A stretch of DNA of 64,000 nucleotides from Mesorhizobium sp. M1E.F.Ca.ET.045.02.1.1 (lineage in GTDB: Bacteria > Pseudomonadota > Alphaproteobacteria > Rhizobiales > Rhizobiaceae), in contig NZ_CP034447.1 in assembly GCF_003952485.1 (NCBI RefSeq), positions 1,426,001 to 1,490,000 on the forward strand, in the 5' to 3' direction. Shown piece by piece: positions 1-64,000 of this stretch. The translations under genes were made by a program, and so were the position numbers. Position 1 is the first letter of the stretch; the number at the start of each line of letters is the position of its first letter. Below the pieces are notes generated by a model. The model was not told the origin of the DNA and made no database searches. It saw nothing but the letters and a program-made list of their open reading frames with translations.

Positions 1-1
1 C

Positions 2-724
2 GGCGTGACGCTCGACGGCGTGCAGCGCTTCCACTATCGCGGCGCGCTTCGGCACAGCCTGCCCGGCCAGGTGATCGTGCTGCATCCCGACGAACTGCAC
101 GATGGCGGCGCCGGCACCGAGGACGGCTTGCGCTACCGGATCCTCTATCTGGAACCGTCGCTGCTTCTCGACTGCTTAGCCGGCACGGCGCTGCCTTTCG
201 TCGAGGACGCGGTGGTCAGCGACGCCGGCCTGCGGGGCACGCTGCTTTCAGCCCTTGCGCCGCTGGATGAAGAGCTCGACGATTTGTTCGTCGCCGATTT
301 CATCGCGCAGCTGGTACAACATCTGAAACATCATGCCGGAGAGCCGGCAAGACCTATGGGAAGGACGGCATGGCGCGCCGCCGCGCTTGCGCGGGACTAT
401 ATCGAGGGGAATGCCGGGCGGCCGGTTCGCTCCGATGAGCTCGAGGCTGTCACCGGCCTCGACCGCTATGCGCTGTCGCGCCACTTCCGCGCGACCTATT
501 CGACCAGCCCGCACCGCTTCCTCCTGATGCGCCGGCTGCAGCGGGCGCGGCGCATGATCGAGATGGGAGAACAGCTCGCCGAAACAGCTGTTGCGGTCGG
601 CTTCAGCGACCAGAGCCATTTCAACCGGCATTTCAAGAAGGCGTTCGGGCTGACGCCGGGACGCTGGGCGGTGCTGGTGCGAGGGCGCGACGCGAAAGCG
701 TCGTCGCTCCAAGCACCGGCTTAG
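2..724 (+). CDS. AraC-family transcriptional regulator, 5' end cut by window
   Basis: The frame is open to the left edge, so the true start lies outside the window; the visible part is about 240 residues. The N-terminal half is the remnant of an AraC-type cupin ligand-binding domain (residues about 1-110). The C-terminal 100 residues carry two helix-turn-helix motifs: the first around SDELEAVTGLDRYALSRHF, the second around AVAVGFSDQSHFNRHFKKAFG, followed by the usual TPGRW end. The family activates or represses a neighbouring catabolic or export gene on ligand binding. Its target cannot be seen, because its likely partner lies left of the window. The family call is secure; the ligand is unknown. 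Confidence 0.9.
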   Translation, partial: GVTLDGVQRFHYRGALRHSLPGQVIVLHPDELHDGGAGTEDGLRYRILYLEPSLLLDCLAGTALPFVEDAVVSDAGLRGTLLSALAPLDEELDDLFVADFIAQLVQHLKHHAGEPARPMGRTAWRAAALARDYIEGNAGRPVRSDELEAVTGLDRYALSRHFRATYSTSPHRFLLMRRLQRARRMIEMGEQLAETAVAVGFSDQSHFNRHFKKAFGLTPGRWAVLVRGRDAKASSLQAPA

Positions 725-736
725 CATTGTAAGCAC

Positions 737-866
737 GACGCGCAGCGTCGTCGCTCCACGCACCACCCAAGCATCGGTGGCTTAGAGGAAAGGGCGACGA
801 CGCTGCGCGTCCCGCCTGAGCGCTAATTACCGGGAGCCTCGCGGTTAAGCGACGACGCTGCGCGTC
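737..866. repeat. Three copies of a perfect 18-bp repeat, one inverted
   Basis: The word gcgacgacgctgcgcgtc occurs at 794-811 and 849-866, and its exact reverse complement at 737-754. The inverted pair 737-754/794-811 can form an 18-bp stem between the convergent araC-type and marR-type genes, so it may act as a two-way terminator. A partial copy, gcgtcgtcgctcc, is embedded in the 3' end of the AraC gene at about 697-709. Confidence 0.7.
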
Positions 867-871
867 GCGCT

Positions 872-1342
872 TTAATCATCCAGTTCCGCGTCGTCGTCGA
901 TGAGGACTAGGTCTTCGTTCGACAAGTTGGCCTCGATACGGGCGAGAAGCTTGAACAGCGCCTTCTGGTCCTTCTTGTCGAGGCCCTTCAGCGCCTGCTT
1001 TTCGGTCTTCTTGACCGATTTCTCGATGGCGCGGATGGTTTCGCGGCCGGCGTCCGTCAGGAAGATGTGGGCCTGGCGCGCATCGGCGTTGGAGGCGCGC
1101 TTTTCCAGAAAACCCTGCGCCTGCAAGCGGTTGATGGTCTTGGTGATCGTCGGCGGGCGCACGCCGAGCCGCCCGGCGAGATTGCCCGGGGTCTGGCCGT
1201 CCTCGCGATCCAGCGCCAGCATGATCTGGTCCTGGCCGGCGTAGAAACCGTGCGCCAGAAGCCGCGCCGCAAGCGCCGTTCGCGCCAGCCGCGCCGCCGA
1301 ATGCAGCCGGCTCATTGTCGCTGTCTTGTCCGCCTTGGCCAT
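872..1342 (-). CDS. MarR-family winged-helix transcriptional regulator
   Basis: 156 residues, the normal MarR length. The winged helix-turn-helix lies at residues about 45-100: GNLAGRLGVRPPTITKTINRL is the recognition region and the wing follows with ASNADARQAHIFLT. The C-terminal helix forms the dimer interface, and the extreme C-terminus is very acidic (LIDDDAELDD). Such regulators usually repress an adjacent or divergent gene and respond to small aromatic or oxidative ligands. The gene is convergent with the AraC regulator and divergent, across 381 bp, from the CobW gene. No ligand or target can be assigned from sequence. Confidence 0.88.
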   Translation of the reverse strand: MAKADKTATMSRLHSAARLARTALAARLLAHGFYAGQDQIMLALDREDGQTPGNLAGRLGVRPPTITKTINRLQAQGFLEKRASNADARQAHIFLTDAGRETIRAIEKSVKKTEKQALKGLDKKDQKALFKLLARIEANLSNEDLVLIDDDAELDD

Positions 1343-1723
1343 GGTCCTTCCCTCTTCGGCCGAACCGGCGCGGACAGCATAGAGGCTGTCCGGCGGCTGG
1401 CAAATGACGATCTAAAGAGTCCGGCTTGCAGAACGCTTTGCCGGCAAGCATTGCGGTGCCCGCGCAGGTGATGCCAGATGTTTATTTCAGTTAGATGACA
1501 AACGACTTTTGAGGCGGCGAGATCCACAGCGGAAAGTCCGCAAGGGTGAGGCAACGCCCGTGCGGCTGCCCCATTAGGCCGTCCTGGTCACCGCGAATCC
1601 ATCCACGGTGCCTGCCCCGATCGGAGTATCCGCTGGCCCACCGGTTTGGTGCGTGCAAAAGCCGCCCCCACACCCTATATGAGGCCGACAAATCCTTTAG
1701 GGCACAGATTTTCGAGGCAACCC
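1343..1723. other. 381-bp divergent intergenic region
   Basis: This lies between the marR start (leftward) and the cobW start (rightward), so it must carry both promoters. It holds no convincing ORF, no T-rich terminator and no long dyad. I looked for a Zur-type AT-rich palindrome because of the metallochaperone downstream and found none I would defend. Confidence 0.5.
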
Positions 1724-2758
1724 ATGAGCGATGCACAGACGCAGATCCCCGTAACCGTTCTCACCGGCTATCTCGGCGCGGGCAAGACGACGCTGCTCAA
1801 CCGCATCCTGTCGGAGAACCACGGCAGGCGTTACGCCGTCATCGTCAACGAGTTCGGCGAGATCGGCATCGACAACGACCTGATCGTCGAATCCGACGAG
1901 GAAATCTACGAGATGAACAATGGCTGCGTGTGCTGCACGGTGCGCGGCGACCTGATCCGCGTGGTCGAGGGCCTGATGCGGCGGCCCGGCCGCTTCGATG
2001 CCATCGTCGTCGAGACTACCGGTCTTGCCGACCCGGTGCCGGTGGCACAGACCTTCTTCATGGACGATGACGTGCGCTCGAAGACCAAGCTCGACGCGGT
2101 GGTGGCGCTGGTCGACGCCAAGCACCTGCCGCTGCGGCTGAAGGATTCCAAGGAGGCCGAGGACCAGATCGCCTTTGCCGACGTCGTGGTGCTGAACAAG
2201 ACCGATCTCGTCACCCCGGAAGAGCTCGAAAAGGTCGAAGCGACGATCCGCGCCATCAACCCGGCGGCCAGGATCCATCGCACAGAGCGCGCCGGCGTGG
2301 CGCTTCGCGAGGTGCTCGACCGTGGCGCCTTCGACCTGTCCCGCGCGCTGGAGAACGATCCACATTTCCTCGAGGCGCATGATCATGACCACGACCACGA
2401 CCACCACGATCATGACGGGCATGACCATCATCACCACGACCATGCTTCGGATATCCACGACGTGACGGTGAAGTCGGTGTCGCTGCGCGGCGGCGAGATG
2501 GACCCGAAAAAGTTCTTCCCCTGGATCGAGAAGGTGACCCAGATGGAAGGTCCGAACATTCTGCGGCTGAAGGGCATCATCGCGCTCAAGGGCGACGACG
2601 AGCGCTATGTTCTGCAAGGCGTGCACATGATCCTCGAAGGCGACCATCAGCGCGCCTGGAAGGACGGCGAGAAGCATGAGAGCCGGCTGGTGTTCATCGG
2701 CCGCGACCTCGATGAAGAGCGGCTCCGCAAGAGTTTTGAAGCCTGCCAGGCGGCTTGA
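1724..2758 (+). CDS. CobW/COG0523 metallochaperone-type GTPase
   Basis: 344 residues from the ATG at 1724 ([12 protein letters not shown]); an upstream in-frame start at 1646 adds residues that do not look like the family. P-loop [12 protein letters not shown] at about residue 16, then the COG0523 metal-binding CVCC motif at about 68-71, and the guanine-specificity NKTD motif near 160. Between the GTPase and C-terminal CobW_C domains is a loop of about 22 residues made of His and Asp only, except one Gly (about 220-242), a metal reservoir or sensor. The family inserts or delivers zinc, cobalt or other metals into target proteins. The next gene, WD40-like, follows in the same direction. Which metal is served is unknown; zinc is the most common assignment for His-rich members. 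Confidence 0.92.
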
Positions 2759-2784
2759 TTTTCGGACTTTCAGGCGCTAGCGCT

Positions 2785-2946
2785 GCCCTTCTCTCCTTCT
2801 CCTCTTGCGGGAGAAGGTGGCCGAGCGAAGCTCGGTCGGATGAGGGGTGTTCCAGCTTGGCGATGACGGCGCTCCGTCCAACACCCCTCATCCGTCTTGG
2901 CGCTACGCGCCAATCCACCTTCTCCCACAAGGGGAGAAGGGGGAGC
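2785..2946. repeat. Long intergenic palindrome, 'ggagaaggtgg...gatgaggggtgtt' type
   Basis: Left arm at about 2787-2851 and right arm at about 2879-2946 are imperfect reverse complements, each with its own inner hairpin (cttctcc...ggagaag, and gagcgaagctc on the left or ggcgctacgcgcc on the right). The element sits between cobW and the WD40 gene. It belongs with the other large palindromes in this window, though its arm sequence is a different subtype. Confidence 0.8.
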
Positions 2947-2991
2947 CACACCTAGCCGCGCCGGCTCGTGATCTCGAATGGACCAGTGCCC

Positions 2992-3966
2992 ATGCCCACA
3001 GTCGCCCCGCTTGATCTCGAAGGCCATTGCGTCGCCGCCGTCTTCCTCAACGACGTGCCGCATTTCGCGCTTGCCGACGGCACGATCCACCGGTTGGACA
3101 ATGGGCACAAGACCGTGCAAGCCAATGACGGGCTGCTCGCCGCCTTCCATGACGCAGCCAACGACCGGCTGATCACCGGCGGCGAGGACGGCAAGGTGTT
3201 CGCAGTGAAGGCCGGCGGAGAGGCGAGCGAACTCGCCAGCGCCGGCAAAAAATGGATCACCAGCGTCGCCGCCGGCCCGCAGGGCGCGATCGCCTATGCC
3301 TCGGGCAAGATCGCCTTCGCGCGCTTTGCCGACGGCAAGATCAAGGAGTTTACCCATCCACGCTCGGTGGAAGGCCTGGCCTTCTCGCCCAAGGGCATGC
3401 GCTTCGGCGTCGCACGCTACAATGGCGCGACGCTGCATTTCCCGGCCGCCGACGGCAAGCCGGTGGAACTCGAATGGGCTGGCGCCCATACCGGCATAAC
3501 CTTCTCGCCGGACGGCGCCTTCCTGATCACCACCATGCAGGAGAACGCGCTGCACGGCTGGAAGCTGGCCGATGGCAAACACATGCGCATGAGCGGCTAT
3601 CCGGGCAAGGTGAAAAGCCTGTCCTGGAGCGTGAAGGGCAAGTGGCTGGCAAGTTCGGGCGCGCCGGCAGCGATCGTGTGGCCATTCGCCAGCAAGGACG
3701 GGCCGATGGGCAAGGCGCCGCTGGAGCTCGGCACGCGCGGCAACACGATGGTGACCTGCGTCGCCTGCCACCCCAGCCAGGAGGTCACGGCCATCGGCTA
3801 TGAGGACGGCATGGTGATCGCGGCGCGCTTCGCCGACGCCAAGGAGGTGCTGCTGCGCCGCCCGGGCAAGGGCGCGATCACCGCGATGATGTGGGATAAG
3901 GAAGAGCGCCGCATCGTCTTCGGAAGTGCGGCCGGCGATTGCGGCGTGATCGATATCACTGCTTAG
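2992..3966 (+). CDS. WD40-repeat-like protein
   Basis: 324 residues from ATG 2992 (MPTVAPLDLEGHC); a GTG at 2968 would add eight residues. The chain is a run of about 40-residue beta-propeller blades, for example GLAFSPKGMRFGVARYNGATLHF, GITFSPDGAFLITTMQENALHGW and KSLSWSVKGKWLASSGAPAAIVW, where the F/W-S-xxG pattern and the final W or F are WD40-like. There is no signal peptide and no catalytic motif, so it is probably a cytosolic scaffold. It lies directly downstream of the CobW GTPase in the same direction, separated only by a palindromic repeat, which suggests shared expression and possibly a role in metal delivery. That link is inference. Confidence 0.8.
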   Translation: MPTVAPLDLEGHCVAAVFLNDVPHFALADGTIHRLDNGHKTVQANDGLLAAFHDAANDRLITGGEDGKVFAVKAGGEASELASAGKKWITSVAAGPQGAIAYASGKIAFARFADGKIKEFTHPRSVEGLAFSPKGMRFGVARYNGATLHFPAADGKPVELEWAGAHTGITFSPDGAFLITTMQENALHGWKLADGKHMRMSGYPGKVKSLSWSVKGKWLASSGAPAAIVWPFASKDGPMGKAPLELGTRGNTMVTCVACHPSQEVTAIGYEDGMVIAARFADAKEVLLRRPGKGAITAMMWDKEERRIVFGSAAGDCGVIDITA

Positions 3967-4038
3967 GGAATAGGCAGTAGGGAATAGGCAGTAGGAAAAA
4001 GAGAGCGCCCTACTGCCTAGTCCCTACTGCCTATTGCC
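3964..4038. terminator. Nested inverted repeat between WD40 and aminotransferase genes
   Basis: Two direct copies of a unit ggaataggcagta overlap the WD40 stop codon (3964-3995). Two nearly matching inverted copies follow at 4009-4038 after the spacer aaaaagagagcgc. The whole can fold into a stem of about 30 bp with few mismatches. It probably ends or slows transcription from the WD40 gene, but it lacks a clear T tract. Confidence 0.55.
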
Positions 4039-4054
4039 TGAAAGAGGGGCCTTC

Positions 4055-5431
4055 ATGCATTCAATCGACCATTCGTCCATCGGCGGCATCGCTGCCGCCC
4101 GCATCGCTGAACTGCGCGAGGCAGAAGCGGCCGCGTTCCGCAAGGCACGGCCGAAATCCGAGGCGAAGGTTGGCAACGGGATGGCCGGCTTCCTCGGCGG
4201 CGTGCCTATGCACTGGATGACCGACTGGCCGACGCCGTTCCCGATTCTGGTCGACGGCGCTAAAGGCGCCACGATCACCGATGTCGACGGCAACAAGCTT
4301 GACGATTTCTGCCTTGGCGACACCGGCTCGATGCTCGGGCATTCGCCGCCGGCGGTCGCCCGCGCCATCCGCCGGCAGGCCGGGCGCGGCCTGACCTACA
4401 TGCTGCCCAGCGAGGATGCGCTGGCGATCGGCCCGCTCCTGCAGCAGCGCTTCGGTCTGCCCTATTGGCAGATCGCCACCACCGCCACCGACGCCAACCG
4501 CTTCGCGCTTCGTGTCGCCCGCGCGGTGACGGGGCGGGAGAAAATCCTGGTCTTCAACGGCTGCTATCACGGCTCGGTCGACGAGACGATGGTGCGGCTG
4601 ATCGACGGCAAGCCAGTCAACCGACCCGGGCTGGCCGGCGAATTCCGCGATCTCACACGGGCAACGAAGGTCGTCGAGTTCAACGACATCGCCGCACTGG
4701 AGGCCTCGCTTGACGAGCGCGACGTCGCCTGCGTCATCACCGAGCCGGTGCTGACCAATTCCTACATGGTGCTGCCGGAACCCGGCTTTCACGACGCACT
4801 GCGTCGCCTCACCCGCGCGGCCGGCACTCTGCTTCTGATCGACGAGACGCACACCATCTCCACCGGCCCTGGCGGTTACACACGCAAACATGGACTGGAG
4901 CCGGACCTGTTCGTGCTCGGCAAGCCGGTGGCCGGCGGCGTACCGGCCAGCATCTGGGGCATGAGCGAAGAGGTCGCCACCCGCTACGGCGCCTATAACC
5001 GGACGAAGGAGCCCGGTTACTCCGGCATGGGTACGACGCTGTCGGCCAACCCGATGCAATTCGCGGCGATGCGCGCGACGCTGGAAGAGGTGATGACGGA
5101 GGAGGCCTATGCCCATATGGACCGGCTGGCGCGCCGCCTCGACGCCGGGCTGACCGCCGTCATCGACCGTTATCATTTGCCCTGGCATGTCGCGCGCGTC
5201 GGAGCCCGGGTCGAGTTCATCTGCGCGCCCGGTCCGCTGAAAGATGGCAGCGAGGCGGAGAAGGCGCATGCGCCGGAACTCGAGGCAGCCATCCATGTCG
5301 CGCTGGTCAATCGCGGCGTGCTGATCGCACCGTTCCACAATATGATGCTGATTTCGCCGGCGACGACGGCGGCGCAGGTGAGCCGGCTGATCACCGCTTT
5401 CAGCGCGGTTGCGGCCAGGCTTACGGCGTGA
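4055..5431 (+). CDS. Class III PLP-dependent aminotransferase (GSA-aminotransferase-like)
   Basis: 458 residues from ATG 4055, preceded by an AGAGGGG ribosome site; the TTG at 4034 is rejected. Family landmarks: NGCYHGSVDE near residue 170, the PLP-binding Asp in LLLIDETHTISTGPGG (about 270), and the Schiff-base Lys in VLGKPVAGGVPASIWG (about 297). It resembles glutamate-1-semialdehyde aminomutase-type members, but its partner is a PuuA-like ligase rather than heme genes. The stop overlaps an in-frame GTG of the next gene, so the two are translationally close. A role in amine, polyamine or amino-acid catabolism is inferred; the amino donor and substrate cannot be read from sequence. Confidence 0.88.
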   Translation: MHSIDHSSIGGIAAARIAELREAEAAAFRKARPKSEAKVGNGMAGFLGGVPMHWMTDWPTPFPILVDGAKGATITDVDGNKLDDFCLGDTGSMLGHSPPAVARAIRRQAGRGLTYMLPSEDALAIGPLLQQRFGLPYWQIATTATDANRFALRVARAVTGREKILVFNGCYHGSVDETMVRLIDGKPVNRPGLAGEFRDLTRATKVVEFNDIAALEASLDERDVACVITEPVLTNSYMVLPEPGFHDALRRLTRAAGTLLLIDETHTISTGPGGYTRKHGLEPDLFVLGKPVAGGVPASIWGMSEEVATRYGAYNRTKEPGYSGMGTTLSANPMQFAAMRATLEEVMTEEAYAHMDRLARRLDAGLTAVIDRYHLPWHVARVGARVEFICAPGPLKDGSEAEKAHAPELEAAIHVALVNRGVLIAPFHNMMLISPATTAAQVSRLITAFSAVAARLTA

Positions 5432-5457
5432 GACAAGCAGTTGGAAGATTGGCAGCC

Positions 5458-6864
5458 ATGGACAATCCGAGCACAGTTGCGACCTCCCCTTCAGGCTCGA
5501 CGCCCGCCGAGGCGAAGGCTTTTCTCGACACCCATCCCGACATCGAGGCCTTCGACATCGTGCTCACCGACGCCAACGGCATCGGCCGCGGCAAGATCGT
5601 GCGGCGCCACGAGCTGATGGGCATTTTCGAGAATGGCCGTCATATGCCGATCTCGATCCTCGGCCTAGACATCACCGGCGAGGACGTCCACGAAACCGGG
5701 CTGATCTGGGACAGCGGCGACGGCGACCTCAGGGCCTGGCCGATACCCGGCACACTGGTGCCGCTCCACGGCACGCAGCCGCCGCGCGGCCAGGTGCTGA
5801 TGGCGATGTATCATCTCGACGGACTGCCGATGTCGTCCGATCCACGGCTGGCGCTGGCCCGGCAGGTGGACATATTGGCGGCCAAGGGTCTGCATCCGGC
5901 CGGCGCCTTCGAGCTGGAATTTTTTCTCCTCGCCAACGAACGCGATGTGGACGGCAAGGTGCAGGCCGCCCGCGCGGTGCTCGACGGCCGCCGCTCGGGC
6001 AAGACGGAAGTCTATTCGGTCGACCATCTGCACGGCATGGAGCCGCTGTTTTCCGACATCTACGCCGCCGCCAGGGCGCAAGGCATTCCGGCCGAGACCG
6101 TCATTTCGGAATATGCGCCCGGCCAATACGAACTGACGCTCAACTACCGCAAGGATGTGATGCGGGCGGCCGATGACCTGGTCATGCTGAAACGGCTGGT
6201 CCGGGCGCAAGCGCGCCGGCACGGCGTCACCGCGTGCTTCATGGCAAAGCCGATCGAGACCTATGCCGGCTCGGGCATGCATTTTCACGTTTCGCTGCAG
6301 GACGATGCGGGCCGGAACGTCTTCACCGAAGCCGTCGGCGAGAAATGGTCACCGAGCCTGCTCAACGCGCTCGGCGGCCTGATCCACACCATGGCGGAAT
6401 CGATGCTGGTTTTCGCGCCGCATGCCAATTCATGGCGGCGCTTCGTCTCGCAATCCTATGCGCCGGTGGCGCCGACCTGGGGCGTCAACAACCGATCGGT
6501 GGCGCTGCGCGTGCCGGCGGGCGACGCCAAGAACCGCCGCATCGAGCACAGGCCGTCCGGCGTCGACGCCAATCCCTATCTGGTGGCGGCGACCGTGCTG
6601 GCCGGCATCGTCAAGGGCCTCGACGAGGGGCTCGACCCCGGACCGGAGACGACCGGCAACGGCTATGAGTCCGCCCCCGCGGACACGACCATGCCGGTGG
6701 ACTGGCGCGCCGCGATCGAGGCGGCCAGGCGCTCCGATTTCCTGAAATCGGCGCTCGGCCCCGACCTGCACCGAACCTTCGTGGCGATCAAGCAGGCGGA
6801 ATATCTGCGCGTCGCCCGCACCGTCAGCGAGCTGGATTACCACCTCTATCTGCACGAGGTGTGA
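5458..6864 (+). CDS. Glutamine synthetase family protein (PuuA-like gamma-glutamyl ligase)
   Basis: 468 residues from ATG 5458; a GTG at 5428 overlapping the previous stop is possible. N-terminal beta-grasp domain (VLTDANGIGRGK), then the catalytic barrel with metal-ligand FELEFFLL near 150, GSGMHFHVS near 275 (His for nucleotide/metal), NNRSVALRVP and the RRIEHRPSGVDANPYL block near 370. No adenylylation loop is evident, as expected for gamma-glutamyl-amide ligases. It probably condenses glutamate with an amine using ATP. The pairing with a class III aminotransferase resembles the gamma-glutamylated amine route, but no oxidase or gamma-Glu-GABA hydrolase is present here. Confidence 0.87.
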   Translation: MDNPSTVATSPSGSTPAEAKAFLDTHPDIEAFDIVLTDANGIGRGKIVRRHELMGIFENGRHMPISILGLDITGEDVHETGLIWDSGDGDLRAWPIPGTLVPLHGTQPPRGQVLMAMYHLDGLPMSSDPRLALARQVDILAAKGLHPAGAFELEFFLLANERDVDGKVQAARAVLDGRRSGKTEVYSVDHLHGMEPLFSDIYAAARAQGIPAETVISEYAPGQYELTLNYRKDVMRAADDLVMLKRLVRAQARRHGVTACFMAKPIETYAGSGMHFHVSLQDDAGRNVFTEAVGEKWSPSLLNALGGLIHTMAESMLVFAPHANSWRRFVSQSYAPVAPTWGVNNRSVALRVPAGDAKNRRIEHRPSGVDANPYLVAATVLAGIVKGLDEGLDPGPETTGNGYESAPADTTMPVDWRAAIEAARRSDFLKSALGPDLHRTFVAIKQAEYLRVARTVSELDYHLYLHEV

Positions 6865-6927
6865 GGCACCGGCAGGAACCATCGACAATCTCGCCCATTC
6901 AACATCGAAGCGGACGAGGGATGGACG

Positions 6928-7596
6928 ATGGCAGGCACGACTCCACATGAGCCGGCGACTTCCGGCAGACGCGCTCGAGCGGGACACGCCGAACCGCCGG
7001 ACGACGCAGCGCCGATCGCCGAGTTGCGCGATGAGGCGACGGGTTGCCGCCGCTGCCCGCTGTGGCGCAACGCGACACAGACGGTTTTCGGCGAAGGGCC
7101 GGAAGACGCCGAGGTGATCTTCGTCGGCGAACAGCCGGGAGACCAGGAGGATCGGGCCGGCAAACCATTTGTCGGCCCGGCGGGCCGGATGCTCGACGCC
7201 ACGCTGGAAGATGCCGACATCGACCGCCGGAAGGTCTATGTCACAAACGCGGTGAAGCATTTCAAATTCGAGCCGCGCGGCAAACGGCGCATCCACTCCA
7301 AGCCCAATGTCGGCGAGGTGCAGGCCTGCCGCTGGTGGCTGGACAAGGAGATCGGCCGGATCGAGCCCCGTCTTGCCGTGGCGCTTGGCTCGACCGCGGC
7401 GCAGTCCCTGCTTGGCAAAGCGGTACCGGTGTTGAAGAGGCGCGGCGAGGTGATCGAGCGCGATGACGGCTTACGCGTCTTCATCACCATCCACCCCTCG
7501 CTTATCCTGCGCATCCGCGAGCAGGAGGACAAGGAGGCGGAGAGGGAGCGGTTTTTGAAGGATATGCGGAAGGTAAAAGAGTTGATGGCTGCTTGA
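6928..7596 (+). CDS. UdgX-type uracil-DNA glycosylase (iron-sulfur family)
   Basis: 222 residues. An N-terminal low-complexity stretch of about 35 residues precedes the UDG fold. Cys pair CRRCP (about 46-49) contributes to a [4Fe-4S] cluster; GEQPGDQED is motif A and HPSLILR (about 190) is motif B. The stretch GKRRIHSKPN (about 118-127) matches the KRRIH loop that defines UdgX. In the characterised mycobacterial enzyme that His attacks the sugar and leaves the protein covalently bound to DNA after uracil removal. Length and motif order are normal. The gene follows the GS-like gene by 63 bp but has no functional link to it. A plain family 4/5 UDG is unlikely because of the KRRIH loop. Confidence 0.92.
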   Translation: MAGTTPHEPATSGRRARAGHAEPPDDAAPIAELRDEATGCRRCPLWRNATQTVFGEGPEDAEVIFVGEQPGDQEDRAGKPFVGPAGRMLDATLEDADIDRRKVYVTNAVKHFKFEPRGKRRIHSKPNVGEVQACRWWLDKEIGRIEPRLAVALGSTAAQSLLGKAVPVLKRRGEVIERDDGLRVFITIHPSLILRIREQEDKEAERERFLKDMRKVKELMAA

Positions 7597-7691
7597 ATGA
7601 TCAGCGTGCCCGACCCCGCGCAGAGGGGCGACGCTGCTGCACGGTAGTGCGACGTTGAAGATTAGCCGAAACGCTCGTCCGTGGCTCGGCG

Positions 7692-8951
7692 CTACCTAAC
7701 CAGAATCGCCCTGAGATCATTCACATTCGTGCCCGTAGGTCCCGGCACGAACAGATCACCCACCGCATTGAAGGCCGTCCAGGCATTGTTGCCGGCTAGC
7801 ATCGCCTTGGCGTCGACACCCGCCCCGCGCATGCGCGACACGGTCGAGCCGTCGGCGAAGGCGCCGGCATTGTTCTCCGAGCCGTCGATCCCGTCGGTGT
7901 CTGCCGCCAGAGCATGGATACCATCCACACCGTTGATGGCGATGGCAAAGGCGAGCAGGAATTCCGAGTTGCGGCCGCCCTTGCCCTTGGCGCGCAAGGT
8001 CACCGTCGTCTCGCCGCCTGAGAGGATCAGCACCGGCTTGGCGAAGGGGCGGTTGCGCGTCGCCACCTCGCGCGCGATAGCGGCATGGACACCACCGACC
8101 TCGCGCGCCTCGCCTTCGATCGAATCCGACAGGATCACGGCCTCAATGCCTTGCCGCTTCGCTTCGGCTGTCGCCGCTTCCAGCGACACGCCCGCCGAGG
8201 CAATGAGATGCACCTCGTTGCCGGCAAAGCGCGGGTCGTTGGGTCGCGGCGCATCGGCGGCGGGCGATTGGATATGCGCCATGACGGAGGCCGGAAACTT
8301 CATGTTGTAGGCGGCGATCGCCGCCAGCGCATCCTCACGGCTGCCGGTGTCGGGGACGGTCGGTCCCGACGCAACCAGCGCCGGATTGTCGCCGGGGATG
8401 TCGGAAACGACCAGCGACACGACCCTCGCCGGATGGGCGGCGGCGGCAAGGCGACCGCCCTTGATGGTCGAGACATGCTTGCGGATGGTATTCATGGCCG
8501 CGATCGGCGCGCCGGAGGCAAGCAGCGCTTCGTTGACGGCGATCTCGTCGGCTAAAGTCAGGCCGGGAGCGGGCGACGGCAGCAGCGCCGAGCCGCCGCC
8601 GGAAATCAGCGCCACCACCAGATCGTCCGATGTCAGACCCCGCACCTTCTCCAGCAGCCGGCGCGACGCTTCGAGGCCTGCGGCGTCCGGCACTGGATGC
8701 GCCGCCTCGATGATCTCGATGCGCTCGCATTTCGCGCCATAGCCGTAGCGGGTGACGACCAGCCCGTCGATCGGCCCTTCCCAGACCTTCTCGAAGGCCG
8801 CCGCCATCTGCGCCGAGCCTTTTCCCGCGCCGATGACGATGGTGCGGCCCTTCGGCCTTGCCGGCAAATGATTGCGGATCGTCTTTTCCGGTTCGGCGGC
8901 AGCGACGGCGGCGTTGAAGATCGACGTGAGGAAGGACTTTGGATCGGTCAT
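7692..8951 (-). CDS. Glycerate 2-kinase (GckA/TtuD, MOFRL family)
   Basis: 419 residues. N-terminal DUF4147 domain with GAGKGSAQMAAAFE (about 42-55) and ISGGGSALLPSP (about 115-126); C-terminal MOFRL domain with LSGGETTVT, GKGGRNSEF and the acidic ADTDGIDGSENNAGA end. The family phosphorylates D-glycerate to 2-phosphoglycerate; older annotations call it hydroxypyruvate reductase. It starts inside the stop of the upstream UPF0303 gene (4-bp overlap), so the two are co-translated. In this window it could carry glyoxylate from purine breakdown into glycolysis via tartronate semialdehyde and glycerate, though the carboligase and reductase are not here. Confidence 0.9.
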   Translation of the reverse strand: MTDPKSFLTSIFNAAVAAAEPEKTIRNHLPARPKGRTIVIGAGKGSAQMAAAFEKVWEGPIDGLVVTRYGYGAKCERIEIIEAAHPVPDAAGLEASRRLLEKVRGLTSDDLVVALISGGGSALLPSPAPGLTLADEIAVNEALLASGAPIAAMNTIRKHVSTIKGGRLAAAAHPARVVSLVVSDIPGDNPALVASGPTVPDTGSREDALAAIAAYNMKFPASVMAHIQSPAADAPRPNDPRFAGNEVHLIASAGVSLEAATAEAKRQGIEAVILSDSIEGEAREVGGVHAAIAREVATRNRPFAKPVLILSGGETTVTLRAKGKGGRNSEFLLAFAIAINGVDGIHALAADTDGIDGSENNAGAFADGSTVSRMRGAGVDAKAMLAGNNAWTAFNAVGDLFVPGPTGTNVNDLRAILVR

Positions 8952-9451
8952 TTTTCTTCCGGCGGCAACCTGAACTTGCTTGCGTCGATGCCGAGATGGG
9001 CGCAGAGCGCATCGACCACGACGCCGTGGTCATCCCTTTCAGGCAGACCCGAGACAGCAATGACGCCGACGACGCCAGCGCCCTTGACGGTTACGGGAAA
9101 GCCGCCGCCGGCGAGCACATAGTCGGCGATGTCCAGCGCCTCGCCGATCTTGAAGGTGCGGTCGGGCCGCTGCTGCTCCAGCACCATGCGGTAGGTGCTT
9201 CTCAGATAGCGTTTCACGACATTGATCTTGCGCCGCGCCCAGTCGGGATTGGAGGCATTCGAACCCGGCATGGCGGCATAGAAGAGCGGTCGGTCGAAGG
9301 TCCTGATGTCGACGATGATCGGCAGATTTTCCTTGAGCGCCCGTTCCCGTATCGCCGAGCCGATCTCGAAGGCTGTGGCCTCGTCGAAGGCCGGGAAGAC
9401 CAGCGCCGCTTCCTGTTTCTTGATCAGAGCGATGTCGTCGGCGGCAGCCAT
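8948..9451 (-). CDS. UPF0303 / heme-degrading-domain (HbpS-GlcG-like) protein
   Basis: 167 residues. Motifs of the family are visible: FDEATAFEIGSAIRERA near the N-terminus, the basic stretch WARRKINVVKRY, and the glycine-rich ALDIADYVLAGGGFPVTVKGAGVVGVIAVSG region split across residues 110-140. The fold is that of HbpS/GlcG proteins, small alpha/beta proteins found beside glycolate, glycerate and diol catabolism genes; a heme or cofactor role has been proposed. It is the first gene of a pair with the glycerate kinase. No catalytic residue can be named with confidence. Confidence 0.85.
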   Translation of the reverse strand: MAAADDIALIKKQEAALVFPAFDEATAFEIGSAIRERALKENLPIIVDIRTFDRPLFYAAMPGSNASNPDWARRKINVVKRYLRSTYRMVLEQQRPDRTFKIGEALDIADYVLAGGGFPVTVKGAGVVGVIAVSGLPERDDHGVVVDALCAHLGIDASKFRLPPEEK

Positions 9452-9530
9452 GGCGTTCCCCTGTCAATGTCCGACGCACGCTTTGGCCGATGGCTGACGC
9501 CGGGTCAAGCGCGGAGCGCGTGGAATGGCG

Positions 9531-10844
9531 TTATGCCGCGATGGCGCTCTTTGCCGGCCGGCCCGCCACATAGACCTCGCGCACGGCGCGATCGTCGCCC
9601 AGCGTCTGCAGCAGGAAAAGTTCCTCGGCCAGCGTCTCCACCGTCTCCATCCTCAGCCGCATCGCCGGCGTGGCGTAGGCGTCGAGCACGACGATGTCGG
9701 CGTCTGTGCCTTCATCGAGCGTGCCGACTTTGTCGGCGACAGACAGCGCCTCGGCATTGCCGCGCGTCAACTGCCAGAAGGACTGGAACGGGTTCAGCTT
9801 CTCGCCGTTCAGCGCGATCACCTTGTAGCCCTCGTCCATGGTGCGCAGCATCGAATAGTTGGTGCCGCCGCCGACATCGGTGGCCGCGGCGATCCGGAGC
9901 GGCTTTTCGCGGCGGCGGTAGCGCTGGTAGTCGAACAGGCCGGAACCGAGGAAGAGATTGGAGGTCGGGCAGAACACCGCCACAGAACCCGACTGCGAAA
10001 GCGCATCCGCCTCACGGTCGGAGAGGTGAATGCAGTGGCCGAACAGGCTCTTCCCGCCCAGCAGGCCGTAATGCTCATAGATATCGGTGTAGTCGCGCGA
10101 CCAGGGATAGAGCTCCTGGGTGAAGGCGATCTCGGCGTGGTTTTCGGACAGATGCGTCTGCATGTGGAGATCGGGATGCTCGCGGCAGAGCGCGCCGGCC
10201 ATCTCCATCTGCTCGGGCGAGGAGGTGATCGCAAAGCGCGGCGTGACGGCATAGAGCTGGCGGCCCTTGCCGTGCCATTCGGCAATCAGCGCCTTGGTGT
10301 CGTCATAGCCGGTCTGCGGCGTGTCGAGGACGCCGTCCGGCGCGTTGCGGTCCATCATCACCTTGCCGGCGATGTTGAGCATGTTGCGGTCATGGGATTC
10401 GGCGAAGAAGGCTTCGGCGGAAGATTTGTGCACCGAGCAGTAGGCGGCGACCGTCGTCGTGCCGTGGCGCAGCATTTCATCAAGGAACAGCCGCGCGATG
10501 CGGCGGCCATGCTGCGCGTTCCGGAATTTCGTCTCTTCGGGAAAAGTGTATTTGTTCAGCCAGTCGAGCAGTTCGGCGCCGTAGGACGCGATGACCTGCA
10601 TCTGCGGAAAATGCACATGGGCGTCGAGGAACCCAGGCAAGATGAGATGCGGGCGATGGTCGATCGTCTCGACGCCGGTGCCTGCGCGCTTCTTGACCTC
10701 GGCATAGGGACCGGCGGCAACGATCTTGCCTTCGTCGAGCAGCAGCGCGCCATCCTCCTCGTAGCGCCAGGCGGCATGGTCGTCTATCGCTTCGGGCCAG
10801 CGCAGGAAAGAGAGCGTGCGGCCGCGCAGGAGTTTCGATGTCAT
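9531..10844 (-). CDS. guaD: Guanine deaminase
   Basis: 437 residues, amidohydrolase superfamily. Metal site: the HxH of FLDAHVHFPQ near 73, H in MQTHLSENH (about 230), H in FGHCIHLS (about 268), and the catalytic Asp in AAATDVGGGTNYS (about 318). The family converts guanine to xanthine and ammonia in the cytosol. Two bases separate it from the urate hydroxylase gene upstream, forming an operon. It feeds xanthine to the XdhABC complex encoded further right. Confidence 0.93.
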   Translation of the reverse strand: MTSKLLRGRTLSFLRWPEAIDDHAAWRYEEDGALLLDEGKIVAAGPYAEVKKRAGTGVETIDHRPHLILPGFLDAHVHFPQMQVIASYGAELLDWLNKYTFPEETKFRNAQHGRRIARLFLDEMLRHGTTTVAAYCSVHKSSAEAFFAESHDRNMLNIAGKVMMDRNAPDGVLDTPQTGYDDTKALIAEWHGKGRQLYAVTPRFAITSSPEQMEMAGALCREHPDLHMQTHLSENHAEIAFTQELYPWSRDYTDIYEHYGLLGGKSLFGHCIHLSDREADALSQSGSVAVFCPTSNLFLGSGLFDYQRYRRREKPLRIAAATDVGGGTNYSMLRTMDEGYKVIALNGEKLNPFQSFWQLTRGNAEALSVADKVGTLDEGTDADIVVLDAYATPAMRLRMETVETLAEELFLLQTLGDDRAVREVYVAGRPAKSAIAA

Positions 10845-10846
10845 GC

Positions 10847-12073
10847 TTACTTTCCGGCGCCTTCGAACCAGGCGACCAAAAGGGCCCGTTCCTGGTCGGT
10901 TGTCTGGGTGACGTTGGCGGGCGGCATGGCATGCGCCCGGCCGGCCTGCAGATAGATCTCGCGGGCATGCTCGGCGATGCGCGCGTCGGTGTCGAGCATC
11001 ACGCCCTTCGGCGCATGGTAGATGCCTTCATAGACCGGCTCCTCGGTATGGCACATCGAGCAGCGGCCGAGCACGGTGTCGCGCACGGCGGCGAAGTGGG
11101 CCGAAGCCATGTAGACCTGGGCTGCAGCCGATGCGGCAGAGGTCTTCGGCTCGCCGGTCAGCACCTTCGGCACGGTCGAGAGCCAGACGATGATCATGAA
11201 CAGCACGGCGGCGCCGAGCCAGGTCCAGGTCGGGTTGCCCTTCCTTGCATGCACCGTGTTGAAATAGTGCCGGATCAGCACGCCGATGATGAAGACCAGC
11301 GAGGCGATGACCCAGTTGAACTCGGTGCCGAAGGCCAGCGGGTAGTGGTTCGACAGCATCAGGAACAGGACCGGCAAGGTCAGGTAGTTGTTGTGCAGCG
11401 AGCGCTGCTTGGCGATCTTGCCGTATTTCGGGTCCGGCTTGCGGTCGGCGATCAGGTCGGCGACGACGATCTTCTGGTTGGGGATGATGACCATGAAGAC
11501 GTTGGCCGACATGATCGTGGCGGTGATGGCGCCGAGATGCAGGAAGGCGGCGCGGCCGGTGAAGAGGTGGGTGAGGCCCCAGGCGATGAAAACCAGCACG
11601 CAGTAAAGCACCAGCATCAGCCCGGTGTCGCTTTTGCCGAGCGGCGAGCGGCACAGAAGATCGTAGACGATCCAGCCGACGCCGATTGTCGCCAACGACA
11701 GCAGGATGCCGACCGGCACCGAGACGTTGAGCACGTTGGGGTCGATCAGGAAGAGATCCGCCCCGGCATAATAGACCACGCAGAGCATGGCGAAGCCCGA
11801 CAGCCAGGTGGCGTAGGATTCCCATTTGAACCAGGTCAGGTGCTCCGGCATCTCGGCCGGCGCCACCAGGTATTTCTGGATGTGGTAGAAGCCGCCGCCA
11901 TGCACCTGCCATTCCTCGCCGAAGGCGCCGGCGGGCAGGCCGGGACGCTGGCGAAGCCCGAGATCGAGGGCGACGAAATAGAAGGAGGAGCCGATCCAGG
12001 CGATGCCGGTGATGACATGCAGCCAGCGGACCGCGAAGCTCAGCCAGTCCCAGAAAATCGCAAAATCCATCAT
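10847..12073 (-). CDS. puuD: Membrane urate hydroxylase with C-terminal cytochrome c domain
   Basis: 408 residues. About eight hydrophobic segments fill residues 10-315 (for example FAVRWLHVITGIAWIGSSF and VASLVFIIGVL-type stretches). A soluble C-terminal domain follows with one heme-c site CSMCH near 344 and an axial-Met candidate in HAMPPANV near 385. This is the PuuD class that oxidises urate to 5-hydroxyisourate at the membrane and passes electrons to the respiratory chain, in place of soluble uricase; no soluble uricase gene is present here. It overlaps neither neighbour but is two bases from guaD. HIU hydrolase and OHCU decarboxylase, needed next, are encoded at 21.4-23.3 kb. Confidence 0.92.
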   Translation of the reverse strand: MMDFAIFWDWLSFAVRWLHVITGIAWIGSSFYFVALDLGLRQRPGLPAGAFGEEWQVHGGGFYHIQKYLVAPAEMPEHLTWFKWESYATWLSGFAMLCVVYYAGADLFLIDPNVLNVSVPVGILLSLATIGVGWIVYDLLCRSPLGKSDTGLMLVLYCVLVFIAWGLTHLFTGRAAFLHLGAITATIMSANVFMVIIPNQKIVVADLIADRKPDPKYGKIAKQRSLHNNYLTLPVLFLMLSNHYPLAFGTEFNWVIASLVFIIGVLIRHYFNTVHARKGNPTWTWLGAAVLFMIIVWLSTVPKVLTGEPKTSAASAAAQVYMASAHFAAVRDTVLGRCSMCHTEEPVYEGIYHAPKGVMLDTDARIAEHAREIYLQAGRAHAMPPANVTQTTDQERALLVAWFEGAGK

Positions 12074-12224
12074 CGAGTCGCCCCTGGGAAATCGTCCCTG
12101 CCGGTTGCACGACTTTACGGGCTGGCGCCGAAACGAAAAGAGGCGGGGCCCGCGATGACTTTCAAAAAAAAATGGAAAATACTACGCTCACCACACTGAG
12201 CCGTTTGAGAGCCACGACAGCCGC

Positions 12225-13145
12225 ATGGCCTATCTCGACAACATCGCCGTCTTCGTCCGCGTCGTCGAGCTCGGCAATCTTTCGGCGGCCGGTCGCGACA
12301 TGCGCATCTCGCCGGCGGTCGCCTCCAACCGCATCAAGGAACTGGAGAAGCATCTCGGGGTCAGGCTGTTCAATCGCACGACAAGGCAGTTGATGCCGAC
12401 CGAGCATGGCACGGTGTTCTACACCGGCGCCAAGCAGGTCCTGGAGGCGATCACCGAGGCAGAAGCCGCTGTCGCCGCTCTCTCCGGCCAGCCACGCGGC
12501 ACCATCAGGGTGACGGCGCCGCTCGGCCTCGGCCGGCGGCTGATCGCTTCCGGCATCCCGGACTTCCACGACAAATATCCCGATATCGAGGTGCGGCTCA
12601 GGCTCTCCGATCACAATGTCGACATCATGAAGGAAGGCATCGACGTCGCCTTCCGGCTCGGCATCATCGAGGATTCGAGTCTCAGGATGCGCGGCATCAT
12701 GGACTGCGAGCGCGTGCTGGTGGCGGCGCCGAAATATCTGGAAGCGCGCGGCGAGCCGGTCGAGCCGCAGGAGCTGATCGGCAAGAAGCACGACTGCCTG
12801 ATGCTGCGCTACGCCGGCACGCGCGAATATGTCTGGACGCTGCAGACGCCGAACGGCGTGCAGAAATTCGAGGTGCACGGGCCATATGACACCGACGACG
12901 GCGACGTTCTGACCGGCTGGGCGCTGTCGGGGCGCGGCATCATCAACAAGCCGCGCTTCGAGGTCGAGCCGTTCATCCGCGACCAGCGGCTGAAGGTGAT
13001 CCTGGCCAAGACCCCGCCGACGCCGGTGCAGTTGGCCGCCGTCTATCCGCACAAGAAGCTGCAGGACCCGAAGGTGCGGCTGCTGCTCGACTTCATGGCC
13101 GACCGCTGCCAGCGGCTGATCAAGGACATTCTTGCTGGTAAGTAA
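12225..13145 (+). CDS. LysR-family transcriptional regulator
   Basis: 306 residues. The N-terminal helix-turn-helix is at about 18-40 (NLSAAGRDMRISPAVASNRI) followed by the linker helix KELEKHLGVRLFNRTTRQL. The effector-binding domain starts at RGTIRVTAPLGLGRRLI. The short LSGQPRGTIRV junction resembles the DmlR-like subgroup. It is divergent from puuD-guaD across 151 bp and upstream of two luciferase-like monooxygenases, so either side could be its target. The effector is unknown. Confidence 0.9.
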   Translation: MAYLDNIAVFVRVVELGNLSAAGRDMRISPAVASNRIKELEKHLGVRLFNRTTRQLMPTEHGTVFYTGAKQVLEAITEAEAAVAALSGQPRGTIRVTAPLGLGRRLIASGIPDFHDKYPDIEVRLRLSDHNVDIMKEGIDVAFRLGIIEDSSLRMRGIMDCERVLVAAPKYLEARGEPVEPQELIGKKHDCLMLRYAGTREYVWTLQTPNGVQKFEVHGPYDTDDGDVLTGWALSGRGIINKPRFEVEPFIRDQRLKVILAKTPPTPVQLAAVYPHKKLQDPKVRLLLDFMADRCQRLIKDILAGK

Positions 13146-13258
13146 GGGCTGGCCGGCAAGTAGGGACTGGTCGGCAAGTGACTGGCTGCTGGCCCAGCCG
13201 ATCGGGTTGCCTTGCCTGGGGGCGAGCCTAGGTTGATAGCGACGTCGCTGGCAGCCGA

Positions 13259-14236
13259 ATGGGCAGCACAATGTATCTCGCCGTTTCGCTCAACATTGCT
13301 TCCGCCGCCGGGCAGGCCGGCCTGACATTTGCCGAGATCGCCGGCTTCGTGCGGAAGGTAGAGGCGGCCGGGATCGATATGGTCGTCATCTCCGATTCAA
13401 TGGACGAGCGATCGAGCAGCCCGTTCGAGGCGACGACGCTTCTGGCGGCACTGGCGACGGTGACCGAAAGGATCGGGCTGGTGGCCAGCGCCTCGACATT
13501 GGCGCACCAGCCCTACAATCTGGCGCGCCGTTTTGCTTCGCTCGACATCATCAGCCATGGCCGCATCGGCTGGAATGCGACGATGCGGCAAAACCCGCGC
13601 GAGGCAGCCAATTTCAGCCGGCCGGAAGGCATAGCCGATGACGATTTCCGCCGCCGCGCGGAAGAGTTCATCGGCATCGTGCAGGGTCTGTGGCGAGGCT
13701 GGGATGCGGACGCCCTGCTTTTCGACAAGGCCGCCGGCCGGTTCCACGATCCGGAAAAGATGCATCTCCTCGATCACAAGGGCGAGTTCTTCTCGGTGCG
13801 CGGGCCGCTCAATGTCGCCCGCTCGCCACAGGATATGCCCGTGCTGGTCATGTCCGGCCTGGCGGCGGCCGATCTCGATTTCGGCGCCCGCGTCGCCGAT
13901 GTCATCCTGGTCAAGGGCAAATCACCGACAGACGCAAAGGCGGCTTGCGACGACCTGAAGCGCCGGGTGTCACCCGCCGGACGCACACCGGATGCCGTCA
14001 AGGTGCTTATGACCGTTGCCGCGACACCCGAGCTTGCGACCAACAGGCTGGAGGACTGGTTCAGCGCGGAAAGCTGCGACGGTCTCAACATTGCTTTGCC
14101 TGCTGATCTTTCGGCGTTCGACGACTTCACCGACCGCCTGCTGCCGGCGCTTCAACGTCGCGGTCTGGTTCGGTCGATCCACCACGGCACTACGCTGCGC
14201 GAGCATCTCGGGCTTGGCGCGGGAGGAGGACAATGA
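13259..14236 (+). CDS. LLM-class flavin-dependent oxidoreductase, short form
   Basis: 325 residues. Bacterial luciferase-like TIM barrel: FAEIAGFVRKVEAAGIDMVVISD at the N-terminus, LAALATVTERIGLVASAST, and ARRFASLDIISHGRIGWNAT, the usual block before the flavin site. The ending TTLREHLGL is shared with the next gene. Family members use reduced FMN from a separate reductase and O2 to oxidise sulfonates, nitriloacetate, dibenzothiophene sulfone or related compounds. The stop overlaps the next start (ATGA), so the pair is co-translated. No flavin reductase gene lies nearby; the substrate is unknown. Confidence 0.85.
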   Translation: MGSTMYLAVSLNIASAAGQAGLTFAEIAGFVRKVEAAGIDMVVISDSMDERSSSPFEATTLLAALATVTERIGLVASASTLAHQPYNLARRFASLDIISHGRIGWNATMRQNPREAANFSRPEGIADDDFRRRAEEFIGIVQGLWRGWDADALLFDKAAGRFHDPEKMHLLDHKGEFFSVRGPLNVARSPQDMPVLVMSGLAAADLDFGARVADVILVKGKSPTDAKAACDDLKRRVSPAGRTPDAVKVLMTVAATPELATNRLEDWFSAESCDGLNIALPADLSAFDDFTDRLLPALQRRGLVRSIHHGTTLREHLGLGAGGGQ

Positions 14237-15483
14237 GCGCGCGCCAGATGAAGCTCGGCCTGTTCCTGTGGGCGACCGGCCACCATATCGCCGCCTGGCG
14301 CCATCCGGACGCGCATGTCACGGCCGGCATCGACATCGAGCATTACATCAAGCTGACGCGGACGGCCGAAGCGGCGAAGTTCGACATGATCTTCTGCGAG
14401 GACGCCGCCGGCCTGCGTGAAGCCAACATCAATATCGCCAGGCAGACCTCGCGCTCGATCGGCTTCGAGCCGATCAGCCTGCTTTCGGTGCTTGCAGCCC
14501 AGACCGAGCGCATCGGCCTCGTATCGACGGCGTCGACCAGCTACAACGAGCCCTACGGGCTGGCGCGGGCCTTTGCTTCGCTCGACAATCTGAGCGGCGG
14601 CCGGGCCGGCTGGAATCTGGTCACCTCGGCCAGCCCTATCGAAGCGGCAAATTTTGGTTCGACAGGCTTGAGGCCGCATGCCGACCGCTACGAACGCGCC
14701 CGCGAATTCGCCACCGTCATCACCAGCCTGTGGCACCGCAAGGCGGCCGGCCATGACGGCCAAAGTTTTTCGGTGCGCGACCCGCTCGACATACCGCCCT
14801 CGCCGCAGGGCGCGCCGGTAATGGTTCAGGCCGGCGCCTCCGACGACGGCAAAGATCTCGCCGCTCGGACCGCCGACGTCGTGTTCAGTGCGGCGCAGAC
14901 TCTTGAGGAGGCCAAGGCCTTTTATGACGATCTCAAGGGGCGGCTGGCCGCCTATGGCCGCCAGCCGGACGACGTCAAGATCATGCCCGGCGTGGCGCCG
15001 ACCGTCGCGGCAACAAAAGCCGAGGCCCAGGCAAAATACGATGCGCTGCAGGAGCTGATCCCCGACGATGTCGGCGTCGCGCTGCTTTCCAGCTATCTCA
15101 GCATTTCCGACCTCTGGCGCTACCCGATCGACGGGCCGCTGCCCGAACTGCCGGAGAGTGAAGGCATGAAAAGCCGGCAGGCTTTGGTCATCGAGCAGGC
15201 CCGGCGGGACGGCCTCTCGATCCGGGACCTCGCACGCTACTTTGCCGGCGCGCGCGGGCATTGGCGCGTCGTCGGCACGGCCGATCAAATCGCCGACGAA
15301 TTGCAGGCACGTTTCGAAGGCGGCGCCGCCGACGGCTTCAACGTCATGCCGTCCTGGTTCCCGGGCGAACTGGACGCCTTCGCGACAATGGTCGTGCCCG
15401 AGCTGCAGCGCCGCGGCCTGTTCCGGAAGGACTATGAGGGCCGCACATTGCGCGAGCATCTCGGCCTGAAGCGGCCGGTCTAA
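14233..15483 (+). CDS. LLM-class monooxygenase, NtaA/SnaA/DszA-like
   Basis: 416 residues, close to the 430-450 typical of the NtaA/SoxA/DszA group. Recognisable blocks: GLFLWATGHHIAAWRHPDA at the N-terminus, KFDMIFCEDAAGL, LSVLAAQTERIGLVSTAST, and RAFASLDNLSGGRAGWNLVTS, followed by ANFG. VVGTADQIADELQ and DGFNVMPSWFPGEL near the C-terminus are also typical. It starts inside the stop of the preceding shorter paralogue, suggesting two subunits or two successive steps. Its stop overlaps the convergent phzF stop by four bases. FMNH2 would come from an unlinked reductase. Confidence 0.88.
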   Translation: MSARQMKLGLFLWATGHHIAAWRHPDAHVTAGIDIEHYIKLTRTAEAAKFDMIFCEDAAGLREANINIARQTSRSIGFEPISLLSVLAAQTERIGLVSTASTSYNEPYGLARAFASLDNLSGGRAGWNLVTSASPIEAANFGSTGLRPHADRYERAREFATVITSLWHRKAAGHDGQSFSVRDPLDIPPSPQGAPVMVQAGASDDGKDLAARTADVVFSAAQTLEEAKAFYDDLKGRLAAYGRQPDDVKIMPGVAPTVAATKAEAQAKYDALQELIPDDVGVALLSSYLSISDLWRYPIDGPLPELPESEGMKSRQALVIEQARRDGLSIRDLARYFAGARGHWRVVGTADQIADELQARFEGGAADGFNVMPSWFPGELDAFATMVVPELQRRGLFRKDYEGRTLREHLGLKRPV

Positions 15484-16328
15484 GCGGCTTCAGCCTGTGC
15501 GTCCATCAGCCGGGCCGTCCCCGAAACCCTGATCGAGCTGCCGGGTGTCGGCGGAATGTCGGCATGGAGGCGCGAGCGGATGCCCATGTCCTCGCCCTGG
15601 ACGATGTCGATCGAGCCGCCATGCGGCCAGTCGAGATCGCGCAGATAGCCGGCAAAGGCCGCGGTGGCGGCGCCCGTCGCCGGATCCTCGTAGACTCCGC
15701 CCGAAGCGAAGGGATTGCGCGTGTGGAAGAGCCGCGGCGTTTCGGCAAAGGCGAGCAGGATCGTGATCAGCCTTTCGCGCCGCATCAGGGCCTGGCCCTG
15801 CTTGAAATCATAGGTCATGGCGGCCAGCGCCTCGCGCGACCTCAGCGCCAGCGCGAAATGGTCGGAGCCGCCATGGATCAGCGCCGGAGGAATGGCTGGA
15901 TCGAGATCGCTTGCCGCGTAACCGAACAGCGCCAGCATTTCGGAGACAAGTCCCGGCGGTGCCGGCTTGCTGCGCGTCGGCGGAGACTGCAGCGCGGCGA
16001 CAATGTTGGAACCGTCGCGGAATCCTTCGACGGTGATCCCGGCTTGATTGAGGGCCAGCGCGAAAATCCGGTCGCCGAACCGCCGGACCAGCCCGGCACC
16101 GAGCGCGATCGTGGCATGGCCGCAGAACGGCACCTCCGATTCGGGCGAAAAATAGCGGACGCGCCAGTTCTCGCCTTCGGGCGCAGCGAAGGCGGTTTCC
16201 GAAAAGCCGACCTCGGCCGCGACGCGCTGCATTTCGGCGGCATCCGGTAGGACGTCGCCAATCACGACGCCGGCCGGATTGCCGCCGGTGTTGCCGTCCG
16301 AAAATGCCGCTATGCGCAAAACGTCCAT
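15480..16328 (-). CDS. PhzF-family isomerase/epimerase-like protein
   Basis: 282 residues from ATG 16328 (MDVLRIAAF); a longer reading to 16379 is not needed. N-terminal DVLRIAAFSDGNTGGNPAGVV and FSETAFAAP, with the family catalytic Glu in that FSET block, then YFSPESEVPFCGHATIA near 75-90 and EDPATGAATAAF near 230, both typical of the two-lobed diaminopimelate-epimerase-like fold. Most PhzF-like proteins outside phenazine clusters have no known substrate. It is convergent with the LLM pair and not obviously connected with purine degradation. Confidence 0.88.
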   Translation of the reverse strand: MDVLRIAAFSDGNTGGNPAGVVIGDVLPDAAEMQRVAAEVGFSETAFAAPEGENWRVRYFSPESEVPFCGHATIALGAGLVRRFGDRIFALALNQAGITVEGFRDGSNIVAALQSPPTRSKPAPPGLVSEMLALFGYAASDLDPAIPPALIHGGSDHFALALRSREALAAMTYDFKQGQALMRRERLITILLAFAETPRLFHTRNPFASGGVYEDPATGAATAAFAGYLRDLDWPHGGSIDIVQGEDMGIRSRLHADIPPTPGSSIRVSGTARLMDAQAEAA

Positions 16329-16481
16329 GTCGCTCGCCCTGTGTTCACAACTCGTGTTCGCCAGGCGCGCAGAAAACACGGTTCAAACCCGTTTGGGAAA
16401 CGAAGAAAGCGACGAGCAGCTGTGAGCGGTGGTCATACCTTCGCAGCCCTGTCGCCGGCGCGACGAGGACCGCGGCTGACC

Positions 16482-17483
16482 TTAGCCGGCCATCGCCTTT
16501 TGGGACGGAGCCGACGCTTTGGCGGAATGCGACGCCAGCGCCGTCATGATCTCGGCGGCGGCAAGTGCGGCGATCACCGGTGGGCGCTTGTCCTTCACGG
16601 CGTTGCCGCCGATCGGCGACACGAGGCGGTTGAACTCGGCCTCGCTGCCCTCGGCCGACTTCAGGAACCAGTTCTTGAAAGTCGCCTTCTTGGTCTTGGA
16701 TCCGATCATGCCGACATAGGCAGCGTCGTCGCGCCTCAGCGCCTCGGCGACGATCAGGAAATCGAGCGCATGGTCGTGGGTGAGGATGACGAAGGCCGAT
16801 CCCGCCGGCGCCTCTCGAACGGCGCTTTCAGGCATCGGCGTCAATCTCGTCTCGACCGTTTCCGGCATGCCTTCCAGCGCATCCGCCCGCGTCTCGACGA
16901 CGAGGGCGTGGATGGGCAGAAGAGCGAGCGTCGCCGCCAGCGCCTGGCCGACATGGCCGCCGCCGAAGACATAGACATGCGGCAGACGCGCCTCCTCGGC
17001 CTCTGCCTTGGCGATCAGTTCCCGTTCGAGCGCCGCATCGACAGGGCGGATCAGCACCTCGACGCGCCCGCCGCAGCACTGGCCGATCTCCGGCCCGAGC
17101 GGAACGTCGAGCGTTGTGCAGACTTCGTCGGCCTCGATGCGGGCTTCCCTCCCCCTTGAGGGGAGGGTGGCGGCGAAGCCGCCGGGTGGGGTCGCCGCGG
17201 CAGTGCTCGGCATTTTCTTGGGTCGCGCGCTTCCTCTACCGACCCCCTCTGGCCGCTTCGCGGCCATCTCCCCCTCAAGGGGGGAGATAAGCTGCCGTGC
17301 CTTGTCGATTGCCATATATTCGAGCTGGCCGCCGCCGATGGTGCCGAAGATCGCCGATGCCGAGACGAGCATGAAGGCGCCGGTCTCGCGCGGCGTCGAA
17401 CCTTTCGTCGCCGCGACCTCGACCAGCGCGACCCGGCCAGCCTGGCCGAGAAACGCCTTCAGGCTTTGAACTTTCGAGTTCAT
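16482..17483 (-). CDS. xdhC: Xanthine dehydrogenase accessory protein XdhC, with in-frame repeat insertion
   Basis: 333 residues from ATG 17483 (ATG 17492 also possible). XdhC binds molybdenum cofactor, has it sulfurated and inserts it into XdhB. Typical blocks: VALVEVAATKGSTPRE at the N-terminus, TIGGGQLEYMAID near 52, IGQCCGGRVEV near 135, VYVFGGGHVGQALA (Rossmann) near 175, YVGMIGSKTKKA near 265. Between AIDKARQ and EADEVCTT lies about 50 residues starting ISPLEGEMAAKRPEG that are the translation of a palindromic intergenic repeat; the rest of the protein is intact and in frame on both sides. Last gene of the uraH-xdhA-xdhB-xdhC operon. Confidence 0.92.
   Translation of the reverse strand: MNSKVQSLKAFLGQAGRVALVEVAATKGSTPRETGAFMLVSASAIFGTIGGGQLEYMAIDKARQLISPLEGEMAAKRPEGVGRGSARPKKMPSTAAATPPGGFAATLPSRGREARIEADEVCTTLDVPLGPEIGQCCGGRVEVLIRPVDAALERELIAKAEAEEARLPHVYVFGGGHVGQALAATLALLPIHALVVETRADALEGMPETVETRLTPMPESAVREAPAGSAFVILTHDHALDFLIVAEALRRDDAAYVGMIGSKTKKATFKNWFLKSAEGSEAEFNRLVSPIGGNAVKDKRPPVIAALAAAEIMTALASHSAKASAPSQKAMAG
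17141..17294. repeat. Palindromic repeat inserted in frame within xdhC
   Basis: Two arms, about 17143-17190 (ctcccccttgagggg, then ggcggcgaagccgcc and gggtggggtc) and 17240-17290 (gaccccctctggccgcttcgcggcc, then ctcaaggggggagat), are imperfect reverse complements around a spacer of about 50 bp. The same arms occur in intergenic copies in this window. The element adds about 50 codons without a stop in the xdhC frame. Confidence 0.85.
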
Positions 17484-17545
17484 CGTCTGCATTCCTAATG
17501 CCGAAATATAGAGTTTTTCGGCCTGAATTGCACGTTTTGGCCCGT

Positions 17546-19897
17546 TCAGGCCGGCTTTGCGGCTTCCTGCTTCAGCCTTTCGATCGCCATCAGCACCCGT
17601 TCCGGCGTTGCCGGGGCGTCGAGGCGCGGACAGATTTTGTGGTCCGCGACACTTGCCACGGCATCGGAAAGCGCGTGCAGCACCGACATGCCGAGTGGGA
17701 AAGGCGGCTCGCCGACTGCCTTGGAGCGATGCACGGTCGGCTCGTTCGCTTCGGACCAGTCGGCCAGCTTGATATTGAAGATCTTCGGCCGGTCGGAGGC
17801 GAGCGGGATCTTGTAGGTCGACGGCGCATGGGTGCGCAGCCGGCCCTTGTCGTCCCACCAGAGTTCCTCGGTGGTGAGCCAGCCCATGCCCTGGATGAAG
17901 CCGCCCTCTATCTGGCCGAGGTCGATGGCGCGGTTCAGCGAGCGGCCGGTCTCGTGCAGGATGTCGGTGCGCTCGACCACGTACTCGCCGGTCAGCGTGT
18001 CGACCGACACCTCCGAGCAGGAGGCGCCGTAAGCGAAGTAGTAGAAGGGACGGCCCTCGCCCTTGTCGCGGTTCCAGTGGATCTTCGGCGTCTTGTAGAA
18101 GCCCGCCGCCGAAAGCTGAATGCGCGCCATATAGGCCTGTTTGACCAGATCGCCGAAGGGTATCTCCTGGTTGCCGATGCGGACCCGGTTGGGCAGGAAC
18201 AGCACCTGATCGCGTGGCACCTGGTACTTTTCCGAGGCGAAGTTGGTCAGCCGGTCCTTGATCTGGCGGGCGGCGTTCTGCGCCGCCATGCCGTTGAGGT
18301 CCGAACCCGAGGATGCGGCGGTGGCCGAAGTGTTCGGCACCTTGCCGGTGGTGGTCGCGGTGATCTTCACCTGATCGAGATCGATCTGGAACTCCTCCGC
18401 CACGACCTGCGCCACCTTGAGATAGAGACCCTGCCCCATCTCGGTGCCGCCGTGGTTCAGGTGAACCGAACCGTCGGTATAGACATGCACCAGCGCGCCG
18501 GCCTGATTGTAGTGCGTGGCGGTGAAGGAGATGCCGAACTTGACCGGCGTCAGCGCCAGCCCGCGCTTGATGAAGCGGCTGTTGTTGTTGAATGCGCTGA
18601 TCTCGCGCCGGCGCCGCGCATAGTTCGAGCTTGCCTCCAGCTCGGCGACGATGCGCTGGATGACATTGTCCTCGACCGTCTGGTGGTAGGGCGTGATGTT
18701 GCGGTCGCCATTCGTGCCGTAGAAATTCTTCTTGCGGATCTCGAGCGGATCCTTGCCGACGGCAAAGGCGACCTCGTCGATGACGCGCTCGGCGCCGACC
18801 ATGCCTTGCGGGCCGCCGAAGCCGCGGAAGGCGGTGTTCGAGACCGTGTTGGTGTAGAGCGGCGCCGACTGGGCGTGCACGTTCGGCCAGAAGTAGGTGT
18901 TGTCGCAGTGGAACAGCGCGCGGTCGGTGACCGGGCCGGACAGGTCCGAAGAGAAGCCGCAGCGCGCCGCGAACATGAAGTCGACGCCGAGGATGTTGCC
19001 GTCGTCGTCGAAGCCGACTTCATAGTCGATGAGGAAATCGTGGCGCTTGCCGGTCGCGGTCATGTCGTCGTCCCGGTCGGGCCGGATCTTGACCGCGCGA
19101 TGATGGCGTTTGGCGGCGATGGCTGCGAGCGCCGCGAACTGGTTGCCCTGCGTTTCCTTGCCGCCGAAGCCGCCACCCATGCGGCGGATTTCCACCGTGA
19201 TGGCGTTGCTTGGCACGCCCAGCGCGTGGCTTACCATATGCTGGACTTCGCTCGGATGCTGGGTCGAGGAATAGATGGTGACGTCCTGGTCTTCGCCAGG
19301 GATGGCCATGGCGATATGGCCTTCGAGATAGAAATGCTCCTGGCCGCCGAGGCGCATCTTGCCCTTGAGCCGGCGGGGCGCCGCCTTGATCGCCGCGGCC
19401 GCGTCGCCGCGCCTCAGCGTCAGCGGCGGGGTGACGAGCTTGCCTTTCCTCGGGTCGAGCTCGGCGATGTCGGTGACGAAAGGCAGCTGCCTGTATTCGA
19501 CCTTGGCCAGCCTGGTGGCGCGCCGTGCCTCTTCGCGCGTCTCGGCGATGACGCAGAAGATCGGCTGGCCGAAGAACTCGACCTTGCCGTCGGCGAGCAC
19601 CGGCTCGTCATGACGTCCGGTCGGCGAAATGTCGTTCTCGCCGGGAATGTCCTTTGCCGTCAGCACATCGACGACGCCGGGAGCGGTGCGTACCGCCGAG
19701 AGGTCCATGCTGGTGATTGTCGCATGCGTCGCTGTCGAAAGGCCCAGGCAGCCATGCAGGATGCCGGCCGGCTCCGGCATGTCGTCGATATAGACCGCCG
19801 TACCGGAGACATGCTTGTGCGCGGAATCATGCCGCTGGTCGCTGGCGACACCGCCCGAGATCTTCTGCGCCTTGAGATTGGGGACGTGCTTGGTCAT
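17546..19897 (-). CDS. xdhB: Xanthine dehydrogenase molybdopterin-binding subunit
   Basis: 783 residues, normal for the large subunit of the split bacterial enzyme. The N-terminal a/b hammerhead contains HKHVSGTAVYIDDMPEP; molybdopterin-contact blocks include MGGGFGGKETQ (about 245), FRGFGGPQG (about 345) and GGTEMGQGLYLKV (about 480). The active-site Glu is in AVGEPPFPLG near 735. The subunit hydroxylates hypoxanthine to xanthine and xanthine to urate, sending electrons to the FeS/FAD subunit. Its ATG shares a base with the xdhA stop (TGATG). XdhC follows after 62 bp. Confidence 0.95.
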   Translation of the reverse strand: MTKHVPNLKAQKISGGVASDQRHDSAHKHVSGTAVYIDDMPEPAGILHGCLGLSTATHATITSMDLSAVRTAPGVVDVLTAKDIPGENDISPTGRHDEPVLADGKVEFFGQPIFCVIAETREEARRATRLAKVEYRQLPFVTDIAELDPRKGKLVTPPLTLRRGDAAAAIKAAPRRLKGKMRLGGQEHFYLEGHIAMAIPGEDQDVTIYSSTQHPSEVQHMVSHALGVPSNAITVEIRRMGGGFGGKETQGNQFAALAAIAAKRHHRAVKIRPDRDDDMTATGKRHDFLIDYEVGFDDDGNILGVDFMFAARCGFSSDLSGPVTDRALFHCDNTYFWPNVHAQSAPLYTNTVSNTAFRGFGGPQGMVGAERVIDEVAFAVGKDPLEIRKKNFYGTNGDRNITPYHQTVEDNVIQRIVAELEASSNYARRRREISAFNNNSRFIKRGLALTPVKFGISFTATHYNQAGALVHVYTDGSVHLNHGGTEMGQGLYLKVAQVVAEEFQIDLDQVKITATTTGKVPNTSATAASSGSDLNGMAAQNAARQIKDRLTNFASEKYQVPRDQVLFLPNRVRIGNQEIPFGDLVKQAYMARIQLSAAGFYKTPKIHWNRDKGEGRPFYYFAYGASCSEVSVDTLTGEYVVERTDILHETGRSLNRAIDLGQIEGGFIQGMGWLTTEELWWDDKGRLRTHAPSTYKIPLASDRPKIFNIKLADWSEANEPTVHRSKAVGEPPFPLGMSVLHALSDAVASVADHKICPRLDAPATPERVLMAIERLKQEAAKPA

Positions 19898-21372
19898 CAG
19901 GCAGCCTCGTAGCGTGAGACCTGGAACGGCGCCTTGGTGCCGGTGGTCTCGACAAAGAAGCGCAACAACAGGTTCTTCGCCGCAAGCGCGCGATACTCGG
20001 CGGTCGCGCGCATGTCGGTCAGCGGCGTGAAGTCGCTGGCATATTCGGCCATCGCGGCTTCCACCGTCGCGTCGCTCCAGGTCTTGCCGATCAGCGCCTT
20101 CTCAACCGCCGTGGCACGCTTCGGCGTGGCCGCCATGCCGCCATAGGCGATGCGGATATCGGCCACAGAGCCATCCTTGGCCAGGGTCAGATAGAAGGCG
20201 CCAAGGGTCGCGGTGATATCCTCGTCGCGGCGCTTGGTGACCTTGTACACGGCAAATCTCGTTCCCTTTGCCGGGACAGGCACGTGCACGGACTCGACGA
20301 ATTCGCCAAGCTGACGGTCCTGCTTGCCGTAGGCGATGAAGAAGGTCTCGAGCGGGATCGTGCGGCGGGCGTTGCCCTTGCGCAGCGTCAGTTGCGCGCC
20401 AAGCGCGATCAGCGGCGGCGGCATGTCGCCGATCGGCGAGCCGTTAGCGATGTTGCCGCCGATGGTGCCCATGTTGCGCACCTGCTCGCCGCCGATGCGG
20501 TCGACCAGCGGTCCCAACGCCGGGATGCGCTTGGACAGCATCTCGAAGGCTTCGGTGTAGGTGACGCCGGCGCCGATGGTGATCATTCCATCAGCCTCAG
20601 ACATTGAGCGCAGGCCATCGAGATCGCCGATGAAGATCGCCGGTGAGATGTCGCGCATATGCTTGGTGACCCATAGGCCGACATCGGTCGAGCCGGCAAC
20701 GATGGTGGCGCCCGGTTCCTTTTCGAGCACGGCGGCGAAATCGTCGACATTGGCCGGCACGATCAGCCGCTGCTTGCCAGAGCCGACTTCGACCCTGGCG
20801 CCGTCGCGCAGCGCTTCCAGCCGCGCGGTGATCGACTTGCGTTCCACCGCCAGCGGGTCCTTCGCCGCCTTGCCGTAGCTCGAAATGGCACGTGCCGCGC
20901 GCATGATCGCCTCGTAGCCGGTGCAGCGGCAGAGATTGCCCTGCAGCGCCTTTTCGATCGCCGCATCGGAGGGGTTGGGCGTCCTCATCCAGAGCGCGTA
21001 GAGCGACATGATGAATCCCGGCGTGCAGAAACCGCATTGCGAGCCGTGGAAATCGACCATCGCCTGCTGCACCGGATGCAGCTTATCGCCGTCGCCGCGC
21101 AGATGCTCGATGGTGACGACATGGGTGCCGTCGAGCGAGCCCATGAAGCGGATGCAGGCATTGACGCTTTCGTAGACCAGGCCTTCGGCGGACAACTTGC
21201 CGACCAGCACTGTGCAGGCGCCGCAATCGCCCTCGGCGCAGCCTTCCTTGGTGCCGCGCAGCGAACGGTCGAGCCGCAGCCAATCGAGCAGAGTTGCATC
21301 GGGCGCGACGTCGGTCAGCGCGATGTCGGTGCCGTTCAGGATGAAGCGTATCTCGTTGCGGGTCTCAACCAT
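19897..21372 (-). CDS. xdhA: Xanthine dehydrogenase small subunit (2Fe-2S and FAD)
   Basis: 491 residues. Two [2Fe-2S] sites: CAEGDCGACT near 44-53 with a further Cys near 75, and CGFCTPGF (about 115) plus CRCTGYEAI (about 147). The FAD-binding domain starts near 195 with TIVAGSTDVGLWVTKHMR and includes GGNIANGSPIGDMPP; the CO-dehydrogenase flavoprotein C-terminal domain finishes the chain. It passes electrons from XdhB to NAD+. Three bases separate it from uraH upstream and its stop touches xdhB, so all are one operon. Confidence 0.95.
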   Translation of the reverse strand: MVETRNEIRFILNGTDIALTDVAPDATLLDWLRLDRSLRGTKEGCAEGDCGACTVLVGKLSAEGLVYESVNACIRFMGSLDGTHVVTIEHLRGDGDKLHPVQQAMVDFHGSQCGFCTPGFIMSLYALWMRTPNPSDAAIEKALQGNLCRCTGYEAIMRAARAISSYGKAAKDPLAVERKSITARLEALRDGARVEVGSGKQRLIVPANVDDFAAVLEKEPGATIVAGSTDVGLWVTKHMRDISPAIFIGDLDGLRSMSEADGMITIGAGVTYTEAFEMLSKRIPALGPLVDRIGGEQVRNMGTIGGNIANGSPIGDMPPPLIALGAQLTLRKGNARRTIPLETFFIAYGKQDRQLGEFVESVHVPVPAKGTRFAVYKVTKRRDEDITATLGAFYLTLAKDGSVADIRIAYGGMAATPKRATAVEKALIGKTWSDATVEAAMAEYASDFTPLTDMRATAEYRALAAKNLLLRFFVETTGTKAPFQVSRYEAA

Positions 21373-21375
21373 GTC

Positions 21376-21750
21376 TCAGCTCCCGCGATAGGTCGAGTAG
21401 CCGTAGGGCGAAATCAAGAGCGGCACATGATAGTGCCGTTCCTCCGCCATGCCGAAGCGGATCGGCACGGTGTCGAGGAAGGCCGGCTGCGGCAGGCTGA
21501 CGCCTTGCCCGCGCAGATAGTCTCCGGCGGCGAAGACCAGCTCATATTCGCCGGTGCGGAAATCGGCACCGGCCAGCAGCGGCGCGTCGCAGCGGCCGTC
21601 ATCGTTGGTGGTGACGGTCTTCAGATGCGTGCGGGCCTGCCGCTCGATGCGGAAGAGCTCGATCGAGAGGCCTTTTGCCGGCCTGCCGGTCGCGGTGTCG
21701 AGAACGTGGGTCGTCAGACGCCCGCCATCGGCTTTGGACGTTTCTGCCAC
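21376..21750 (-). CDS. uraH: 5-hydroxyisourate hydrolase
   Basis: 124 residues from GTG 21750, which has GGGAGG six bases upstream; a TTG at 21774 lacks such a site. Signature blocks [14 protein letters not shown] at the N-terminus and the terminal YRGS tetrapeptide that separates the hydrolase from transthyretin. Active-site His are in THVLD and HYHVPLL, with Arg in the GSTYRGS-like end. It hydrolyses the PuuD product HIU to OHCU. It is the first gene of the leftward xdh operon and divergent from the gene for the next step, puuE-uraD. Confidence 0.93.
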
Positions 21751-21787
21751 TGGCCGCCTCCCATCCCGGTACAAACGTTTTCAGGTC

Positions 21788-21802
21788 AATTGTGCGCCAA
21801 TT
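21788..21802. promoter_or_regulatory. Perfect dyad AATTG-N5-CAATT in the uraH/puuE divergent region
   Basis: The 173-bp space between the divergent uraH and puuE starts carries this 15-bp dyad, 38 bp upstream of uraH. Its ATTG-N5-CAAT core has the T-N11-A layout used by many LysR regulators. The LysR gene at 12.2 kb is a candidate binder. That is inference. Confidence 0.35.
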
Positions 21803-21923
21803 AAAGGCGATGCATAAGTCCCGGTCGAGCGGAGTGCGGCAAAAAGCACTTTCAAAAATTTTCGGGGGAATGCTGGCGCACTCCTTTCGATATCTTCATC
21901 CCAACAATCGGGCAGGAGCGATC

Positions 21924-23348
21924 ATGCGTTACGAACGGGACATGCGCGGTTACGGGGCCAATCCGCCGGATCCGAAATGGCCCGGTGGCGCCTATGTCGC
22001 GGTGCAGTTCGTCGTCAACTACGAGGAAGGCGGCGAAAACTGCGTGCTGCACGGCGACAAGGCTTCGGAAGCCTTCCTGTCCGAGATCGTCGGCGCCGCC
22101 CCCTGGGTCGGCCAGCGCCACTGGAACATGGAATCGATCTACGAATATGGCGCTCGCGCCGGCTTCTGGCGGCTCTACCGGCTGTTCACCGAAGCCCAGG
22201 TGCCGGTGACCTGCTACGGCGTCGCCACGGCACTGGCCCGCTCGCCCGATCAGGTCGTGGCAATGCAGGAGGCCGGCTGGGAGATCGCCTCGCACGGGCT
22301 GAAATGGATCGACTACCGCGACCATAGCGCGGAGGACGAGCGCCGCGACCTCGAAGAGACGATCCGGCTGCATTACGAGGTGACCGGCGCGCGGCCGACC
22401 GGCTGGTACACCGGCCGCACCTCGGTCAACACCGTGCGGCTCGCCGCCGAGGAAGGCGGCTTCGACTACGTCTCCGACACCTATGACGACGAACTGCCCT
22501 ACTGGTTCGACCGCGAAGGGTTGGAGAAGCCGCAGCTCATCATTCCTTACACGCTCGACGCCAACGACATGCGCTTTGCCACACCGCAGGGGTTCAACTC
22601 GGGCGACCAGTTCTTCGCCTATCTGAAGGACAGCTTCGACACGCTCTATGCCGAGGGCAAAGCGGGGCGTCCTCGGATGATGAACATCGGCCTGCATTGC
22701 CGGCTGGTCGGCCGTCCGGGCCGCGTGGCGGCGCTAAAGCGCTTCGTCGACTATGTGAAGTCGCACGAGAAGGTGTGGCTGACGCGGCGCGTCGACATCG
22801 CCAAGCACTGGCGCGAGACGCATCCTTACCAGGCGCCGGCTTTGCGGCCGTCGCGGATGGAGTTCGAGGCCTTCGTGCATGCCTTCGGCGGCGTGTTCGA
22901 GCATTCGCCCTGGATCGCCGAGCGCGCCTACGAGCTGGAGCTTGGGCCCGCACATGACAGCGCCGGCGGCCTGCACAACGCGCTCTGCCGCGTCTTCCGC
23001 GCGGCGACGGAGGCCGAGCGGCTTTCGGTGCTCAACGCCCATCCCGACCTTGCCGGCAAGCTGGCGGCGGCCAAGCGCCTGACGGCGGAATCGGCCAAGG
23101 AACAGGCTTCCGCCGGGCTCGATGCGCTGACCGACAAGGAGCGCGAGCTTTTCTCGAAACTCAACGCCGCCTACGTCACCACCTTCGGCTTCCCCTTCAT
23201 CATCGCGGTCAAGGGCAAGACCAAGGACGAGATCCTGGCCGAGTTCGAGGCGCGCATCGGCAACAGCCGCGGCGTCGAATTCGAAACCGCCTGCAAACAG
23301 GTCGAGCGCATCGCGCTGCTTCGGCTGAGAGACATGCTCCCCCAATAG
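21924..23348 (+). CDS. Fused allantoinase (PuuE) and OHCU decarboxylase (UraD)
   Basis: 474 residues from ATG 21924 with AGGAG upstream. Residues about 1-305 are the polysaccharide-deacetylase-like allantoinase PuuE: YVAVQFVVNYEEGGE, EIASHGLKWIDY, GWYTGRTSVNTVRL and MMNIGLHCRLVGRPGR. Residues about 315-474 are UraD: FVHAFGGVFEHSPWIAERA, the catalytic-His block NAHPDLAGKLA, LTAESAKEQASAGLD and FPFIIAVKGKTKDEIL. OHCU decarboxylase makes S-allantoin, allantoinase opens it to allantoate, so one chain does two successive steps, although the domain order is reversed relative to the pathway. Divergent from uraH, followed after 10 bp by allE. Confidence 0.93.
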   Translation: MRYERDMRGYGANPPDPKWPGGAYVAVQFVVNYEEGGENCVLHGDKASEAFLSEIVGAAPWVGQRHWNMESIYEYGARAGFWRLYRLFTEAQVPVTCYGVATALARSPDQVVAMQEAGWEIASHGLKWIDYRDHSAEDERRDLEETIRLHYEVTGARPTGWYTGRTSVNTVRLAAEEGGFDYVSDTYDDELPYWFDREGLEKPQLIIPYTLDANDMRFATPQGFNSGDQFFAYLKDSFDTLYAEGKAGRPRMMNIGLHCRLVGRPGRVAALKRFVDYVKSHEKVWLTRRVDIAKHWRETHPYQAPALRPSRMEFEAFVHAFGGVFEHSPWIAERAYELELGPAHDSAGGLHNALCRVFRAATEAERLSVLNAHPDLAGKLAAAKRLTAESAKEQASAGLDALTDKERELFSKLNAAYVTTFGFPFIIAVKGKTKDEILAEFEARIGNSRGVEFETACKQVERIALLRLRDMLPQ

Positions 23349-23358
23349 GCTTCAACAC

Positions 23359-24222
23359 ATGGATATGATGGAAATGGCCGAGCGAACCTACTACGCGCCG
23401 CATGGCGGCCATCCCGGCCAGAACGAACTTTTGACCGGCCGCGCCGTCTTCACCGAAGCCTATGCGGTCATTCCCAAGGGCGTGATGCAGGACATCGTCA
23501 CCAGCCCGCTGCCGTTCTGGGACAAGACGAGGGCATGGATCATCGCAAGGCCGCTCTCGGGCTTCGCCGAGACGTTTTCGCAATACATCGTCGAGGTTCT
23601 GCCCGGCGGCGGCAGCGACCGGCCTGAGCTCGACGCCGGTGCCGAGAGCGTGCTGTTCTTGGTCGAGGGCGAGCTCGCCGTCTCGCTTGCCGGCACGAAA
23701 CATGTGCTCCGCCCGGGCGGCTTCGCCTTCCTGCCGCCATCAAGCGGCTGGACGGTGCGCAACGAGAGCGGCGACGCGGTGCGCTTTCACTGGATCCGCA
23801 AGGCCTATGAAGCGGTCGACGGGCTCGATGTGCCGGAAGCCTTCTTCACCAACGAGCAGCAGATCGCGCCGAGCCCGATGCCCGGCACCGAGGGCCGCTG
23901 GGCGACGACGCGCTTCGTCGATCCGGCCGACATGCGCCACGACATGCACGTCACCATCGTCACGCTCAAGCCCGGCGCCGTCATTCCGTTCGCCGAGACG
24001 CATGTCATGGAGCACGGGCTCTATGTGCTCGAAGGCAAGGCCGTCTACCGGCTCAACCAGGACTGGGTCGAGGTCGAGGCCGGCGACTTCATGTGGTTGC
24101 GCGCCTTCTGCCCGCAGGCCTGCTATGCCGGCGGCCCCGGCAACTTCCGCTACCTGCTCTACAAGGACGTCAACCGGCATGCCAAGCTTGGCAGCGCCGG
24201 CCTTGGGGATCGCGCGCGGTGA
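23359..24222 (+). CDS. allE: (S)-ureidoglycine aminohydrolase
   Basis: 287 residues, a bicupin. The N-terminal cupin is near 85-150 (ESVLFLVEGELAVSL...LRPGGFAFLPP); the C-terminal, metal-binding cupin near 195-275 contains FAETHVMEHGLYVLEGKAVY with the Glu/His/His ligands, and a final QACYAGG. The enzyme releases ammonia from S-ureidoglycine to give S-ureidoglycolate, using Mn2+. Its stop overlaps the GTG start of allA. Ten bases upstream is the puuE-uraD stop, so the genes form one operon. Confidence 0.9.
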   Translation: MDMMEMAERTYYAPHGGHPGQNELLTGRAVFTEAYAVIPKGVMQDIVTSPLPFWDKTRAWIIARPLSGFAETFSQYIVEVLPGGGSDRPELDAGAESVLFLVEGELAVSLAGTKHVLRPGGFAFLPPSSGWTVRNESGDAVRFHWIRKAYEAVDGLDVPEAFFTNEQQIAPSPMPGTEGRWATTRFVDPADMRHDMHVTIVTLKPGAVIPFAETHVMEHGLYVLEGKAVYRLNQDWVEVEAGDFMWLRAFCPQACYAGGPGNFRYLLYKDVNRHAKLGSAGLGDRAR

Positions 24223-24710
24223 CCCGCATCGTCGCCCGGCCGCTGACGCGCGAAGAATTCGCGCCGTTCGGCGACGTCATCGACATGGGCGGCGACAACC
24301 GCTATCCGATCAACGGCGGCAAGGCGATGCGCTACCATGATCTCGCCACTGCCGAGGCCACCGGGCCGAACGCGCGCGTGCTGATCTCGATGGTGCGCGG
24401 CACGCCCTACGAGATGCCGCTGAAGCTCACCATGGTCGAGCGCCATCCGCTCGGCAGCCAGGCTTTCATCCCGCTGTCGCCGCGCCCGTTCCTGGTCGTC
24501 GTCTGCCATGACACCAAGGATGGCCCCGGCGAGCCGCATGCCTTCATCACCGCGCCCGGCCAAGGCATCAACTACCGCCGCAACCTCTGGCACGGCGTGC
24601 TGACGCCGATCGGCGCGGAGCAGGATTTCCTCATCGTCGACCGCGGCGGCGACGGCTCCAACCTCGAGGAGTGCTATTTTTCGCACCCTTACGAGATCCA
24701 CCTCCCCTGA
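24219..24710 (+). CDS. allA: Ureidoglycolate lyase
   Basis: 163 residues from GTG 24219 overlapping the allE stop (GTGA). Family blocks: LTREEFAPFGDVIDM, the MVERHPLGSQAFIPL stretch with the metal His, ITAPGQGINYRRNLWHGVL and FLIVDRGG near the C-terminus. It splits ureidoglycolate into glyoxylate and urea. Length is typical (about 160). It is the last clear step of purine degradation in this window; no urease genes are present here. Confidence 0.93.
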   Translation: MTRIVARPLTREEFAPFGDVIDMGGDNRYPINGGKAMRYHDLATAEATGPNARVLISMVRGTPYEMPLKLTMVERHPLGSQAFIPLSPRPFLVVVCHDTKDGPGEPHAFITAPGQGINYRRNLWHGVLTPIGAEQDFLIVDRGGDGSNLEECYFSHPYEIHLP

Positions 24711-24720
24711 AGAGTTTCTC

Positions 24721-25314
24721 ATGACCGACATTTCGCTGATCGACCGCCTGCTCGACGTGATCGAGCACGATATCGTGCCGAAGACGGCCGAAGGCGTTGC
24801 CCATGGCAACAAGCTGTTCGGCGCCGCGATTCTCAGGAAAGGCGACCGCTCGCTGGTGCTCGCCGAGACCAACAACGAGATCGAAAACCCGCTCTGGCAC
24901 GGCGAGGTGCATTGCCTGAAGCGCTTCTACGAAATGCCGAAAGCCGAGCGCATCGACACCAAGGATGCGCTGTTCCTGGCCACGCACGAGCCTTGCTCGC
25001 TCTGCCTGTCGGCGATCACCTGGACCGGCTTCGACAATTTCTACTACCTCTTCAGCCACGAGGACTCGCGCGACAGTTTTGCCATCCCGCACGACCTCAA
25101 GATCCTGAAGGAGGTCTTCACCCTCGACCCCGGCGGCTACAACACCGAGAACGCCTACTGGAAGAGCTTTTCGATCCGGCGGCTGGTGCGGGCCTTGCCC
25201 GAAGCCTCGCGCAAGCGGCTTGAGGCGCGCATCGGGAATATCTCGGCGCGCTATGACGAGCTGTCAGACGCCTACCAGGCAAGCAAGGCCGACAACGACA
25301 TTCCCCTGAGCTGA
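24721..25314 (+). CDS. Nucleoside/CMP-deaminase-fold protein
   Basis: 197 residues. Zinc deaminase motifs are present: HGEVHC (HxE, about 60-65) and the PCSLC pair (about 91-95), so the catalytic set is complete. The C-terminal half (FAIPHDLKILKEVFTLDPGG) lacks a recognisable extra domain. It starts 11 bp after allA, so it is probably the last gene of the puuE-allE-allA operon. A purine-related deamination is the natural guess, but substrates in this superfamily range from cytosine and guanine to tRNA adenosine, and guaD already covers guanine here. Confidence 0.8.
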   Translation: MTDISLIDRLLDVIEHDIVPKTAEGVAHGNKLFGAAILRKGDRSLVLAETNNEIENPLWHGEVHCLKRFYEMPKAERIDTKDALFLATHEPCSLCLSAITWTGFDNFYYLFSHEDSRDSFAIPHDLKILKEVFTLDPGGYNTENAYWKSFSIRRLVRALPEASRKRLEARIGNISARYDELSDAYQASKADNDIPLS

Positions 25315-25334
25315 GTGGTTCAGGACGGCTCCTT

Positions 25335-25361
25335 GAGTTGCCACCACAATGGCGGCAACTC
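25335..25361. terminator. Stem-loop between convergent deaminase and ABC-ATPase genes
   Basis: GAGTTGCC (25335-25342) pairs with GGCAACTC (25354-25361) around an 11-base loop in a 110-bp convergent gap. There is no good T tract on either side, so the terminator role is likely only from position. Confidence 0.45.
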
Positions 25362-25424
25362 GAACCCTCGAGAAACACGTAGCCAAGGAAATCTCTCCCG
25401 GGACAAGGGGAGCTGGACCGGGTT

Positions 25425-26423
<999 letters not shown>

Positions 26424-26438
26424 GGCTTCGTCCTTGTT

Positions 26439-27500
26439 CTAGAGTTTGATTGGCGCGCCGGTGCGCACGCTCTCATCTGCCGCCAGGCACACGGCGAGCG
26501 ACTTCACCGCGTCGTCCATGTGGCGAGTCAGGTCGATATCCTCGCGGATGGCCTTGAGCAGGAAAGCCTGTTCGCGGTCGCAAAGCTCCTGGTGCCCCGG
26601 CTCGCCCTCCATCGACAGCAGCTCATCCTCCTTGGCGAACCTGCCGTCCGGTCCCGTCGCGGCGCTGTGCAGGCGGATGGTCGAGGTCTTGGTGTGGGTG
26701 TCGATGTCGTCGGACTTCACGCCCTCCTTCATCACGATCGACACGCAACCTTTGGGCGACATCACGTCCTTCACGAAGAAGGCGGTCTCCGAAATCATCG
26801 GACCCCAACCGGCTTCATACCAGCCGACCGAGCCATCCTCGAACAGCACCTGGAGATGGCCGTAATTATACATCGAGGGCGCCACCTCGTCGGAGAGCCG
26901 CACGCCCATGCCGCGCACTTCGACCGGCCTGGCATCGGTGATCTGCAGCATCACGTCGAGATAGTGAACGCCGCAATCGACGATCGGCGACGTCGTCCGC
27001 ATAAGCTGCTTATGCGTCTCCCAGGTGTGACCGGAGGATTGCTGATTGAGATTCATGCGGAAGACGTAGGGACCGCCGAGCTTGCGCGCCTCGGCGATCA
27101 GCCGCACCCAGGACGGATGGTGACGCAGGATATAGCCGATCACCAGCTTCTTGCCGTTGGCCTTGGCGGCGTCGACGACGCGCTGTGCATCCGCCACAGT
27201 CGTGGCCAAAGGCTTCTCGACGAAGACATGGCAGCCGGCCTCGAATGCCCTGACCGCATAGTCGGCATGGCTGTCGGAATAGGTGGCGATCGCGGCGACA
27301 TCCGGCTTCTCGTCGCGCAGCGCGTCCTCGAAGGAGCGCCTGATGCCGTAACCGGCAAGCCCGTCCGGCAGACGCACGTCGGAACGATTGACCAGCGCCG
27401 CGATCTCGAAGCCCGGATTGGTGTGATAGGCGAGCGCATGGCTGCGGCCCATATTGCCGAGGCCGGCAACGACGACGCGAAGGGGTGGTTTATCGCTCAC
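26439..27500 (-). CDS. Gfo/Idh/MocA-family NAD(P)-dependent oxidoreductase
   Basis: 353 residues. Rossmann start VVVAGLGNMGRSHALAYH (about 9-26), the conserved EKPLATT near 98 carrying the catalytic Lys, and GVHYLDVML near 180 with the catalytic His. Substrates of the family are sugars, inositols or their derivatives, oxidised with NAD(P)+. Its place between permease and ATPase genes of the amino-sugar operon suggests it acts on the imported sugar. Fifteen bases separate it from the ATPase gene; a long palindrome separates it from the permease upstream. Confidence 0.88.
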   Translation of the reverse strand: MSDKPPLRVVVAGLGNMGRSHALAYHTNPGFEIAALVNRSDVRLPDGLAGYGIRRSFEDALRDEKPDVAAIATYSDSHADYAVRAFEAGCHVFVEKPLATTVADAQRVVDAAKANGKKLVIGYILRHHPSWVRLIAEARKLGGPYVFRMNLNQQSSGHTWETHKQLMRTTSPIVDCGVHYLDVMLQITDARPVEVRGMGVRLSDEVAPSMYNYGHLQVLFEDGSVGWYEAGWGPMISETAFFVKDVMSPKGCVSIVMKEGVKSDDIDTHTKTSTIRLHSAATGPDGRFAKEDELLSMEGEPGHQELCDREQAFLLKAIREDIDLTRHMDDAVKSLAVCLAADESVRTGAPIKL

Positions 27501-27531
27501 CTGACTGCTCCACTTTCTCTTGAGAAGGTGT

Positions 27532-27706
27532 CACCCCACCCGGCGCTTCGCGCCGACCTCCCCATCAAGGGGAGGTAGGGCGTTGGCGTGAACATCCCCG
27601 CCGAAGAGGCTGTTCTGACCTGATAACCCAGGCGGCCGAGAATAAAGCGGCGACCTTCTACCTCCCCTCGATGGGGAGGTCGGCGCGCAGCGCCGGGTGG
27701 GGTGAA
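27532..27706. repeat. Long intergenic palindrome in the ABC operon
   Basis: Left arm about 27532-27578 (caccccacccggcgc, cgccgacctccccatcaagggg) and right arm about 27658-27706 (ctcccctcgatggggagg, cgcgcagcgccgggtggggtg) are nearly perfect reverse complements around 80 bp of unrelated spacer. It fills the gap between permease and Gfo/Idh genes, so it is transcribed within the operon and could attenuate or stabilise the message. Confidence 0.82.
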
Positions 27707-27738
27707 GCGCAGCCCTATCGCGAATTGGCTGTTACGGC

Positions 27739-28578
27739 TCACTTCACCGCTCCCGACGTGATGCCGCGGATCAGTTGCCGCGAGAAGATGACGTAGAGGA
27801 TCAGCACCGGCAGGATCGCCAGCGACAGCGCGGCCAGGATCGCGTTCCAGTTGGTGACGAACTGGCCGAGGAAGAGCTGCGCGCCGAGCGTCACCGTCTT
27901 GGTCTCCTCCGATGGCGCGAGGATCAACGGGAACCACAGATCGTTCCAGATCGGGATCATGGTGAAGACGGCGACCGTCGCCATCGACGGGCGCACCAGC
28001 GGCAGCACCAGGCGGAAGAAGATCGTGTATTCCGACAGCCCGTCGATGCGTCCGGCGTTCTTCAGGTCATCGGATACCTGCTTCATGAATTCGGACAGGA
28101 TGAAGATGGCGAGTGGCAGGCCTTGCGCCGTGTAGACCAGGATCAGCGCCGTCAGCGTGTTAACCAGCCCGCTTGCCACCATCAACTGCAGGATGGCGAC
28201 GGTGCCGAGGCGGATCGGGATCATGATGCCGAGCGCGAGATAGAGGCCCATCATGGTGTTGCCGCGGAAGCGGTATTCCGACAGCGCGAACGCCGCCATC
28301 GCCCCGAACAGCAGCACGAAAAACAGCGAGGCGACGGTGACGACGAGGCTGTTCTGGAAATAGTGGAAGAAGTCGCCCTGGCCGAACACGGTGGTGTAGC
28401 CGATCAGGTCGAAGGTCTTCGGCGTCGGCGGCGTCAGCGGCGCGCCGAAGATGCCCGCGCGCGACTTGAACGAATTCATGATGACCAGGATCACCGGGAA
28501 CAGCGCGATCACCGTGTAGGTCAAAAGGACGGCATGGGCGCCGATGGTGCGGGGAAGCGAACGGGTGGCTAGGCTCAT
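27739..28578 (-). CDS. Carbohydrate ABC transporter permease (MalG type)
   Basis: 279 residues with about six hydrophobic segments, the first at 12-35 (AVLLTYTVIALFPVILVIM). The EAA loop is near 190 with NAGRIDGLSEYTIFFRLVLPLVRPS, the contact site for the ATPase. It pairs with the other permease gene upstream. A 226-bp gap with a long palindrome separates the two permease genes. Confidence 0.93.
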   Translation of the reverse strand: MSLATRSLPRTIGAHAVLLTYTVIALFPVILVIMNSFKSRAGIFGAPLTPPTPKTFDLIGYTTVFGQGDFFHYFQNSLVVTVASLFFVLLFGAMAAFALSEYRFRGNTMMGLYLALGIMIPIRLGTVAILQLMVASGLVNTLTALILVYTAQGLPLAIFILSEFMKQVSDDLKNAGRIDGLSEYTIFFRLVLPLVRPSMATVAVFTMIPIWNDLWFPLILAPSEETKTVTLGAQLFLGQFVTNWNAILAALSLAILPVLILYVIFSRQLIRGITSGAVK

Positions 28579-28626
28579 TGGAAAGTCTCCTGACGAGCTG
28601 CTTGTCCAGAGGATCGTGCCAAGGCA

Positions 28627-28780
28627 CCCCCCTCTGTCCTGCCGGACATCTCCCCCTCAAGGGGCGAGATTGGCAGCGTCGATGACGCCGCCCGTTCTGC
28701 TGCGTCGAAAATTGGCGAAGGCGGCGATGACGTCCAATCTCCCCCCTTGAGGGGGAGATGGCCGGCAGGCCAGAGGGGGG
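28627..28780. repeat. Long intergenic palindrome, 'cctctgtcctgccggacatctccc' type
   Basis: Left arm about 28627-28671 (ccccctctgtcctgccgg, catctccccctcaagggg) and right arm about 28737-28780 (ctccccccttgaggggga, gatggccggcaggccagagggg) are imperfect reverse complements around about 65 bp. The spacer shares the words ttggcgaa and gatgacgtcc with other copies. It lies between the two permease genes. Confidence 0.85.
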
Positions 28781-28805
28781 TAGCTAGGCGCACCATCTCA
28801 GACCC

Positions 28806-29735
28806 TCAGAACTGATACCGACGCAGGCGCGTCTGGACGAGGAACAGGTAGACGCAGACGCCGGCAAGGATGATCAGGAACATCATCGTGGCGATCGCTG
28901 CGCCTATGTTCGGGTCGCCGACCTGGAGCTGGAAGCCGAAGAAGGCGCGGTAGAGGAAGGTGCCGAGGATGTCGGTCGAATAGTTCGGCCCGGCGAGCGC
29001 TCCTTGCGCGGTGTAGATCAGGTCGAAGGCGTTGAAATTGCCGACGAAGGTCAGGATCGAGATGATGCCGATCGATGGCAGGATCAGCGGCAGCTTGATC
29101 TTCCAGAACTGCGCCATGCCGGTGACGCCGTCGCATTCGGCCGCCTCGATCACTTCGTCGGGGATCGACAAGAGTGCTGCATAGATCAGCATCATCGGGA
29201 TGCCGACGAACTGCCAGACCGAGACCAGGCTGAGCGCGGTCAGCGCATATTGCTCCTTGCCGAGCCACGGCGTGAACAGGCTCTTCAGCCAGACGAAGTC
29301 GAGCAGATGCGGCGCCACGCCCCAGATCGGCGACAGGATCAGCTTCCAGGCGAAGCCGACGATGACGAAGGACAGGATCGTCGGCACGAAGATCGCCGTG
29401 CGATAGAAGGCGGCAAACCTGAGCCTCGGGCTGGAAAGAAGCGCCGCCAAAAGGATGCCGATCGGGTTCTGCACCAGCATGTGGATGATGAAGAACCAGA
29501 CGTTGTTCCTGAGCGCGTTCCAGAAATTCACCGACCAGTTGGGGTCGCCGAACAGCGTGCGGAAATTGCCCAGCCCGACGAAGACCTGGGACTGCTCGAT
29601 GTTGCGGAACAAGGAGAGCTGCAGCGTGCCGAACAGCGGCAGGATCATGACCGCCGTGTAGACGAGCACAGCCGGCGCCAGGAAGACGCCGATATGCCAG
29701 CGGATCGGTCTTTTCGGTCGTGTTTGTGCGGCCAT
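28806..29735 (-). CDS. Carbohydrate ABC transporter permease (MalF type)
   Basis: 309 residues from ATG 29735 (MAAQTRPKR); an upstream reading to 29816 would add a basic stretch without a ribosome site. About six membrane segments; the first is VFLAPAVLVYTAVMILPLFG. The EAA loop EAAECDGVTGMAQFWKIKLPL is near 205. It couples with the MalG-type permease. The substrate-binding gene is 224 bp upstream, across a GC-rich hairpin. Confidence 0.93.
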   Translation of the reverse strand: MAAQTRPKRPIRWHIGVFLAPAVLVYTAVMILPLFGTLQLSLFRNIEQSQVFVGLGNFRTLFGDPNWSVNFWNALRNNVWFFIIHMLVQNPIGILLAALLSSPRLRFAAFYRTAIFVPTILSFVIVGFAWKLILSPIWGVAPHLLDFVWLKSLFTPWLGKEQYALTALSLVSVWQFVGIPMMLIYAALLSIPDEVIEAAECDGVTGMAQFWKIKLPLILPSIGIISILTFVGNFNAFDLIYTAQGALAGPNYSTDILGTFLYRAFFGFQLQVGDPNIGAAIATMMFLIILAGVCVYLFLVQTRLRRYQF

Positions 29736-29920
29736 GAGTTTCGGTCTCCGCCGTCTCTCGGTTCCAGGTCGGATGATGCTAGCTGATGCCTCGATGCACG
29801 GCCTGATTGTCCCCATCAGGGGAGGACAAGGCCAGCGACTGCGCGGCTCCGTCTTCCCCGCAAGGTGAGGGTAAGACCGAGAGGCGGCGCCGACAATCGC
29901 TATCTAAGAACGGTCCGAAT

Positions 29921-29946
29921 GCCGGCCGGGCGTGCGCCCGGCCGGC
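29921..29946. other. Perfect 11-bp GC hairpin after the binding-protein gene
   Basis: GCCGGCCGGGC, a GTGC loop and GCCCGGCCGGC form a perfect stem 13 bases downstream of the substrate-binding-protein stop. There is no T tract in the direction of transcription, so it looks like an RNA stabilising or processing hairpin rather than a full terminator. Such structures commonly raise binding-protein levels over permeases. Confidence 0.65.
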
Positions 29947-29959
29947 TCGATGGCAAAGG

Positions 29960-31219
29960 TTACTTCGCCGGCTTGTACCAGCTGTCGAGGCCGTCCTGCA
30001 GCTTCTTGGCCGCGGCTTCCGGCGTGTCGGTGCCGTTGATCACGTTGGCCGATTCAACCCAGGTCTCGTTCTCGAGGTTCGGCGTGCCGCGCGACAGGAT
30101 CTGGTAGGTCGAGCGGATCGTCGACTTGCACTTGCCGCGCCAGGAGACGAATTCCTGCGCCAGCGGGTCTTCCATCTTCACCGGCGTGCTGTTCAGGCTG
30201 AAGAAGCCCGGCAGCGCGTTGGCGTAGATGGTGGCGAAGTCCGGCGAGGCGACCCAGGACAGGAACTTCTTGGCTTCTTCCGGATGCTTCGATGCCGCGT
30301 TCAGGCCCATGCCGATGTCGGTATGGTCGGAGATGTAGCAGGTGTCGCCGGCCTTCTGCACCGGCGGCGGGAAGGCGCCCATCTTGAACTGCGCCTGCGT
30401 GTTGAACAGGCCGATCTCCCACGAGCCGGCCGGATAGATGGCGGCGCGGCCGAGCGTGAACAGGTTCTGGCTGTCCGGATAGGTCTGCGCCTCGAAGCCG
30501 TCGCCCAGATAGGGCTTCCACTTGGCCAGTTCCTTGTAAGGCTCGACCCACTGCGGATCGGTCAGCTTCTGCTCGCCCTTGATCAGGGCCGCGCGGCCTT
30601 CCTCGCCCTTCCAGTAGTTCGGGCCGATGTTCTGGTAGCCCATGGTCGCGGCTTCCCAGAGGTCCTTGGTGCCCATAGCCATCGGGATGTAGGTGCCGTC
30701 GGCCTTGATCTTGTCGAGCACGGCGTAGAACTCTTCATTCGTGGTCGGCACCTTGAGGCCGAGCTTGTCGAAGGCGTCCTTGTTGTAGATGAAGCCGTGG
30801 ATGACCGAGGCCATCGGCACGCAGAAGCTCGACTTGCCGTCGTCGGTCTGCCAGGCCGCCTTGGCGACGGCCGAGAAGTTGTCCATGCCGGGCAGCGAGG
30901 TCAGGTCGGCGAGATTGCCCTTCTTGAACAGCTCCAGCGACTTGTCGAACGGGCGGCAGGTGATCAGGTCGCCCGCCGAGCCGGCGGTGAGCTTGGCGCC
31001 GAGGGCCGCGTCGTACTCGGTCGGCGCCGAGGGCGCGAACACCACCTTGATGCCCGGGTTCTTGGCCTCGAAGGCCGGGATCAGCTTGTCCTTCCAGATG
31101 GTCAGGTCGTCGCCGCGCCAGCTCTCGATGTTGAGCGTTACGTCGTCGGCCAGAGCGATCCCGGTGGTGCCGAGAATGCTCGTGCCGAGCAGCAGTGCCG
31201 TCAGTAGTTTGGTCGTCAT
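29960..31219 (-). CDS. ABC transporter sugar-binding protein
   Basis: 419 residues. An N-terminal Sec signal peptide (MTTKLLTALLLGTSILGTTGIALAD, cleavage after ALA near 24, split by class I rules) directs it to the periplasm. The family 1 extracellular binding fold follows: LIPAFEAKNPGIKVVF near 50, AAWQTDDGKSSFCVPMASVIHGFIYN, GRAAIYPAGSWEIGLF. It captures the sugar for the two permeases encoded downstream. It sits 52 bp after murQ, the first gene of the operon. Confidence 0.92.
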   Translation of the reverse strand: MTTKLLTALLLGTSILGTTGIALADDVTLNIESWRGDDLTIWKDKLIPAFEAKNPGIKVVFAPSAPTEYDAALGAKLTAGSAGDLITCRPFDKSLELFKKGNLADLTSLPGMDNFSAVAKAAWQTDDGKSSFCVPMASVIHGFIYNKDAFDKLGLKVPTTNEEFYAVLDKIKADGTYIPMAMGTKDLWEAATMGYQNIGPNYWKGEEGRAALIKGEQKLTDPQWVEPYKELAKWKPYLGDGFEAQTYPDSQNLFTLGRAAIYPAGSWEIGLFNTQAQFKMGAFPPPVQKAGDTCYISDHTDIGMGLNAASKHPEEAKKFLSWVASPDFATIYANALPGFFSLNSTPVKMEDPLAQEFVSWRGKCKSTIRSTYQILSRGTPNLENETWVESANVINGTDTPEAAAKKLQDGLDSWYKPAK

Positions 31220-31271
31220 CTTCAGTCTCCCTGTTGACCTTTTTCAGGTTCGGTTCTGATGAGAACAGAGG

Positions 31272-32180
31272 CTAGCGCCGCTTGCTCCCCTCGATCGCGG
31301 AAAGCGCAGGCCGAAGCTTCTGGCCCGATCCTTCCAGTATCTTCTCGGCCGCGTCGGCGTTGGCAGCGCCGGCGGCGAGCAGAATGGCAGTCTTGACGAC
31401 GCCGCCGCTCTCTTCGAGCAGGCGCGCCGCGTCGTCCCGGCTCCGCCCGGTGATGGCGGCGACCATGCGCACCGCGCGGTCGCGCAACTTGATGTTGTCG
31501 GCGGTGAGGTTGACCATGTAGCCGTCATGCACATGGCCGAGATGAATGGCGGTCAGCGTCGACAGCATGTTGAGCGCGATCTTCTGCGCGGTGCCGGCAC
31601 CCATGCGCGTCGAGCCGGCGATCAACTCCGGCGGCGTTTCCAGCAGGATGGCGACATCGGCCTCACCGAACAGCGGCGCGCCCTTGTTGTTGGCGATTGC
31701 GATCGTCGCCGCGCCCCGGCGCCGCGCATCGCCGATGGCCTGCACGGCGTAAGGCGTCGAGCCGCTGGCCGAGATGGCGATCAGGCAGTCACCCTTGCCG
31801 ATATTGGCGTTCGCCACGGCCGCCGCGGCTTCCTCGATGTCGTCTTCAGGCCCGCCGGCAAGCGTGTGGAACGCCTCGTCGCCGCCCGCGATCAGGATGG
31901 CGATGCGGTCACGCGCGATGCCGAAAGTGCCGGGAAGCTCCAGCGCATCCGCAACCGCCATCAGGCCGGAGCTGCCGGCCGCCGCATAGGCAAGCCTGCC
32001 GCCGGTCTTCAATTGCCTTGCGATCAATTCCGCGGCCTCGGCGATGGCCGGAATGGCGCCGTGAACGGCCTTGGCGGCCTCGATCTGGGCATTGGCCAGG
32101 AATGAAAGGATGGCATCCGGGGTCTGGACATCCAGCCCCTCGGCATTCTGATGAAGCGCTTCCGTGCGCGTCTCGGCCAT
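31272..32180 (-). CDS. murQ: N-acetylmuramic acid 6-phosphate etherase
   Basis: 302 residues from ATG 32180 with GGAGG upstream; a start at 32237 is rejected. SIS-domain sugar-phosphate fold: AAAGSSGLMAVADALELPGTFG near 63-84 holds the catalytic Glu position (LEL), then ISASGSTPYAV near 130 and GAGTAQKIALNMLST near 200. The enzyme splits MurNAc-6-P into GlcNAc-6-P and lactate. The glycine-rich entry is AAAGSSGLM instead of the common GAGTSGRL, a modest departure. No MurNAc kinase or PTS gene is in this window; the divergent NagK or an outside enzyme would have to provide the phosphate. Confidence 0.88.
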   Translation of the reverse strand: MAETRTEALHQNAEGLDVQTPDAILSFLANAQIEAAKAVHGAIPAIAEAAELIARQLKTGGRLAYAAAGSSGLMAVADALELPGTFGIARDRIAILIAGGDEAFHTLAGGPEDDIEEAAAAVANANIGKGDCLIAISASGSTPYAVQAIGDARRRGAATIAIANNKGAPLFGEADVAILLETPPELIAGSTRMGAGTAQKIALNMLSTLTAIHLGHVHDGYMVNLTADNIKLRDRAVRMVAAITGRSRDDAARLLEESGGVVKTAILLAAGAANADAAEKILEGSGQKLRPALSAIEGSKRR

Positions 32181-32205
32181 CCGCTTTCCTCCAACTAAGG
32201 GGACC

Positions 32206-32222
32206 ATACCAAAAAAATACCA
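32206..32222. promoter_or_regulatory. Candidate amino-sugar operator, ATACCA-N5-ATACCA (murQ side)
   Basis: Two ATACCA half-sites start 11 bp apart, 26 bp upstream of the murQ start. The same 17-bp element appears in inverted orientation at 32341-32357 on the nagK side. The GntR protein encoded two genes right of nagK is the natural binder. Function is inferred from position and duplication. Confidence 0.55.
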
Positions 32223-32340
32223 CTTGTCCACATCCATTAACGTTTTTCGTGCCCGGCATTCTCCTTGCCGGCAAATTTCCGCGCTTTTTCAATAAAATAC
32301 GCCTTAATCTTTTTTTGAACCGAAATTAGCGCTTGGCTAT

Positions 32341-32357
32341 TGGTATTTTATTGGTAT
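32341..32357. promoter_or_regulatory. Candidate amino-sugar operator, inverted copy (nagK side)
   Basis: TGGTAT-TTTAT-TGGTAT is the reverse complement of ATACCA-N5-ATACCA and lies 25 bp before the nagK GTG. Placement over the presumed promoter would allow repression of both divergent operons by one regulator. Confidence 0.55.
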
Positions 32358-32381
32358 TATCCGCGGCGAGGAGAAAATCGT

Positions 32382-33263
32382 GTGAAATTCGTGCTTGGCA
32401 TCGATGGCGGCGGCACCAGCTGCAGGGCGGCCCTTGCGACCGTCGACGGCGCTGTGGTCGGTCGCGCCAAGAGCGGCGCGGCCAACATCCGCACCGATCT
32501 TACCGGCGCCCGCGCCAACATCGTCGACGCGGCAAGGCAGGCTTTTCTCGCCGCCGGCCAGGATCCGGAGCTGATCCCTGAGACGCCCGCCATCCTTGGT
32601 CTGGCCGGCGCCAATGTCGGCACCTACAGGCAGCAGTTGGAAGCGATCCTGCCCTTCAGCAAGAGCCGCGTCGAGACCGATGCCGAGATCGCGCTCGAAG
32701 GCGCGGTCGGCTCCGGCGACGGCGCCATGGCGATCCTCGGTACCGGCACCGCCTATATGGCGCGCAAGAACGGCAAGTCGCGCGCCATCGGCGGCTGGGG
32801 GTTTCAGGTCGGCGACCAGGGCAGCGGGGCCCGCATCGGCCGCGATCTGCTCGAGCAGACGCTGCTCGCCTATGACGGCATCCGGCCCGGCTCGCCGCTG
32901 ACGGAGGCGATGCTCGCGGTCTTCCGCAACAACCCCGAGGATGTTGTCGAATTCACCACCAACGCCAAGCCCGGCGACTTCGGCGGTTTCGCGCCCAAGG
33001 TTTTCGAGCATGCCGCCAAGGGCGACCTCGTCGCCAACTGGATCCTCGACAAGGCGGTCGCCGACGTCGAGGCTTCGCTCGGCGCGCTCGATCTCGCCGA
33101 CGATGCTCCGCTTTGTCTGCTCGGCGGCCTGGCGCCGCTCTATGCGCCGCGTCTGTCGGCGCGTTACCAGGCGCTGCTGAAAGCCCCGCTCGACGATGCG
33201 CTCGGCGGCGCGGTGCAGATGGCGGTGCGCATCTTTGCCGGCAAATCGGGGGCTGCCCTGTGA
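32382..33263 (+). CDS. N-acetylglucosamine kinase-like (BadF/BadG/BcrA/BcrD ATPase family)
   Basis: 293 residues from GTG 32382 with GAGGAG upstream. ASKHA motifs: phosphate-1 LGIDGGGTSCRAAL (about 5-18), phosphate-2 AILGTGTAYMAR near 118, GGWGFQVGDQGSGARIG near 134, adenosine motif GGLAPLY near 250. The family phosphorylates GlcNAc or GlcN in the cytosol with ATP. Placement with nagB-type and nagA genes supports GlcNAc-6-P production. Its stop overlaps the duplicated start of the next gene. Confidence 0.87.
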   Translation: MKFVLGIDGGGTSCRAALATVDGAVVGRAKSGAANIRTDLTGARANIVDAARQAFLAAGQDPELIPETPAILGLAGANVGTYRQQLEAILPFSKSRVETDAEIALEGAVGSGDGAMAILGTGTAYMARKNGKSRAIGGWGFQVGDQGSGARIGRDLLEQTLLAYDGIRPGSPLTEAMLAVFRNNPEDVVEFTTNAKPGDFGGFAPKVFEHAAKGDLVANWILDKAVADVEASLGALDLADDAPLCLLGGLAPLYAPRLSARYQALLKAPLDDALGGAVQMAVRIFAGKSGAAL

Positions 33264-33339
33264 GCGCCGCCAACCAGATCTTCGCCATGCTGCCGGAGGC
33301 GCCGCGATGAGCGCCGCCGACCAGATTTTCGCCATGCTG
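33260..33339 (+). repeat. Tandem duplication of the GntR-gene start region
   Basis: 33260-33292 and 33307-33339 are 30/33 identical, 47 bp apart. The first copy begins GTG overlapping the nagK stop and reads 16 codons (VSAANQIFAMLPEAPR) to a TGA that overlaps the second copy's ATG. The true gene uses the second copy. Confidence 0.85.
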
Positions 33340-34086
33340 AAAGAATCCTCGCAGAGCGGCGCGCCGCTCTACCTGCAGCTCAGGAAAAGCATCGAGGAAG
33401 CGGTCAATCGCGGCCTGATCGGCCCGGGCGACGCGCTGCCGTCCGAGCGCGACATCGCCAGCAAGGCCGACATCTCGCGCGTCACCGTGCGCAAGGCCGT
33501 GCAGGATCTGGTCAAGGGCGGCATCCTCGTCCAGCGCCACGGATCCGGCACCTTCGTCGCGCCGCGCATGGAGCGCGTCGAGCAGTCGCTATCCCGGCTC
33601 ACCTCCTTCACCGAAGACATGGCGCGCCGCGGCATGGTCGTGCGCTCGGCCTGGCTCGACCGTGGCCTCTACGCGCCCTCGCCTGATGAGATGATGGTTC
33701 TCGGCCTGTCGTCGAACGAGCTGGTGGCGCGCGTGGCGCGCCTGCGTATCGCCAACGACACACCGCTGGCGATCGAGCGCGCGGCAATCTCGGCCAGCGT
33801 CCTTCCCGACCCAGAGACGATCGGCTCCTCGCTCTACGCGACGCTGGAACTGACCGGCAATCGTCCGGTGCGGGCGGTTCAGCGCATCTCGGCCGCGAAT
33901 CTCGGCGACGATGACGCGCGCCTGCTGGAAGTGCCGCCGGGGGTTGCCGGACTGCACATCGAACGCATTTCCTATCTGGCGAGCGGCAAGGTGATCGAAT
34001 TCACCCGTTCGATCTACAGGGGCGACGCCTATGACTTCGTCGCGGAACTCCGGCTGACCGGGCCGGGAGAGGAGAGCCGGCCATGA
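33307..34086 (+). CDS. GntR-family regulator with UTRA domain (NagR/NagQ-like)
   Basis: 259 residues from ATG 33307. Winged helix at about 20-90: YLQLRKSIEEAVNRGLI, LPSERDIASKADISRVTVRKA, and the wing VQRHGSGTFVAPR. The UTRA ligand-binding domain starts near 105 and includes LRIANDTPLAIERAAI and GKVIEFTRSIYRGDAYDF, typical of HutC-subfamily sensors of amino-sugar phosphates. It lies between nagK and the SIS deaminase, overlapping the latter by four bases. It probably represses both divergent operons in the absence of GlcNAc-6-P or GlcN-6-P, through the ATACCA elements at 32.2-32.4 kb. Confidence 0.9.
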   Translation: MSAADQIFAMLKESSQSGAPLYLQLRKSIEEAVNRGLIGPGDALPSERDIASKADISRVTVRKAVQDLVKGGILVQRHGSGTFVAPRMERVEQSLSRLTSFTEDMARRGMVVRSAWLDRGLYAPSPDEMMVLGLSSNELVARVARLRIANDTPLAIERAAISASVLPDPETIGSSLYATLELTGNRPVRAVQRISAANLGDDDARLLEVPPGVAGLHIERISYLASGKVIEFTRSIYRGDAYDFVAELRLTGPGEESRP

Positions 34087-35114
34087 GCGCAACCACCACC
34101 CATATGCGGCGCGAGATCGAGGAAATCCCGCAGGCCACCGCCCGCCTGCTCGATGGCTCGGCCAAGGCGCTTGCCGAGGCCGGCCGCGGCCTTCGCGAGC
34201 GCGATCCGAACTTCGTCGTCACCGTGGCGCGCGGCTCGTCCGACCACGCCGCCACCTTCACGAAATATGCCGTGGAGTTGACCGCCGGCCTCGCCGTCGC
34301 TTCGGTCGGCCCGTCGATCGCTTCGATCTACGGCGCGAAGCTGAGGCTGCGCGGCTCGGCCTGTCTCGCCATCTCGCAGTCGGGCAAAAGCCCCGACATC
34401 GTCGCCATGGCCGAAACGGCCAGGGCCGGGGGCGCGCTGACCGTCGCCATCACCAACACCGCCGACTCGCCGCTGGCGCGGGCCTCGGACTATGCCATCG
34501 ACATTCTGGCCGGGCCGGAGCGCAGCGTCGCGGCCACCAAGACCTTCGTCAATTCGGCTGTCGCCGCCCTGGCGCTGATGGCGCACAGCACAGGCGATGA
34601 GCCGCTGCTTTCAGCGCTCGCCCGCCTGCCGGAGCATTTCGAGAAGGCGATCGCCTGCGACTGGATGGCGCTCGCCGCCGCGCTCGAGACGCCGCAGTCG
34701 CTGTTCATCCTGGGACGCGGCCCGTCCTTCGCGATCGCCAGCGAGGCGGCGCTGAAGTTCAAGGAGACCTGCGCCATGCATGCCGAGGCCTACAGCGCGG
34801 CCGAGGTCATGCATGGGCCGCTGGCTCTTGTGGGACCAGGCTTCCCCGTCCTGGCGCTCGCCGCCCGCGACGCCTCCGAGCCCTCGGTGGCCGAAGCAGC
34901 AGACAGCGTGGCGGCCAAGGGCGCGGCCGCTTTCGTCACCTCCGGCAAGGCAAAGAACGCCAGGCTGCTGCCGCATGTCGCGACCGGCCATCCGCTGACC
35001 GATCCGCTGCCGCTGATCGTGTCCTTCTACGGCTTCGTCGAGGCCTTCGCCCGCCATCGCGGCCTCGACCCGGATGCGCCGCGCAACCTGCGCAAGGTAA
35101 CGGAAACCGTATGA
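34083..35114 (+). CDS. SIS-domain glucosamine-6-phosphate deaminase (NagB-II/GlmS-like)
   Basis: 343 residues with two SIS domains: residues about 35-160 (TVARGSSDHAATF, AISQSGKSPDIV) and about 195-330 (FILGRGPSFAIASEAALKFKE, AEVMHGPLALV). There is no N-terminal glutamine amidotransferase domain, so it is not GlmS; the family includes the alternative deaminase that makes fructose-6-P and ammonia from GlcN-6-P. The start overlaps the regulator stop (ATGA) and its stop overlaps nagA. No classic hexosamine-type nagB is nearby, which supports this role. Confidence 0.88.
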   Translation: MSATTTHMRREIEEIPQATARLLDGSAKALAEAGRGLRERDPNFVVTVARGSSDHAATFTKYAVELTAGLAVASVGPSIASIYGAKLRLRGSACLAISQSGKSPDIVAMAETARAGGALTVAITNTADSPLARASDYAIDILAGPERSVAATKTFVNSAVAALALMAHSTGDEPLLSALARLPEHFEKAIACDWMALAAALETPQSLFILGRGPSFAIASEAALKFKETCAMHAEAYSAAEVMHGPLALVGPGFPVLALAARDASEPSVAEAADSVAAKGAAAFVTSGKAKNARLLPHVATGHPLTDPLPLIVSFYGFVEAFARHRGLDPDAPRNLRKVTETV

Positions 35115-36271
35115 GCGACCGTTTCGCCCTCACTGGCGCCCGCATCTTCGATGGCGCCGACTGGCATGACGATGCGGCCCTCGTCGTCAAGGACGGCATG
35201 GTCGAGGCCATTCTGCCCACTGGTGCCATTCCGTCCGGCGTCTCCCTGTTCGAGACCGGCGGCGGCCTGCTGGTTCCCGGCTTCGTCGACATCCAGGTCA
35301 ATGGCGGCGGCGGCGTCATGCTCAACGACCATCCCGACGTCGCCTCGATCGAGACCATCTGCCGGGCGCACGCGCCGTTCGGCACCACGGCGCTGCTGCC
35401 GACGCTGATCACCGACACGCCGGCGATCACCGCCGCGGCCACAGCCGCCGGCGCCGAGGCTGCGCGGAAAAAAGTGCCGGGTTTCCTTGGCCTGCATCTC
35501 GAAGGGCCGCATCTGTCCATCGCGCGCAAGGGCGCGCATGATCCGGCCCTGATCCGGCCGATGACGGACGCCGACCAGGCGGCACTGATCGCCGCGCGCC
35601 GAGACCTGCCGGTGCTGCTCACCACGATCGCGCCGGAATCGGTCGAGCCGGCCCGCGTCACGGCGCTGGCCGAGGCCGGCATTGTCGTCAGCCTGGGCCA
35701 TTCCGACACCGACTATGCCACGGCGACGGCCTTCGCCGAGGCCGGCGCGACGGTCGTCACCCACCTCTTCAACGCCATGAGCCAGATCGGCAATCGGGAG
35801 CCGGGGCTGGCCGGCGCCGCTATAGATACCGGCGGTCTCTACGCAGGCATGATCGCCGACGGCATCCATGTCCATCCCGGCACGATGACGCTTGCGCTCA
35901 ATGCCAAGAAGGGGCCGGGCAAGATCCTGCTGGTCACCGACGCCATGGCGACAATCGGCACAGACATGACCTCCTTCACGCTCAACGGCCGCACCATCTA
36001 TCGCAAGGACGGGAGTCTGAGGCTTGCCGACGGCACGCTGGCCGGCGCCGACCTCGACATGATTTCCGCCGTGCGCTTCGTCCACCGCGTCGTCGGGATC
36101 GATCTCGACGAGGCGCTCCGCATGGCATCGCTCTATCCCGCCGAGGCAATCAGCCAGGCGCACCGGCTCGGCCGCTTCGCCAACGGCACCGCCGCCGATA
36201 TCGTCGGCCTATCGGAGGGCCTGGATGTCAAGAACGTCTGGATTGGGGGCAAGAAGGTTTTGAGGACCTGA
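35111..36271 (+). CDS. nagA: N-acetylglucosamine-6-phosphate deacetylase
   Basis: 386 residues, amidohydrolase fold. GLLVPGFVDIQVNGGGGVM near 52-70, HLEGPHLS near 130 with the metal Glu, VSLGHSDTDYATA with metal His near 197, VTHLFNAMSQ near 217 and catalytic Asp in LVTDAMATIG near 278. It removes acetate from GlcNAc-6-P to give GlcN-6-P. Last gene of the nagK-gntR-nagB-nagA operon; start overlaps the previous stop by four bases. A long palindrome follows. Confidence 0.93.
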   Translation: MSDRFALTGARIFDGADWHDDAALVVKDGMVEAILPTGAIPSGVSLFETGGGLLVPGFVDIQVNGGGGVMLNDHPDVASIETICRAHAPFGTTALLPTLITDTPAITAAATAAGAEAARKKVPGFLGLHLEGPHLSIARKGAHDPALIRPMTDADQAALIAARRDLPVLLTTIAPESVEPARVTALAEAGIVVSLGHSDTDYATATAFAEAGATVVTHLFNAMSQIGNREPGLAGAAIDTGGLYAGMIADGIHVHPGTMTLALNAKKGPGKILLVTDAMATIGTDMTSFTLNGRTIYRKDGSLRLADGTLAGADLDMISAVRFVHRVVGIDLDEALRMASLYPAEAISQAHRLGRFANGTAADIVGLSEGLDVKNVWIGGKKVLRT

Positions 36272-36320
36272 GCCTTCCTGCGTTAAGGTGACGAGAAGCT
36301 TTGAGACGCTGGCGTGACAG

Positions 36321-36477
36321 CACCCCCTCTGTCCTGCCGGACATCTCCCCCGCAAGGGGGGAGATTGGTAGCTTCTGCGCCCCGCTCAATCCTGCAACGT
36401 TGGTGATTGGCGAAAGCCGCGGTGACGTCCGATCTCCCCCCTTGCGGGGGAGATGGCCGGCAGGCCAGAGGGGGGTG
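36321..36477. repeat. Long intergenic palindrome after nagA
   Basis: Left arm about 36321-36367 (accccctctgtcctgcc, acatctcccccgcaaggg) and right arm about 36432-36477 (ctccccccttgcggggga, gatggccggcaggccagagg) flank a spacer of about 65 bp. It is the same subtype as the copies at 28.7 and 58.3 kb. It lies between the convergent nagA and malonyl-CoA synthetase genes, so it may also act as a terminator. Confidence 0.87.
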
Positions 36478-36537
36478 CGAAGGATCACGACCGATCTCAC
36501 CCTTGCATCGCCTTCGTCGTCGAAATGCCGACGAGCG

Positions 36538-38064
36538 TCAGCTGGCTTTTCCCGCCGTGTAGATATCCTTGTACGCCTCGCGCAAAACGTTCTTCTGCAC
36601 CTTGCCCATCGTGTTGCGCGGCAGTTCGTCGACGAAGATCACCTGCTTCGGATGCTTGTACTTTGCCAGCCGTCCGGCGATGGCGTCGGCAATGTCGGCG
36701 GCGCTGATCGCCGATCCCGGCTTGCGCACCACCACCGCCGTGACGCCCTCTCCGAAATCCGGATGAGCGACGCCGATCACGGCGCTTTCGCTGATGCCGG
36801 CAAGCGCGTCGATCTCGCTCTCGATCTCCTTCGGATAGACGTTGTAGCCGCCCGAGATGATCAGGTCCTTGCCGCGGCCGACGATGTGGACATAGCCGTC
36901 GGCGTCGATCAGGCCGAGATCGCCGGTGACGAAGAAACCGTCATCGCGGAACTCGGCCTTGGTCTTCTCCGGCATCCGCCAATAGCCGGCAAACACATTC
37001 GGCCCCTTCACCTCGATCATTCCGATCGCGCCCTGGGTCAGCGGTTCGGCCGTCTCGGGATCGGTGATGCGCAGTGACACGCCGGGCAGCGGAAAGCCGA
37101 CCGTGCCGGCGCGCCGCTCGCCGTCATAAGGGTTGGACGTGTTCATGTTGGTCTCGGTCATGCCGTAGCGTTCGAGGATGGCGTGGCCGGTGCGCTCGCG
37201 CCAGGCATTGTGCGTCTCGGCAAGCAGCGGCGCCGAGCCGGAGATGAACAGCCGCATATGCCTGGCTGCATCTTTTGTGAGCCCATCCTGCTGCAGCAAT
37301 CGCACATAGAAGGTCGGCACGCCCATCAGCGCCGTGGCGCGTGGCATCAGCGACAGGATGCGGGCCGGATCGAACTTCTGCTCAAAGAACATCCTGGCGC
37401 CGGCTATCAGGATGACGTTGGTGGCGACGAACAGGCCGTGCGTATGGAAGATCGGCAGCGCGTGGATCAGCACGTCGTCGGCGCCGAAGCGCCAGTGCCC
37501 CACCAGCACGCGCGCGTTGGAGGCGAGGTTCTCGTGGCTGAGCATGGCGCCCTTGGAGCGGCCGGTCGTGCCTGAGGTGTAGAGGATGGCGGCAAGATCG
37601 TCGGGCCTGCGCGCGGCATCGTCGAAATCCGCCGGCTGCAGCGCCGCGCGATCCGCAAGCGTGCCCCGCCCGTCGGCGCCAAGCGTCAGCGTCGCGGCAT
37701 CCGCCGACGCGGCAAGCGGTTGGATGGTGGACGCCTTTTGCGGATCGCAGACGACCAGCCGCGGTTCCGCGTCACGGAAGAAATAGTCGAGCTCCGGCAG
37801 CGTATAAGCGGTGTTGAGCGGCAGGAAGACGGCGCCGGCGCGCAGACAGGCGAGATAGAGCAGCAAAGCTTCCGGCGTCTTCTCCACCTGCACGGCGACG
37901 CGATCGCCGGGCTGGACGCCCGCCTCGACGAGCGCATGCGCATATTGCCCGGACCGCGCCAGCATCTCGCCATAGGAGATAGAACGCCCGTCGTCCGTCT
38001 CCATCAAAACACGGTCAGGCGCCGGCATGCTGGCGCGAAAGGCGTCGAACAGGTGATTGGTCAT
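36538..38064 (-). CDS. matB: Malonyl-CoA synthetase
   Basis: 508 residues from ATG 38064 with GAGGAAG upstream. ANL-superfamily motifs: ILYTSGTTGRSKGAML (about 160-175), LERYGMTETNMN near 300, TGDLGLIDADGYVHIVGR near 388, KDLIISGGYNVYPKEIE, and LPRNTMGKVQKN with the A10 Lys near 490. The MatB pattern (YGMTETNMN, PRNTMGKVQKN) favours malonate as substrate: it forms malonyl-CoA with ATP. Malonyl-CoA decarboxylase (matA) and a carrier are not in the window. A GntR/FCD regulator lies 244 bp upstream in the same direction. Confidence 0.88.
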   Translation of the reverse strand: MTNHLFDAFRASMPAPDRVLMETDDGRSISYGEMLARSGQYAHALVEAGVQPGDRVAVQVEKTPEALLLYLACLRAGAVFLPLNTAYTLPELDYFFRDAEPRLVVCDPQKASTIQPLAASADAATLTLGADGRGTLADRAALQPADFDDAARRPDDLAAILYTSGTTGRSKGAMLSHENLASNARVLVGHWRFGADDVLIHALPIFHTHGLFVATNVILIAGARMFFEQKFDPARILSLMPRATALMGVPTFYVRLLQQDGLTKDAARHMRLFISGSAPLLAETHNAWRERTGHAILERYGMTETNMNTSNPYDGERRAGTVGFPLPGVSLRITDPETAEPLTQGAIGMIEVKGPNVFAGYWRMPEKTKAEFRDDGFFVTGDLGLIDADGYVHIVGRGKDLIISGGYNVYPKEIESEIDALAGISESAVIGVAHPDFGEGVTAVVVRKPGSAISAADIADAIAGRLAKYKHPKQVIFVDELPRNTMGKVQKNVLREAYKDIYTAGKAS

Positions 38065-38138
38065 CGTCTTCCTCTGGACTTGTGGCTGACGCATTCAATG
38101 CATCGGCCTGGCCAGAGCGATATCAGATTTGCCTGCCA

Positions 38139-38246
38139 GAGCAATTCCAGGAAAGTGCGCAGCGGTTTTCCGTCCGGAATTGCGAAAAATAAGGAGCTAA
38201 GCATGTCTCCCGAAGGTGGGAACCGGTTTCGGGGCAAAGGCATGCG
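38139..38246. repeat. Paired short palindromes, rhizobial intergenic type
   Basis: First half: GCAATTCC (38141-38148) and GGAATTGC (38176-38183) flank the core gaaagtgcgcagcggttttcc. Second half: GCATG (38201) and CATGC (38241) flank cccgaaggtgggaaccggtttcggg. The core recurs at 55.1 and 63.1 kb. The element lies between matB and its upstream GntR gene. Confidence 0.75.
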
Positions 38247-38308
38247 TAAAATCAAAAACCTAAAGCGCACGGAGCGAATCTTAAAGATCGCGACGCGCTT
38301 TAGGGCAG

Positions 38309-39052
38309 CTATTTGCGGGCGCGCGGCGCCTTGCCTGAGCCGGCCCTTGGATCGTAGCCCTGGTTGAAGCGCGCCATGCACATCTCGGCGGTCAGCCGAT
38401 AGTGGCTGAGCAAGGCCTCGACCGCGGCGTCGGCATCGCCATCCAGCGTTCGCTCGGCAATCGTCCGGTGCTCGGCGAGGTCATCGCGTTCGGAGCCTGG
38501 GCCGCGCTGCGAAATCAGCCGGTAGCGGGAGGCCTGGTCGGAAAGCTGGTCGCAAAAACCGATCAGCCAATGCGACCGGCACGCCGAGATCAGCGCGCGA
38601 TGGAAGGCGCGGTGCAGCGTCTCCCATTCCGGATTGTTGGTCGCGGGGTCGTCGGACTGGCGACGCTCGGCGCGCGCCAAGCGGTGCAGGGCGAGCACCA
38701 GCTGTTCTTCCCACTCGGCCGTGCGATGGGCAATGGATTCACGCAAGGCGCGTTCCTCCAGCCAGCAACGCGTTCGGGTCAGCTCTTCGAGCTCCGCCGC
38801 ACTCACCGGCATCAGGAAGAAGCCGCGCTGGTCATGGCGGCCAAGCAGGCCCTCCGCGGCGAGGCGATTGAGCGCCTCACGCACGGGCGAGGCGCCGGCG
38901 CCATAGCGGGAAACGACCCATTCGACGCGCAGCTTGCCCTCGGTTTCCAAAGCTCCACGCAGCAGGTCTTCGCGGAGCTGATGGTAGACCGAGCTGGCAA
39001 GCGTGCTCTTGGCACCCTTGCCTTCGCCCGTATCGGCGTTTCCGTTTGCCAA
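38309..39052 (-). CDS. GntR-family regulator, FCD subfamily
   Basis: 247 residues from TTG 39052, chosen because ACAGGAG sits six bases upstream; ATGs further up (39133, 39121) lack such a site. Helix-turn-helix region: SVYHQLREDLLRGAL, LRVEWVVSRYGAGASPVREALNRLAAEGLL, then the wing HDQRGFFLMPVS. The all-helical FCD domain follows (LEELTRTRCWLEERAL, LHRAFHRALISACRSHWLIGFCDQL) with His/Asp metal ligands. It may control matB downstream, as MatR does in other rhizobia, although there matR is divergent from matABC. The link is inference from position. Confidence 0.85.
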   Translation of the reverse strand: MANGNADTGEGKGAKSTLASSVYHQLREDLLRGALETEGKLRVEWVVSRYGAGASPVREALNRLAAEGLLGRHDQRGFFLMPVSAAELEELTRTRCWLEERALRESIAHRTAEWEEQLVLALHRLARAERRQSDDPATNNPEWETLHRAFHRALISACRSHWLIGFCDQLSDQASRYRLISQRGPGSERDDLAEHRTIAERTLDGDADAAVEALLSHYRLTAEMCMARFNQGYDPRAGSGKAPRARK

Positions 39053-39106
39053 TTTGACTCCTGTTGCTTGCCCCTGTTTTTGCCAGGGTCCCTCGGCAAA
39101 GCAATC

Positions 39107-39123
39107 TCGTACGCGTATCATAC
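39107..39123. promoter_or_regulatory. Possible operator TCGTACGCGTATCATAC upstream of the GntR gene
   Basis: The near-palindrome GTAT-C-ATAC at 39115-39123, with CGTACG next to it, lies about 55 bp before the GntR start in a 237-bp gap otherwise without genes. The nearby GATATAACTTGGTATATTG (about 39216) is another AT-rich candidate. Either could be an autoregulatory or rpe promoter site. Weak evidence. Confidence 0.25.
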
Positions 39124-39289
39124 AGCCAGGCATTGCCGCCTAAAAGCAATAAGGTGACGATATTCGATCGAATAAAGTAAATTCCCTCAGAAAAAGCTGA
39201 TGTTAAAGGGCGACTTGATATAACTTGGTATATTGAACAGCCGTTCGGCCGCGCGGCGACTTTTTGTTAGAAACGAGATGTCTATGTCT

Positions 39290-39967
39290 CTAGTTGGCGG
39301 CCCTGTCGGCTGCTGAGCGGATTGCCTCGATATTGGCCCGATAGGCCTCGACGCTGCCGCCCTTGAAGATGGCCGCGCCCGCCACCAGCACGTCGGCGCC
39401 GGCGGCCGTCACCAACGGCGCTGTTTCCGGCGAGACGCCGCCGTCAATCTCGATACGGATCGGGCGGTTGCCGATAAGCGCCTTCACCCTTCGCACCTTG
39501 TCGACGATTGCCGGGATGAATGCCTGGCCGCCGAAGCCCGGATTGACGGTCATGATCAGGATGAGGTCCAGCCGGTCGAGCACGTATTCGATCGCTGTTT
39601 CCGGCGTCGCCGGGTTGAGTGAGACACCGGCCTTCTTGCCGAGACCTTTGATCGTCTGCAGCGAGCGGTCGAGATGCGGGCCGGCCTCGGCATGGACGGT
39701 CATGCCGTCGCAGCCGGCCTCGGCGAAGGCCGCCAGATAGGGGTCGGCCGGCGCGATCATCAGATGGCAGTCGAAGAAGGCCTTGGTGCGGTTGCGGATC
39801 GCTTTAACCACCGGCGGGCCGAAAGTGATGTTGGGCACGAAATGACCGTCCATCACATCGAGATGGATCCAGTCGGCCCCGGCGGCCGCGACCGCCTCGA
39901 CCTCGTCACCGAGCTTCGAAAAATCCGACGCCAGCACCGACGGCGCGATCAGGGTCTTCTTGCTCAT
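39290..39967 (-). CDS. rpe: Ribulose-phosphate 3-epimerase
   Basis: 225 residues, TIM barrel. N-terminal [14 protein letters not shown], the metal-site block [17 protein letters not shown] (about 35-51), [14 protein letters not shown] near 140 and the catalytic Asp in [12 protein letters not shown] near 175. It interconverts ribulose-5-P and xylulose-5-P in the pentose phosphate pathway, which suits the xylA/xylB genes further right, although it is not linked to them. It stands alone here. Confidence 0.95.
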
Positions 39968-40115
39968 GATACGGCCTCTCCCGGCATCGTCATCGGCGCG
40001 CTGGGCAGCGCACCTTTCATGCGGGTCTGCCTAGACCATCGTCCAGGCTAGGGGAAGCATGTTTTCCGCAACCGCCAGCAGGCGCACAAAACGCGGCTCC
40101 GAAGCAGAAAGGAAG

Positions 40116-40141
40116 AACCCGCCGGATTGCTCCGGCGGGTT
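40116..40141 (-). terminator. Rho-independent-like terminator of the exported-protein operon
   Basis: AACCCGCCGG and CCGGCGGGTT form a perfect 10-bp stem with an ATTGCT loop, 22 bases beyond the stop of the 1233-residue protein on the minus strand. The following bases on that strand (cttcctttctgc) are pyrimidine-rich but not a pure T run. Confidence 0.75.
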
Positions 40142-40163
40142 CGCGATGTGGCGGCGGGCTCCA

Positions 40164-43100
40164 TTATTGGAGGTTGTTGGTCGCCGGGTTCCGCTGCAAC
40201 CTTGGTTGGTTCCTTGGCACCAGCTGCTGCAGGATGTTCGGATTGAGCAGCAGGTTCGGATTGATCTCCAGTCCCGGCCGTCTGCGGATCGGGAAGCAAT
40301 CCGGATACCGTCCGGTGGTCCCGACCGGGCAGCGCCGCCTTATGATCGGCTGGCAGATACCGTCGATCATCTGCGAACCCGGGGCGCATTCGGCATCTTC
40401 GAACGTGCCGCATCTGCCTTCTATCACCTCGGTGCCGCGCGGACACACGCACGCGCCGCGCTTGTTGAGGACCTGGCCGCGGATGGAGCAGGTTTGCGGC
40501 TTCTTGATCGGCGCGCAGGCCTTGCCCTTCAGCTCCGTTCCCCTCGGGCAGACGCAATCGCCGTCGGCATTGCGCACCTGGCCGCGGATGCGGCACTGGC
40601 TGGGCGGCTGCTTGTCGGGCACGCAGGCCCTGGCGGCGCGGTCGAGATGCGTGCCGTCAGGGCAGACGCAGCCATTCGCTGTCGGCACCGCGCCGCGGAT
40701 CGTGCATTTCGGCGGTATGACCTGACAGACGCCGTTCACCAGCTCGCCACGCCGGCACACGCAATTGCCGTCCTGGTCGCGGTACTGGCCGGGACGCAAC
40801 GTGCATTGCGGTTCGGGCTGCTCGCCCTGCACGCATTTGCCGTTCTCCAGTTCCGTGCCGCGCGGGCAGACGCAGCGTCCGTCCTCGGTGCGGATCTGAC
40901 CCTTGAGCAGCACGCAGCGCGGCGGCACCGGCAGCGGTTGCAGCTTGCCGCTGCCGGAACTGCACTGGCCATTGCGGAAGGTCGTGCCGTCCGGGCAGGC
41001 GCAGCGGCCGGCCGCGTTCAGCACCATGCCGTTCGAGCACTGGTTCTTCACTTCACGTTTGATGGTGAAGGGATGGCAGGCATAGGCCTTGCCGCGATCG
41101 CCCTGCACATTGGCCGGGACGCGCGACAGCACGTCGCCGCCTTGCACCGGCGTGTTCGGCGACAGCACGCCGACGCAGTTCTGCCCGCTGACCACGCCCT
41201 GCAGGTTGGCGAGCCGGCTATCGTCGGGGAGGATCACCGTGACATGATGCTTGTGGCTCTCGCCGGCGCCCAGAGTCAGGTTGGCGATGCAGGACGCCGG
41301 CAGCGTCGCCGGCTCCGGCGAACAGCCGAAGGGCGGGTCGATCGACGTGATCTGAACGCCTTCCAGGCGGCCCAGACCATCGATGCCAATCGCATCGCCG
41401 ATGCGGACCGGGCCGGAGAAGGCGCTCGGCCCATCGTTCGTGATGCTGACGTCGAAGGAGCAGGGTTGGCCCGGCTGGCACTCGGCATCGCCGGTCTTCT
41501 CGACACGGATGGTCGAGGCGCCGCCGCCTTTCGCGCAGGCCTGGCCGATCGGGTAGACGATGTCGTCTCCCGGCGCCGGCCCGTAGGAGCCGCGCGCGCA
41601 GTTCTCGAACGCGCCATTGGCGCTCACCGTCACGTCGAAGTGCCGGCTCTCTCCGGGCGTCATCACGGCGCCGGGAATCTGGCACGACAGCGTGTTGGCA
41701 GGCACCGGCCCGCAGCTCCAATCCGCGCCGTCAGGCGTCACGGTCTGGATGGCAACCGGCGCACCGCCCGATATAAGCGTGGCGGCATCGCTGACCCGCA
41801 CCGGACCGGTGGGAGCAGCCGCGCCGGCGTTGCTGACGGTGATGCGGCAGGAAACCACCGCGGCCCCGGCGAGCGAACCATCGCACACCTTGGTGATGCG
41901 CAAGCCGGGCTGGCCGCCATTCGGATGGCGGATGCGTTCGGTCGCGCAGGCCTTGTTGTTGGCAAGCTCGACCTCGCCGGAAATGGCCTTCACCTCGGCG
42001 CAGTTCTCCACCCTGTCCGGCCGGTAGTTTGCCGGCATGACAGCCTTGACGACGATCGGCGTCGATGCGCCCGGAGGCAGCGAGATGCCGGCATTGTCGC
42101 AGCGGAATTGGCCGGGGCCGTTCGGGCCGCAGGTCCAGGGCGGGCTCGGCCCGAAGGTCGAGGAGGTCGGCGCGCCGCCAGGATAGGTATCGACCACCGT
42201 CAGCGGCCCGTTATAGGTGCTGGTGCCGTTGTTGATGATGTCGATCACGAAGGTGCAGATGCCGTCCGGCGTGCAGACCGGGATGCGGGCGCGCTTCTTC
42301 AGGATCAGGTCGACCTTCTTCTCGACCGGAGGCTGGCACCGCGGGTCGCGATCGCCACGGCGGCAGATCGGGATCGAGGCGCAGGCGCGGTCGTTCTGCT
42401 GGCTACCGAACAGCGGCTTGCCGCTGGCGTGGTAGTCATAGGCGGCGCAGTTGCGCAGCACGCTGCCCTGCCAGCCTGCGGCCGGCTTGAAGCCGAGCTT
42501 GAGGTTGACGGAGGCGCCGGGGTTGAGCGTCGTCACCGGGTGGGTGCAGGTCATCGGCGCCGCTCCGGGCACGCAGATCCAGGGCGGGTTCGGTCCTGAG
42601 GAAAGAACCGAGCCGGCAGGCAGCGTTACTTCATCGAGGACGATCGTGCCGTTGTAGGGCGCGTCGCCGACATTGGTGACGGTGATGGTGAAGTCGCAGC
42701 CGCCTGCCATCGTGCAACGCGGCACCTCGGCCCACTTCTCGACCTTGAGGTCGGGCTGCTCGGGCGGGCACCTGATGTCACGCGGAATGACGATGTCGAT
42801 CGTCTGCGTGCAGCAAAGTCCCCAGCCTTCCTTCGGCCCGGCATAGGTGTCGATGCCGGTGACGACGAGATGGATGGCCTCGCCGGGCGAGGCGCCGATG
42901 ATTTTCCAGTCCAGCACGCCGCCGCCGGCAGGCACCTGCTGGATATCGGGAACGATGGTAATGCCGGGCGTCGTCGTCGACACCTGCACCCACTTGCCGC
43001 CCATCTCCGGGCCGACCGGCATGTGGTAGATGAAGGCGCCGCCGCCAGGCACGCAGTCGACCGTGCCGCGTTCGACCTTGAAGCACTCCTTGGTGGGAGG

Positions 43101-43865
43101 CGGAGGCGGCGGGTTGCATTTGGTCAGGTCGATCTTGATCGAGGTCTTGACGCCGGTGAGGAAATCGCCGTCCTCGGGTTTATCCGGATCCTGCGAGGGA
43201 ATGGTCGTTGCCGGCCCGCCTCGCAGCGAGACCTTGATCTCTCCCTGGTTGTCGACCGTCGCCGGCACGGGAAATGTCGCATGGTCTATCTTGGCCGTGA
43301 TCCGGAAGGTGATGACGCGCTCGTTCGCGGCACCCTCGCCATCGACGTTGGCAGCGCTGATCCGGAAATTGGAAACGCTGGCCGTATCGTTCGGACCGGC
43401 CGATGAGCTGATCGCGCCAGCGGGCAGCGGTCCGCCGGAGGCGCTGGTGCCGTCGCCGGCGACATCCACGCCGACGATCTGCAAGCCGTGCGGAAGCTGG
43501 TCCTTGAAGTCGAGCCTCGTCGCTTTCAGCAGGGCCGCCACGCTTGGCCGGTCGAAGTCCTGCGGGTCGCCGTGGATGCCAAAGCTCAGAACATATTCGA
43601 CGGTATCGCAGCTTCGCTGACCGCCCTTCTTGGTGAAGAAGGGTATGATCCGGCCGAGTTCGGAATTGATGCCGCGCGGTTGATTGGCGGCCTGACTGGA
43701 CGGTGCGGTATTCTGGGCGAGCGCCAGCGATGCCGGCATCATGGCGACCGCGATACCGGCCGCCATCAGCCAGCGCGCGCCGCGCCTGGCGTATGACAGG
43801 GGTTTCATGATCGTCTCCATGATGGTTTTACGCGAGGCGAAGCGGGAAAGGGCGAGATCGCTCAT
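40164..43865 (-). CDS. Large exported protein: Cys-Cys module, DUF11-like domains, EGF-like cysteine repeats
   Basis: 1233 residues from ATG 43865, which overlaps the upstream stop and has GAGGAGGG before it; ATG 43808 is an alternative. A signal peptide (ARRGARWLMAAGIAVAMMPAS...ALAQ) ends near residue 51. Residues about 60-265 are an unassigned beta-rich region; about 270-375 is a module with a CC pair (GWGLCCTQT) shared with the upstream protein. Four DUF11-like domains follow (starts near DLKVEKW, DLILKKR, GLRITKV, IRVEKTG), typical of surface proteins. Residues about 960-1170 hold six tandem repeats of the form C-x(4-5)-G-x(5)-G-x-C-x-C-P-x-G-T-x-L-x(2)-G-x-C and a partial seventh. The end is an Asn/Pro/Arg-rich tail without a membrane anchor. 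Function unknown; probably extracellular or envelope, disulfide-rich. Confidence 0.85.
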   Translation of the reverse strand: MSDLALSRFASRKTIMETIMKPLSYARRGARWLMAAGIAVAMMPASLALAQNTAPSSQAANQPRGINSELGRIIPFFTKKGGQRSCDTVEYVLSFGIHGDPQDFDRPSVAALLKATRLDFKDQLPHGLQIVGVDVAGDGTSASGGPLPAGAISSSAGPNDTASVSNFRISAANVDGEGAANERVITFRITAKIDHATFPVPATVDNQGEIKVSLRGGPATTIPSQDPDKPEDGDFLTGVKTSIKIDLTKCNPPPPPPTKECFKVERGTVDCVPGGGAFIYHMPVGPEMGGKWVQVSTTTPGITIVPDIQQVPAGGGVLDWKIIGASPGEAIHLVVTGIDTYAGPKEGWGLCCTQTIDIVIPRDIRCPPEQPDLKVEKWAEVPRCTMAGGCDFTITVTNVGDAPYNGTIVLDEVTLPAGSVLSSGPNPPWICVPGAAPMTCTHPVTTLNPGASVNLKLGFKPAAGWQGSVLRNCAAYDYHASGKPLFGSQQNDRACASIPICRRGDRDPRCQPPVEKKVDLILKKRARIPVCTPDGICTFVIDIINNGTSTYNGPLTVVDTYPGGAPTSSTFGPSPPWTCGPNGPGQFRCDNAGISLPPGASTPIVVKAVMPANYRPDRVENCAEVKAISGEVELANNKACATERIRHPNGGQPGLRITKVCDGSLAGAAVVSCRITVSNAGAAAPTGPVRVSDAATLISGGAPVAIQTVTPDGADWSCGPVPANTLSCQIPGAVMTPGESRHFDVTVSANGAFENCARGSYGPAPGDDIVYPIGQACAKGGGASTIRVEKTGDAECQPGQPCSFDVSITNDGPSAFSGPVRIGDAIGIDGLGRLEGVQITSIDPPFGCSPEPATLPASCIANLTLGAGESHKHHVTVILPDDSRLANLQGVVSGQNCVGVLSPNTPVQGGDVLSRVPANVQGDRGKAYACHPFTIKREVKNQCSNGMVLNAAGRCACPDGTTFRNGQCSSGSGKLQPLPVPPRCVLLKGQIRTEDGRCVCPRGTELENGKCVQGEQPEPQCTLRPGQYRDQDGNCVCRRGELVNGVCQVIPPKCTIRGAVPTANGCVCPDGTHLDRAARACVPDKQPPSQCRIRGQVRNADGDCVCPRGTELKGKACAPIKKPQTCSIRGQVLNKRGACVCPRGTEVIEGRCGTFEDAECAPGSQMIDGICQPIIRRRCPVGTTGRYPDCFPIRRRPGLEINPNLLLNPNILQQLVPRNQPRLQRNPATNNLQ

Positions 43866-45847
43866 CTGTCCCTCCTCGGCGCTTCGCAGTCGACGGCCGG
43901 CGTCCTGAGCGGCAGCGTCATCTTGCAGCAAGGGTAGTAGCCACCCTTGTCCCGGTCGGACTTGCGGTAGAAGCAGAGACCGACATTGACGGTGTCGCCC
44001 GGATTATGGCCGGTGATGTCGATCGTGTAAGGCTTGCCCGGCGCGTGCGACATGGGTGAGGTCACCCCGACGCCGGGCGTCTTGGACAGAGCCTTGATCG
44101 AATCGCCGCCTAAGCCGGCGTGGTCATGGAGATAGAGGTCCGCCTGGAGGCCACGGGGCGTGCAGAAATACTGCACGTCCTCGACATCGAGGCAGGGAGG
44201 CAAATTGCCGGGCGGTGGGAAGTCCGGCGGATAGAAGGGAGGCAGGAAGCCGCCGGGGATTTCCTCATAATAGCCGGCGCGGCCTTCGCACGGACGCCAG
44301 ACCCTGACGTCGCCGACATGGCCTTGGACGTCCGGGTCTTCGAAATAGCCGTCGAAGTCGACGAACCATGAGCCGAAGGGCGGCACATTAGCCGGCTTGA
44401 CCAGCGCGCTCGGAGTGAGCTGCACGCCATGCACGGCGAGCGGCCCACCGGCGGCAAGCCGCTCGGCAAGCTCCGGATTGTCGCGCAACTTGTCGCCGGT
44501 GTTGACGACCGTGTCGGTGCAAACGGTGGTGTCCAGATTGCCTTCGGCATCGTAGCGGTATTGCAGGTCGACGCCGCCGGCCGACTGGCGATTGTCTTGC
44601 GGGAAGCCGATCGCATATTCCTGCGGCGCCTCGACCCAGACCGATTCCGTCGCCGGATCGTCCGGATCCTCGCGCCAGTAGCGGACGACCTCGCCTTTGC
44701 CGGAATCGGCGAAGCGGCTGTAGTCGTAGCGGTTCTCGACCGGGCCGCGCTGGGCTAGATACATGAAGCCCTCGTTGTCGAAGGCGATGTCGGTGACGGC
44801 ATGGTCCTGGTCGGCCTTGACCGTCAGCTCCCAGCGCGGATCGCCGGCGAAGCCTCCGTCGCTCGCAATGCCGACCGACCAGATTTCGGCTTTCTCGCCG
44901 ACGGAATAGTAGAGCCGGCCGCCATGATAGGCGACCGCCCAGACGCGGCGCTCGTCCTGCGTATAACCCCAGGTTCCAGGGTCTTCGCTGTCGAAGGCCG
45001 CGGCCTGGATGTCCATCACGGCGCCGTCGTCGGCGACGGGGGCCAGCCCATGCGCCGGACGCCCGGCAACGCCATGATCGAAGCTGTCGATCAGATTGCC
45101 GTCGGGGTCTATGCGGTGGATCACGCCGTTATCGAGATCGGAGGCAAAGAACTGGCGGTGGGTGGGATCGAAGGCGAGGTTGCCGATGCCGGGCCCGCTG
45201 TTGGTGTCGATGTCGGCGAATTTCGATACGGCTCCGGTGATGCCGTCGATCTTCCAGATCGTGCCCGGTCCGCCGCCGTTTTCGGTGCCGAACTGGCCAT
45301 CCATGAAGGTCGCGCCCGCGGTGCCGCGGCGCTGCCGCTCGGGGCGGCCGTCATCGTCGGCGTCCGGCGTGACGATCTCGATGCCGTGCAGCGAGGTCGC
45401 CGCCGCATAGAGGTTGGGGATGCCCGACGGCACGCCGTCGCGCATGCCGTCATCATAAGTGAGGCCGAACACCTCGCCGATCTGACCCGCCGTCACCTCG
45501 AAGGGCGGCGGCGTGTAGACGAGTTGGCCGGAGGCCGGGCCGCCGAGGCGCGAAACGTCGAAAATGCGCAACGAGGCCTGCGATGTGTCGATGAACGTTT
45601 CGTCGACCGGGTCGACGCCAGGCGGCAAGCCCCCCTCGGGAGAGTCGAAATCGGGAATGACGGTGCCGGGAAAGCCGGTCACCGCCATCGAGCCCGGATA
45701 GATGATTTGTGTTTCCTGGGCCTTTGCCGCGCCGCCGAGCCAAAGGCCGGCGGACAGCGCCAGGGCAAGAACTCCGCCGGTTGTCGTTATCGCGCGGCGC
45801 AGACCGCCGGCGCGAGAAGCCACGAACGAGCCGCGGTCGCAAAACAT
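43862..45847 (-). CDS. Exported beta-propeller-like protein with C-terminal Cys-Cys module
   Basis: 661 residues from ATG 45847, preceded by GGGGGGAG. Signal peptide: RAITTTGGVLALALSAGLWLG...AKAQE. Residues about 70-430 have NHL/propeller character: WKIDGITGAVSKFADI, IGNLAFDPTHRQFFASDL, IHRIDPDGNLIDSF, VWAVAYHGGRLYYSV, VTDIAFDNEGFMYLAQ. A Pro-rich linker (FPPPGNLPPC) leads to a C-terminal module at about 545-655 with CC (YYPCCKMTLP) and flanking single Cys, similar to a module in the downstream protein. The stop overlaps the next start (ATGA), so both are made together. No enzymatic motif was seen. Function unknown. Confidence 0.83.
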   Translation of the reverse strand: MFCDRGSFVASRAGGLRRAITTTGGVLALALSAGLWLGGAAKAQETQIIYPGSMAVTGFPGTVIPDFDSPEGGLPPGVDPVDETFIDTSQASLRIFDVSRLGGPASGQLVYTPPPFEVTAGQIGEVFGLTYDDGMRDGVPSGIPNLYAAATSLHGIEIVTPDADDDGRPERQRRGTAGATFMDGQFGTENGGGPGTIWKIDGITGAVSKFADIDTNSGPGIGNLAFDPTHRQFFASDLDNGVIHRIDPDGNLIDSFDHGVAGRPAHGLAPVADDGAVMDIQAAAFDSEDPGTWGYTQDERRVWAVAYHGGRLYYSVGEKAEIWSVGIASDGGFAGDPRWELTVKADQDHAVTDIAFDNEGFMYLAQRGPVENRYDYSRFADSGKGEVVRYWREDPDDPATESVWVEAPQEYAIGFPQDNRQSAGGVDLQYRYDAEGNLDTTVCTDTVVNTGDKLRDNPELAERLAAGGPLAVHGVQLTPSALVKPANVPPFGSWFVDFDGYFEDPDVQGHVGDVRVWRPCEGRAGYYEEIPGGFLPPFYPPDFPPPGNLPPCLDVEDVQYFCTPRGLQADLYLHDHAGLGGDSIKALSKTPGVGVTSPMSHAPGKPYTIDITGHNPGDTVNVGLCFYRKSDRDKGGYYPCCKMTLPLRTPAVDCEAPRRDR

Positions 45848-46218
45848 TGAACTCCCCCCGAAGTCGTCGGAAGAACCATCCGTTTTCGCCGCGCATATCA
45901 GGGCAAGGCGCGGCGTTCCGGCTCGTTCGTCCCTGAAATAATTGTCTGTTTTCCGCTTGGTCACGATACGACGGCTGCCTGGCAGGGTCAACGGAATCAG
46001 CCGAAAGCCCAGCGCATCGACCTCGTCCCGAAGACGGTGGCCGCGCTGGACTCCTGTTGCTCCCGGAGACCACCAAGTCTCAGGGTTTCTGCTCATTGGG
46101 GCTTTCCTTTCCGGCCCGCACCATGGCGGTGCCTGGTCGTCAGTCGCGAGCTGACGCGGAAAGGTTCAATGCGAGAGGCGCGCCGGGACGGAGGCGCTGT
46201 CTTTACAGCCCGACAAGA
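45848..46218. other. 371-bp region upstream of the exported-protein operon
   Basis: It lies between the start of the propeller-like gene and the stop of the esterase gene, both leftward, and must hold the promoter of the two-gene exported-protein operon. An AT-rich patch at 45937-45948 (aataattgtctg) could be a -10 region. I see no gene, terminator hairpin or repeat here. Confidence 0.4.
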
Positions 46219-47160
46219 TCACCAGATCCAGTCGCCCTTGCCGAGTGTGGACACCGCCTCGACGATGCGGGTGAAGCTGGCTCGCGCCCGGCCGACCGTA
46301 TGCCGGGCCCTCAGATAGCCGTGCACCAGCCCCGGTTCCTCGAACCAGTAGGCATGCCCACCGGCTGCGATGACGTGGTCGCGATAGGCCTCGCCGTCGG
46401 AGGACAGCGGGTCGCATTGGGCGGTGATCAGCACCGTGGGCGGCAGGTAGGCGAAATTGGCATCGGCGAGCGGATACAGGGTGATGTCGCCGGTGCGGTC
46501 GACGCCGCCGGTGCGAATGCTCAGGTAGAACTTGGTATCGCGCGCGGTCAGCATCGGCGCCTCGGCATGCGTCACATAGGAGCCGCGAGAGCGGTCGCCG
46601 CCGAGGCTGGGATAGATCAGCACCTGGCCGATCGGCTTCTTGATGTGGCCGCGCGTGGCATGAGCGACGGCGGCGCAGAGATTGCCGCCGGCGCTGTCGC
46701 CGCAAAGCAGGACCGGGCAATCGTAAGTCCCTGCCGCCCACTCGTAGGCGTCCATGACATCGTCGAAGGCGGCCGGATGCAGATGTTCCGGCGCCAGCCG
46801 GTAGTCGACCGACACCACCTCGTAGCCGGTGCGCGCGCAAAGCTCGGCGCAGACATCGTCATGACTGTCCAGCCCGCCGAGGATGAAGCCGCCGCCATGG
46901 ACATAGAGCACCATGGCGCTCTTGTCCGGCGCCGCAGTGCTATAGATGCGGATCGGAATGCTGTCGGTCGGCGTGGCTATTGCCGTCGTTTCCGCCGTCA
47001 CGCCTTGCGGGTAGCCGGCGAAGAACTCGCGGCACATCCGGTCGTAGATGGCGCGCTGCTCGCCCATCGTGTAGTCGATCGTGTCCGGCGGGTAATAGGA
47101 ATTGGTCTTCTCGATGAAGGCCCAGGTCTCGGCGTCGATCAGGGTTTTGTAGTCGGTCAT
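46219..47160 (-). CDS. Alpha/beta-hydrolase, hormone-sensitive-lipase family
   Basis: 313 residues from ATG 47160 with AAGGAG five bases upstream; the in-frame GTG at 47166 lies inside that site. Oxyanion-hole YVHGGGFILGG near 88, nucleophile GDSAGGN near 157, catalytic Asp in CDPLSSDG near 255 and His in VHGYLR near 285, so the triad is complete. The family hydrolyses short acyl esters. It is the last leftward gene after the carnitine operon, separated from caiD-like by a palindromic repeat. It could cleave acyl-carnitine or another ester before carnitine breakdown; this is only positional. Confidence 0.87.
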   Translation of the reverse strand: MTDYKTLIDAETWAFIEKTNSYYPPDTIDYTMGEQRAIYDRMCREFFAGYPQGVTAETTAIATPTDSIPIRIYSTAAPDKSAMVLYVHGGGFILGGLDSHDDVCAELCARTGYEVVSVDYRLAPEHLHPAAFDDVMDAYEWAAGTYDCPVLLCGDSAGGNLCAAVAHATRGHIKKPIGQVLIYPSLGGDRSRGSYVTHAEAPMLTARDTKFYLSIRTGGVDRTGDITLYPLADANFAYLPPTVLITAQCDPLSSDGEAYRDHVIAAGGHAYWFEEPGLVHGYLRARHTVGRARASFTRIVEAVSTLGKGDWIW

Positions 47161-47170
47161 CGGCACTCCT

Positions 47171-47277
47171 TACCTCCCCCTCGATGGGGGAGATCGCCGC
47201 GGAGCGGCGGGTGGGGGTGGCGGCGCTTCACCCCGCCCCGGACCTTCGGTCCGACCCCCCCCATCGAGGGGAGGGTA
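47171..47277. repeat. Long intergenic palindrome, short-spacer copy
   Basis: tacctccccctcgatgggg-gagatcgccgcggagcggcgg-gtgggggtgg (from 47171) is nearly the reverse complement of ccccgccccggaccttcggtccgac-ccccccatcgaggggagggta (to 47277), with only about ten bases between arms. Same subtype as 27.6 kb. It lies between the enoyl-CoA hydratase and esterase genes. Confidence 0.83.
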
Positions 47278-47284
47278 AGCGGCG

Positions 47285-48067
47285 TCATTTCCCCTTCCAC
47301 ATCGGATTGCGTTTCTCCGCAAACGCCCGGAACCCTTCCATATTATCCTCCGAGCCGTAGAGAATATCGACCGTCGGCAGCTGCCGGCGGGTCACCTTGT
47401 TCATCGCATCCTGGAAGGTCAGCGCTTCGGCCACCCGCGCCGTCTCCTTGATCGCGGCGAAGACCAGCGGCGGGCCGCTGGCAAGCAACCGTGCAATCTC
47501 CCAGACGCGGTCCTCGAGCTTCTCCTTGGGCAGCACTTCGTTGACCAGGCCCCAGCGGTGCGCTTCCGCCACGTCCATCCAGCGGCCGGTGAACAACAGG
47601 TCCATGGCGATATGGTAGGGAATGCGCTTCGGCAGCTTGATGGTGGCGGCGTCGGCAAGCGTGCCGGCGCGGATCTCGGGCAGCGCGAAGGAGGAATGGT
47701 CCGAGGCGTAGATCAAGTCGCAGGAGAGCGCCAGCTCGAAGCCGCCGCCCACCGCCATGCCGTTGACGCAGGCGATCACCGGCTTGTTCAAGTCGCGCAA
47801 CTCCTGCAGCCCGGCGAAGCCGCCGACGCCATAATCACCGTCGACCGCATCGCCGGCGGCCGCCGCCTTCAGGTCCCAGCCGGCGCTGAAGAACTTGTCG
47901 CCGGCCGTCTTGACGATGGCGACGCGCAAGCCGGGATCGTCGCGGAACGCCTTGAACGTCTCGCCCATCAGCCGCGACGTCTTGAGGTCGATGGCGTTGG
48001 CCTTCGGCCGGTCGAGCGTGACTTCCAGGATGGTGTCTTCGCGGCGGGTGGTGATGACGTCAGCCAT
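47285..48067 (-). CDS. Enoyl-CoA hydratase/isomerase family protein (CaiD-like)
   Basis: 260 residues from ATG 48067; it overlaps the upstream ligase stop by eight bases. Crotonase landmarks: KFFSAGWDLKAAA near 58-70 (oxyanion hole), VNGMAVGGGFELALSCDLIYAS near 100, and FALPEIRAGTLADAA near 125 with the catalytic-Glu position. CaiD hydrates crotonobetainyl-CoA to carnitinyl-CoA. The neighbouring carnitine dehydrogenase and acyl-CoA dehydrogenase support a similar role here, but the exact acyl-CoA is not proven by sequence. Confidence 0.87.
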   Translation of the reverse strand: MADVITTRREDTILEVTLDRPKANAIDLKTSRLMGETFKAFRDDPGLRVAIVKTAGDKFFSAGWDLKAAAAGDAVDGDYGVGGFAGLQELRDLNKPVIACVNGMAVGGGFELALSCDLIYASDHSSFALPEIRAGTLADAATIKLPKRIPYHIAMDLLFTGRWMDVAEAHRWGLVNEVLPKEKLEDRVWEIARLLASGPPLVFAAIKETARVAEALTFQDAMNKVTRRQLPTVDILYGSEDNMEGFRAFAEKRNPMWKGK

Positions 48068-50144
48068 TCTTCTTTTCTCCAAGCACCAGCAGGGCGTCCG
48101 CAATCCAGGCGCCCTTGCCTTCGGCGCAGACGATCAGCGGGTTGATGTCGAGCTCTTCGATCTCGCCTTCGTTCTTCTGCACGAAGTCGGCAATGCCGGC
48201 GATGGCATCGATGGCGGCCGCGACGTCGGCCTTGGGCCGGCCGCGATAGCCTTCGAGCAGAGGGTAGAGCCTCAGGCCGCGCAGCGCCGCCTCGATGTCG
48301 TCGCGCGTGGCCGGCAGCATCAGGGTGACGCTGTCGCGCAGCAGCTCAACCAGCACGCCGCCAGTGCCGAGCGTCATCACTGCACCGAACATCGGATCGC
48401 GGGTGAAGCCGACGATCAGCTCGGCAACGCCGTCGCGCACCATGCGCTCGGCATAAAGCCCGGTGCCGAGCGGCAGGAGGTCATGCGCCGCATTGCTGAC
48501 GGATTCGGCATCCTTGAGGTTCAGCCGCACCGCGCCGACTTCCGACTTGTGCGTGACGCCGAGCGCCTTGAGCGCCACCGGAAAACCGAGAGCCATCGAC
48601 GAGATCACCGCCTCGACCGCGTTGGCGGCACGCTCGCCCTTCGGCACCGGCAGGCCGGCCTCGATCAGACGCGCTTTGGCCTCGGCCTCGTCGGGCGTGA
48701 CATGATCTCCGTCCGTCGCACCGGCGGCAGACGTGTCGACCGGCTGCGCCTGCGGCTCCCGCCAGGCCCAGCCGATGAAGGCCGCCGCCTGGGCGGCGTC
48801 CATGGCTTCCGAAATGCCGAACAGCGGCACCATGCCGCGCGCCATCAGGCCTGCGGTGTATTCCTCCGGCAGGTTCTCGGGCAGCGAGGAGACGATCGCG
48901 CCCTGTGCCCTGTTGGTCTTCAGCGCCGCCTCGAAGGCGCGCAGCGTCGCCCACCAATCGGTGTCCGAGCAGCGGTCGGGACGCGGGAAGTCGAGCACCA
49001 GCATGTTGAGGTCGAAGCCGCCCGACACCATGGCGGTGAAGGTGGCCGTCATCGCCGGCTCGTTGTTCCAGATGAAGGTGTGGTAGTCGAGCGGATTGGC
49101 GACCGCGACCAGCGGCCCGAGCGTCGATTTGACATGGGCGCGGTGCTCTGAGGTCAGTGTCGGGAAATGCACCCAGCGCCCTTCGGCGCTGTCGGCCATC
49201 ACGGAAGCCTCGCCGCCCGAACAGCTCATCGACGACAATTTGTAGCCGGGCAACGGCCCGGTGATGTGCAAGAGCTTCAGCGCCTCGATGAAGGCCGGAA
49301 TGGAATCGACGCGCGCGATGCCGAGCCGCTTCAGGAAGGCGCCGGAGGCAGCATCGGAACCGGCGAGTGAGGCCGTGTGCGACACCGTCGCCTGCCGTGC
49401 CTGTTCCGAGCGACCGACCTTCATCGCGATGATCGGCTTCTTCAGCTCACGCGCTCTCGCCGCCAGCATCTCGAAGCCGGCTACGGAGTCGAAGGCTTCG
49501 ATATGCAGGCCGAGCGATGTGACGCGCTCGTCCTCGATCAGGCCGAGCGCCATTTCCGAAAGGCCGGTCTGCGCCTGGTTGCCGGCCGTCATCAGGAAGG
49601 CGATCGGCAGGCCGCGTTTCTGCATCGTCATGTTGATGGCGATGTTGGACGACTGGGTGATGATGGCGACACCCTTGCCGCCTTCCGGCAGCCTGATGCC
49701 GCCATGTTGGTCTGGCCACAAAAGCGCGCCGTCGGCATAGTTGATCAGGCCATAGCAATTCGGGCCGATGATTGGCATCTCGCCGGCGGCGCCAACGAGT
49801 TCGGCCTGCAGCCGTTCGCCGTCCTCGTCATAGGCCTCGGTCTCGAGGAAGCCGGCGGCAAAGCAGACGGCGCCGCCGGCGCCGCGCTCGGCCAGCGCCT
49901 TGACGACTTCGATGGTGAGATGCCGGTTGACGCCGACGAAGGCGGCGTCCGGCGCTCCGGGCAGATCGGCGACGGAGCGGTAGGCCTTGCAGCCGGCGAA
50001 CTCGTCCTTCGTCGGGTGCACCGGCCAGATTTTGCCGGCAAAGCCCATCTTGATCGACTGCGCGACGACGGCGGCGGCCTGCGCCCCGCCGAACACGGCG
50101 ATCGATTTCGGGCGCAGGAGGCGTTCGAGTTTATGCATGGTCAT
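48060..50144 (-). CDS. Acetate--CoA ligase family protein (NDP-forming, fused alpha-beta)
   Basis: 694 residues; MTMHKL or MHKL start. The CoA-binding domain starts with KSIAVFGGAQAAA, contains IIGPNCYGLINY near 135 and the phosphohistidine candidate ATVSHTASLAGSDAA near 255. The C-terminal 230 residues are an ATP-grasp domain (FPVALKALGVTHKSEVGAVRLNL). Such enzymes interconvert acyl-CoA plus NDP and Pi with acid, CoA and NTP. In the operon it could activate gamma-butyrobetaine/crotonobetaine or recover ATP from a CoA thioester such as betainyl-CoA. Confidence 0.87.
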   Translation of the reverse strand: MTMHKLERLLRPKSIAVFGGAQAAAVVAQSIKMGFAGKIWPVHPTKDEFAGCKAYRSVADLPGAPDAAFVGVNRHLTIEVVKALAERGAGGAVCFAAGFLETEAYDEDGERLQAELVGAAGEMPIIGPNCYGLINYADGALLWPDQHGGIRLPEGGKGVAIITQSSNIAINMTMQKRGLPIAFLMTAGNQAQTGLSEMALGLIEDERVTSLGLHIEAFDSVAGFEMLAARARELKKPIIAMKVGRSEQARQATVSHTASLAGSDAASGAFLKRLGIARVDSIPAFIEALKLLHITGPLPGYKLSSMSCSGGEASVMADSAEGRWVHFPTLTSEHRAHVKSTLGPLVAVANPLDYHTFIWNNEPAMTATFTAMVSGGFDLNMLVLDFPRPDRCSDTDWWATLRAFEAALKTNRAQGAIVSSLPENLPEEYTAGLMARGMVPLFGISEAMDAAQAAAFIGWAWREPQAQPVDTSAAGATDGDHVTPDEAEAKARLIEAGLPVPKGERAANAVEAVISSMALGFPVALKALGVTHKSEVGAVRLNLKDAESVSNAAHDLLPLGTGLYAERMVRDGVAELIVGFTRDPMFGAVMTLGTGGVLVELLRDSVTLMLPATRDDIEAALRGLRLYPLLEGYRGRPKADVAAAIDAIAGIADFVQKNEGEIEELDINPLIVCAEGKGAWIADALLVLGEKKNG

Positions 50145-50154
50145 CTTTTCGTTT

Positions 50155-50203
50155 GAGCACGATCTTTTCCGAAACCGGGGCCCGGTTTCGGGCGATCATG
50201 CTC
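50155..50203. repeat. Palindrome between acyl-CoA dehydrogenase and ligase genes
   Basis: GAGC-A-CGATC...CGAAACCGGG pairs with CCCGGTTTCG...CGATCATGCTC, a stem of about 22 bp with little loop, filling the gap inside the carnitine operon and touching the acyl-CoA dehydrogenase stop. It resembles the gaaccggtttcggg half of the 38.2-kb element. It may tune expression of downstream genes. Confidence 0.7.
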
Positions 50204-51366
50204 TAAGCCCCGAACGGGCGCAGCAACGCCCGCGAAATAATATGTCGCTGAATCTCCGAAGTGCCTTCCCAGATGCGCTCGACGCGCGCGTCGCGCCAGA
50301 TGCGTTCCAGCGGCAGGTCGTCCATCAGCCCCATGCCGCCATGGATCTGGATGGCTTCGTCGGCAACGAAAGCCAGCATCTCGGTGGCCTTCAGCTTGGC
50401 CATCGCCATGTCCTGGTCGGTGACGGTGCCCTGATCGTACTTCCAGCCGGCTTCGAACACCATCAAATCGGCCGCCTTCAGTTCCGTCGCCATGTCGGCG
50501 AGCTTGAACGACACGCCCTGGAACTTGCCGATCTGCTGGCCGAACTGCTGGCGCTGCGCGGCATATTCGATAGCGTGCGAAAGCGCGCGCTCGGCGCGGC
50601 CGAGGCAGGTGGCGCCGACCTGCAGGCGGGTGGCACCGAGCCAGGAGTTGGCGACCTCGAAGCCCTTGTGCACTTCGCCAAGCACTTGGCTCGCCGGCAG
50701 TCGGCAGTCGTCGAATTCGAGGATCGAGTTGGTGTAGCCGCGGTGCGAGACATTGCGGTAGCCGTCGCGCACCGTAAAACCCTTGGTGCCCTTGTCGACG
50801 AAGAAGGCGGTGATCTTCTTGCGCTTGCCGCGCGGTGAATCCTCCTCGCCCGAAGCCATGAAGACGATGGCAAAGTCGGCGATGTCGGCATGGCTGATGA
50901 AGTGCTTGGTGCCGTTGAGCACCCAGTCCGAGCCGTCCTGAACGGCGGTGGCCTTCATGCCGCGCAGATCGGAACCGGCGCCGGGCTCGGTCATCGCCAG
51001 GCAATCCCATTTCTCGCCGCGGATGCAGGGAAAGAGATACTTTTCCCGCTGCTCCGGCGTGCCGGCAAGCAGGATGTTGGACGGACGCGCGACACAGGTC
51101 CAGTGCAGCGCGTAATTGGCGCGGCCGAGCTCCTTCTCGTAGAGCAGCCAGCTCACCGTATCGAGGCCGGCGCCGCCGACATCGGCCGGCATGTTGGCCG
51201 CATAAAGCCCGGCTGCGATCGCCTTGGCCTTCAGCTCGTCGATCAGCTCGCGGCGCAGCTCGCCGGTGCGTTCCACCTCGCGCTCATGCGGATAAAGCTC
51301 GTTCTCGACGAAGGCGCGCGTCGTCTCGACGATGAGCTTTTGTTCTTCCGAAAGACCGAAATGCAT
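50203..51366 (-). CDS. Acyl-CoA dehydrogenase (CaiA-like)
   Basis: 387 residues. N-terminal LSEEQKLIVETTRAFVENELYP, the FAD block CLAMTEPGAGSDLRGMKATA near 130, HADIADFAIVFM, and the C-terminal RIWEGTSEIQRHIISRALLRP. It resembles crotonobetainyl-CoA reductase/gamma-butyrobetainyl-CoA dehydrogenase more than short-chain degraders, by context. The dehydrogenation would link gamma-butyrobetainyl-CoA to crotonobetainyl-CoA before hydration by the CaiD-like protein. Four bases separate it from the carnitine dehydrogenase gene upstream. Confidence 0.9.
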   Translation of the reverse strand: MHFGLSEEQKLIVETTRAFVENELYPHEREVERTGELRRELIDELKAKAIAAGLYAANMPADVGGAGLDTVSWLLYEKELGRANYALHWTCVARPSNILLAGTPEQREKYLFPCIRGEKWDCLAMTEPGAGSDLRGMKATAVQDGSDWVLNGTKHFISHADIADFAIVFMASGEEDSPRGKRKKITAFFVDKGTKGFTVRDGYRNVSHRGYTNSILEFDDCRLPASQVLGEVHKGFEVANSWLGATRLQVGATCLGRAERALSHAIEYAAQRQQFGQQIGKFQGVSFKLADMATELKAADLMVFEAGWKYDQGTVTDQDMAMAKLKATEMLAFVADEAIQIHGGMGLMDDLPLERIWRDARVERIWEGTSEIQRHIISRALLRPFGA

Positions 51367-51370
51367 CGCC

Positions 51371-52498
51371 TCAGCCCTTCTTTTTGCCGCTCTTCTTCGC
51401 CTTGCCGGCCTTTGCGGGCTTATCGGCTTTTGCCGGCTTGGCTGCCTTCTTCGCCGGCCTGGCGGCCTTCACTTTCTCCGCTTTGGCGGCCGGTTTCGCC
51501 GCCAGCTTGGCGAGCTGTTTCGTATAATCTTTGTGCAACGCGCCAGCGCCCCAGCCCTTGCCCTTGTTCTGCTTCGACAGGGCTTCCATGATCGCGACCA
51601 GATTGTCGTCGCGGATCTTTTCCAGCTCGCGGATCGACAGCCCATTCGCCTGCTCGTCGGACTGCGTGGCGATCAGGTCGACCAGTTCGTCGTTGAATTC
51701 GGGCACGTCCATCAGCTTGGTCCACGGCCATTTCAGGCAGGGTCCGAACTGCGCCATGAAATGGCGCATGCCGGCCTCGCCGCCGGCGACGCGATAGACC
51801 TGGAACATGCCCATCTGCGCCCAGCGCAGGCCGAAGGAATAGCGCATGATGTCGTCGAGTTCCTCGACGGTGCAGATGCCGTCCTTGACCAGCCACAGCG
51901 CCTCGCGCCAGGCGGCTTCGAGCAGGCGGTCGCCGACGAAGGCTTCGATCTCCTTGCGCACCACCACCGGCTTCATGCCGATCGAGGCGTAGAGCTCCTT
52001 GGCGACCTCGATCGCTTCGGGAAAAGTCTGCGCGCCGCCGACGATCTCGACCAGCGGCAGAAGATAAACCGGGTTGAACGGATGGCCGACGACCAGCCGC
52101 TCGGGATGCTTCTTCATCGCCACCTGCATGTCGGTCGGCTTGATGCCGGAAGTGGACGAGCCGACGATGGCGTTGGCCGGCGCGTGCAGGTCGATCTCGG
52201 CCAGCACCCTGTGCTTGAGGTCGAGCCGCTCCGGCACGCTCTCCTGGATGAAGTCGGCATCCGCCACCGCTTCGGCGATGGTCTTGGCAAAGGTGAGCTT
52301 GCCTTCCTTGGGCAGGCCGCCGGGCAGCATCTGCTTGTAGGCGCGGCGCGCGCCTTTCATCACCTCGCCCACTTTACGCGACGCTTCGGGATCCGGATCG
52401 AAGATCGATACGTCGATGCCGTTCAAGAGCAGCCGCGCCACCCAGCCGGCGCCGATGACGCCGCCGCCGATGGCGGCCGCCTTGTTGATGATGCTCAT
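51371..52498 (-). CDS. lcdH: L-carnitine dehydrogenase with Lys/Ala-rich C-terminal tail
   Basis: 375 residues from ATG 52498. NAD-binding AAIGGGVIGAGWVARLL near 8-23, STSGIKPTDMQ, the catalytic-His block GHPFNPVYLLPLVEIVGG near 140 and EIEAFVGDRLLEAAWREAL. The family oxidises L-carnitine to 3-dehydrocarnitine with NAD+. After residue about 320 the chain becomes a low-complexity tail of AKPAAKAEK, PAKKAAKPAKA and KKSGKKKG type, some 45 residues. In several rhizobial and other homologues a thioesterase domain follows the dehydrogenase; it is absent here. Two bases separate it from the HD gene upstream. Confidence 0.88.
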   Translation of the reverse strand: MSIINKAAAIGGGVIGAGWVARLLLNGIDVSIFDPDPEASRKVGEVMKGARRAYKQMLPGGLPKEGKLTFAKTIAEAVADADFIQESVPERLDLKHRVLAEIDLHAPANAIVGSSTSGIKPTDMQVAMKKHPERLVVGHPFNPVYLLPLVEIVGGAQTFPEAIEVAKELYASIGMKPVVVRKEIEAFVGDRLLEAAWREALWLVKDGICTVEELDDIMRYSFGLRWAQMGMFQVYRVAGGEAGMRHFMAQFGPCLKWPWTKLMDVPEFNDELVDLIATQSDEQANGLSIRELEKIRDDNLVAIMEALSKQNKGKGWGAGALHKDYTKQLAKLAAKPAAKAEKVKAARPAKKAAKPAKADKPAKAGKAKKSGKKKG

Positions 52499-52500
52499 GG

Positions 52501-53124
52501 TCAGGCTCCGGTTCTTGTCTTGGCTGTTTCGGGATCGATAAGCGGCACACGGTCGCCGGCGCGGATCACCGCGGGGTCGTAGGCCTTGCGCGCGAAGACT
52601 TCGAGCACCAAGGGCCGGAAGAAACTGATCGGCAGCGTGTCGTAGTCGGGGTCGAAGCTCGACTGGTCCCAGCGTTCGCAGAACTGGTCGCAGTCGTCGA
52701 AATAAAGGTGGCCGGCGAAGCGGTCGCGGGCATGCCGGTCGCCGCCGAGATGATGCGCGTAATAGAGGCGCTGGAAATCCCCGTGCTTCTCCACCACCCA
52801 GGTGCATTGCTCGCGCACGAAAGGCTTCAGGATCGTCGCGGCATATTCATCGTGATTGTAGGGCGCGTAGATGTCGCCGATGTCGTGCAGCAGCGCCGAG
52901 ACGAGCCAGTCGATGTCGGCGCCGTCGCGCCAGGCGCGGGTGGCGGCCTGCAGCGAATGGCCGAGCCGGGTGATCTTGTAGCCGGAGAGGCCCTGGTCGA
53001 GCTGCACCAGCGCGTCTAGCAGCCGATCGCCGGTCCTGGCGGCATAGTCGATCTCATGGGCGGTCAGGAATTCGTAGTCTTGCCTGTCGCCGTCCTTCAT
53101 CGCGGTGAATTTGACGGTAGCCAT
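52501..53124 (-). CDS. HD-domain protein, candidate mixed-valent diiron oxygenase (PhnZ/TmpB-like)
   Basis: 207 residues. Metal-ligand pattern: His in RLGHSLQAATRAW (about 56), HD in ALLHDIGDIYAP (about 79-80), His in YNHDEYAATILK (about 92), His in VVEKHGDFQRLY (about 110), and Asp in CERWDQSSFDPDYD (about 160). This order (H...HD...H...H...D) is the one used by HD-domain oxygenases such as PhnZ and TmpB, rather than the shorter set of a plain phosphohydrolase. It sits between the DUF849 and carnitine dehydrogenase genes, in a trimethylammonium-compound operon. A phosphohydrolase role remains possible. Substrate unknown. Confidence 0.75.
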   Translation of the reverse strand: MATVKFTAMKDGDRQDYEFLTAHEIDYAARTGDRLLDALVQLDQGLSGYKITRLGHSLQAATRAWRDGADIDWLVSALLHDIGDIYAPYNHDEYAATILKPFVREQCTWVVEKHGDFQRLYYAHHLGGDRHARDRFAGHLYFDDCDQFCERWDQSSFDPDYDTLPISFFRPLVLEVFARKAYDPAVIRAGDRVPLIDPETAKTRTGA

Positions 53125-53138
53125 ATCGACACCTCAAA

Positions 53139-54056
53139 TCACGCGGCTATCGGCGCCCGCTTGGTGAGATTGAGTTTCTTGCGCACTTCCTCCGGCCCGA
53201 GCACACGCGCACCGAGATTGGTAACGATGCTGGCGGCGCGTTCGACCAGTTGCGCGTTGGTGGCCAAAACGCCCTTGTCCAGCCAGAGGTTGTCTTCCAG
53301 GCCGACGCGGACATTGCCGCCGGCAAGCACGGCTGCCGCGACATAAGCCATCTGGTTGCGGCCGATCGAGAAGGCCGACCAGTTCCAGGTCGAGGGCACA
53401 TTGTTGACCATCGCCATGAAGGTGTTGAGGTCGTCCGGCGCGCCCCACGGCACGCCCATGCAGAGCTGCACCAGCGCGTCCGGGTTCAGCACCTTTTCCT
53501 CGACCAGTTGCTTGGCGAACCAGAGATGGCCGGTGTCGAAGGCCTCGATCTCGGGCTTGACGCCCAGCGCCGTCATCATGCCGCCCATGGCGCGCAGCAT
53601 GCCCGGCGTGTTGGTCATGACATAGTCGGCCTCGTTGAAATTCATCGTGCCGCAATCCAGCGTGCAGATCTCCGGCAGGCACTGGCGCACATGCTCCATG
53701 CGGTTGGTGGCGCCGCCCATGTCGGTGCCCTTCTCATTGAGCGGCAACGGCGCTTCCGGCGAGCCGAACACCATGTCGCCGCCCATGCCGGCGGTGAGGT
53801 TCAGCACCACGTCGACATCAGCCTCGCGGATGCGCTCGGTCACCTCGCGATAGAGATGCACGTCGCGCCTGGGCTTGCCGGTCTCGGGGTCGCGTACATG
53901 GCAATGGACGATCGCGGCGCCCGCCTTGGCGGCCTCGATCGCCGAATCGGCGATCTGCTTGGGCGAGCGTGGCACATTCGGGCTGCGGTCCTGCGTGCCG
54001 CCGGAGCCGGTCACGGCACAGGTAATGAAGACCTCACGGTTCATCGCGAGCGGCAT
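53139..54056 (-). CDS. Beta-keto acid cleavage enzyme, DUF849 (3-dehydrocarnitine cleavage)
   Basis: 305 residues from ATG 54056 with GGGAGGAAAG upstream. BKACE landmarks: [15 protein letters not shown] near the N-terminus, [14 protein letters not shown] (HxH zinc site, about 44-57), and [11 protein letters not shown] near 172 with the acid residue. DUF849 enzymes cleave a beta-keto acid with acetyl-CoA; next to carnitine dehydrogenase the substrate is 3-dehydrocarnitine, giving glycine-betaine-CoA and acetoacetate. First gene of the leftward operon; divergent from the GlxA-type regulator across 78 bp. Confidence 0.9.
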
Positions 54057-54134
54057 CGTCTTTCCTCCCAAATTCGATCAGGCCACAGCATTGCTCGACT
54101 TGCAGGAAACTGTTTTGCGTTTTACGAAGTTCTC

Positions 54135-55115
54135 ATGATTAAAAGCGAAAAGCCGACCATCTTTCGGTCCGAGCACGAAACGCTCAAGGTGACGTTCCTG
54201 GTGTTCTCCGGATCGTCCATCATGTGCGTCGCCTCGGCGGTCGACCCGCTGCGCGCCGCCAACCGCATTTCCGGCGAGACGCTGTTTGATTTCAAGCTGG
54301 TCTCGGTCACCGGCGAGGCGCCTGTCACGACATGCGGCCTGCCGGTTGCGGTCAGCGACCGCTTCGACGCGGACGAGCCGACCGACATGCTGGTCGTCGT
54401 CGCCGGCTTCGGCACGCAGAATTACACCACGTCGGCGTTGCTGGCCGGCCTGCGTCGCGCAGCGCGTTCGGCCCGCGCCTGCGGCGGCGTCGAGGCCGGC
54501 ACCTGGCTGGTGGCGCGCGCCGGCCTGCTCGAAGGCCGCAGCGCCACCACGCATTGGGAAGACATGGAGGATTTCTCCGCCGCGTTCCCGGGCGTCGACG
54601 TGCGGCCGGACCGCTATGTCATCGACGGACCGGTCTTCACCTCGGGCGGCGCCTCGCCGACCTTCGACCTGATGCTGCACCTGATCCGCACCAGGCTAGG
54701 CATGGCCGCCGCGCTCGATGTCGCGAGCGTGTTCATCTACGACCAGGCGCGCGCGGCGACCGACGCGCAACCGCTGGTCTCGCTCGGCCGGCTCGACGGC
54801 TACGACCCACGGCTGGCGCAGGCGATCCGGCTGATGGAAGCGCATGTCGACCAGCCGCTGACCATCGACGCGGTGGCCAAGCGCGCCGGCGTGACGGCGC
54901 GGACGCTGGAGAGCATTTTCCGCAGGTCGATCGGCGAGACGCCGGGCGCCTATTATCTCAGGCTGCGGCTCAGCGCCGCCCGCCGCCTCGTGGTCGACAC
55001 GCGCATCGCCATGACCGACATCGCCGGGCGTACAGGCTTTTCGTCGGCCGCGGCATTTTCCAGGGCGTTTTCCAGGGCTTTTGGCGAGGCGCCTGTCAGG
55101 CTGCGGCGCGGCTAA
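54135..55115 (+). CDS. GlxA/CdhR-like AraC-family regulator of carnitine catabolism
   Basis: 326 residues from ATG 54135. N-terminal DJ-1/PfpI domain: VTFLVFSGSSIMCVASAVDPLR, CGGVEAGTWLVARAGLL and ATTHWEDMEDF, where the usual nucleophile Cys site is used only as a fold mark. The C-terminal AraC helix-turn-helix (about 225-320) has VAKRAGVTARTLESIFRRSIG and FSSAAAFSRAFSRAFGEAP. The layout is that of CdhR, an activator of carnitine dehydrogenase genes, and its divergent position from the BKACE gene fits. Effector probably carnitine or a derivative; inference. Confidence 0.88.
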   Translation: MIKSEKPTIFRSEHETLKVTFLVFSGSSIMCVASAVDPLRAANRISGETLFDFKLVSVTGEAPVTTCGLPVAVSDRFDADEPTDMLVVVAGFGTQNYTTSALLAGLRRAARSARACGGVEAGTWLVARAGLLEGRSATTHWEDMEDFSAAFPGVDVRPDRYVIDGPVFTSGGASPTFDLMLHLIRTRLGMAAALDVASVFIYDQARAATDAQPLVSLGRLDGYDPRLAQAIRLMEAHVDQPLTIDAVAKRAGVTARTLESIFRRSIGETPGAYYLRLRLSAARRLVVDTRIAMTDIAGRTGFSSAAAFSRAFSRAFGEAPVRLRRG

Positions 55116-55162
55116 TGCATGTCGCCCAAAAGTGCGCAGCGGTTTTGGGACGACGACATGCA
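55116..55162. repeat. Short palindrome with core AAAGTGCGCAGCGGTTTT
   Basis: tgcatgtcg and cgacatgca close an inverted repeat; inside, cccaaaa (left) and ttttggg (right) flank gtgcgcagcgg. It begins right after the regulator stop, so it may end transcription toward the convergent HAD gene. Confidence 0.8.
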
Positions 55163-55174
55163 TCAAACAAAGAC

Positions 55175-55972
55175 TCAAAGCGCGTCGCCTGAATCCGTCT
55201 CAGCGCGGCGCGCTTTGAGTACCCAATCCGTCGCCGCGGCGAGGTCGTCGACCAGCGCCGTCGGCGCCGGGTCGAAGCGTGTTTCGTCGCCGGGGCGGTA
55301 CTTGCCAGTTCGCACGAGCAGCGCCGCGCCGAGCCCGGCGCTGAGCGCGCCGGCGACATCGCTCTCGGCATCGTCGCCGACCATGACCGCATCGGCCGCG
55401 CGGCAATTCAAACCGGCAAGCGCCGCGAGGAAGAAATCGGGCGACGGCTTGCCGAGCACGACAGGGCTTCGCCCGCAGGCGAATTCGAGCGCCGCGACGA
55501 AGGCGCCGGCGTCGAGACTGAGCTGGCCGTCGGCATCCTTGAAGGTGCGGTTGGTGGCCAAAGCCAGAAAATCGGCGCCGGCAGCCAGTTCGCGGAACGC
55601 TTGGTTTAGAGTCGCGTAGTCGAAGCCCTCGCCGGCATCCCCGACGACGACAGCTCGTCCGCTGCCGTCTTCCAGCCCTGAAAACTCGGCTTCGAGATTG
55701 GAATGGACGAGCAGATGCGGCCGGCGGCCATGCCTGCGCAGCCATTCGACCGCGGTGCGCGCCGGCGTCAGCAATTCTTCGTCCGCGACTTTGATGCCCA
55801 TGGCGGCAAGCTGCGCAATGATTGCGCGGCGCGGCGAGCGTGTGGTGTTGCTGACGAAACGGAGCGGCAGACCGGCCTTGCGCAAACGCTCCACCGCGGG
55901 CACAGCGCCCGGTATCGGCGTGTCGCCATCATAGACGACACCCGCAAGATCGAGCAGCACCGCGCGTATCAT
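55175..55972 (-). CDS. HAD-superfamily phosphatase, subfamily IIA (HDHD2-like)
   Basis: 265 residues from ATG 55972. Motif I LLDLAGVVYDGD: the second catalytic Asp of DxD is replaced (DLAGV), so LDLAG departs from the usual DxDGT/DxxG pattern; motif II SNTTRSP near 40; motif III Lys in VLGKPSPDFF near 175; motif IV VMVGDDAESD near 200. The family dephosphorylates small phosphate esters; the change at motif I resembles the HDHD2/LHPP-like group, where Asp-Leu-x-Gly is common. No operon partner. Substrate unknown. Confidence 0.85.
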   Translation of the reverse strand: MIRAVLLDLAGVVYDGDTPIPGAVPAVERLRKAGLPLRFVSNTTRSPRRAIIAQLAAMGIKVADEELLTPARTAVEWLRRHGRRPHLLVHSNLEAEFSGLEDGSGRAVVVGDAGEGFDYATLNQAFRELAAGADFLALATNRTFKDADGQLSLDAGAFVAALEFACGRSPVVLGKPSPDFFLAALAGLNCRAADAVMVGDDAESDVAGALSAGLGAALLVRTGKYRPGDETRFDPAPTALVDDLAAATDWVLKARRAETDSGDAL

Positions 55973-56049
55973 CGGTGCAGGATGGAGAAACAGTCTCCGT
56001 TCGTCAAACCAGTGAAAATCAGGCCACGGAAAACAGGGCCACTTAAGAA

Positions 56050-56253
56050 TCAGGCCGCGTCGCGGCCTTCGCGGACAATGCGTGAGCGCATGCTCTTGGC
56101 CAGCGCGGTTTCCAGTCGCGCGGCGACCGCGCGATCCCATTCGTTTGTATTGCGGCCGCCGTCTTTCGAATGCGGCAGCGCCATCAGCCGATCAATGATC
56201 GATCCAGCCTCGCCAGGCGAGAGCAAGGCGTCGATTTCGCGTTCGTGCTGCAT
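56050..56253 (-). CDS. Small conserved-looking hypothetical protein, 67 aa
   Basis: 67 residues from ATG 56253, which has AAGGAGG eight bases upstream; longer readings to 56286 or 56370 lack this. The chain is charged and helical, without signal or membrane segment: LLSPGEAGSIIDRLMALPHS, GRNTNEWDRAVAARLETAL. I do not recognise a family. The good ribosome site and codon use like neighbours favour a real gene. It lies 192 bp downstream of xylA in the same direction. Confidence 0.55.
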   Translation of the reverse strand: MQHEREIDALLSPGEAGSIIDRLMALPHSKDGGRNTNEWDRAVAARLETALAKSMRSRIVREGRDAA

Positions 56254-56444
56254 ACGTTTCGCCTCCTTCTTTCCTTCCCGCCGCATAGCCACACTATAGG
56301 AGATCCGTGACGGCTGTTTGAAGGCAAGAGCGAGGCGATTGAAGGGCGCTGCGGGGCAAAACCTTGTCATCGGTTTCAGCCCCGCGAAAAGCTGTTTTAT
56401 CTTAGAGTCCGCTTGAACGACCGGCTGTGTGAGGGCGAGCGCCC

Positions 56445-57770
56445 TTACACGTAGCGGTTGACGATGTTCTCCAGCAGCTCTTGCCGGCCGGAGCGCGGCT
56501 GCGGCTCGATCTTCTTCTTGACCACACGCTCGGCGATCTCTTCCAGCGTGCGCTTGCCGGAAAGCATCGCCTTGCCTTCGGCCGTGCTCCAGCCGGCATA
56601 GCGCTCGGCCAGAGGAGCGGACAGAGCCTTGTCCTCGATCATTTTGGCCGCCGCCTTGAGGCCGCGCGCGCAGGCATCCATGCCGCCGATATGGCCGATC
56701 AGCAGGTCCTGCGGGTCGAGCGACTGGCGCCGCAGCTTGGCGTCGAAATTGGTGCCGCCGGTCTTGAAGCCGCCGCCCTGAAGGATCTGGTAATAGGCCA
56801 AGGCCATTTCCGGCACGTTGTTGGGGAACTGGTCGGTGTCCCAGCCGGACTGGTAGTCATTGCGGTTCATGTCGATCGAGCCGAAGACACCGAGCGCATT
56901 GGCCAAGGCCAGCTCGTGCTCGAAGGAATGGCCGGCGAGGATCGCATGGCCCTGCTCGATGTTGAGCTTGACCTCCTTCTCCAGTCCGAAGCGCTTCAGG
57001 AAGCCGTAAACGGTGGCGACATCGTAGTCGTACTGATGCTTGGTCGGCTCCTGCGGCTTCGGCTCGATCAGGATCGTGCCCTTGAAGCCTATTCTGTGCT
57101 TGTAGTCGACGACAAGGTTGAGGAAGCGGCCGGCCTGCTCCTGCTCGCGGGCGAGGTCGGTGTTGAGCAGCGTCTCATAGCCCTCGCGGCCGCCCCACAG
57201 CACGTAGTTCTCGCCCTTGAGCCGCTTGGTGATGTCGATGCACTTTTTCACCGTCGCCGCCGCATAGGCGAACACGTCCGGATCGGGATTGGTGGCCGCA
57301 CCCGACATGAAGCGGCGGTGCGAGAAGAGGTTCGCCGTGCCCCACAGCAGCTTGACGCCCGTCTGCTTCATCTTCTCGGCAAAATAGTCGGCGATCTCGT
57401 CGAGGCGCGCGGCGCTCTCGGAGAAATCCTTGCCCTCCGGGCGGACGTCGGCGTCGTGGAAGCAGAAATAGGGCGCGCCGAGCAGCGAGAACATCTCGAA
57501 GGCGACATCGGCCTTCAGCTTGGCCAGTTCCATCGTATCGATGCCGCCAGGCTTGGCGAACCATGGCCGGTCGAAAGTCTGGCCGCCGAAGGGGTCGCCA
57601 CCTTGCCAGGCAAAAGAATGCCAATAGGCGACGGCAAAGCGCAGATGGTCCTCCAGCCGCTTGCCGGTGACGACCTCGTCGGGATTGTAGAACCGGTAGG
57701 CCAGCGGATTGGTCGAATCCGGCCCCTCATATTTGATCTTCTTGATGTCGCCGAAAAATCCGCTGCTCAT
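56445..57770 (-). CDS. xylA: Xylose isomerase
   Basis: 441 residues from ATG 57770 ([16 protein letters not shown]). TIM-barrel class II enzyme: catalytic His in [12 protein letters not shown] near 104, [14 protein letters not shown] near 190, metal ligands in [18 protein letters not shown] near 235, [17 protein letters not shown] near 270 and [18 protein letters not shown] near 300. It converts xylose to xylulose, the substrate of the kinase encoded downstream in the opposite strand order at 58.4 kb. No xylose transporter or XylR is in the window. Confidence 0.95.
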
Positions 57771-57881
57771 GGTTTCCTTCCTCTCCAAGTGCTTCGCCCG
57801 ATTACCTCAGGCGTAATTGGTTTCGCTTCTTCGCGGGACGAAAAGGGTCATGTCGAAACGATCCAACGAAGGATGAAGACC

Positions 57882-58244
57882 ATGACCGACCTCAACTCGA
57901 TCGCCCGCAACTACATCACCGCCTGGAACGAGAGCGATGCGGCGCGCCGCAAGGCCCTGCTCGAGGCTGCCTTCACCAGGGACGTCAGCTATCGCGACCC
58001 GGTCATGCAGGGCGACGGCCACGACGGCATCGCCGCGCTGATCGACGGCGTGCAGCAGCGCTTTGCCGGCTTCCGTTTCTCGCTGAAAGGCCAGCCGGAC
58101 GGTTTCGCCGACCGCATCCGCTTCTCGTGGATTCTGGGACCGGAGGGCGCAGAGTCCGTCATTGAGGGCACCGACATCGGCGTCATCGAGAACGGCCGCC
58201 TTAAGAGCGTCACCGGCTTCCTCGACAAGGTGCCGGCGCAGTGA
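57882..58244 (+). CDS. NTF2/SnoaL-like protein
   Basis: 120 residues from ATG 57882 (ATG 57873 possible). NTF2-fold features: ARNYITAWNESDAARRKALLEAAFTRDVSYRDP start split by the usual helix, then the GHDGIAALIDGVQQRF helix and RIRFSWILGPEG. There is no partner motif or signal peptide. The family ranges from small-molecule isomerases to non-catalytic polyketide-like proteins. It stands between the divergent xylA and the convergent xylB and has no clear link to xylose use. Confidence 0.8.
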   Translation: MTDLNSIARNYITAWNESDAARRKALLEAAFTRDVSYRDPVMQGDGHDGIAALIDGVQQRFAGFRFSLKGQPDGFADRIRFSWILGPEGAESVIEGTDIGVIENGRLKSVTGFLDKVPAQ

Positions 58245-58265
58245 GGCTAACTGGGGAGGGAAGGT

Positions 58266-58437
58266 GCGAGGCACCCCCCTCTGTCCTGCCGGACATCTCC
58301 CCCGCAAGGGGGGAGATCGGCTGTCATCTAGGATTTCGCCAATCTCCAACGCTGCAATAGTGAGCGAGGCGCCCGAGCTGCCAATCTCCCCCCTTGCGGG
58401 GGAGATGCCCGGCAGGGCAGAGGGGGGTGCCTCGCGC
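58266..58437. repeat. Long intergenic palindrome between NTF2-like and xylB genes
   Basis: Left arm gcgaggcacccccctctg... to ggggggagat (about 58267-58317) and right arm atctccccccttgcgggg... to ggggggtgcctcgc (about 58384-58436) are almost exact reverse complements over some 50 bases with about 65 bp between. It is the longest and cleanest copy. It lies in a convergent gap and probably acts as a two-way terminator. Confidence 0.88.
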
Positions 58438-58441
58438 GTGC

Positions 58442-59896
58442 TCACGCGGTTACGGCCCGGATCGCCGGATAGAGCGCGCGGTAGCGCTGGTAGGCATCAG
58501 CATAAGCCCCGCCAAGGCCGGCGTCCGGCTCGATCGTGGCATCGGTCGCCGGCGCGGTGCAGACGGCAAGCGGATCGGCGCCGGTCGCTGCGATCAGGCC
58601 GAGCCGTGCCGCGCCGAAGGCGGCGCCGAAATCGCCGTCGGCCGGGATGTCGACCGGCAGCTGAAGCGCGGTGGCGATCGCCTTCAGCCAGTAGCGCGAG
58701 CGCGAGCCGCCGCCGATCGCGGTGACCCGAGTCAGCGTCGTGCCGGCCGTCTTCAGCGCTTCGAGACTGTCGCGGAAGGCGAAGGCGACGCCTTCGAGCA
58801 CGGCCTGCGTCAGCACCGCACGGCTGGATTCATGCCCAAGGCCGGTGAACGATCCGCGGATGGCGGAATCATTGTGCGGCGTGCGCTCGCCGGAGAGGTA
58901 TGGCAGGAAGGTTACGCCCGTCGGCGTCTTGAGTGTGTCGCCGAGCTCGGCGGTCAATTCGCCGGCGCCTTTGCCGGTGACGTCCGACAGCCAGTTGAGC
59001 GAATCGGTGGCCGACAGGATGACGCCCATCTGGTGCCAGGTGCTAGGTAGCGCATGGCAGAAGGTGTGCACCGCGCTTTCCGGGTTGGGCAAATAGGAGG
59101 CGTTGGCGGCGAACAGGACGCCCGAGGTGCCGAGCGAGACGAAAGCGTTACCTGCGCCGACCGTGCCCATGCCGCAGGCCGAGGCCGCATTGTCGCCGGC
59201 GCCGCCGGCGACCGGAATGCCGGCCGCAAGGCCCCATTTCGACGCGAGCTCGCCGCGCAAGGCGCCGGCTTTCGCCGTGCCTTCGACCAGCGACGGCATA
59301 TGCTTCTCGTCGAGCGATGTCGCTTCAAGCAGCTCGGGCGACCAGCGGCGCCTGCCGACGTCGAGCCAGGAGGTGCCGGCCGAATCCGACATTTCCGAAA
59401 TATGCTCGCCGGTCAGCCAGAGGCGCAGATAGTCCTTGGGCAACAGCACCTTGGCCACCTTGGCGAAGATTGCCGGCTCATTGTTCTTCACCCAGACAAG
59501 CTTCGGCGCCGTGAAGCCCGGAAACACGATGTTGCCGGTGAGCCTGCGGAAGCGCGGATCGGCATCGAGCGCGGCCGCCTCGACATGGCTGCGCGTGTCG
59601 TTCCACAGGATGCAGGGGCGCAGCACCTTGTCAGAGGCATCGAGCAGGGTCGCGCCATGCATCTGGCCGGAAAGACCGATGCCTTCGACCGCCGCAAGCT
59701 CTTTCGGGTGCGAAGCCTTGAGCTCGGCAATCGCCGTCTCGCAGGCCTCTATCCAATGCGCAGGATCCTGCTCGGACCAGCCGGGATGCGGCCGCGAGAC
59801 GTCGAGCGAACCATGGCCGGAGGCGATCACCTTCTGGCGATCATCGATCAGCAGCGCCTTGACGCCCGATGTGCCCAGGTCGAGGCCGAGATACAT
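58442..59896 (-). CDS. xylB: Xylulokinase
   Basis: 484 residues. FGGY-family: LGLDLGTSGVKALLIDD at the N-terminus, GIGLSGQMHGATLLD near 75 with catalytic region, and the C-terminal blocks LPYLSGERTPHND near 330, VTAIGGGSRSRYWLKAIA near 390 and DFGAAFGAARLG near 430. It phosphorylates xylulose to xylulose-5-P, which enters the pentose phosphate pathway via Rpe. It is not adjacent to xylA; the NTF2-like gene and a palindrome lie between, so they are separately transcribed. Confidence 0.95.
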   Translation of the reverse strand: MYLGLDLGTSGVKALLIDDRQKVIASGHGSLDVSRPHPGWSEQDPAHWIEACETAIAELKASHPKELAAVEGIGLSGQMHGATLLDASDKVLRPCILWNDTRSHVEAAALDADPRFRRLTGNIVFPGFTAPKLVWVKNNEPAIFAKVAKVLLPKDYLRLWLTGEHISEMSDSAGTSWLDVGRRRWSPELLEATSLDEKHMPSLVEGTAKAGALRGELASKWGLAAGIPVAGGAGDNAASACGMGTVGAGNAFVSLGTSGVLFAANASYLPNPESAVHTFCHALPSTWHQMGVILSATDSLNWLSDVTGKGAGELTAELGDTLKTPTGVTFLPYLSGERTPHNDSAIRGSFTGLGHESSRAVLTQAVLEGVAFAFRDSLEALKTAGTTLTRVTAIGGGSRSRYWLKAIATALQLPVDIPADGDFGAAFGAARLGLIAATGADPLAVCTAPATDATIEPDAGLGGAYADAYQRYRALYPAIRAVTA

Positions 59897-59978
59897 GATT
59901 TCCTCCCAATGCCATTATTTTTTTCGGATCTCGAAAAAATCTGGCCAGGCCAGTTCTTATGACAAGATCCGCCGCGGG

Positions 59979-61304
59979 TCAATTCTCTGACAAATCGGCC
60001 GCTCGCCGCGAGAACAGCGCCGACAGTGGGCTGTCCGGCCGTGCCAGCGCGCGTTCCGCGGTCAGCGCCCGTGCCAGTGGTCCATCACCGGAACGCAATG
60101 CCGCCTCGATCAGCGTCAGGTCGATGACGTCCCGCTGGGCATGGCTGCCGCCGAAGCGGTGCGCGATGGAGCGGATCGGCCGGATCAGCTGAACCGTCTC
60201 CGTGTAGCTGCCCTCGCCGAACGCTTTGACCGCGAGCGTCAGCGGGTGGCCGACGTCCCTGGTGAAGGCGGCATTGTCGTCATGCCCGCGCATGGCCTCG
60301 CGCTGCGCTTCTAGCAAGGTCTCAGCAGGCGCGCCGAGACCAGCGCCGACAAAGGCCATCATCGCATGCGCGTCGTTGAAGGCGTAATTGCCGGCGGCGG
60401 CTTTCGGCATCCAGTTGGCGGCGAGTATCGCCCAGCGGTCGCCGACGTCGACGCCGCCGAGATTGAGACGCCACAGGATTGCCGAGGCATCGACCATGTT
60501 GAGCGCCAATGTCGAGCGGTCGCCATAGATCGGCCCGTCATAGAGCCCCAGCACCTCGTCGATCTCGCCGAGGTCGTAGTGAAACAGCGCCAGATGCCAC
60601 CAGTTGTGGATCTTGAGAAAGCTGTCCTTCGTCCATGCCTCCGGATTGGCGCGCATCCAGGCGATGCCGTCCTTTTGCCGGCTCTGCATCTCCATGACAT
60701 GCGCCACCGCATGCTGCGCCCAGCCGTCGCGCGGTTCGATCTCGACCGCCTGCCGGCCGAAGCTTTCGGCGCGCACGTAGTCGCCCATTTCCTCCAGCCC
60801 GAAGGCCTGCATGCCGAGAACGGCATGATGGCCCGGCATGCCCTTCTGCCAAGTCGGCAGTGCCCGGCCGATGCGGTCGCGCAGCATGCGGGCATTGCCG
60901 GTGAAGAAGTCGATCTGGTGCCCAACCTGCAGCGCCAGCGCGTCGAGCGGATTGTCGATCGCAATGTCTTCCAGGATGCGCGCGGCCTCATGCCAGCGGC
61001 CCGCGGCGAGATGGCCGAGGGCCGCGACATGCGCCTGCTCACGCGTGGTGGCGACAAGCGGCAGCGCCGCTTCGTGGCAGGTTCGCGCGACAGCCGTTGC
61101 CTCCCGCTCGGTGGCGAGGCCGAACAGATAGCCTTTGAACACATGCGCCATGACGAAGCCGGGGTCGTCGGCGATCGCGCGGTCGATTGCAGCGACCGGG
61201 TCGCCGATGAAGCATTGCAGCTCATGGACGGCTCTGTCGTAGGACGAAAACCCGGCTTCGGAGGCGCCCGAGTAAGTCAGGCCGAATGCGTCCTTCAGCG
61301 CCAT
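59979..61304 (-). CDS. TPR protein, TTC38-like
   Basis: 441 residues from ATG 61304 (MALKDAFGLTYSG). Degenerate helical repeats run throughout: REQAHVAALGHLAAGRWHEAARILEDI, HHAVLGMQAFGLEEMGDYVRAESFGRQAVEIEPRDGWAQHAV split into pairs, then HNWWHLALFHYDLGEIDEVL. The HAVAHVMEMQ and WWHLALF blocks are characteristic of the tetratricopeptide repeat protein 38 family. There is no signal peptide or enzyme motif. It probably serves as a scaffold; function unknown. It is 82 bp upstream of xylB in the same direction. Confidence 0.83.
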   Translation of the reverse strand: MALKDAFGLTYSGASEAGFSSYDRAVHELQCFIGDPVAAIDRAIADDPGFVMAHVFKGYLFGLATEREATAVARTCHEAALPLVATTREQAHVAALGHLAAGRWHEAARILEDIAIDNPLDALALQVGHQIDFFTGNARMLRDRIGRALPTWQKGMPGHHAVLGMQAFGLEEMGDYVRAESFGRQAVEIEPRDGWAQHAVAHVMEMQSRQKDGIAWMRANPEAWTKDSFLKIHNWWHLALFHYDLGEIDEVLGLYDGPIYGDRSTLALNMVDASAILWRLNLGGVDVGDRWAILAANWMPKAAAGNYAFNDAHAMMAFVGAGLGAPAETLLEAQREAMRGHDDNAAFTRDVGHPLTLAVKAFGEGSYTETVQLIRPIRSIAHRFGGSHAQRDVIDLTLIEAALRSGDGPLARALTAERALARPDSPLSALFSRRAADLSEN

Positions 61305-61420
61305 GCCATGTCCTCGCTGATCGCGATTTTGCTGTTCGGACTGTGATCCTAGAGCATCGCCAACCAGCCCGCCAACCGTGGACGACACGACTTCGTAGCT
61401 ACCGCGCTATGCGCACGGCC

Positions 61421-62044
61421 TCAATTCCCCGAGCGCATCGCCACGGTTGCGATGCCGGCGCCGACCAGCAACGTTCCGCCGGTGCGGTTGAAGATGCGGA
61501 TCGCCTTCGGGTTGCGCACGATCGCGCGGGCCCTGGATGCCACCAGCGCGTAGCCGAAGGCATTGCTGAAGGCGAGCGCCAGGAAGGTTGTCTCGAAGAT
61601 AAGCATCTGCGTCCAGAAATCGGCATGCCGGTCGAGGAACTGCGGCAGGAAGGCGACGAAGAAGGTGATGCTCTTCGGGTTGAGCGCGGTGACCAGCCAG
61701 GCATGCGCCATCATCCTTGCCGCCGACACCGCGTCGGTGCGCGGTTCGGCCTTGAGGGCGCCGCCGGCGCGGAACAGTCTGATGCCGAGATAGATCAGAT
61801 AGCCGGCGCCGATAACCTTCAGCACCGTGAACACGGTTGCCGAAGCCGCGAGCAGCGCGCCGATGCCCAGCATCGACAACGTCATGGCAGTGAAGTCGCC
61901 GAGCGCGACGCCGACCGCCATCGGCAGCGCGGTGCGCCAGCCCTGGCCCAGCGCATAGGAGACGACCAGGAGGATCGTCGGGCCCGGAATGACGAGAAGG
62001 ATGGTGGAGGCGGCGGCAAAGGCAGCCCAGTTTTCGAAGGACAT
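61421..62044 (-). CDS. LysE/RhtB-family amino-acid exporter
   Basis: 207 residues, six membrane segments. The N-terminal signature FAAASTILLVIPGPTILLV contains the family GP pair, and GYLIYLGIRLFRAG is the third-segment end; LNPKSITFFVAFLPQF near 120 is typical. The family exports amino acids or their analogues. It is divergent from the L,D-transpeptidase gene. Substrate unassigned. Confidence 0.9.
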   Translation of the reverse strand: MSFENWAAFAAASTILLVIPGPTILLVVSYALGQGWRTALPMAVGVALGDFTAMTLSMLGIGALLAASATVFTVLKVIGAGYLIYLGIRLFRAGGALKAEPRTDAVSAARMMAHAWLVTALNPKSITFFVAFLPQFLDRHADFWTQMLIFETTFLALAFSNAFGYALVASRARAIVRNPKAIRIFNRTGGTLLVGAGIATVAMRSGN

Positions 62045-62273
62045 TTCCTACTCCTTGAGCGCAAAGAACAGGATAAATCCTGGCGTCGGCGCGATTGTAA
62101 AGAGGCCGTGGAAAAAATCTTCAGTACCTGTCTGGTGTCTTTCCTGCAGCCGGTAACGGGCCGTTAGGGTTAAGCCTGGCTCCGGCCTCTTCACGCTTTT
62201 TCAACCATGACTGACGAAAATGCCCGTCATCCGGCCGGACCGTGCTTCCCGCCGACAGCGTAGGGTTTGGTGT

Positions 62274-63038
62274 ATGCGCGAGTTGCCGCAAAGTCTGACG
62301 CCGCCTTCGAACGGCGACGAAACCGAAATTCTGCTTTCCCGCCGCGCCATGCTTTCCGGCGCAGGCGCCCTGGCGCTGCTCGGCATCGCCGGCTGCAGCA
62401 CCACCGACACGCTCGACCTGCCGCAATTGCAGATCGACGACACCACGACCGGCTCGGTGCATCCTATGCGTCCGGCGATCAGCGTCGACAAGAATATCAC
62501 CGGCCCGGACGTGATGTATGCTTCCCTCACCGATGGCGGCTTCCAGGTGCCGGCCGTGCCCTGGCAGAAGGTTAAGCCGGAGTTCCGCCGCCAGATCGTC
62601 GTCGACAAGACCGGCGAGGCGCCCGGCACCATCGTCGTGCATCTGCAGGAGCGCATGCTCTATCTGGTCCAGCCCGGCGGCGACGCCATCCGCTACGGTG
62701 TCGGCATCGGCAAGGACGGCTTCCGCTGGTCGGGCCGCGCCAACATCCAATATGGCCGTGAATGGCCGGTCTGGACGCCGCCGCCGGAAATGATCCAGCG
62801 CAAGCCGGAACTGGTGAAGTGGCAGGGTGGCCAGCCCGGCGGCCTCACCAACCCGCTCGGCGCCCGCGCGCTCTACATCTACCAGAACGGCAGGGACACC
62901 GGCTATCGCATCCACGGCTCGCCGGAATGGTGGAGCATCGGCCAGGCGATGTCGTCGGGCTGCGTGCGGCTGATCAACCAGGACATCATCGACCTCTACA
63001 GCCGCGTATCGAAGAAAAATCCGGTCGTCGTCGTGTGA
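62274..63038 (+). CDS. L,D-transpeptidase (YkuD) lipoprotein
   Basis: 254 residues from ATG 62274. A signal of the twin-arginine/lipoprotein kind: SRRAMLSGAGALALLGIAGC, with lipobox IAGC making Cys near 43 the lipid site. The YkuD domain covers about 120-253 and ends in the catalytic block RIHGSPEWW...MSSGCVRLIN with His near 223 and Cys near 238. It cross-links peptidoglycan or attaches proteins to it in the periplasm. It stands alone; a 229-bp gap separates it from the divergent exporter. Confidence 0.92.
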   Translation: MRELPQSLTPPSNGDETEILLSRRAMLSGAGALALLGIAGCSTTDTLDLPQLQIDDTTTGSVHPMRPAISVDKNITGPDVMYASLTDGGFQVPAVPWQKVKPEFRRQIVVDKTGEAPGTIVVHLQERMLYLVQPGGDAIRYGVGIGKDGFRWSGRANIQYGREWPVWTPPPEMIQRKPELVKWQGGQPGGLTNPLGARALYIYQNGRDTGYRIHGSPEWWSIGQAMSSGCVRLINQDIIDLYSRVSKKNPVVVV

Positions 63039-63074
63039 TCTTTTCCGGCGGCCCACGCGGCCGCCAATCTTCTT

Positions 63075-63115
63075 GTTTTGTCCCAAAACGGCTGCACACT
63101 TTTGGGCGATACGCA
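63075..63115. repeat. Short palindrome, reverse copy of the AAAGTGCGCAGCGGTTTT family
   Basis: cccaaaa-cggctgcacac-ttttggg is the reverse complement of the core at 55.1 kb with two changes. It lies between the L,D-transpeptidase stop and the phosphofructokinase start. Confidence 0.72.
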
Positions 63116-63190
63116 TCAGTTCTTCCGTTGCGCGATGCCGCAAGACAGGCGAAGGTGCCCTGAAAACCTTCGCCTCGGGAGAGAAAAAAC

Positions 63191-64000
63191 ATGGCCGGAA
63201 CTTTCGTCATCGCGCAGGGCGGCGGCCCGACCGCCGTCATCAACCAGACGGTCGTCGGCGCCACGCTGGAGATCCGCAAGCGTCATCCGGGCGCCAAGGT
63301 GCTGGGCTCGATCCATGGCGTGCGCGGCATCCGCGACGGCAACTATGTCGACCTCTCCGCCATCCCCGAGGACCGGCTGCGGCTGATCGCCGGCACGCCG
63401 AGCGCGGCGCTGGGTTCGACCCGCGACAAGCCCGACGCCGCTTATTGCGAGGTTATTCTAAACGGTTTGAAGAAGGCCGGCGCCGACGCCTTCATCTATA
63501 TCGGCGGCAACGACACGTCGGGCACGCAGCAGATCCTGACCGATGCCGCGGGCGGCACGATGGCCTTCGTGCACGCGCCGAAAACCATCGACAACGACCT
63601 CGAGGAGAACGACCACACGCCGGGCTTCATCTCGGCGGCCGAGTTCGTCGCCGGCGCCTTCCTCTCGGTCGATCTCGATTTCCGCGCGCTGCCCGGCATC
63701 TATGTCGGCATCGTCATGGGCCGGCATGCCGGCTTCCTGACCGCCGCCGCGGCCGCCTGGCAGCTCGACCCCGACAGCGGCCCGCATCTGGTCTACGTGC
63801 CGGAGCGCGCCTTCTCGGCCGAACGCTTCATCGACGATGTCCGCAGGACGCTCGACCGCCACAAGCGCTGCATCGTCGCCGTCTCGGAAGGCGTCAGCAC
63901 CGCCGACGGCAAGGCGCTGGTCGAAAGCCTGGTGCCGCCGGAAAAGCTCGAGCGCGACCAGCATGGCAACGTCAAATTGTCGGGCAGCGATCTACCGGCG
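63191..64000 (+). CDS. 6-phosphofructokinase, PPi-dependent type, 3' end cut by window
   Basis: 270 codons visible from ATG 63191 to the window edge. N-terminal AGTFVIAQGGGPTAVINQ is the phosphate-donor loop. YIGGNDTSGTQQ near 100 has Asp where ATP enzymes have Gly, and APKTIDNDLEEN near 128 has Lys before TIDND; both point to pyrophosphate as phosphoryl donor. The first Asp of the common GGDD motif is Asn here. MGRHAGFLTAAAA near 175 and YVPERAF are fructose-6-P-side blocks. The enzyme works in glycolysis or reversibly in gluconeogenesis. The remaining C-terminal part lies beyond the window. Confidence 0.9.
   Translation, partial: MAGTFVIAQGGGPTAVINQTVVGATLEIRKRHPGAKVLGSIHGVRGIRDGNYVDLSAIPEDRLRLIAGTPSAALGSTRDKPDAAYCEVILNGLKKAGADAFIYIGGNDTSGTQQILTDAAGGTMAFVHAPKTIDNDLEENDHTPGFISAAEFVAGAFLSVDLDFRALPGIYVGIVMGRHAGFLTAAAAAWQLDPDSGPHLVYVPERAFSAERFIDDVRRTLDRHKRCIVAVSEGVSTADGKALVESLVPPEKLERDQHGNVKLSGSDLPA

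Follow-up and report, generated by a model that had tools for sequence, protein, structure and literature searches.

The locus described here raises the question of why two adjacent, apparently exported proteins should each carry a copy of the same cysteine-rich module. It lies in a 64,000-nucleotide stretch of DNA from Mesorhizobium sp. M1E.F.Ca.ET.045.02.1.1 (contig NZ_CP034447.1, positions 1,426,001 to 1,490,000; hereafter the window, whose numbering is used for all coordinates). Both genes are on the minus strand, and their open reading frames run as the original prediction had placed them. Gene A (43862..45847, 661 aa) encodes an apparently exported six-bladed propeller protein that ends in an A-type module, and gene B (40164..43865, 1233 aa; identified by its open reading frame and by Pfam matches to DUF7929 and DUF11) encodes a likewise apparently exported stalk protein. 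The N-termini of both proteins, inspected by eye, are hydrophobic with Ala-x-Ala-like ends and resemble signal peptides. The ATG of B shares bases with the stop codon of A in an ATGA overlap (43862..43865, minus strand); in the sequence a Shine-Dalgarno-like gaggagggacag precedes this ATG, and the overlap was annotated with the Shine-Dalgarno-like GAGGAGGGA upstream. Relatives mostly lack this precise overlap: a candidate ATG for B is found 9-12 nt past the A stop in 33 of the 41 with a readable B.

The module spans about 110 residues. The copy with six cysteines closes protein A (43883..44206, minus strand; residues 548-655), while that of B stands immediately ahead of the first DUF11 domain (42762..43097, minus strand; residues 257-368, not 270-375 as first proposed). 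An alignment by eye had suggested that the two are related, and this was confirmed: BLASTP of A against B matched A 544-650 to B 253-361 (E 2e-7), and a module-versus-module profile comparison gave an hhalign E of 1.5e-10 with two close-family profiles. With 39 A-type and 40 B-type modules the E value was 2e-25, the B-type set including one sequence, from locus L086, that is really A-type. When A was searched against its own genome, the sole second match was the module of B (E 0.007). In a control, hhalign of the module profile with profiles of the four DUF11 domains, the DUF7929 domain and the Cys repeats of B returned E values of 0.045-0.5 at probabilities of at most 1.2%, and no kinship of the module with any of these was detected. 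Neither Pfam nor NCBIfam has a family matching over the module, and a PDB sequence search with it gave no significant match (best E 0.051).

Counted in slices that take in a few flanking residues, cysteines number six in 43 of 44 A-type modules and five in 32 of 42 B-type modules, a difference that is suggestive of a possible interchain disulfide. A SpyCatcher-like intermolecular isopeptide joining is not favoured, since an alignment of 26 modules contains, by eye, no invariant Lys or Asn.

Most of A consists of the propeller head (44273..45703, minus strand; residues 49-525, the span of the fold matches to the model). The model has a six-bladed fold that structure alignment places closest in kind to the YWTD-class propellers of nidogen, LRP and the LDL receptor. 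The likeness is one of fold, at 12% identity: the YWTD repeat motif of LDL receptor class B is, by eye, absent from A, which has no Pfam match and no match below E 0.019 in a PDB sequence search. The modelled head has the potential to bind a ligand. The resemblance to YWTD receptors, which may reflect convergence or deep homology, points to no ligand.

The stalk protein carries near its N-terminus a predicted isopeptide domain of the DUF7929 family (PF25551; 43122..43643, minus strand; residues 75-248, E 1.2e-80). Its Lys79, Asp122 and Asn206 are invariant across 24 aligned sequences (mature-protein columns K28, D71 and N155), and they are assigned to the published Lys, Asp and Asn by their spacing (43 and 127), which equals that of the homologue triad Lys86/Asp129/Asn213 in Table 1 of PMC12617251. 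The accessible part of that paper treats DUF7929 and DUF11 as isopeptide-type domains, and an isopeptide bond is predicted for B from its Pfam match together with the triad. Beyond the module lie four tandem Ig-like stalk domains of the DUF11/CLIPPER type (41061..42758, minus strand; about residues 370-935); the division into four is our own, and Pfam gives two stretches. Both DUF11 and DUF7929 score above the Pfam cut-offs, as tandem stalk domains, and the closest fold to the DUF11 model is the CLIPPER structure 9ifr, with pilin folds also matched. The protein ends in Cys-rich repeats seen in the sequence (40281..41048, minus strand; about residues 940-1195) and a C-terminal tail (40167..40280, minus strand). 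No anchor was recognised in the tail, and no outer-membrane export route or cell-surface anchor in B. Some B homologues have a precomputed match to Pfam EB (PF01683), given without its position in the protein. PG_binding_1 domains of Pfam occur in some B-type and one-gene relatives (the L103, L165 and L139 relatives). Such a peptidoglycan-binding domain is also compatible with a periplasmic location.

How the module is distributed among relatives bears directly on its role. In many relatives head and rod form a single polypeptide, the propeller passing into DUF11. Among 161 propeller loci, 40 have two genes (many being close relatives), 118 have one and 3 are undecided, including L231, where the contig ends 132 residues past the propeller. 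An A module follows the propeller in all 40 two-gene loci: in 39 it lies in the same open reading frame, which stops 0-21 residues past it, and in L086 an in-frame stop separates it from the propeller. The conserved pairing that the original prediction had put up for checking also held, a B gene with its own module adjoining in 39 of the 40, with the contig of L045 ending first in the fortieth. The B N-terminal domain was unrecognisable as DUF7929 in 5 of these 39, and the module is retained there. In one-gene loci the module is found in none (0/67 among the first 107 loci and 0/51 among 54 further, hence 0/118). By four profiles 24 of these 118 open reading frames lack DUF11, and four of the 24 reach a contig end (L100, L211, L215 and L191). 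Three short module-less frames with partial propeller matches, L206, L222 and one piece of L205, were counted as fragments, their matches ending at positions 258, 344 and 89 of the 493 in the profile. L166, the other propeller copy of genome G309, lacks the module; it is not counted among the 161.

The same association was seen in wider searches. Among the database homologues listed, the module is present in 119 of 120 for A, the exception (P0120) being a fused protein, and in 120 of 120 for B. A module-only scan of 397 genomes of the order found 29 positives, in every one of which two neighbouring genes carry a copy apiece, and 368 without any. The class sample added two new loci with a module pair and a third cut by a contig end, and the phylum sample of 398 genomes gave 8 matches, 7 from the same genus and 1 from the same family. 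A single module was met only once in the scans, at a contig end in G720. Because these scans scored 11 candidates per genome for the module and 3-6 for the propeller, extra copies could be missed; the profile used for calling module matches had been refined iteratively on the matches it produced. L167 and L168, which came from the module search, were excluded from the association counts. Since L167 and L169 encode an identical A protein, G807 and G720 do not count as independent. Among 1046 database candidates of about 60-190 aa scored with a 32-module alignment, the only stand-alone module was that of L165, a signal-plus-module protein beside a B-type gene. The shared module, its exclusive pairing, the adjacency of the genes and the strict link to the split form are all shown by these comparisons. 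In these surveys the module accompanied split chains and no others, as would be expected of a docking pair.

We propose, with a probability of roughly 0.7, that A and B are two halves of an exported adhesin-like protein that are rejoined by a heterodimer plug. A would be the head, a six-bladed propeller, and B the rod, composed of the isopeptide-type DUF7929, a series of Ig-like domains of DUF11/CLIPPER type and the Cys-rich tail. The chain would be split at the joint between propeller and DUF11, with each cut end bearing one homologous, disulfide-rich beta module, and after export the A-type and B-type modules would bind as a pseudo-symmetric heterodimer, plugging the head onto the rod. Fused homologues imply that separate halves belong together (the Rosetta-stone argument), and the one-chain relatives do so here; because the module is in both chains when they are split and in neither when they are fused, the pair probably plugs head to stalk. 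We infer the physical docking from the comparative pattern, and the disulfides, the stoichiometry of docking, surface display and adhesion are likewise putative.

The original prediction had left two options, that the proteins bind each other as a pair or that they share a partner. Under the latter, the modules would not bind each other but would both bind a third component, which might be a ligand, a secretion factor or part of the cell envelope. Two homologous domains could have the same partner, both proteins look exported, and the PG_binding_1 domains of some relatives make envelope partners plausible. However, one-chain forms should still need such a partner, and an outside partner gives no reason for them to be without both copies, which favours a binding pair. 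The virtual absence of single modules from the scans, and the fact that A-type and B-type have been kept distinct since one duplication, also count against it. We consider a common partner unlikely; direct binding between the modules fits the comparative data better.

Phylogenetic analysis addressed whether the association could reflect descent. The A-type and B-type modules fall on opposite sides of one branch (SH-aLRT 97) and appear to trace to one old duplication. In the propeller tree, a quick search with SH-aLRT support only, organisation changed at least six times with the module changing along, and module presence tracks organisation in six of six independent pairs, which give only p 0.031 by a sign test. 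Six rows of this tree were scored by hand (the window, P0063, P0099, P0108, P0120 and L086); a later check confirmed modules in P0063, P0099 and P0108 and their absence in P0120. With propeller distance removed, A-module and B-module distances remain correlated across 38 loci (partial r 0.32, Mantel p 0.0005). Co-divergence of this kind may arise from shared constraint without contact.

If inheritance were the whole explanation, the two-gene, module-bearing form would have arisen once and the module would have no joining role, a view that accords with the single duplication and with 39 of the 46 two-gene rows lying in one large group of the tree. Yet supported branches force those six or more changes of organisation, the module changing each time, and the one-chain P0120 and L033 sit among two-gene forms, having lost both modules, although P0120 is a single ENA record and L033 a long branch at a fork that the tree leaves open; we regard inheritance alone as quite improbable. 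Least probable of all is the reading in which the module serves for folding or capping and shields a cut chain end without any stable A-B complex: the module does stand at the cut ends, closing A and usually lying directly before the first DUF11 of B, but in 34 of 39 B proteins it is internal, behind DUF7929, and so caps no free end, and neither the extra co-divergence of the two modules nor the stand-alone protein of L165 would be expected.

Beyond this locus, we lean towards regarding the heterodimer plug as portable: two homologous, permanently distinct disulfide-rich domains, occurring only as an adjacent pair, that would rejoin a separately encoded fibrillar-adhesin head and stalk outside the cell. 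Alphaproteobacteria would have switched repeatedly between one-chain and two-chain versions, gaining or discarding both plugs together, and the plug would also work with other N-terminal domains and, at one locus, without a propeller in the paired gene. Docking-domain and cohesin-dockerin pairs are small paired domains that hold separately encoded chains together; in contrast to these, both partners here are homologous to each other and are found only as an adjacent pair, absent in fused chains.

That no named system has this layout, as had been noted from the sequence, stands for the module pair, for which no description was found in a literature search that mostly did not reach subscription papers, but not for the parts of B, which are known DUF7929 and DUF11 domains. 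The nearest likeness is to fibrillar adhesins with CLIPPER (DUF11) stalks, which the accessible part of PMC12617251 describes as surface-anchored monomeric proteins. They are exported, as A and B appear to be, and like the two together they combine a head region, a tandem DUF11 Ig-like stalk and isopeptide-type domains; here, however, head and stalk are two genes, probably joined by the modules, and no anchor was recognised. A partner gene or trailing module is not mentioned with DUF7929 in that part of the paper.

Looking forward, a homologous domain pair that comes with separate head and stalk genes and goes when they are fused would amount to an experiment of nature, run repeatedly, on the needs of a cut protein chain. 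If the modules bind each other, they would represent a new orthogonal extracellular heterodimer tag. Such a plug would account for the building of a fibrillar adhesin from two chains in a Gram-negative bacterium, and it supplies a hypothesis of function for two conserved, unnamed and apparently exported proteins of Mesorhizobium and its relatives.

The propeller protein A (661 residues) is encoded on the minus strand at 45847..43862, and the stalk protein B (1233 residues) follows it on the same strand at 43865..40164, in a genome of 7.35 Mb that forms a single contig. The A stop codon and the B start codon overlap in an ATGA preceded by a Shine-Dalgarno-like stretch. Close homologues that bear a name come from Mesorhizobium. 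Searches of Pfam and NCBIfam returned no match for A. In B, Pfam recognised DUF7929 (E 1.2e-80) as well as DUF11 (E 1.2e-17), and NCBIfam a repeat of DUF11 type; neither an anchor nor an outer-membrane route was recognised in it. Three genes at 36538-39967, which we take to be matB-like, GntR-like and rpe-like, adjoin the pair at the 6 loci compared from the same genus, whereas the surroundings of 18 loci from other genera did not show them (some loci being short), indicating that the pair is not tied to these neighbours.

The original prediction that A and B share a Cys-containing module was borne out. The single significant BLASTP alignment between the two proteins joins A 544-650 to B 253-361 (E 2e-7), and profiles of the A-type and B-type modules match each other at E 1.5e-10 when built from close homologues and at E 2e-25 when built more widely. 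Used as a query against its own genome, A retrieved itself and the module of B, and the module profile gave nothing significant against the DUF11, DUF7929 or Cys repeats of B. Across 26 divergent modules the invariant residues are five Cys, of which two are adjacent, a Gly and a Pro; after the addition of six outlying copies two Cys and the Pro were still invariant and the other three Cys were kept in at least 90%. The B-type copy of locus L165 lacks the first of the two adjacent Cys. In slices that take in a few flanking residues, A-type modules have six Cys in 43 of 44 cases and seven in one, and B-type modules have five in 32 of 42, six in seven, four in two and three in one. Given the B-type count, an interchain disulfide would be possible.

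The module is associated with the split form of the protein. A family search of 199 genomes found matches to A in 26 and to B in 25, and at many loci the propeller and a DUF11 stalk form one ORF. The family and order searches supplied 107 propeller loci (including seven short ones from the family search), which we classed by where the ORF ends, leaving the module out of the classing and calling a locus two-gene when the stop lay no more than 160 residues past the propeller. In all 40 two-gene loci the propeller match extends to position 450 or beyond in the 493-position profile and a module follows, in the same ORF in 39 and behind an in-frame stop at L086 (G256:C106), where the downstream B gene with its module is present. 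The next gene also carries a module in 39 of the 40; at L045 the contig ends first. At the other 67 loci the ORF continues past the propeller, with DUF11 following in 61, and none has the module. A further 54 places, which apparently complete the listed family and order propeller places except L166, comprised 51 one-gene loci, none with the module, two truncated propellers without it (L206 and L222) and one locus at a contig end, left unclassed (L231). DUF11 was undetectable in 24 of 118 one-gene ORFs. Among the database matches listed, the module is present in 120/120 B homologues and 119/120 A homologues, the exception being a fused protein, P0120.

The module also occurs in pairs. A module-only profile scan of 397 genomes of the order gave 29 positives, in every one of which two neighbouring genes each hold a copy. 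No match came from the remaining 368, yet the propeller was matched in 114 of all 397; at most 11 module candidates or 3-6 propeller candidates per genome were scored in such scans, so copy counts are minima. Among 385 genomes sampled from the class, the module was found in the genome carrying the window and three others, these three giving two pairs and one locus interrupted by a contig end; the interrupted locus shares an identical A protein with one of the two pairs. Across 398 genomes sampled from the phylum, thinly outside the class, there were 8 matches, all in the same genus or family and with two copies each. Not every genome of the genus has the pair: propeller and module occur together in 7 same-genus genomes, and at least two others (G441 and G458) matched neither.

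On a quick-search tree of 105 propellers with SH-aLRT support, 7 changes of organisation are required, 6 of them forced by supported branches. With organisation scored apart from the module (six rows by hand), organisation and module agree in 103 rows (44 two-gene rows that have the module, 59 one-gene rows that lack it), and module presence follows organisation in 6/6 independent pairs (p 0.031). Two fused, module-free forms, P0120 and L033, are placed among two-gene forms. L033 is a long branch on an open fork. P0120 (1152 residues; a single ENA record) sits among same-genus rows; its junction falls near residue 525 in A and near residue 496 in B, and it lacks the A and B modules along with DUF7929 and the first DUF11. 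In the module tree, built from few columns and with several long branches, one supported branch (97) divides A-type from B-type, suggesting that a single duplication predates all sampled pairs. Over 38 loci, distances of the A modules correlate with those of the B modules beyond what propeller distances account for (partial r 0.32, Mantel p 0.0005).

In 34/61 one-gene forms with DUF11, no more than 30 residues separate the propeller from the first detected DUF11. In two-gene forms A ends 0-21 residues past its module, and the first DUF11 of B usually lies within 11 residues after its own (exceptions 37-656, one not found); thus the module sits on each side of the cut at one and the same joint. 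Upstream of the B module lies DUF7929 in 34/39 and other or diverged sequence in 5; at L139 there are about 95 residues, including a signal-like N-terminus. In other orders, about 700 residues precede the B module at L167 (G807) and L168 (G818); L167 B has a VWA_2-like match below the cut-off, and the N-terminus of L167 A resembles a membrane anchor by eye. At L165 the module pair occurs and the paired gene encodes no propeller: its A-type ORF (G309:C531, 2401-2862, minus strand) encodes a 153-residue protein of signal-like N-terminus and module only, and the neighbouring B-type gene combines the module with DUF11, PG_binding_1 and Cys repeats. The Pfam domain PG_binding_1 is found within one-gene or B-type relatives at L103, L139 and L165, hinting at peptidoglycan attachment.

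We propose that A and B would constitute an adhesin-like protein made as two chains, in which binding between the paired modules would plug the A head onto the B stalk and the assembly may be exposed at the cell surface and act in adhesion.
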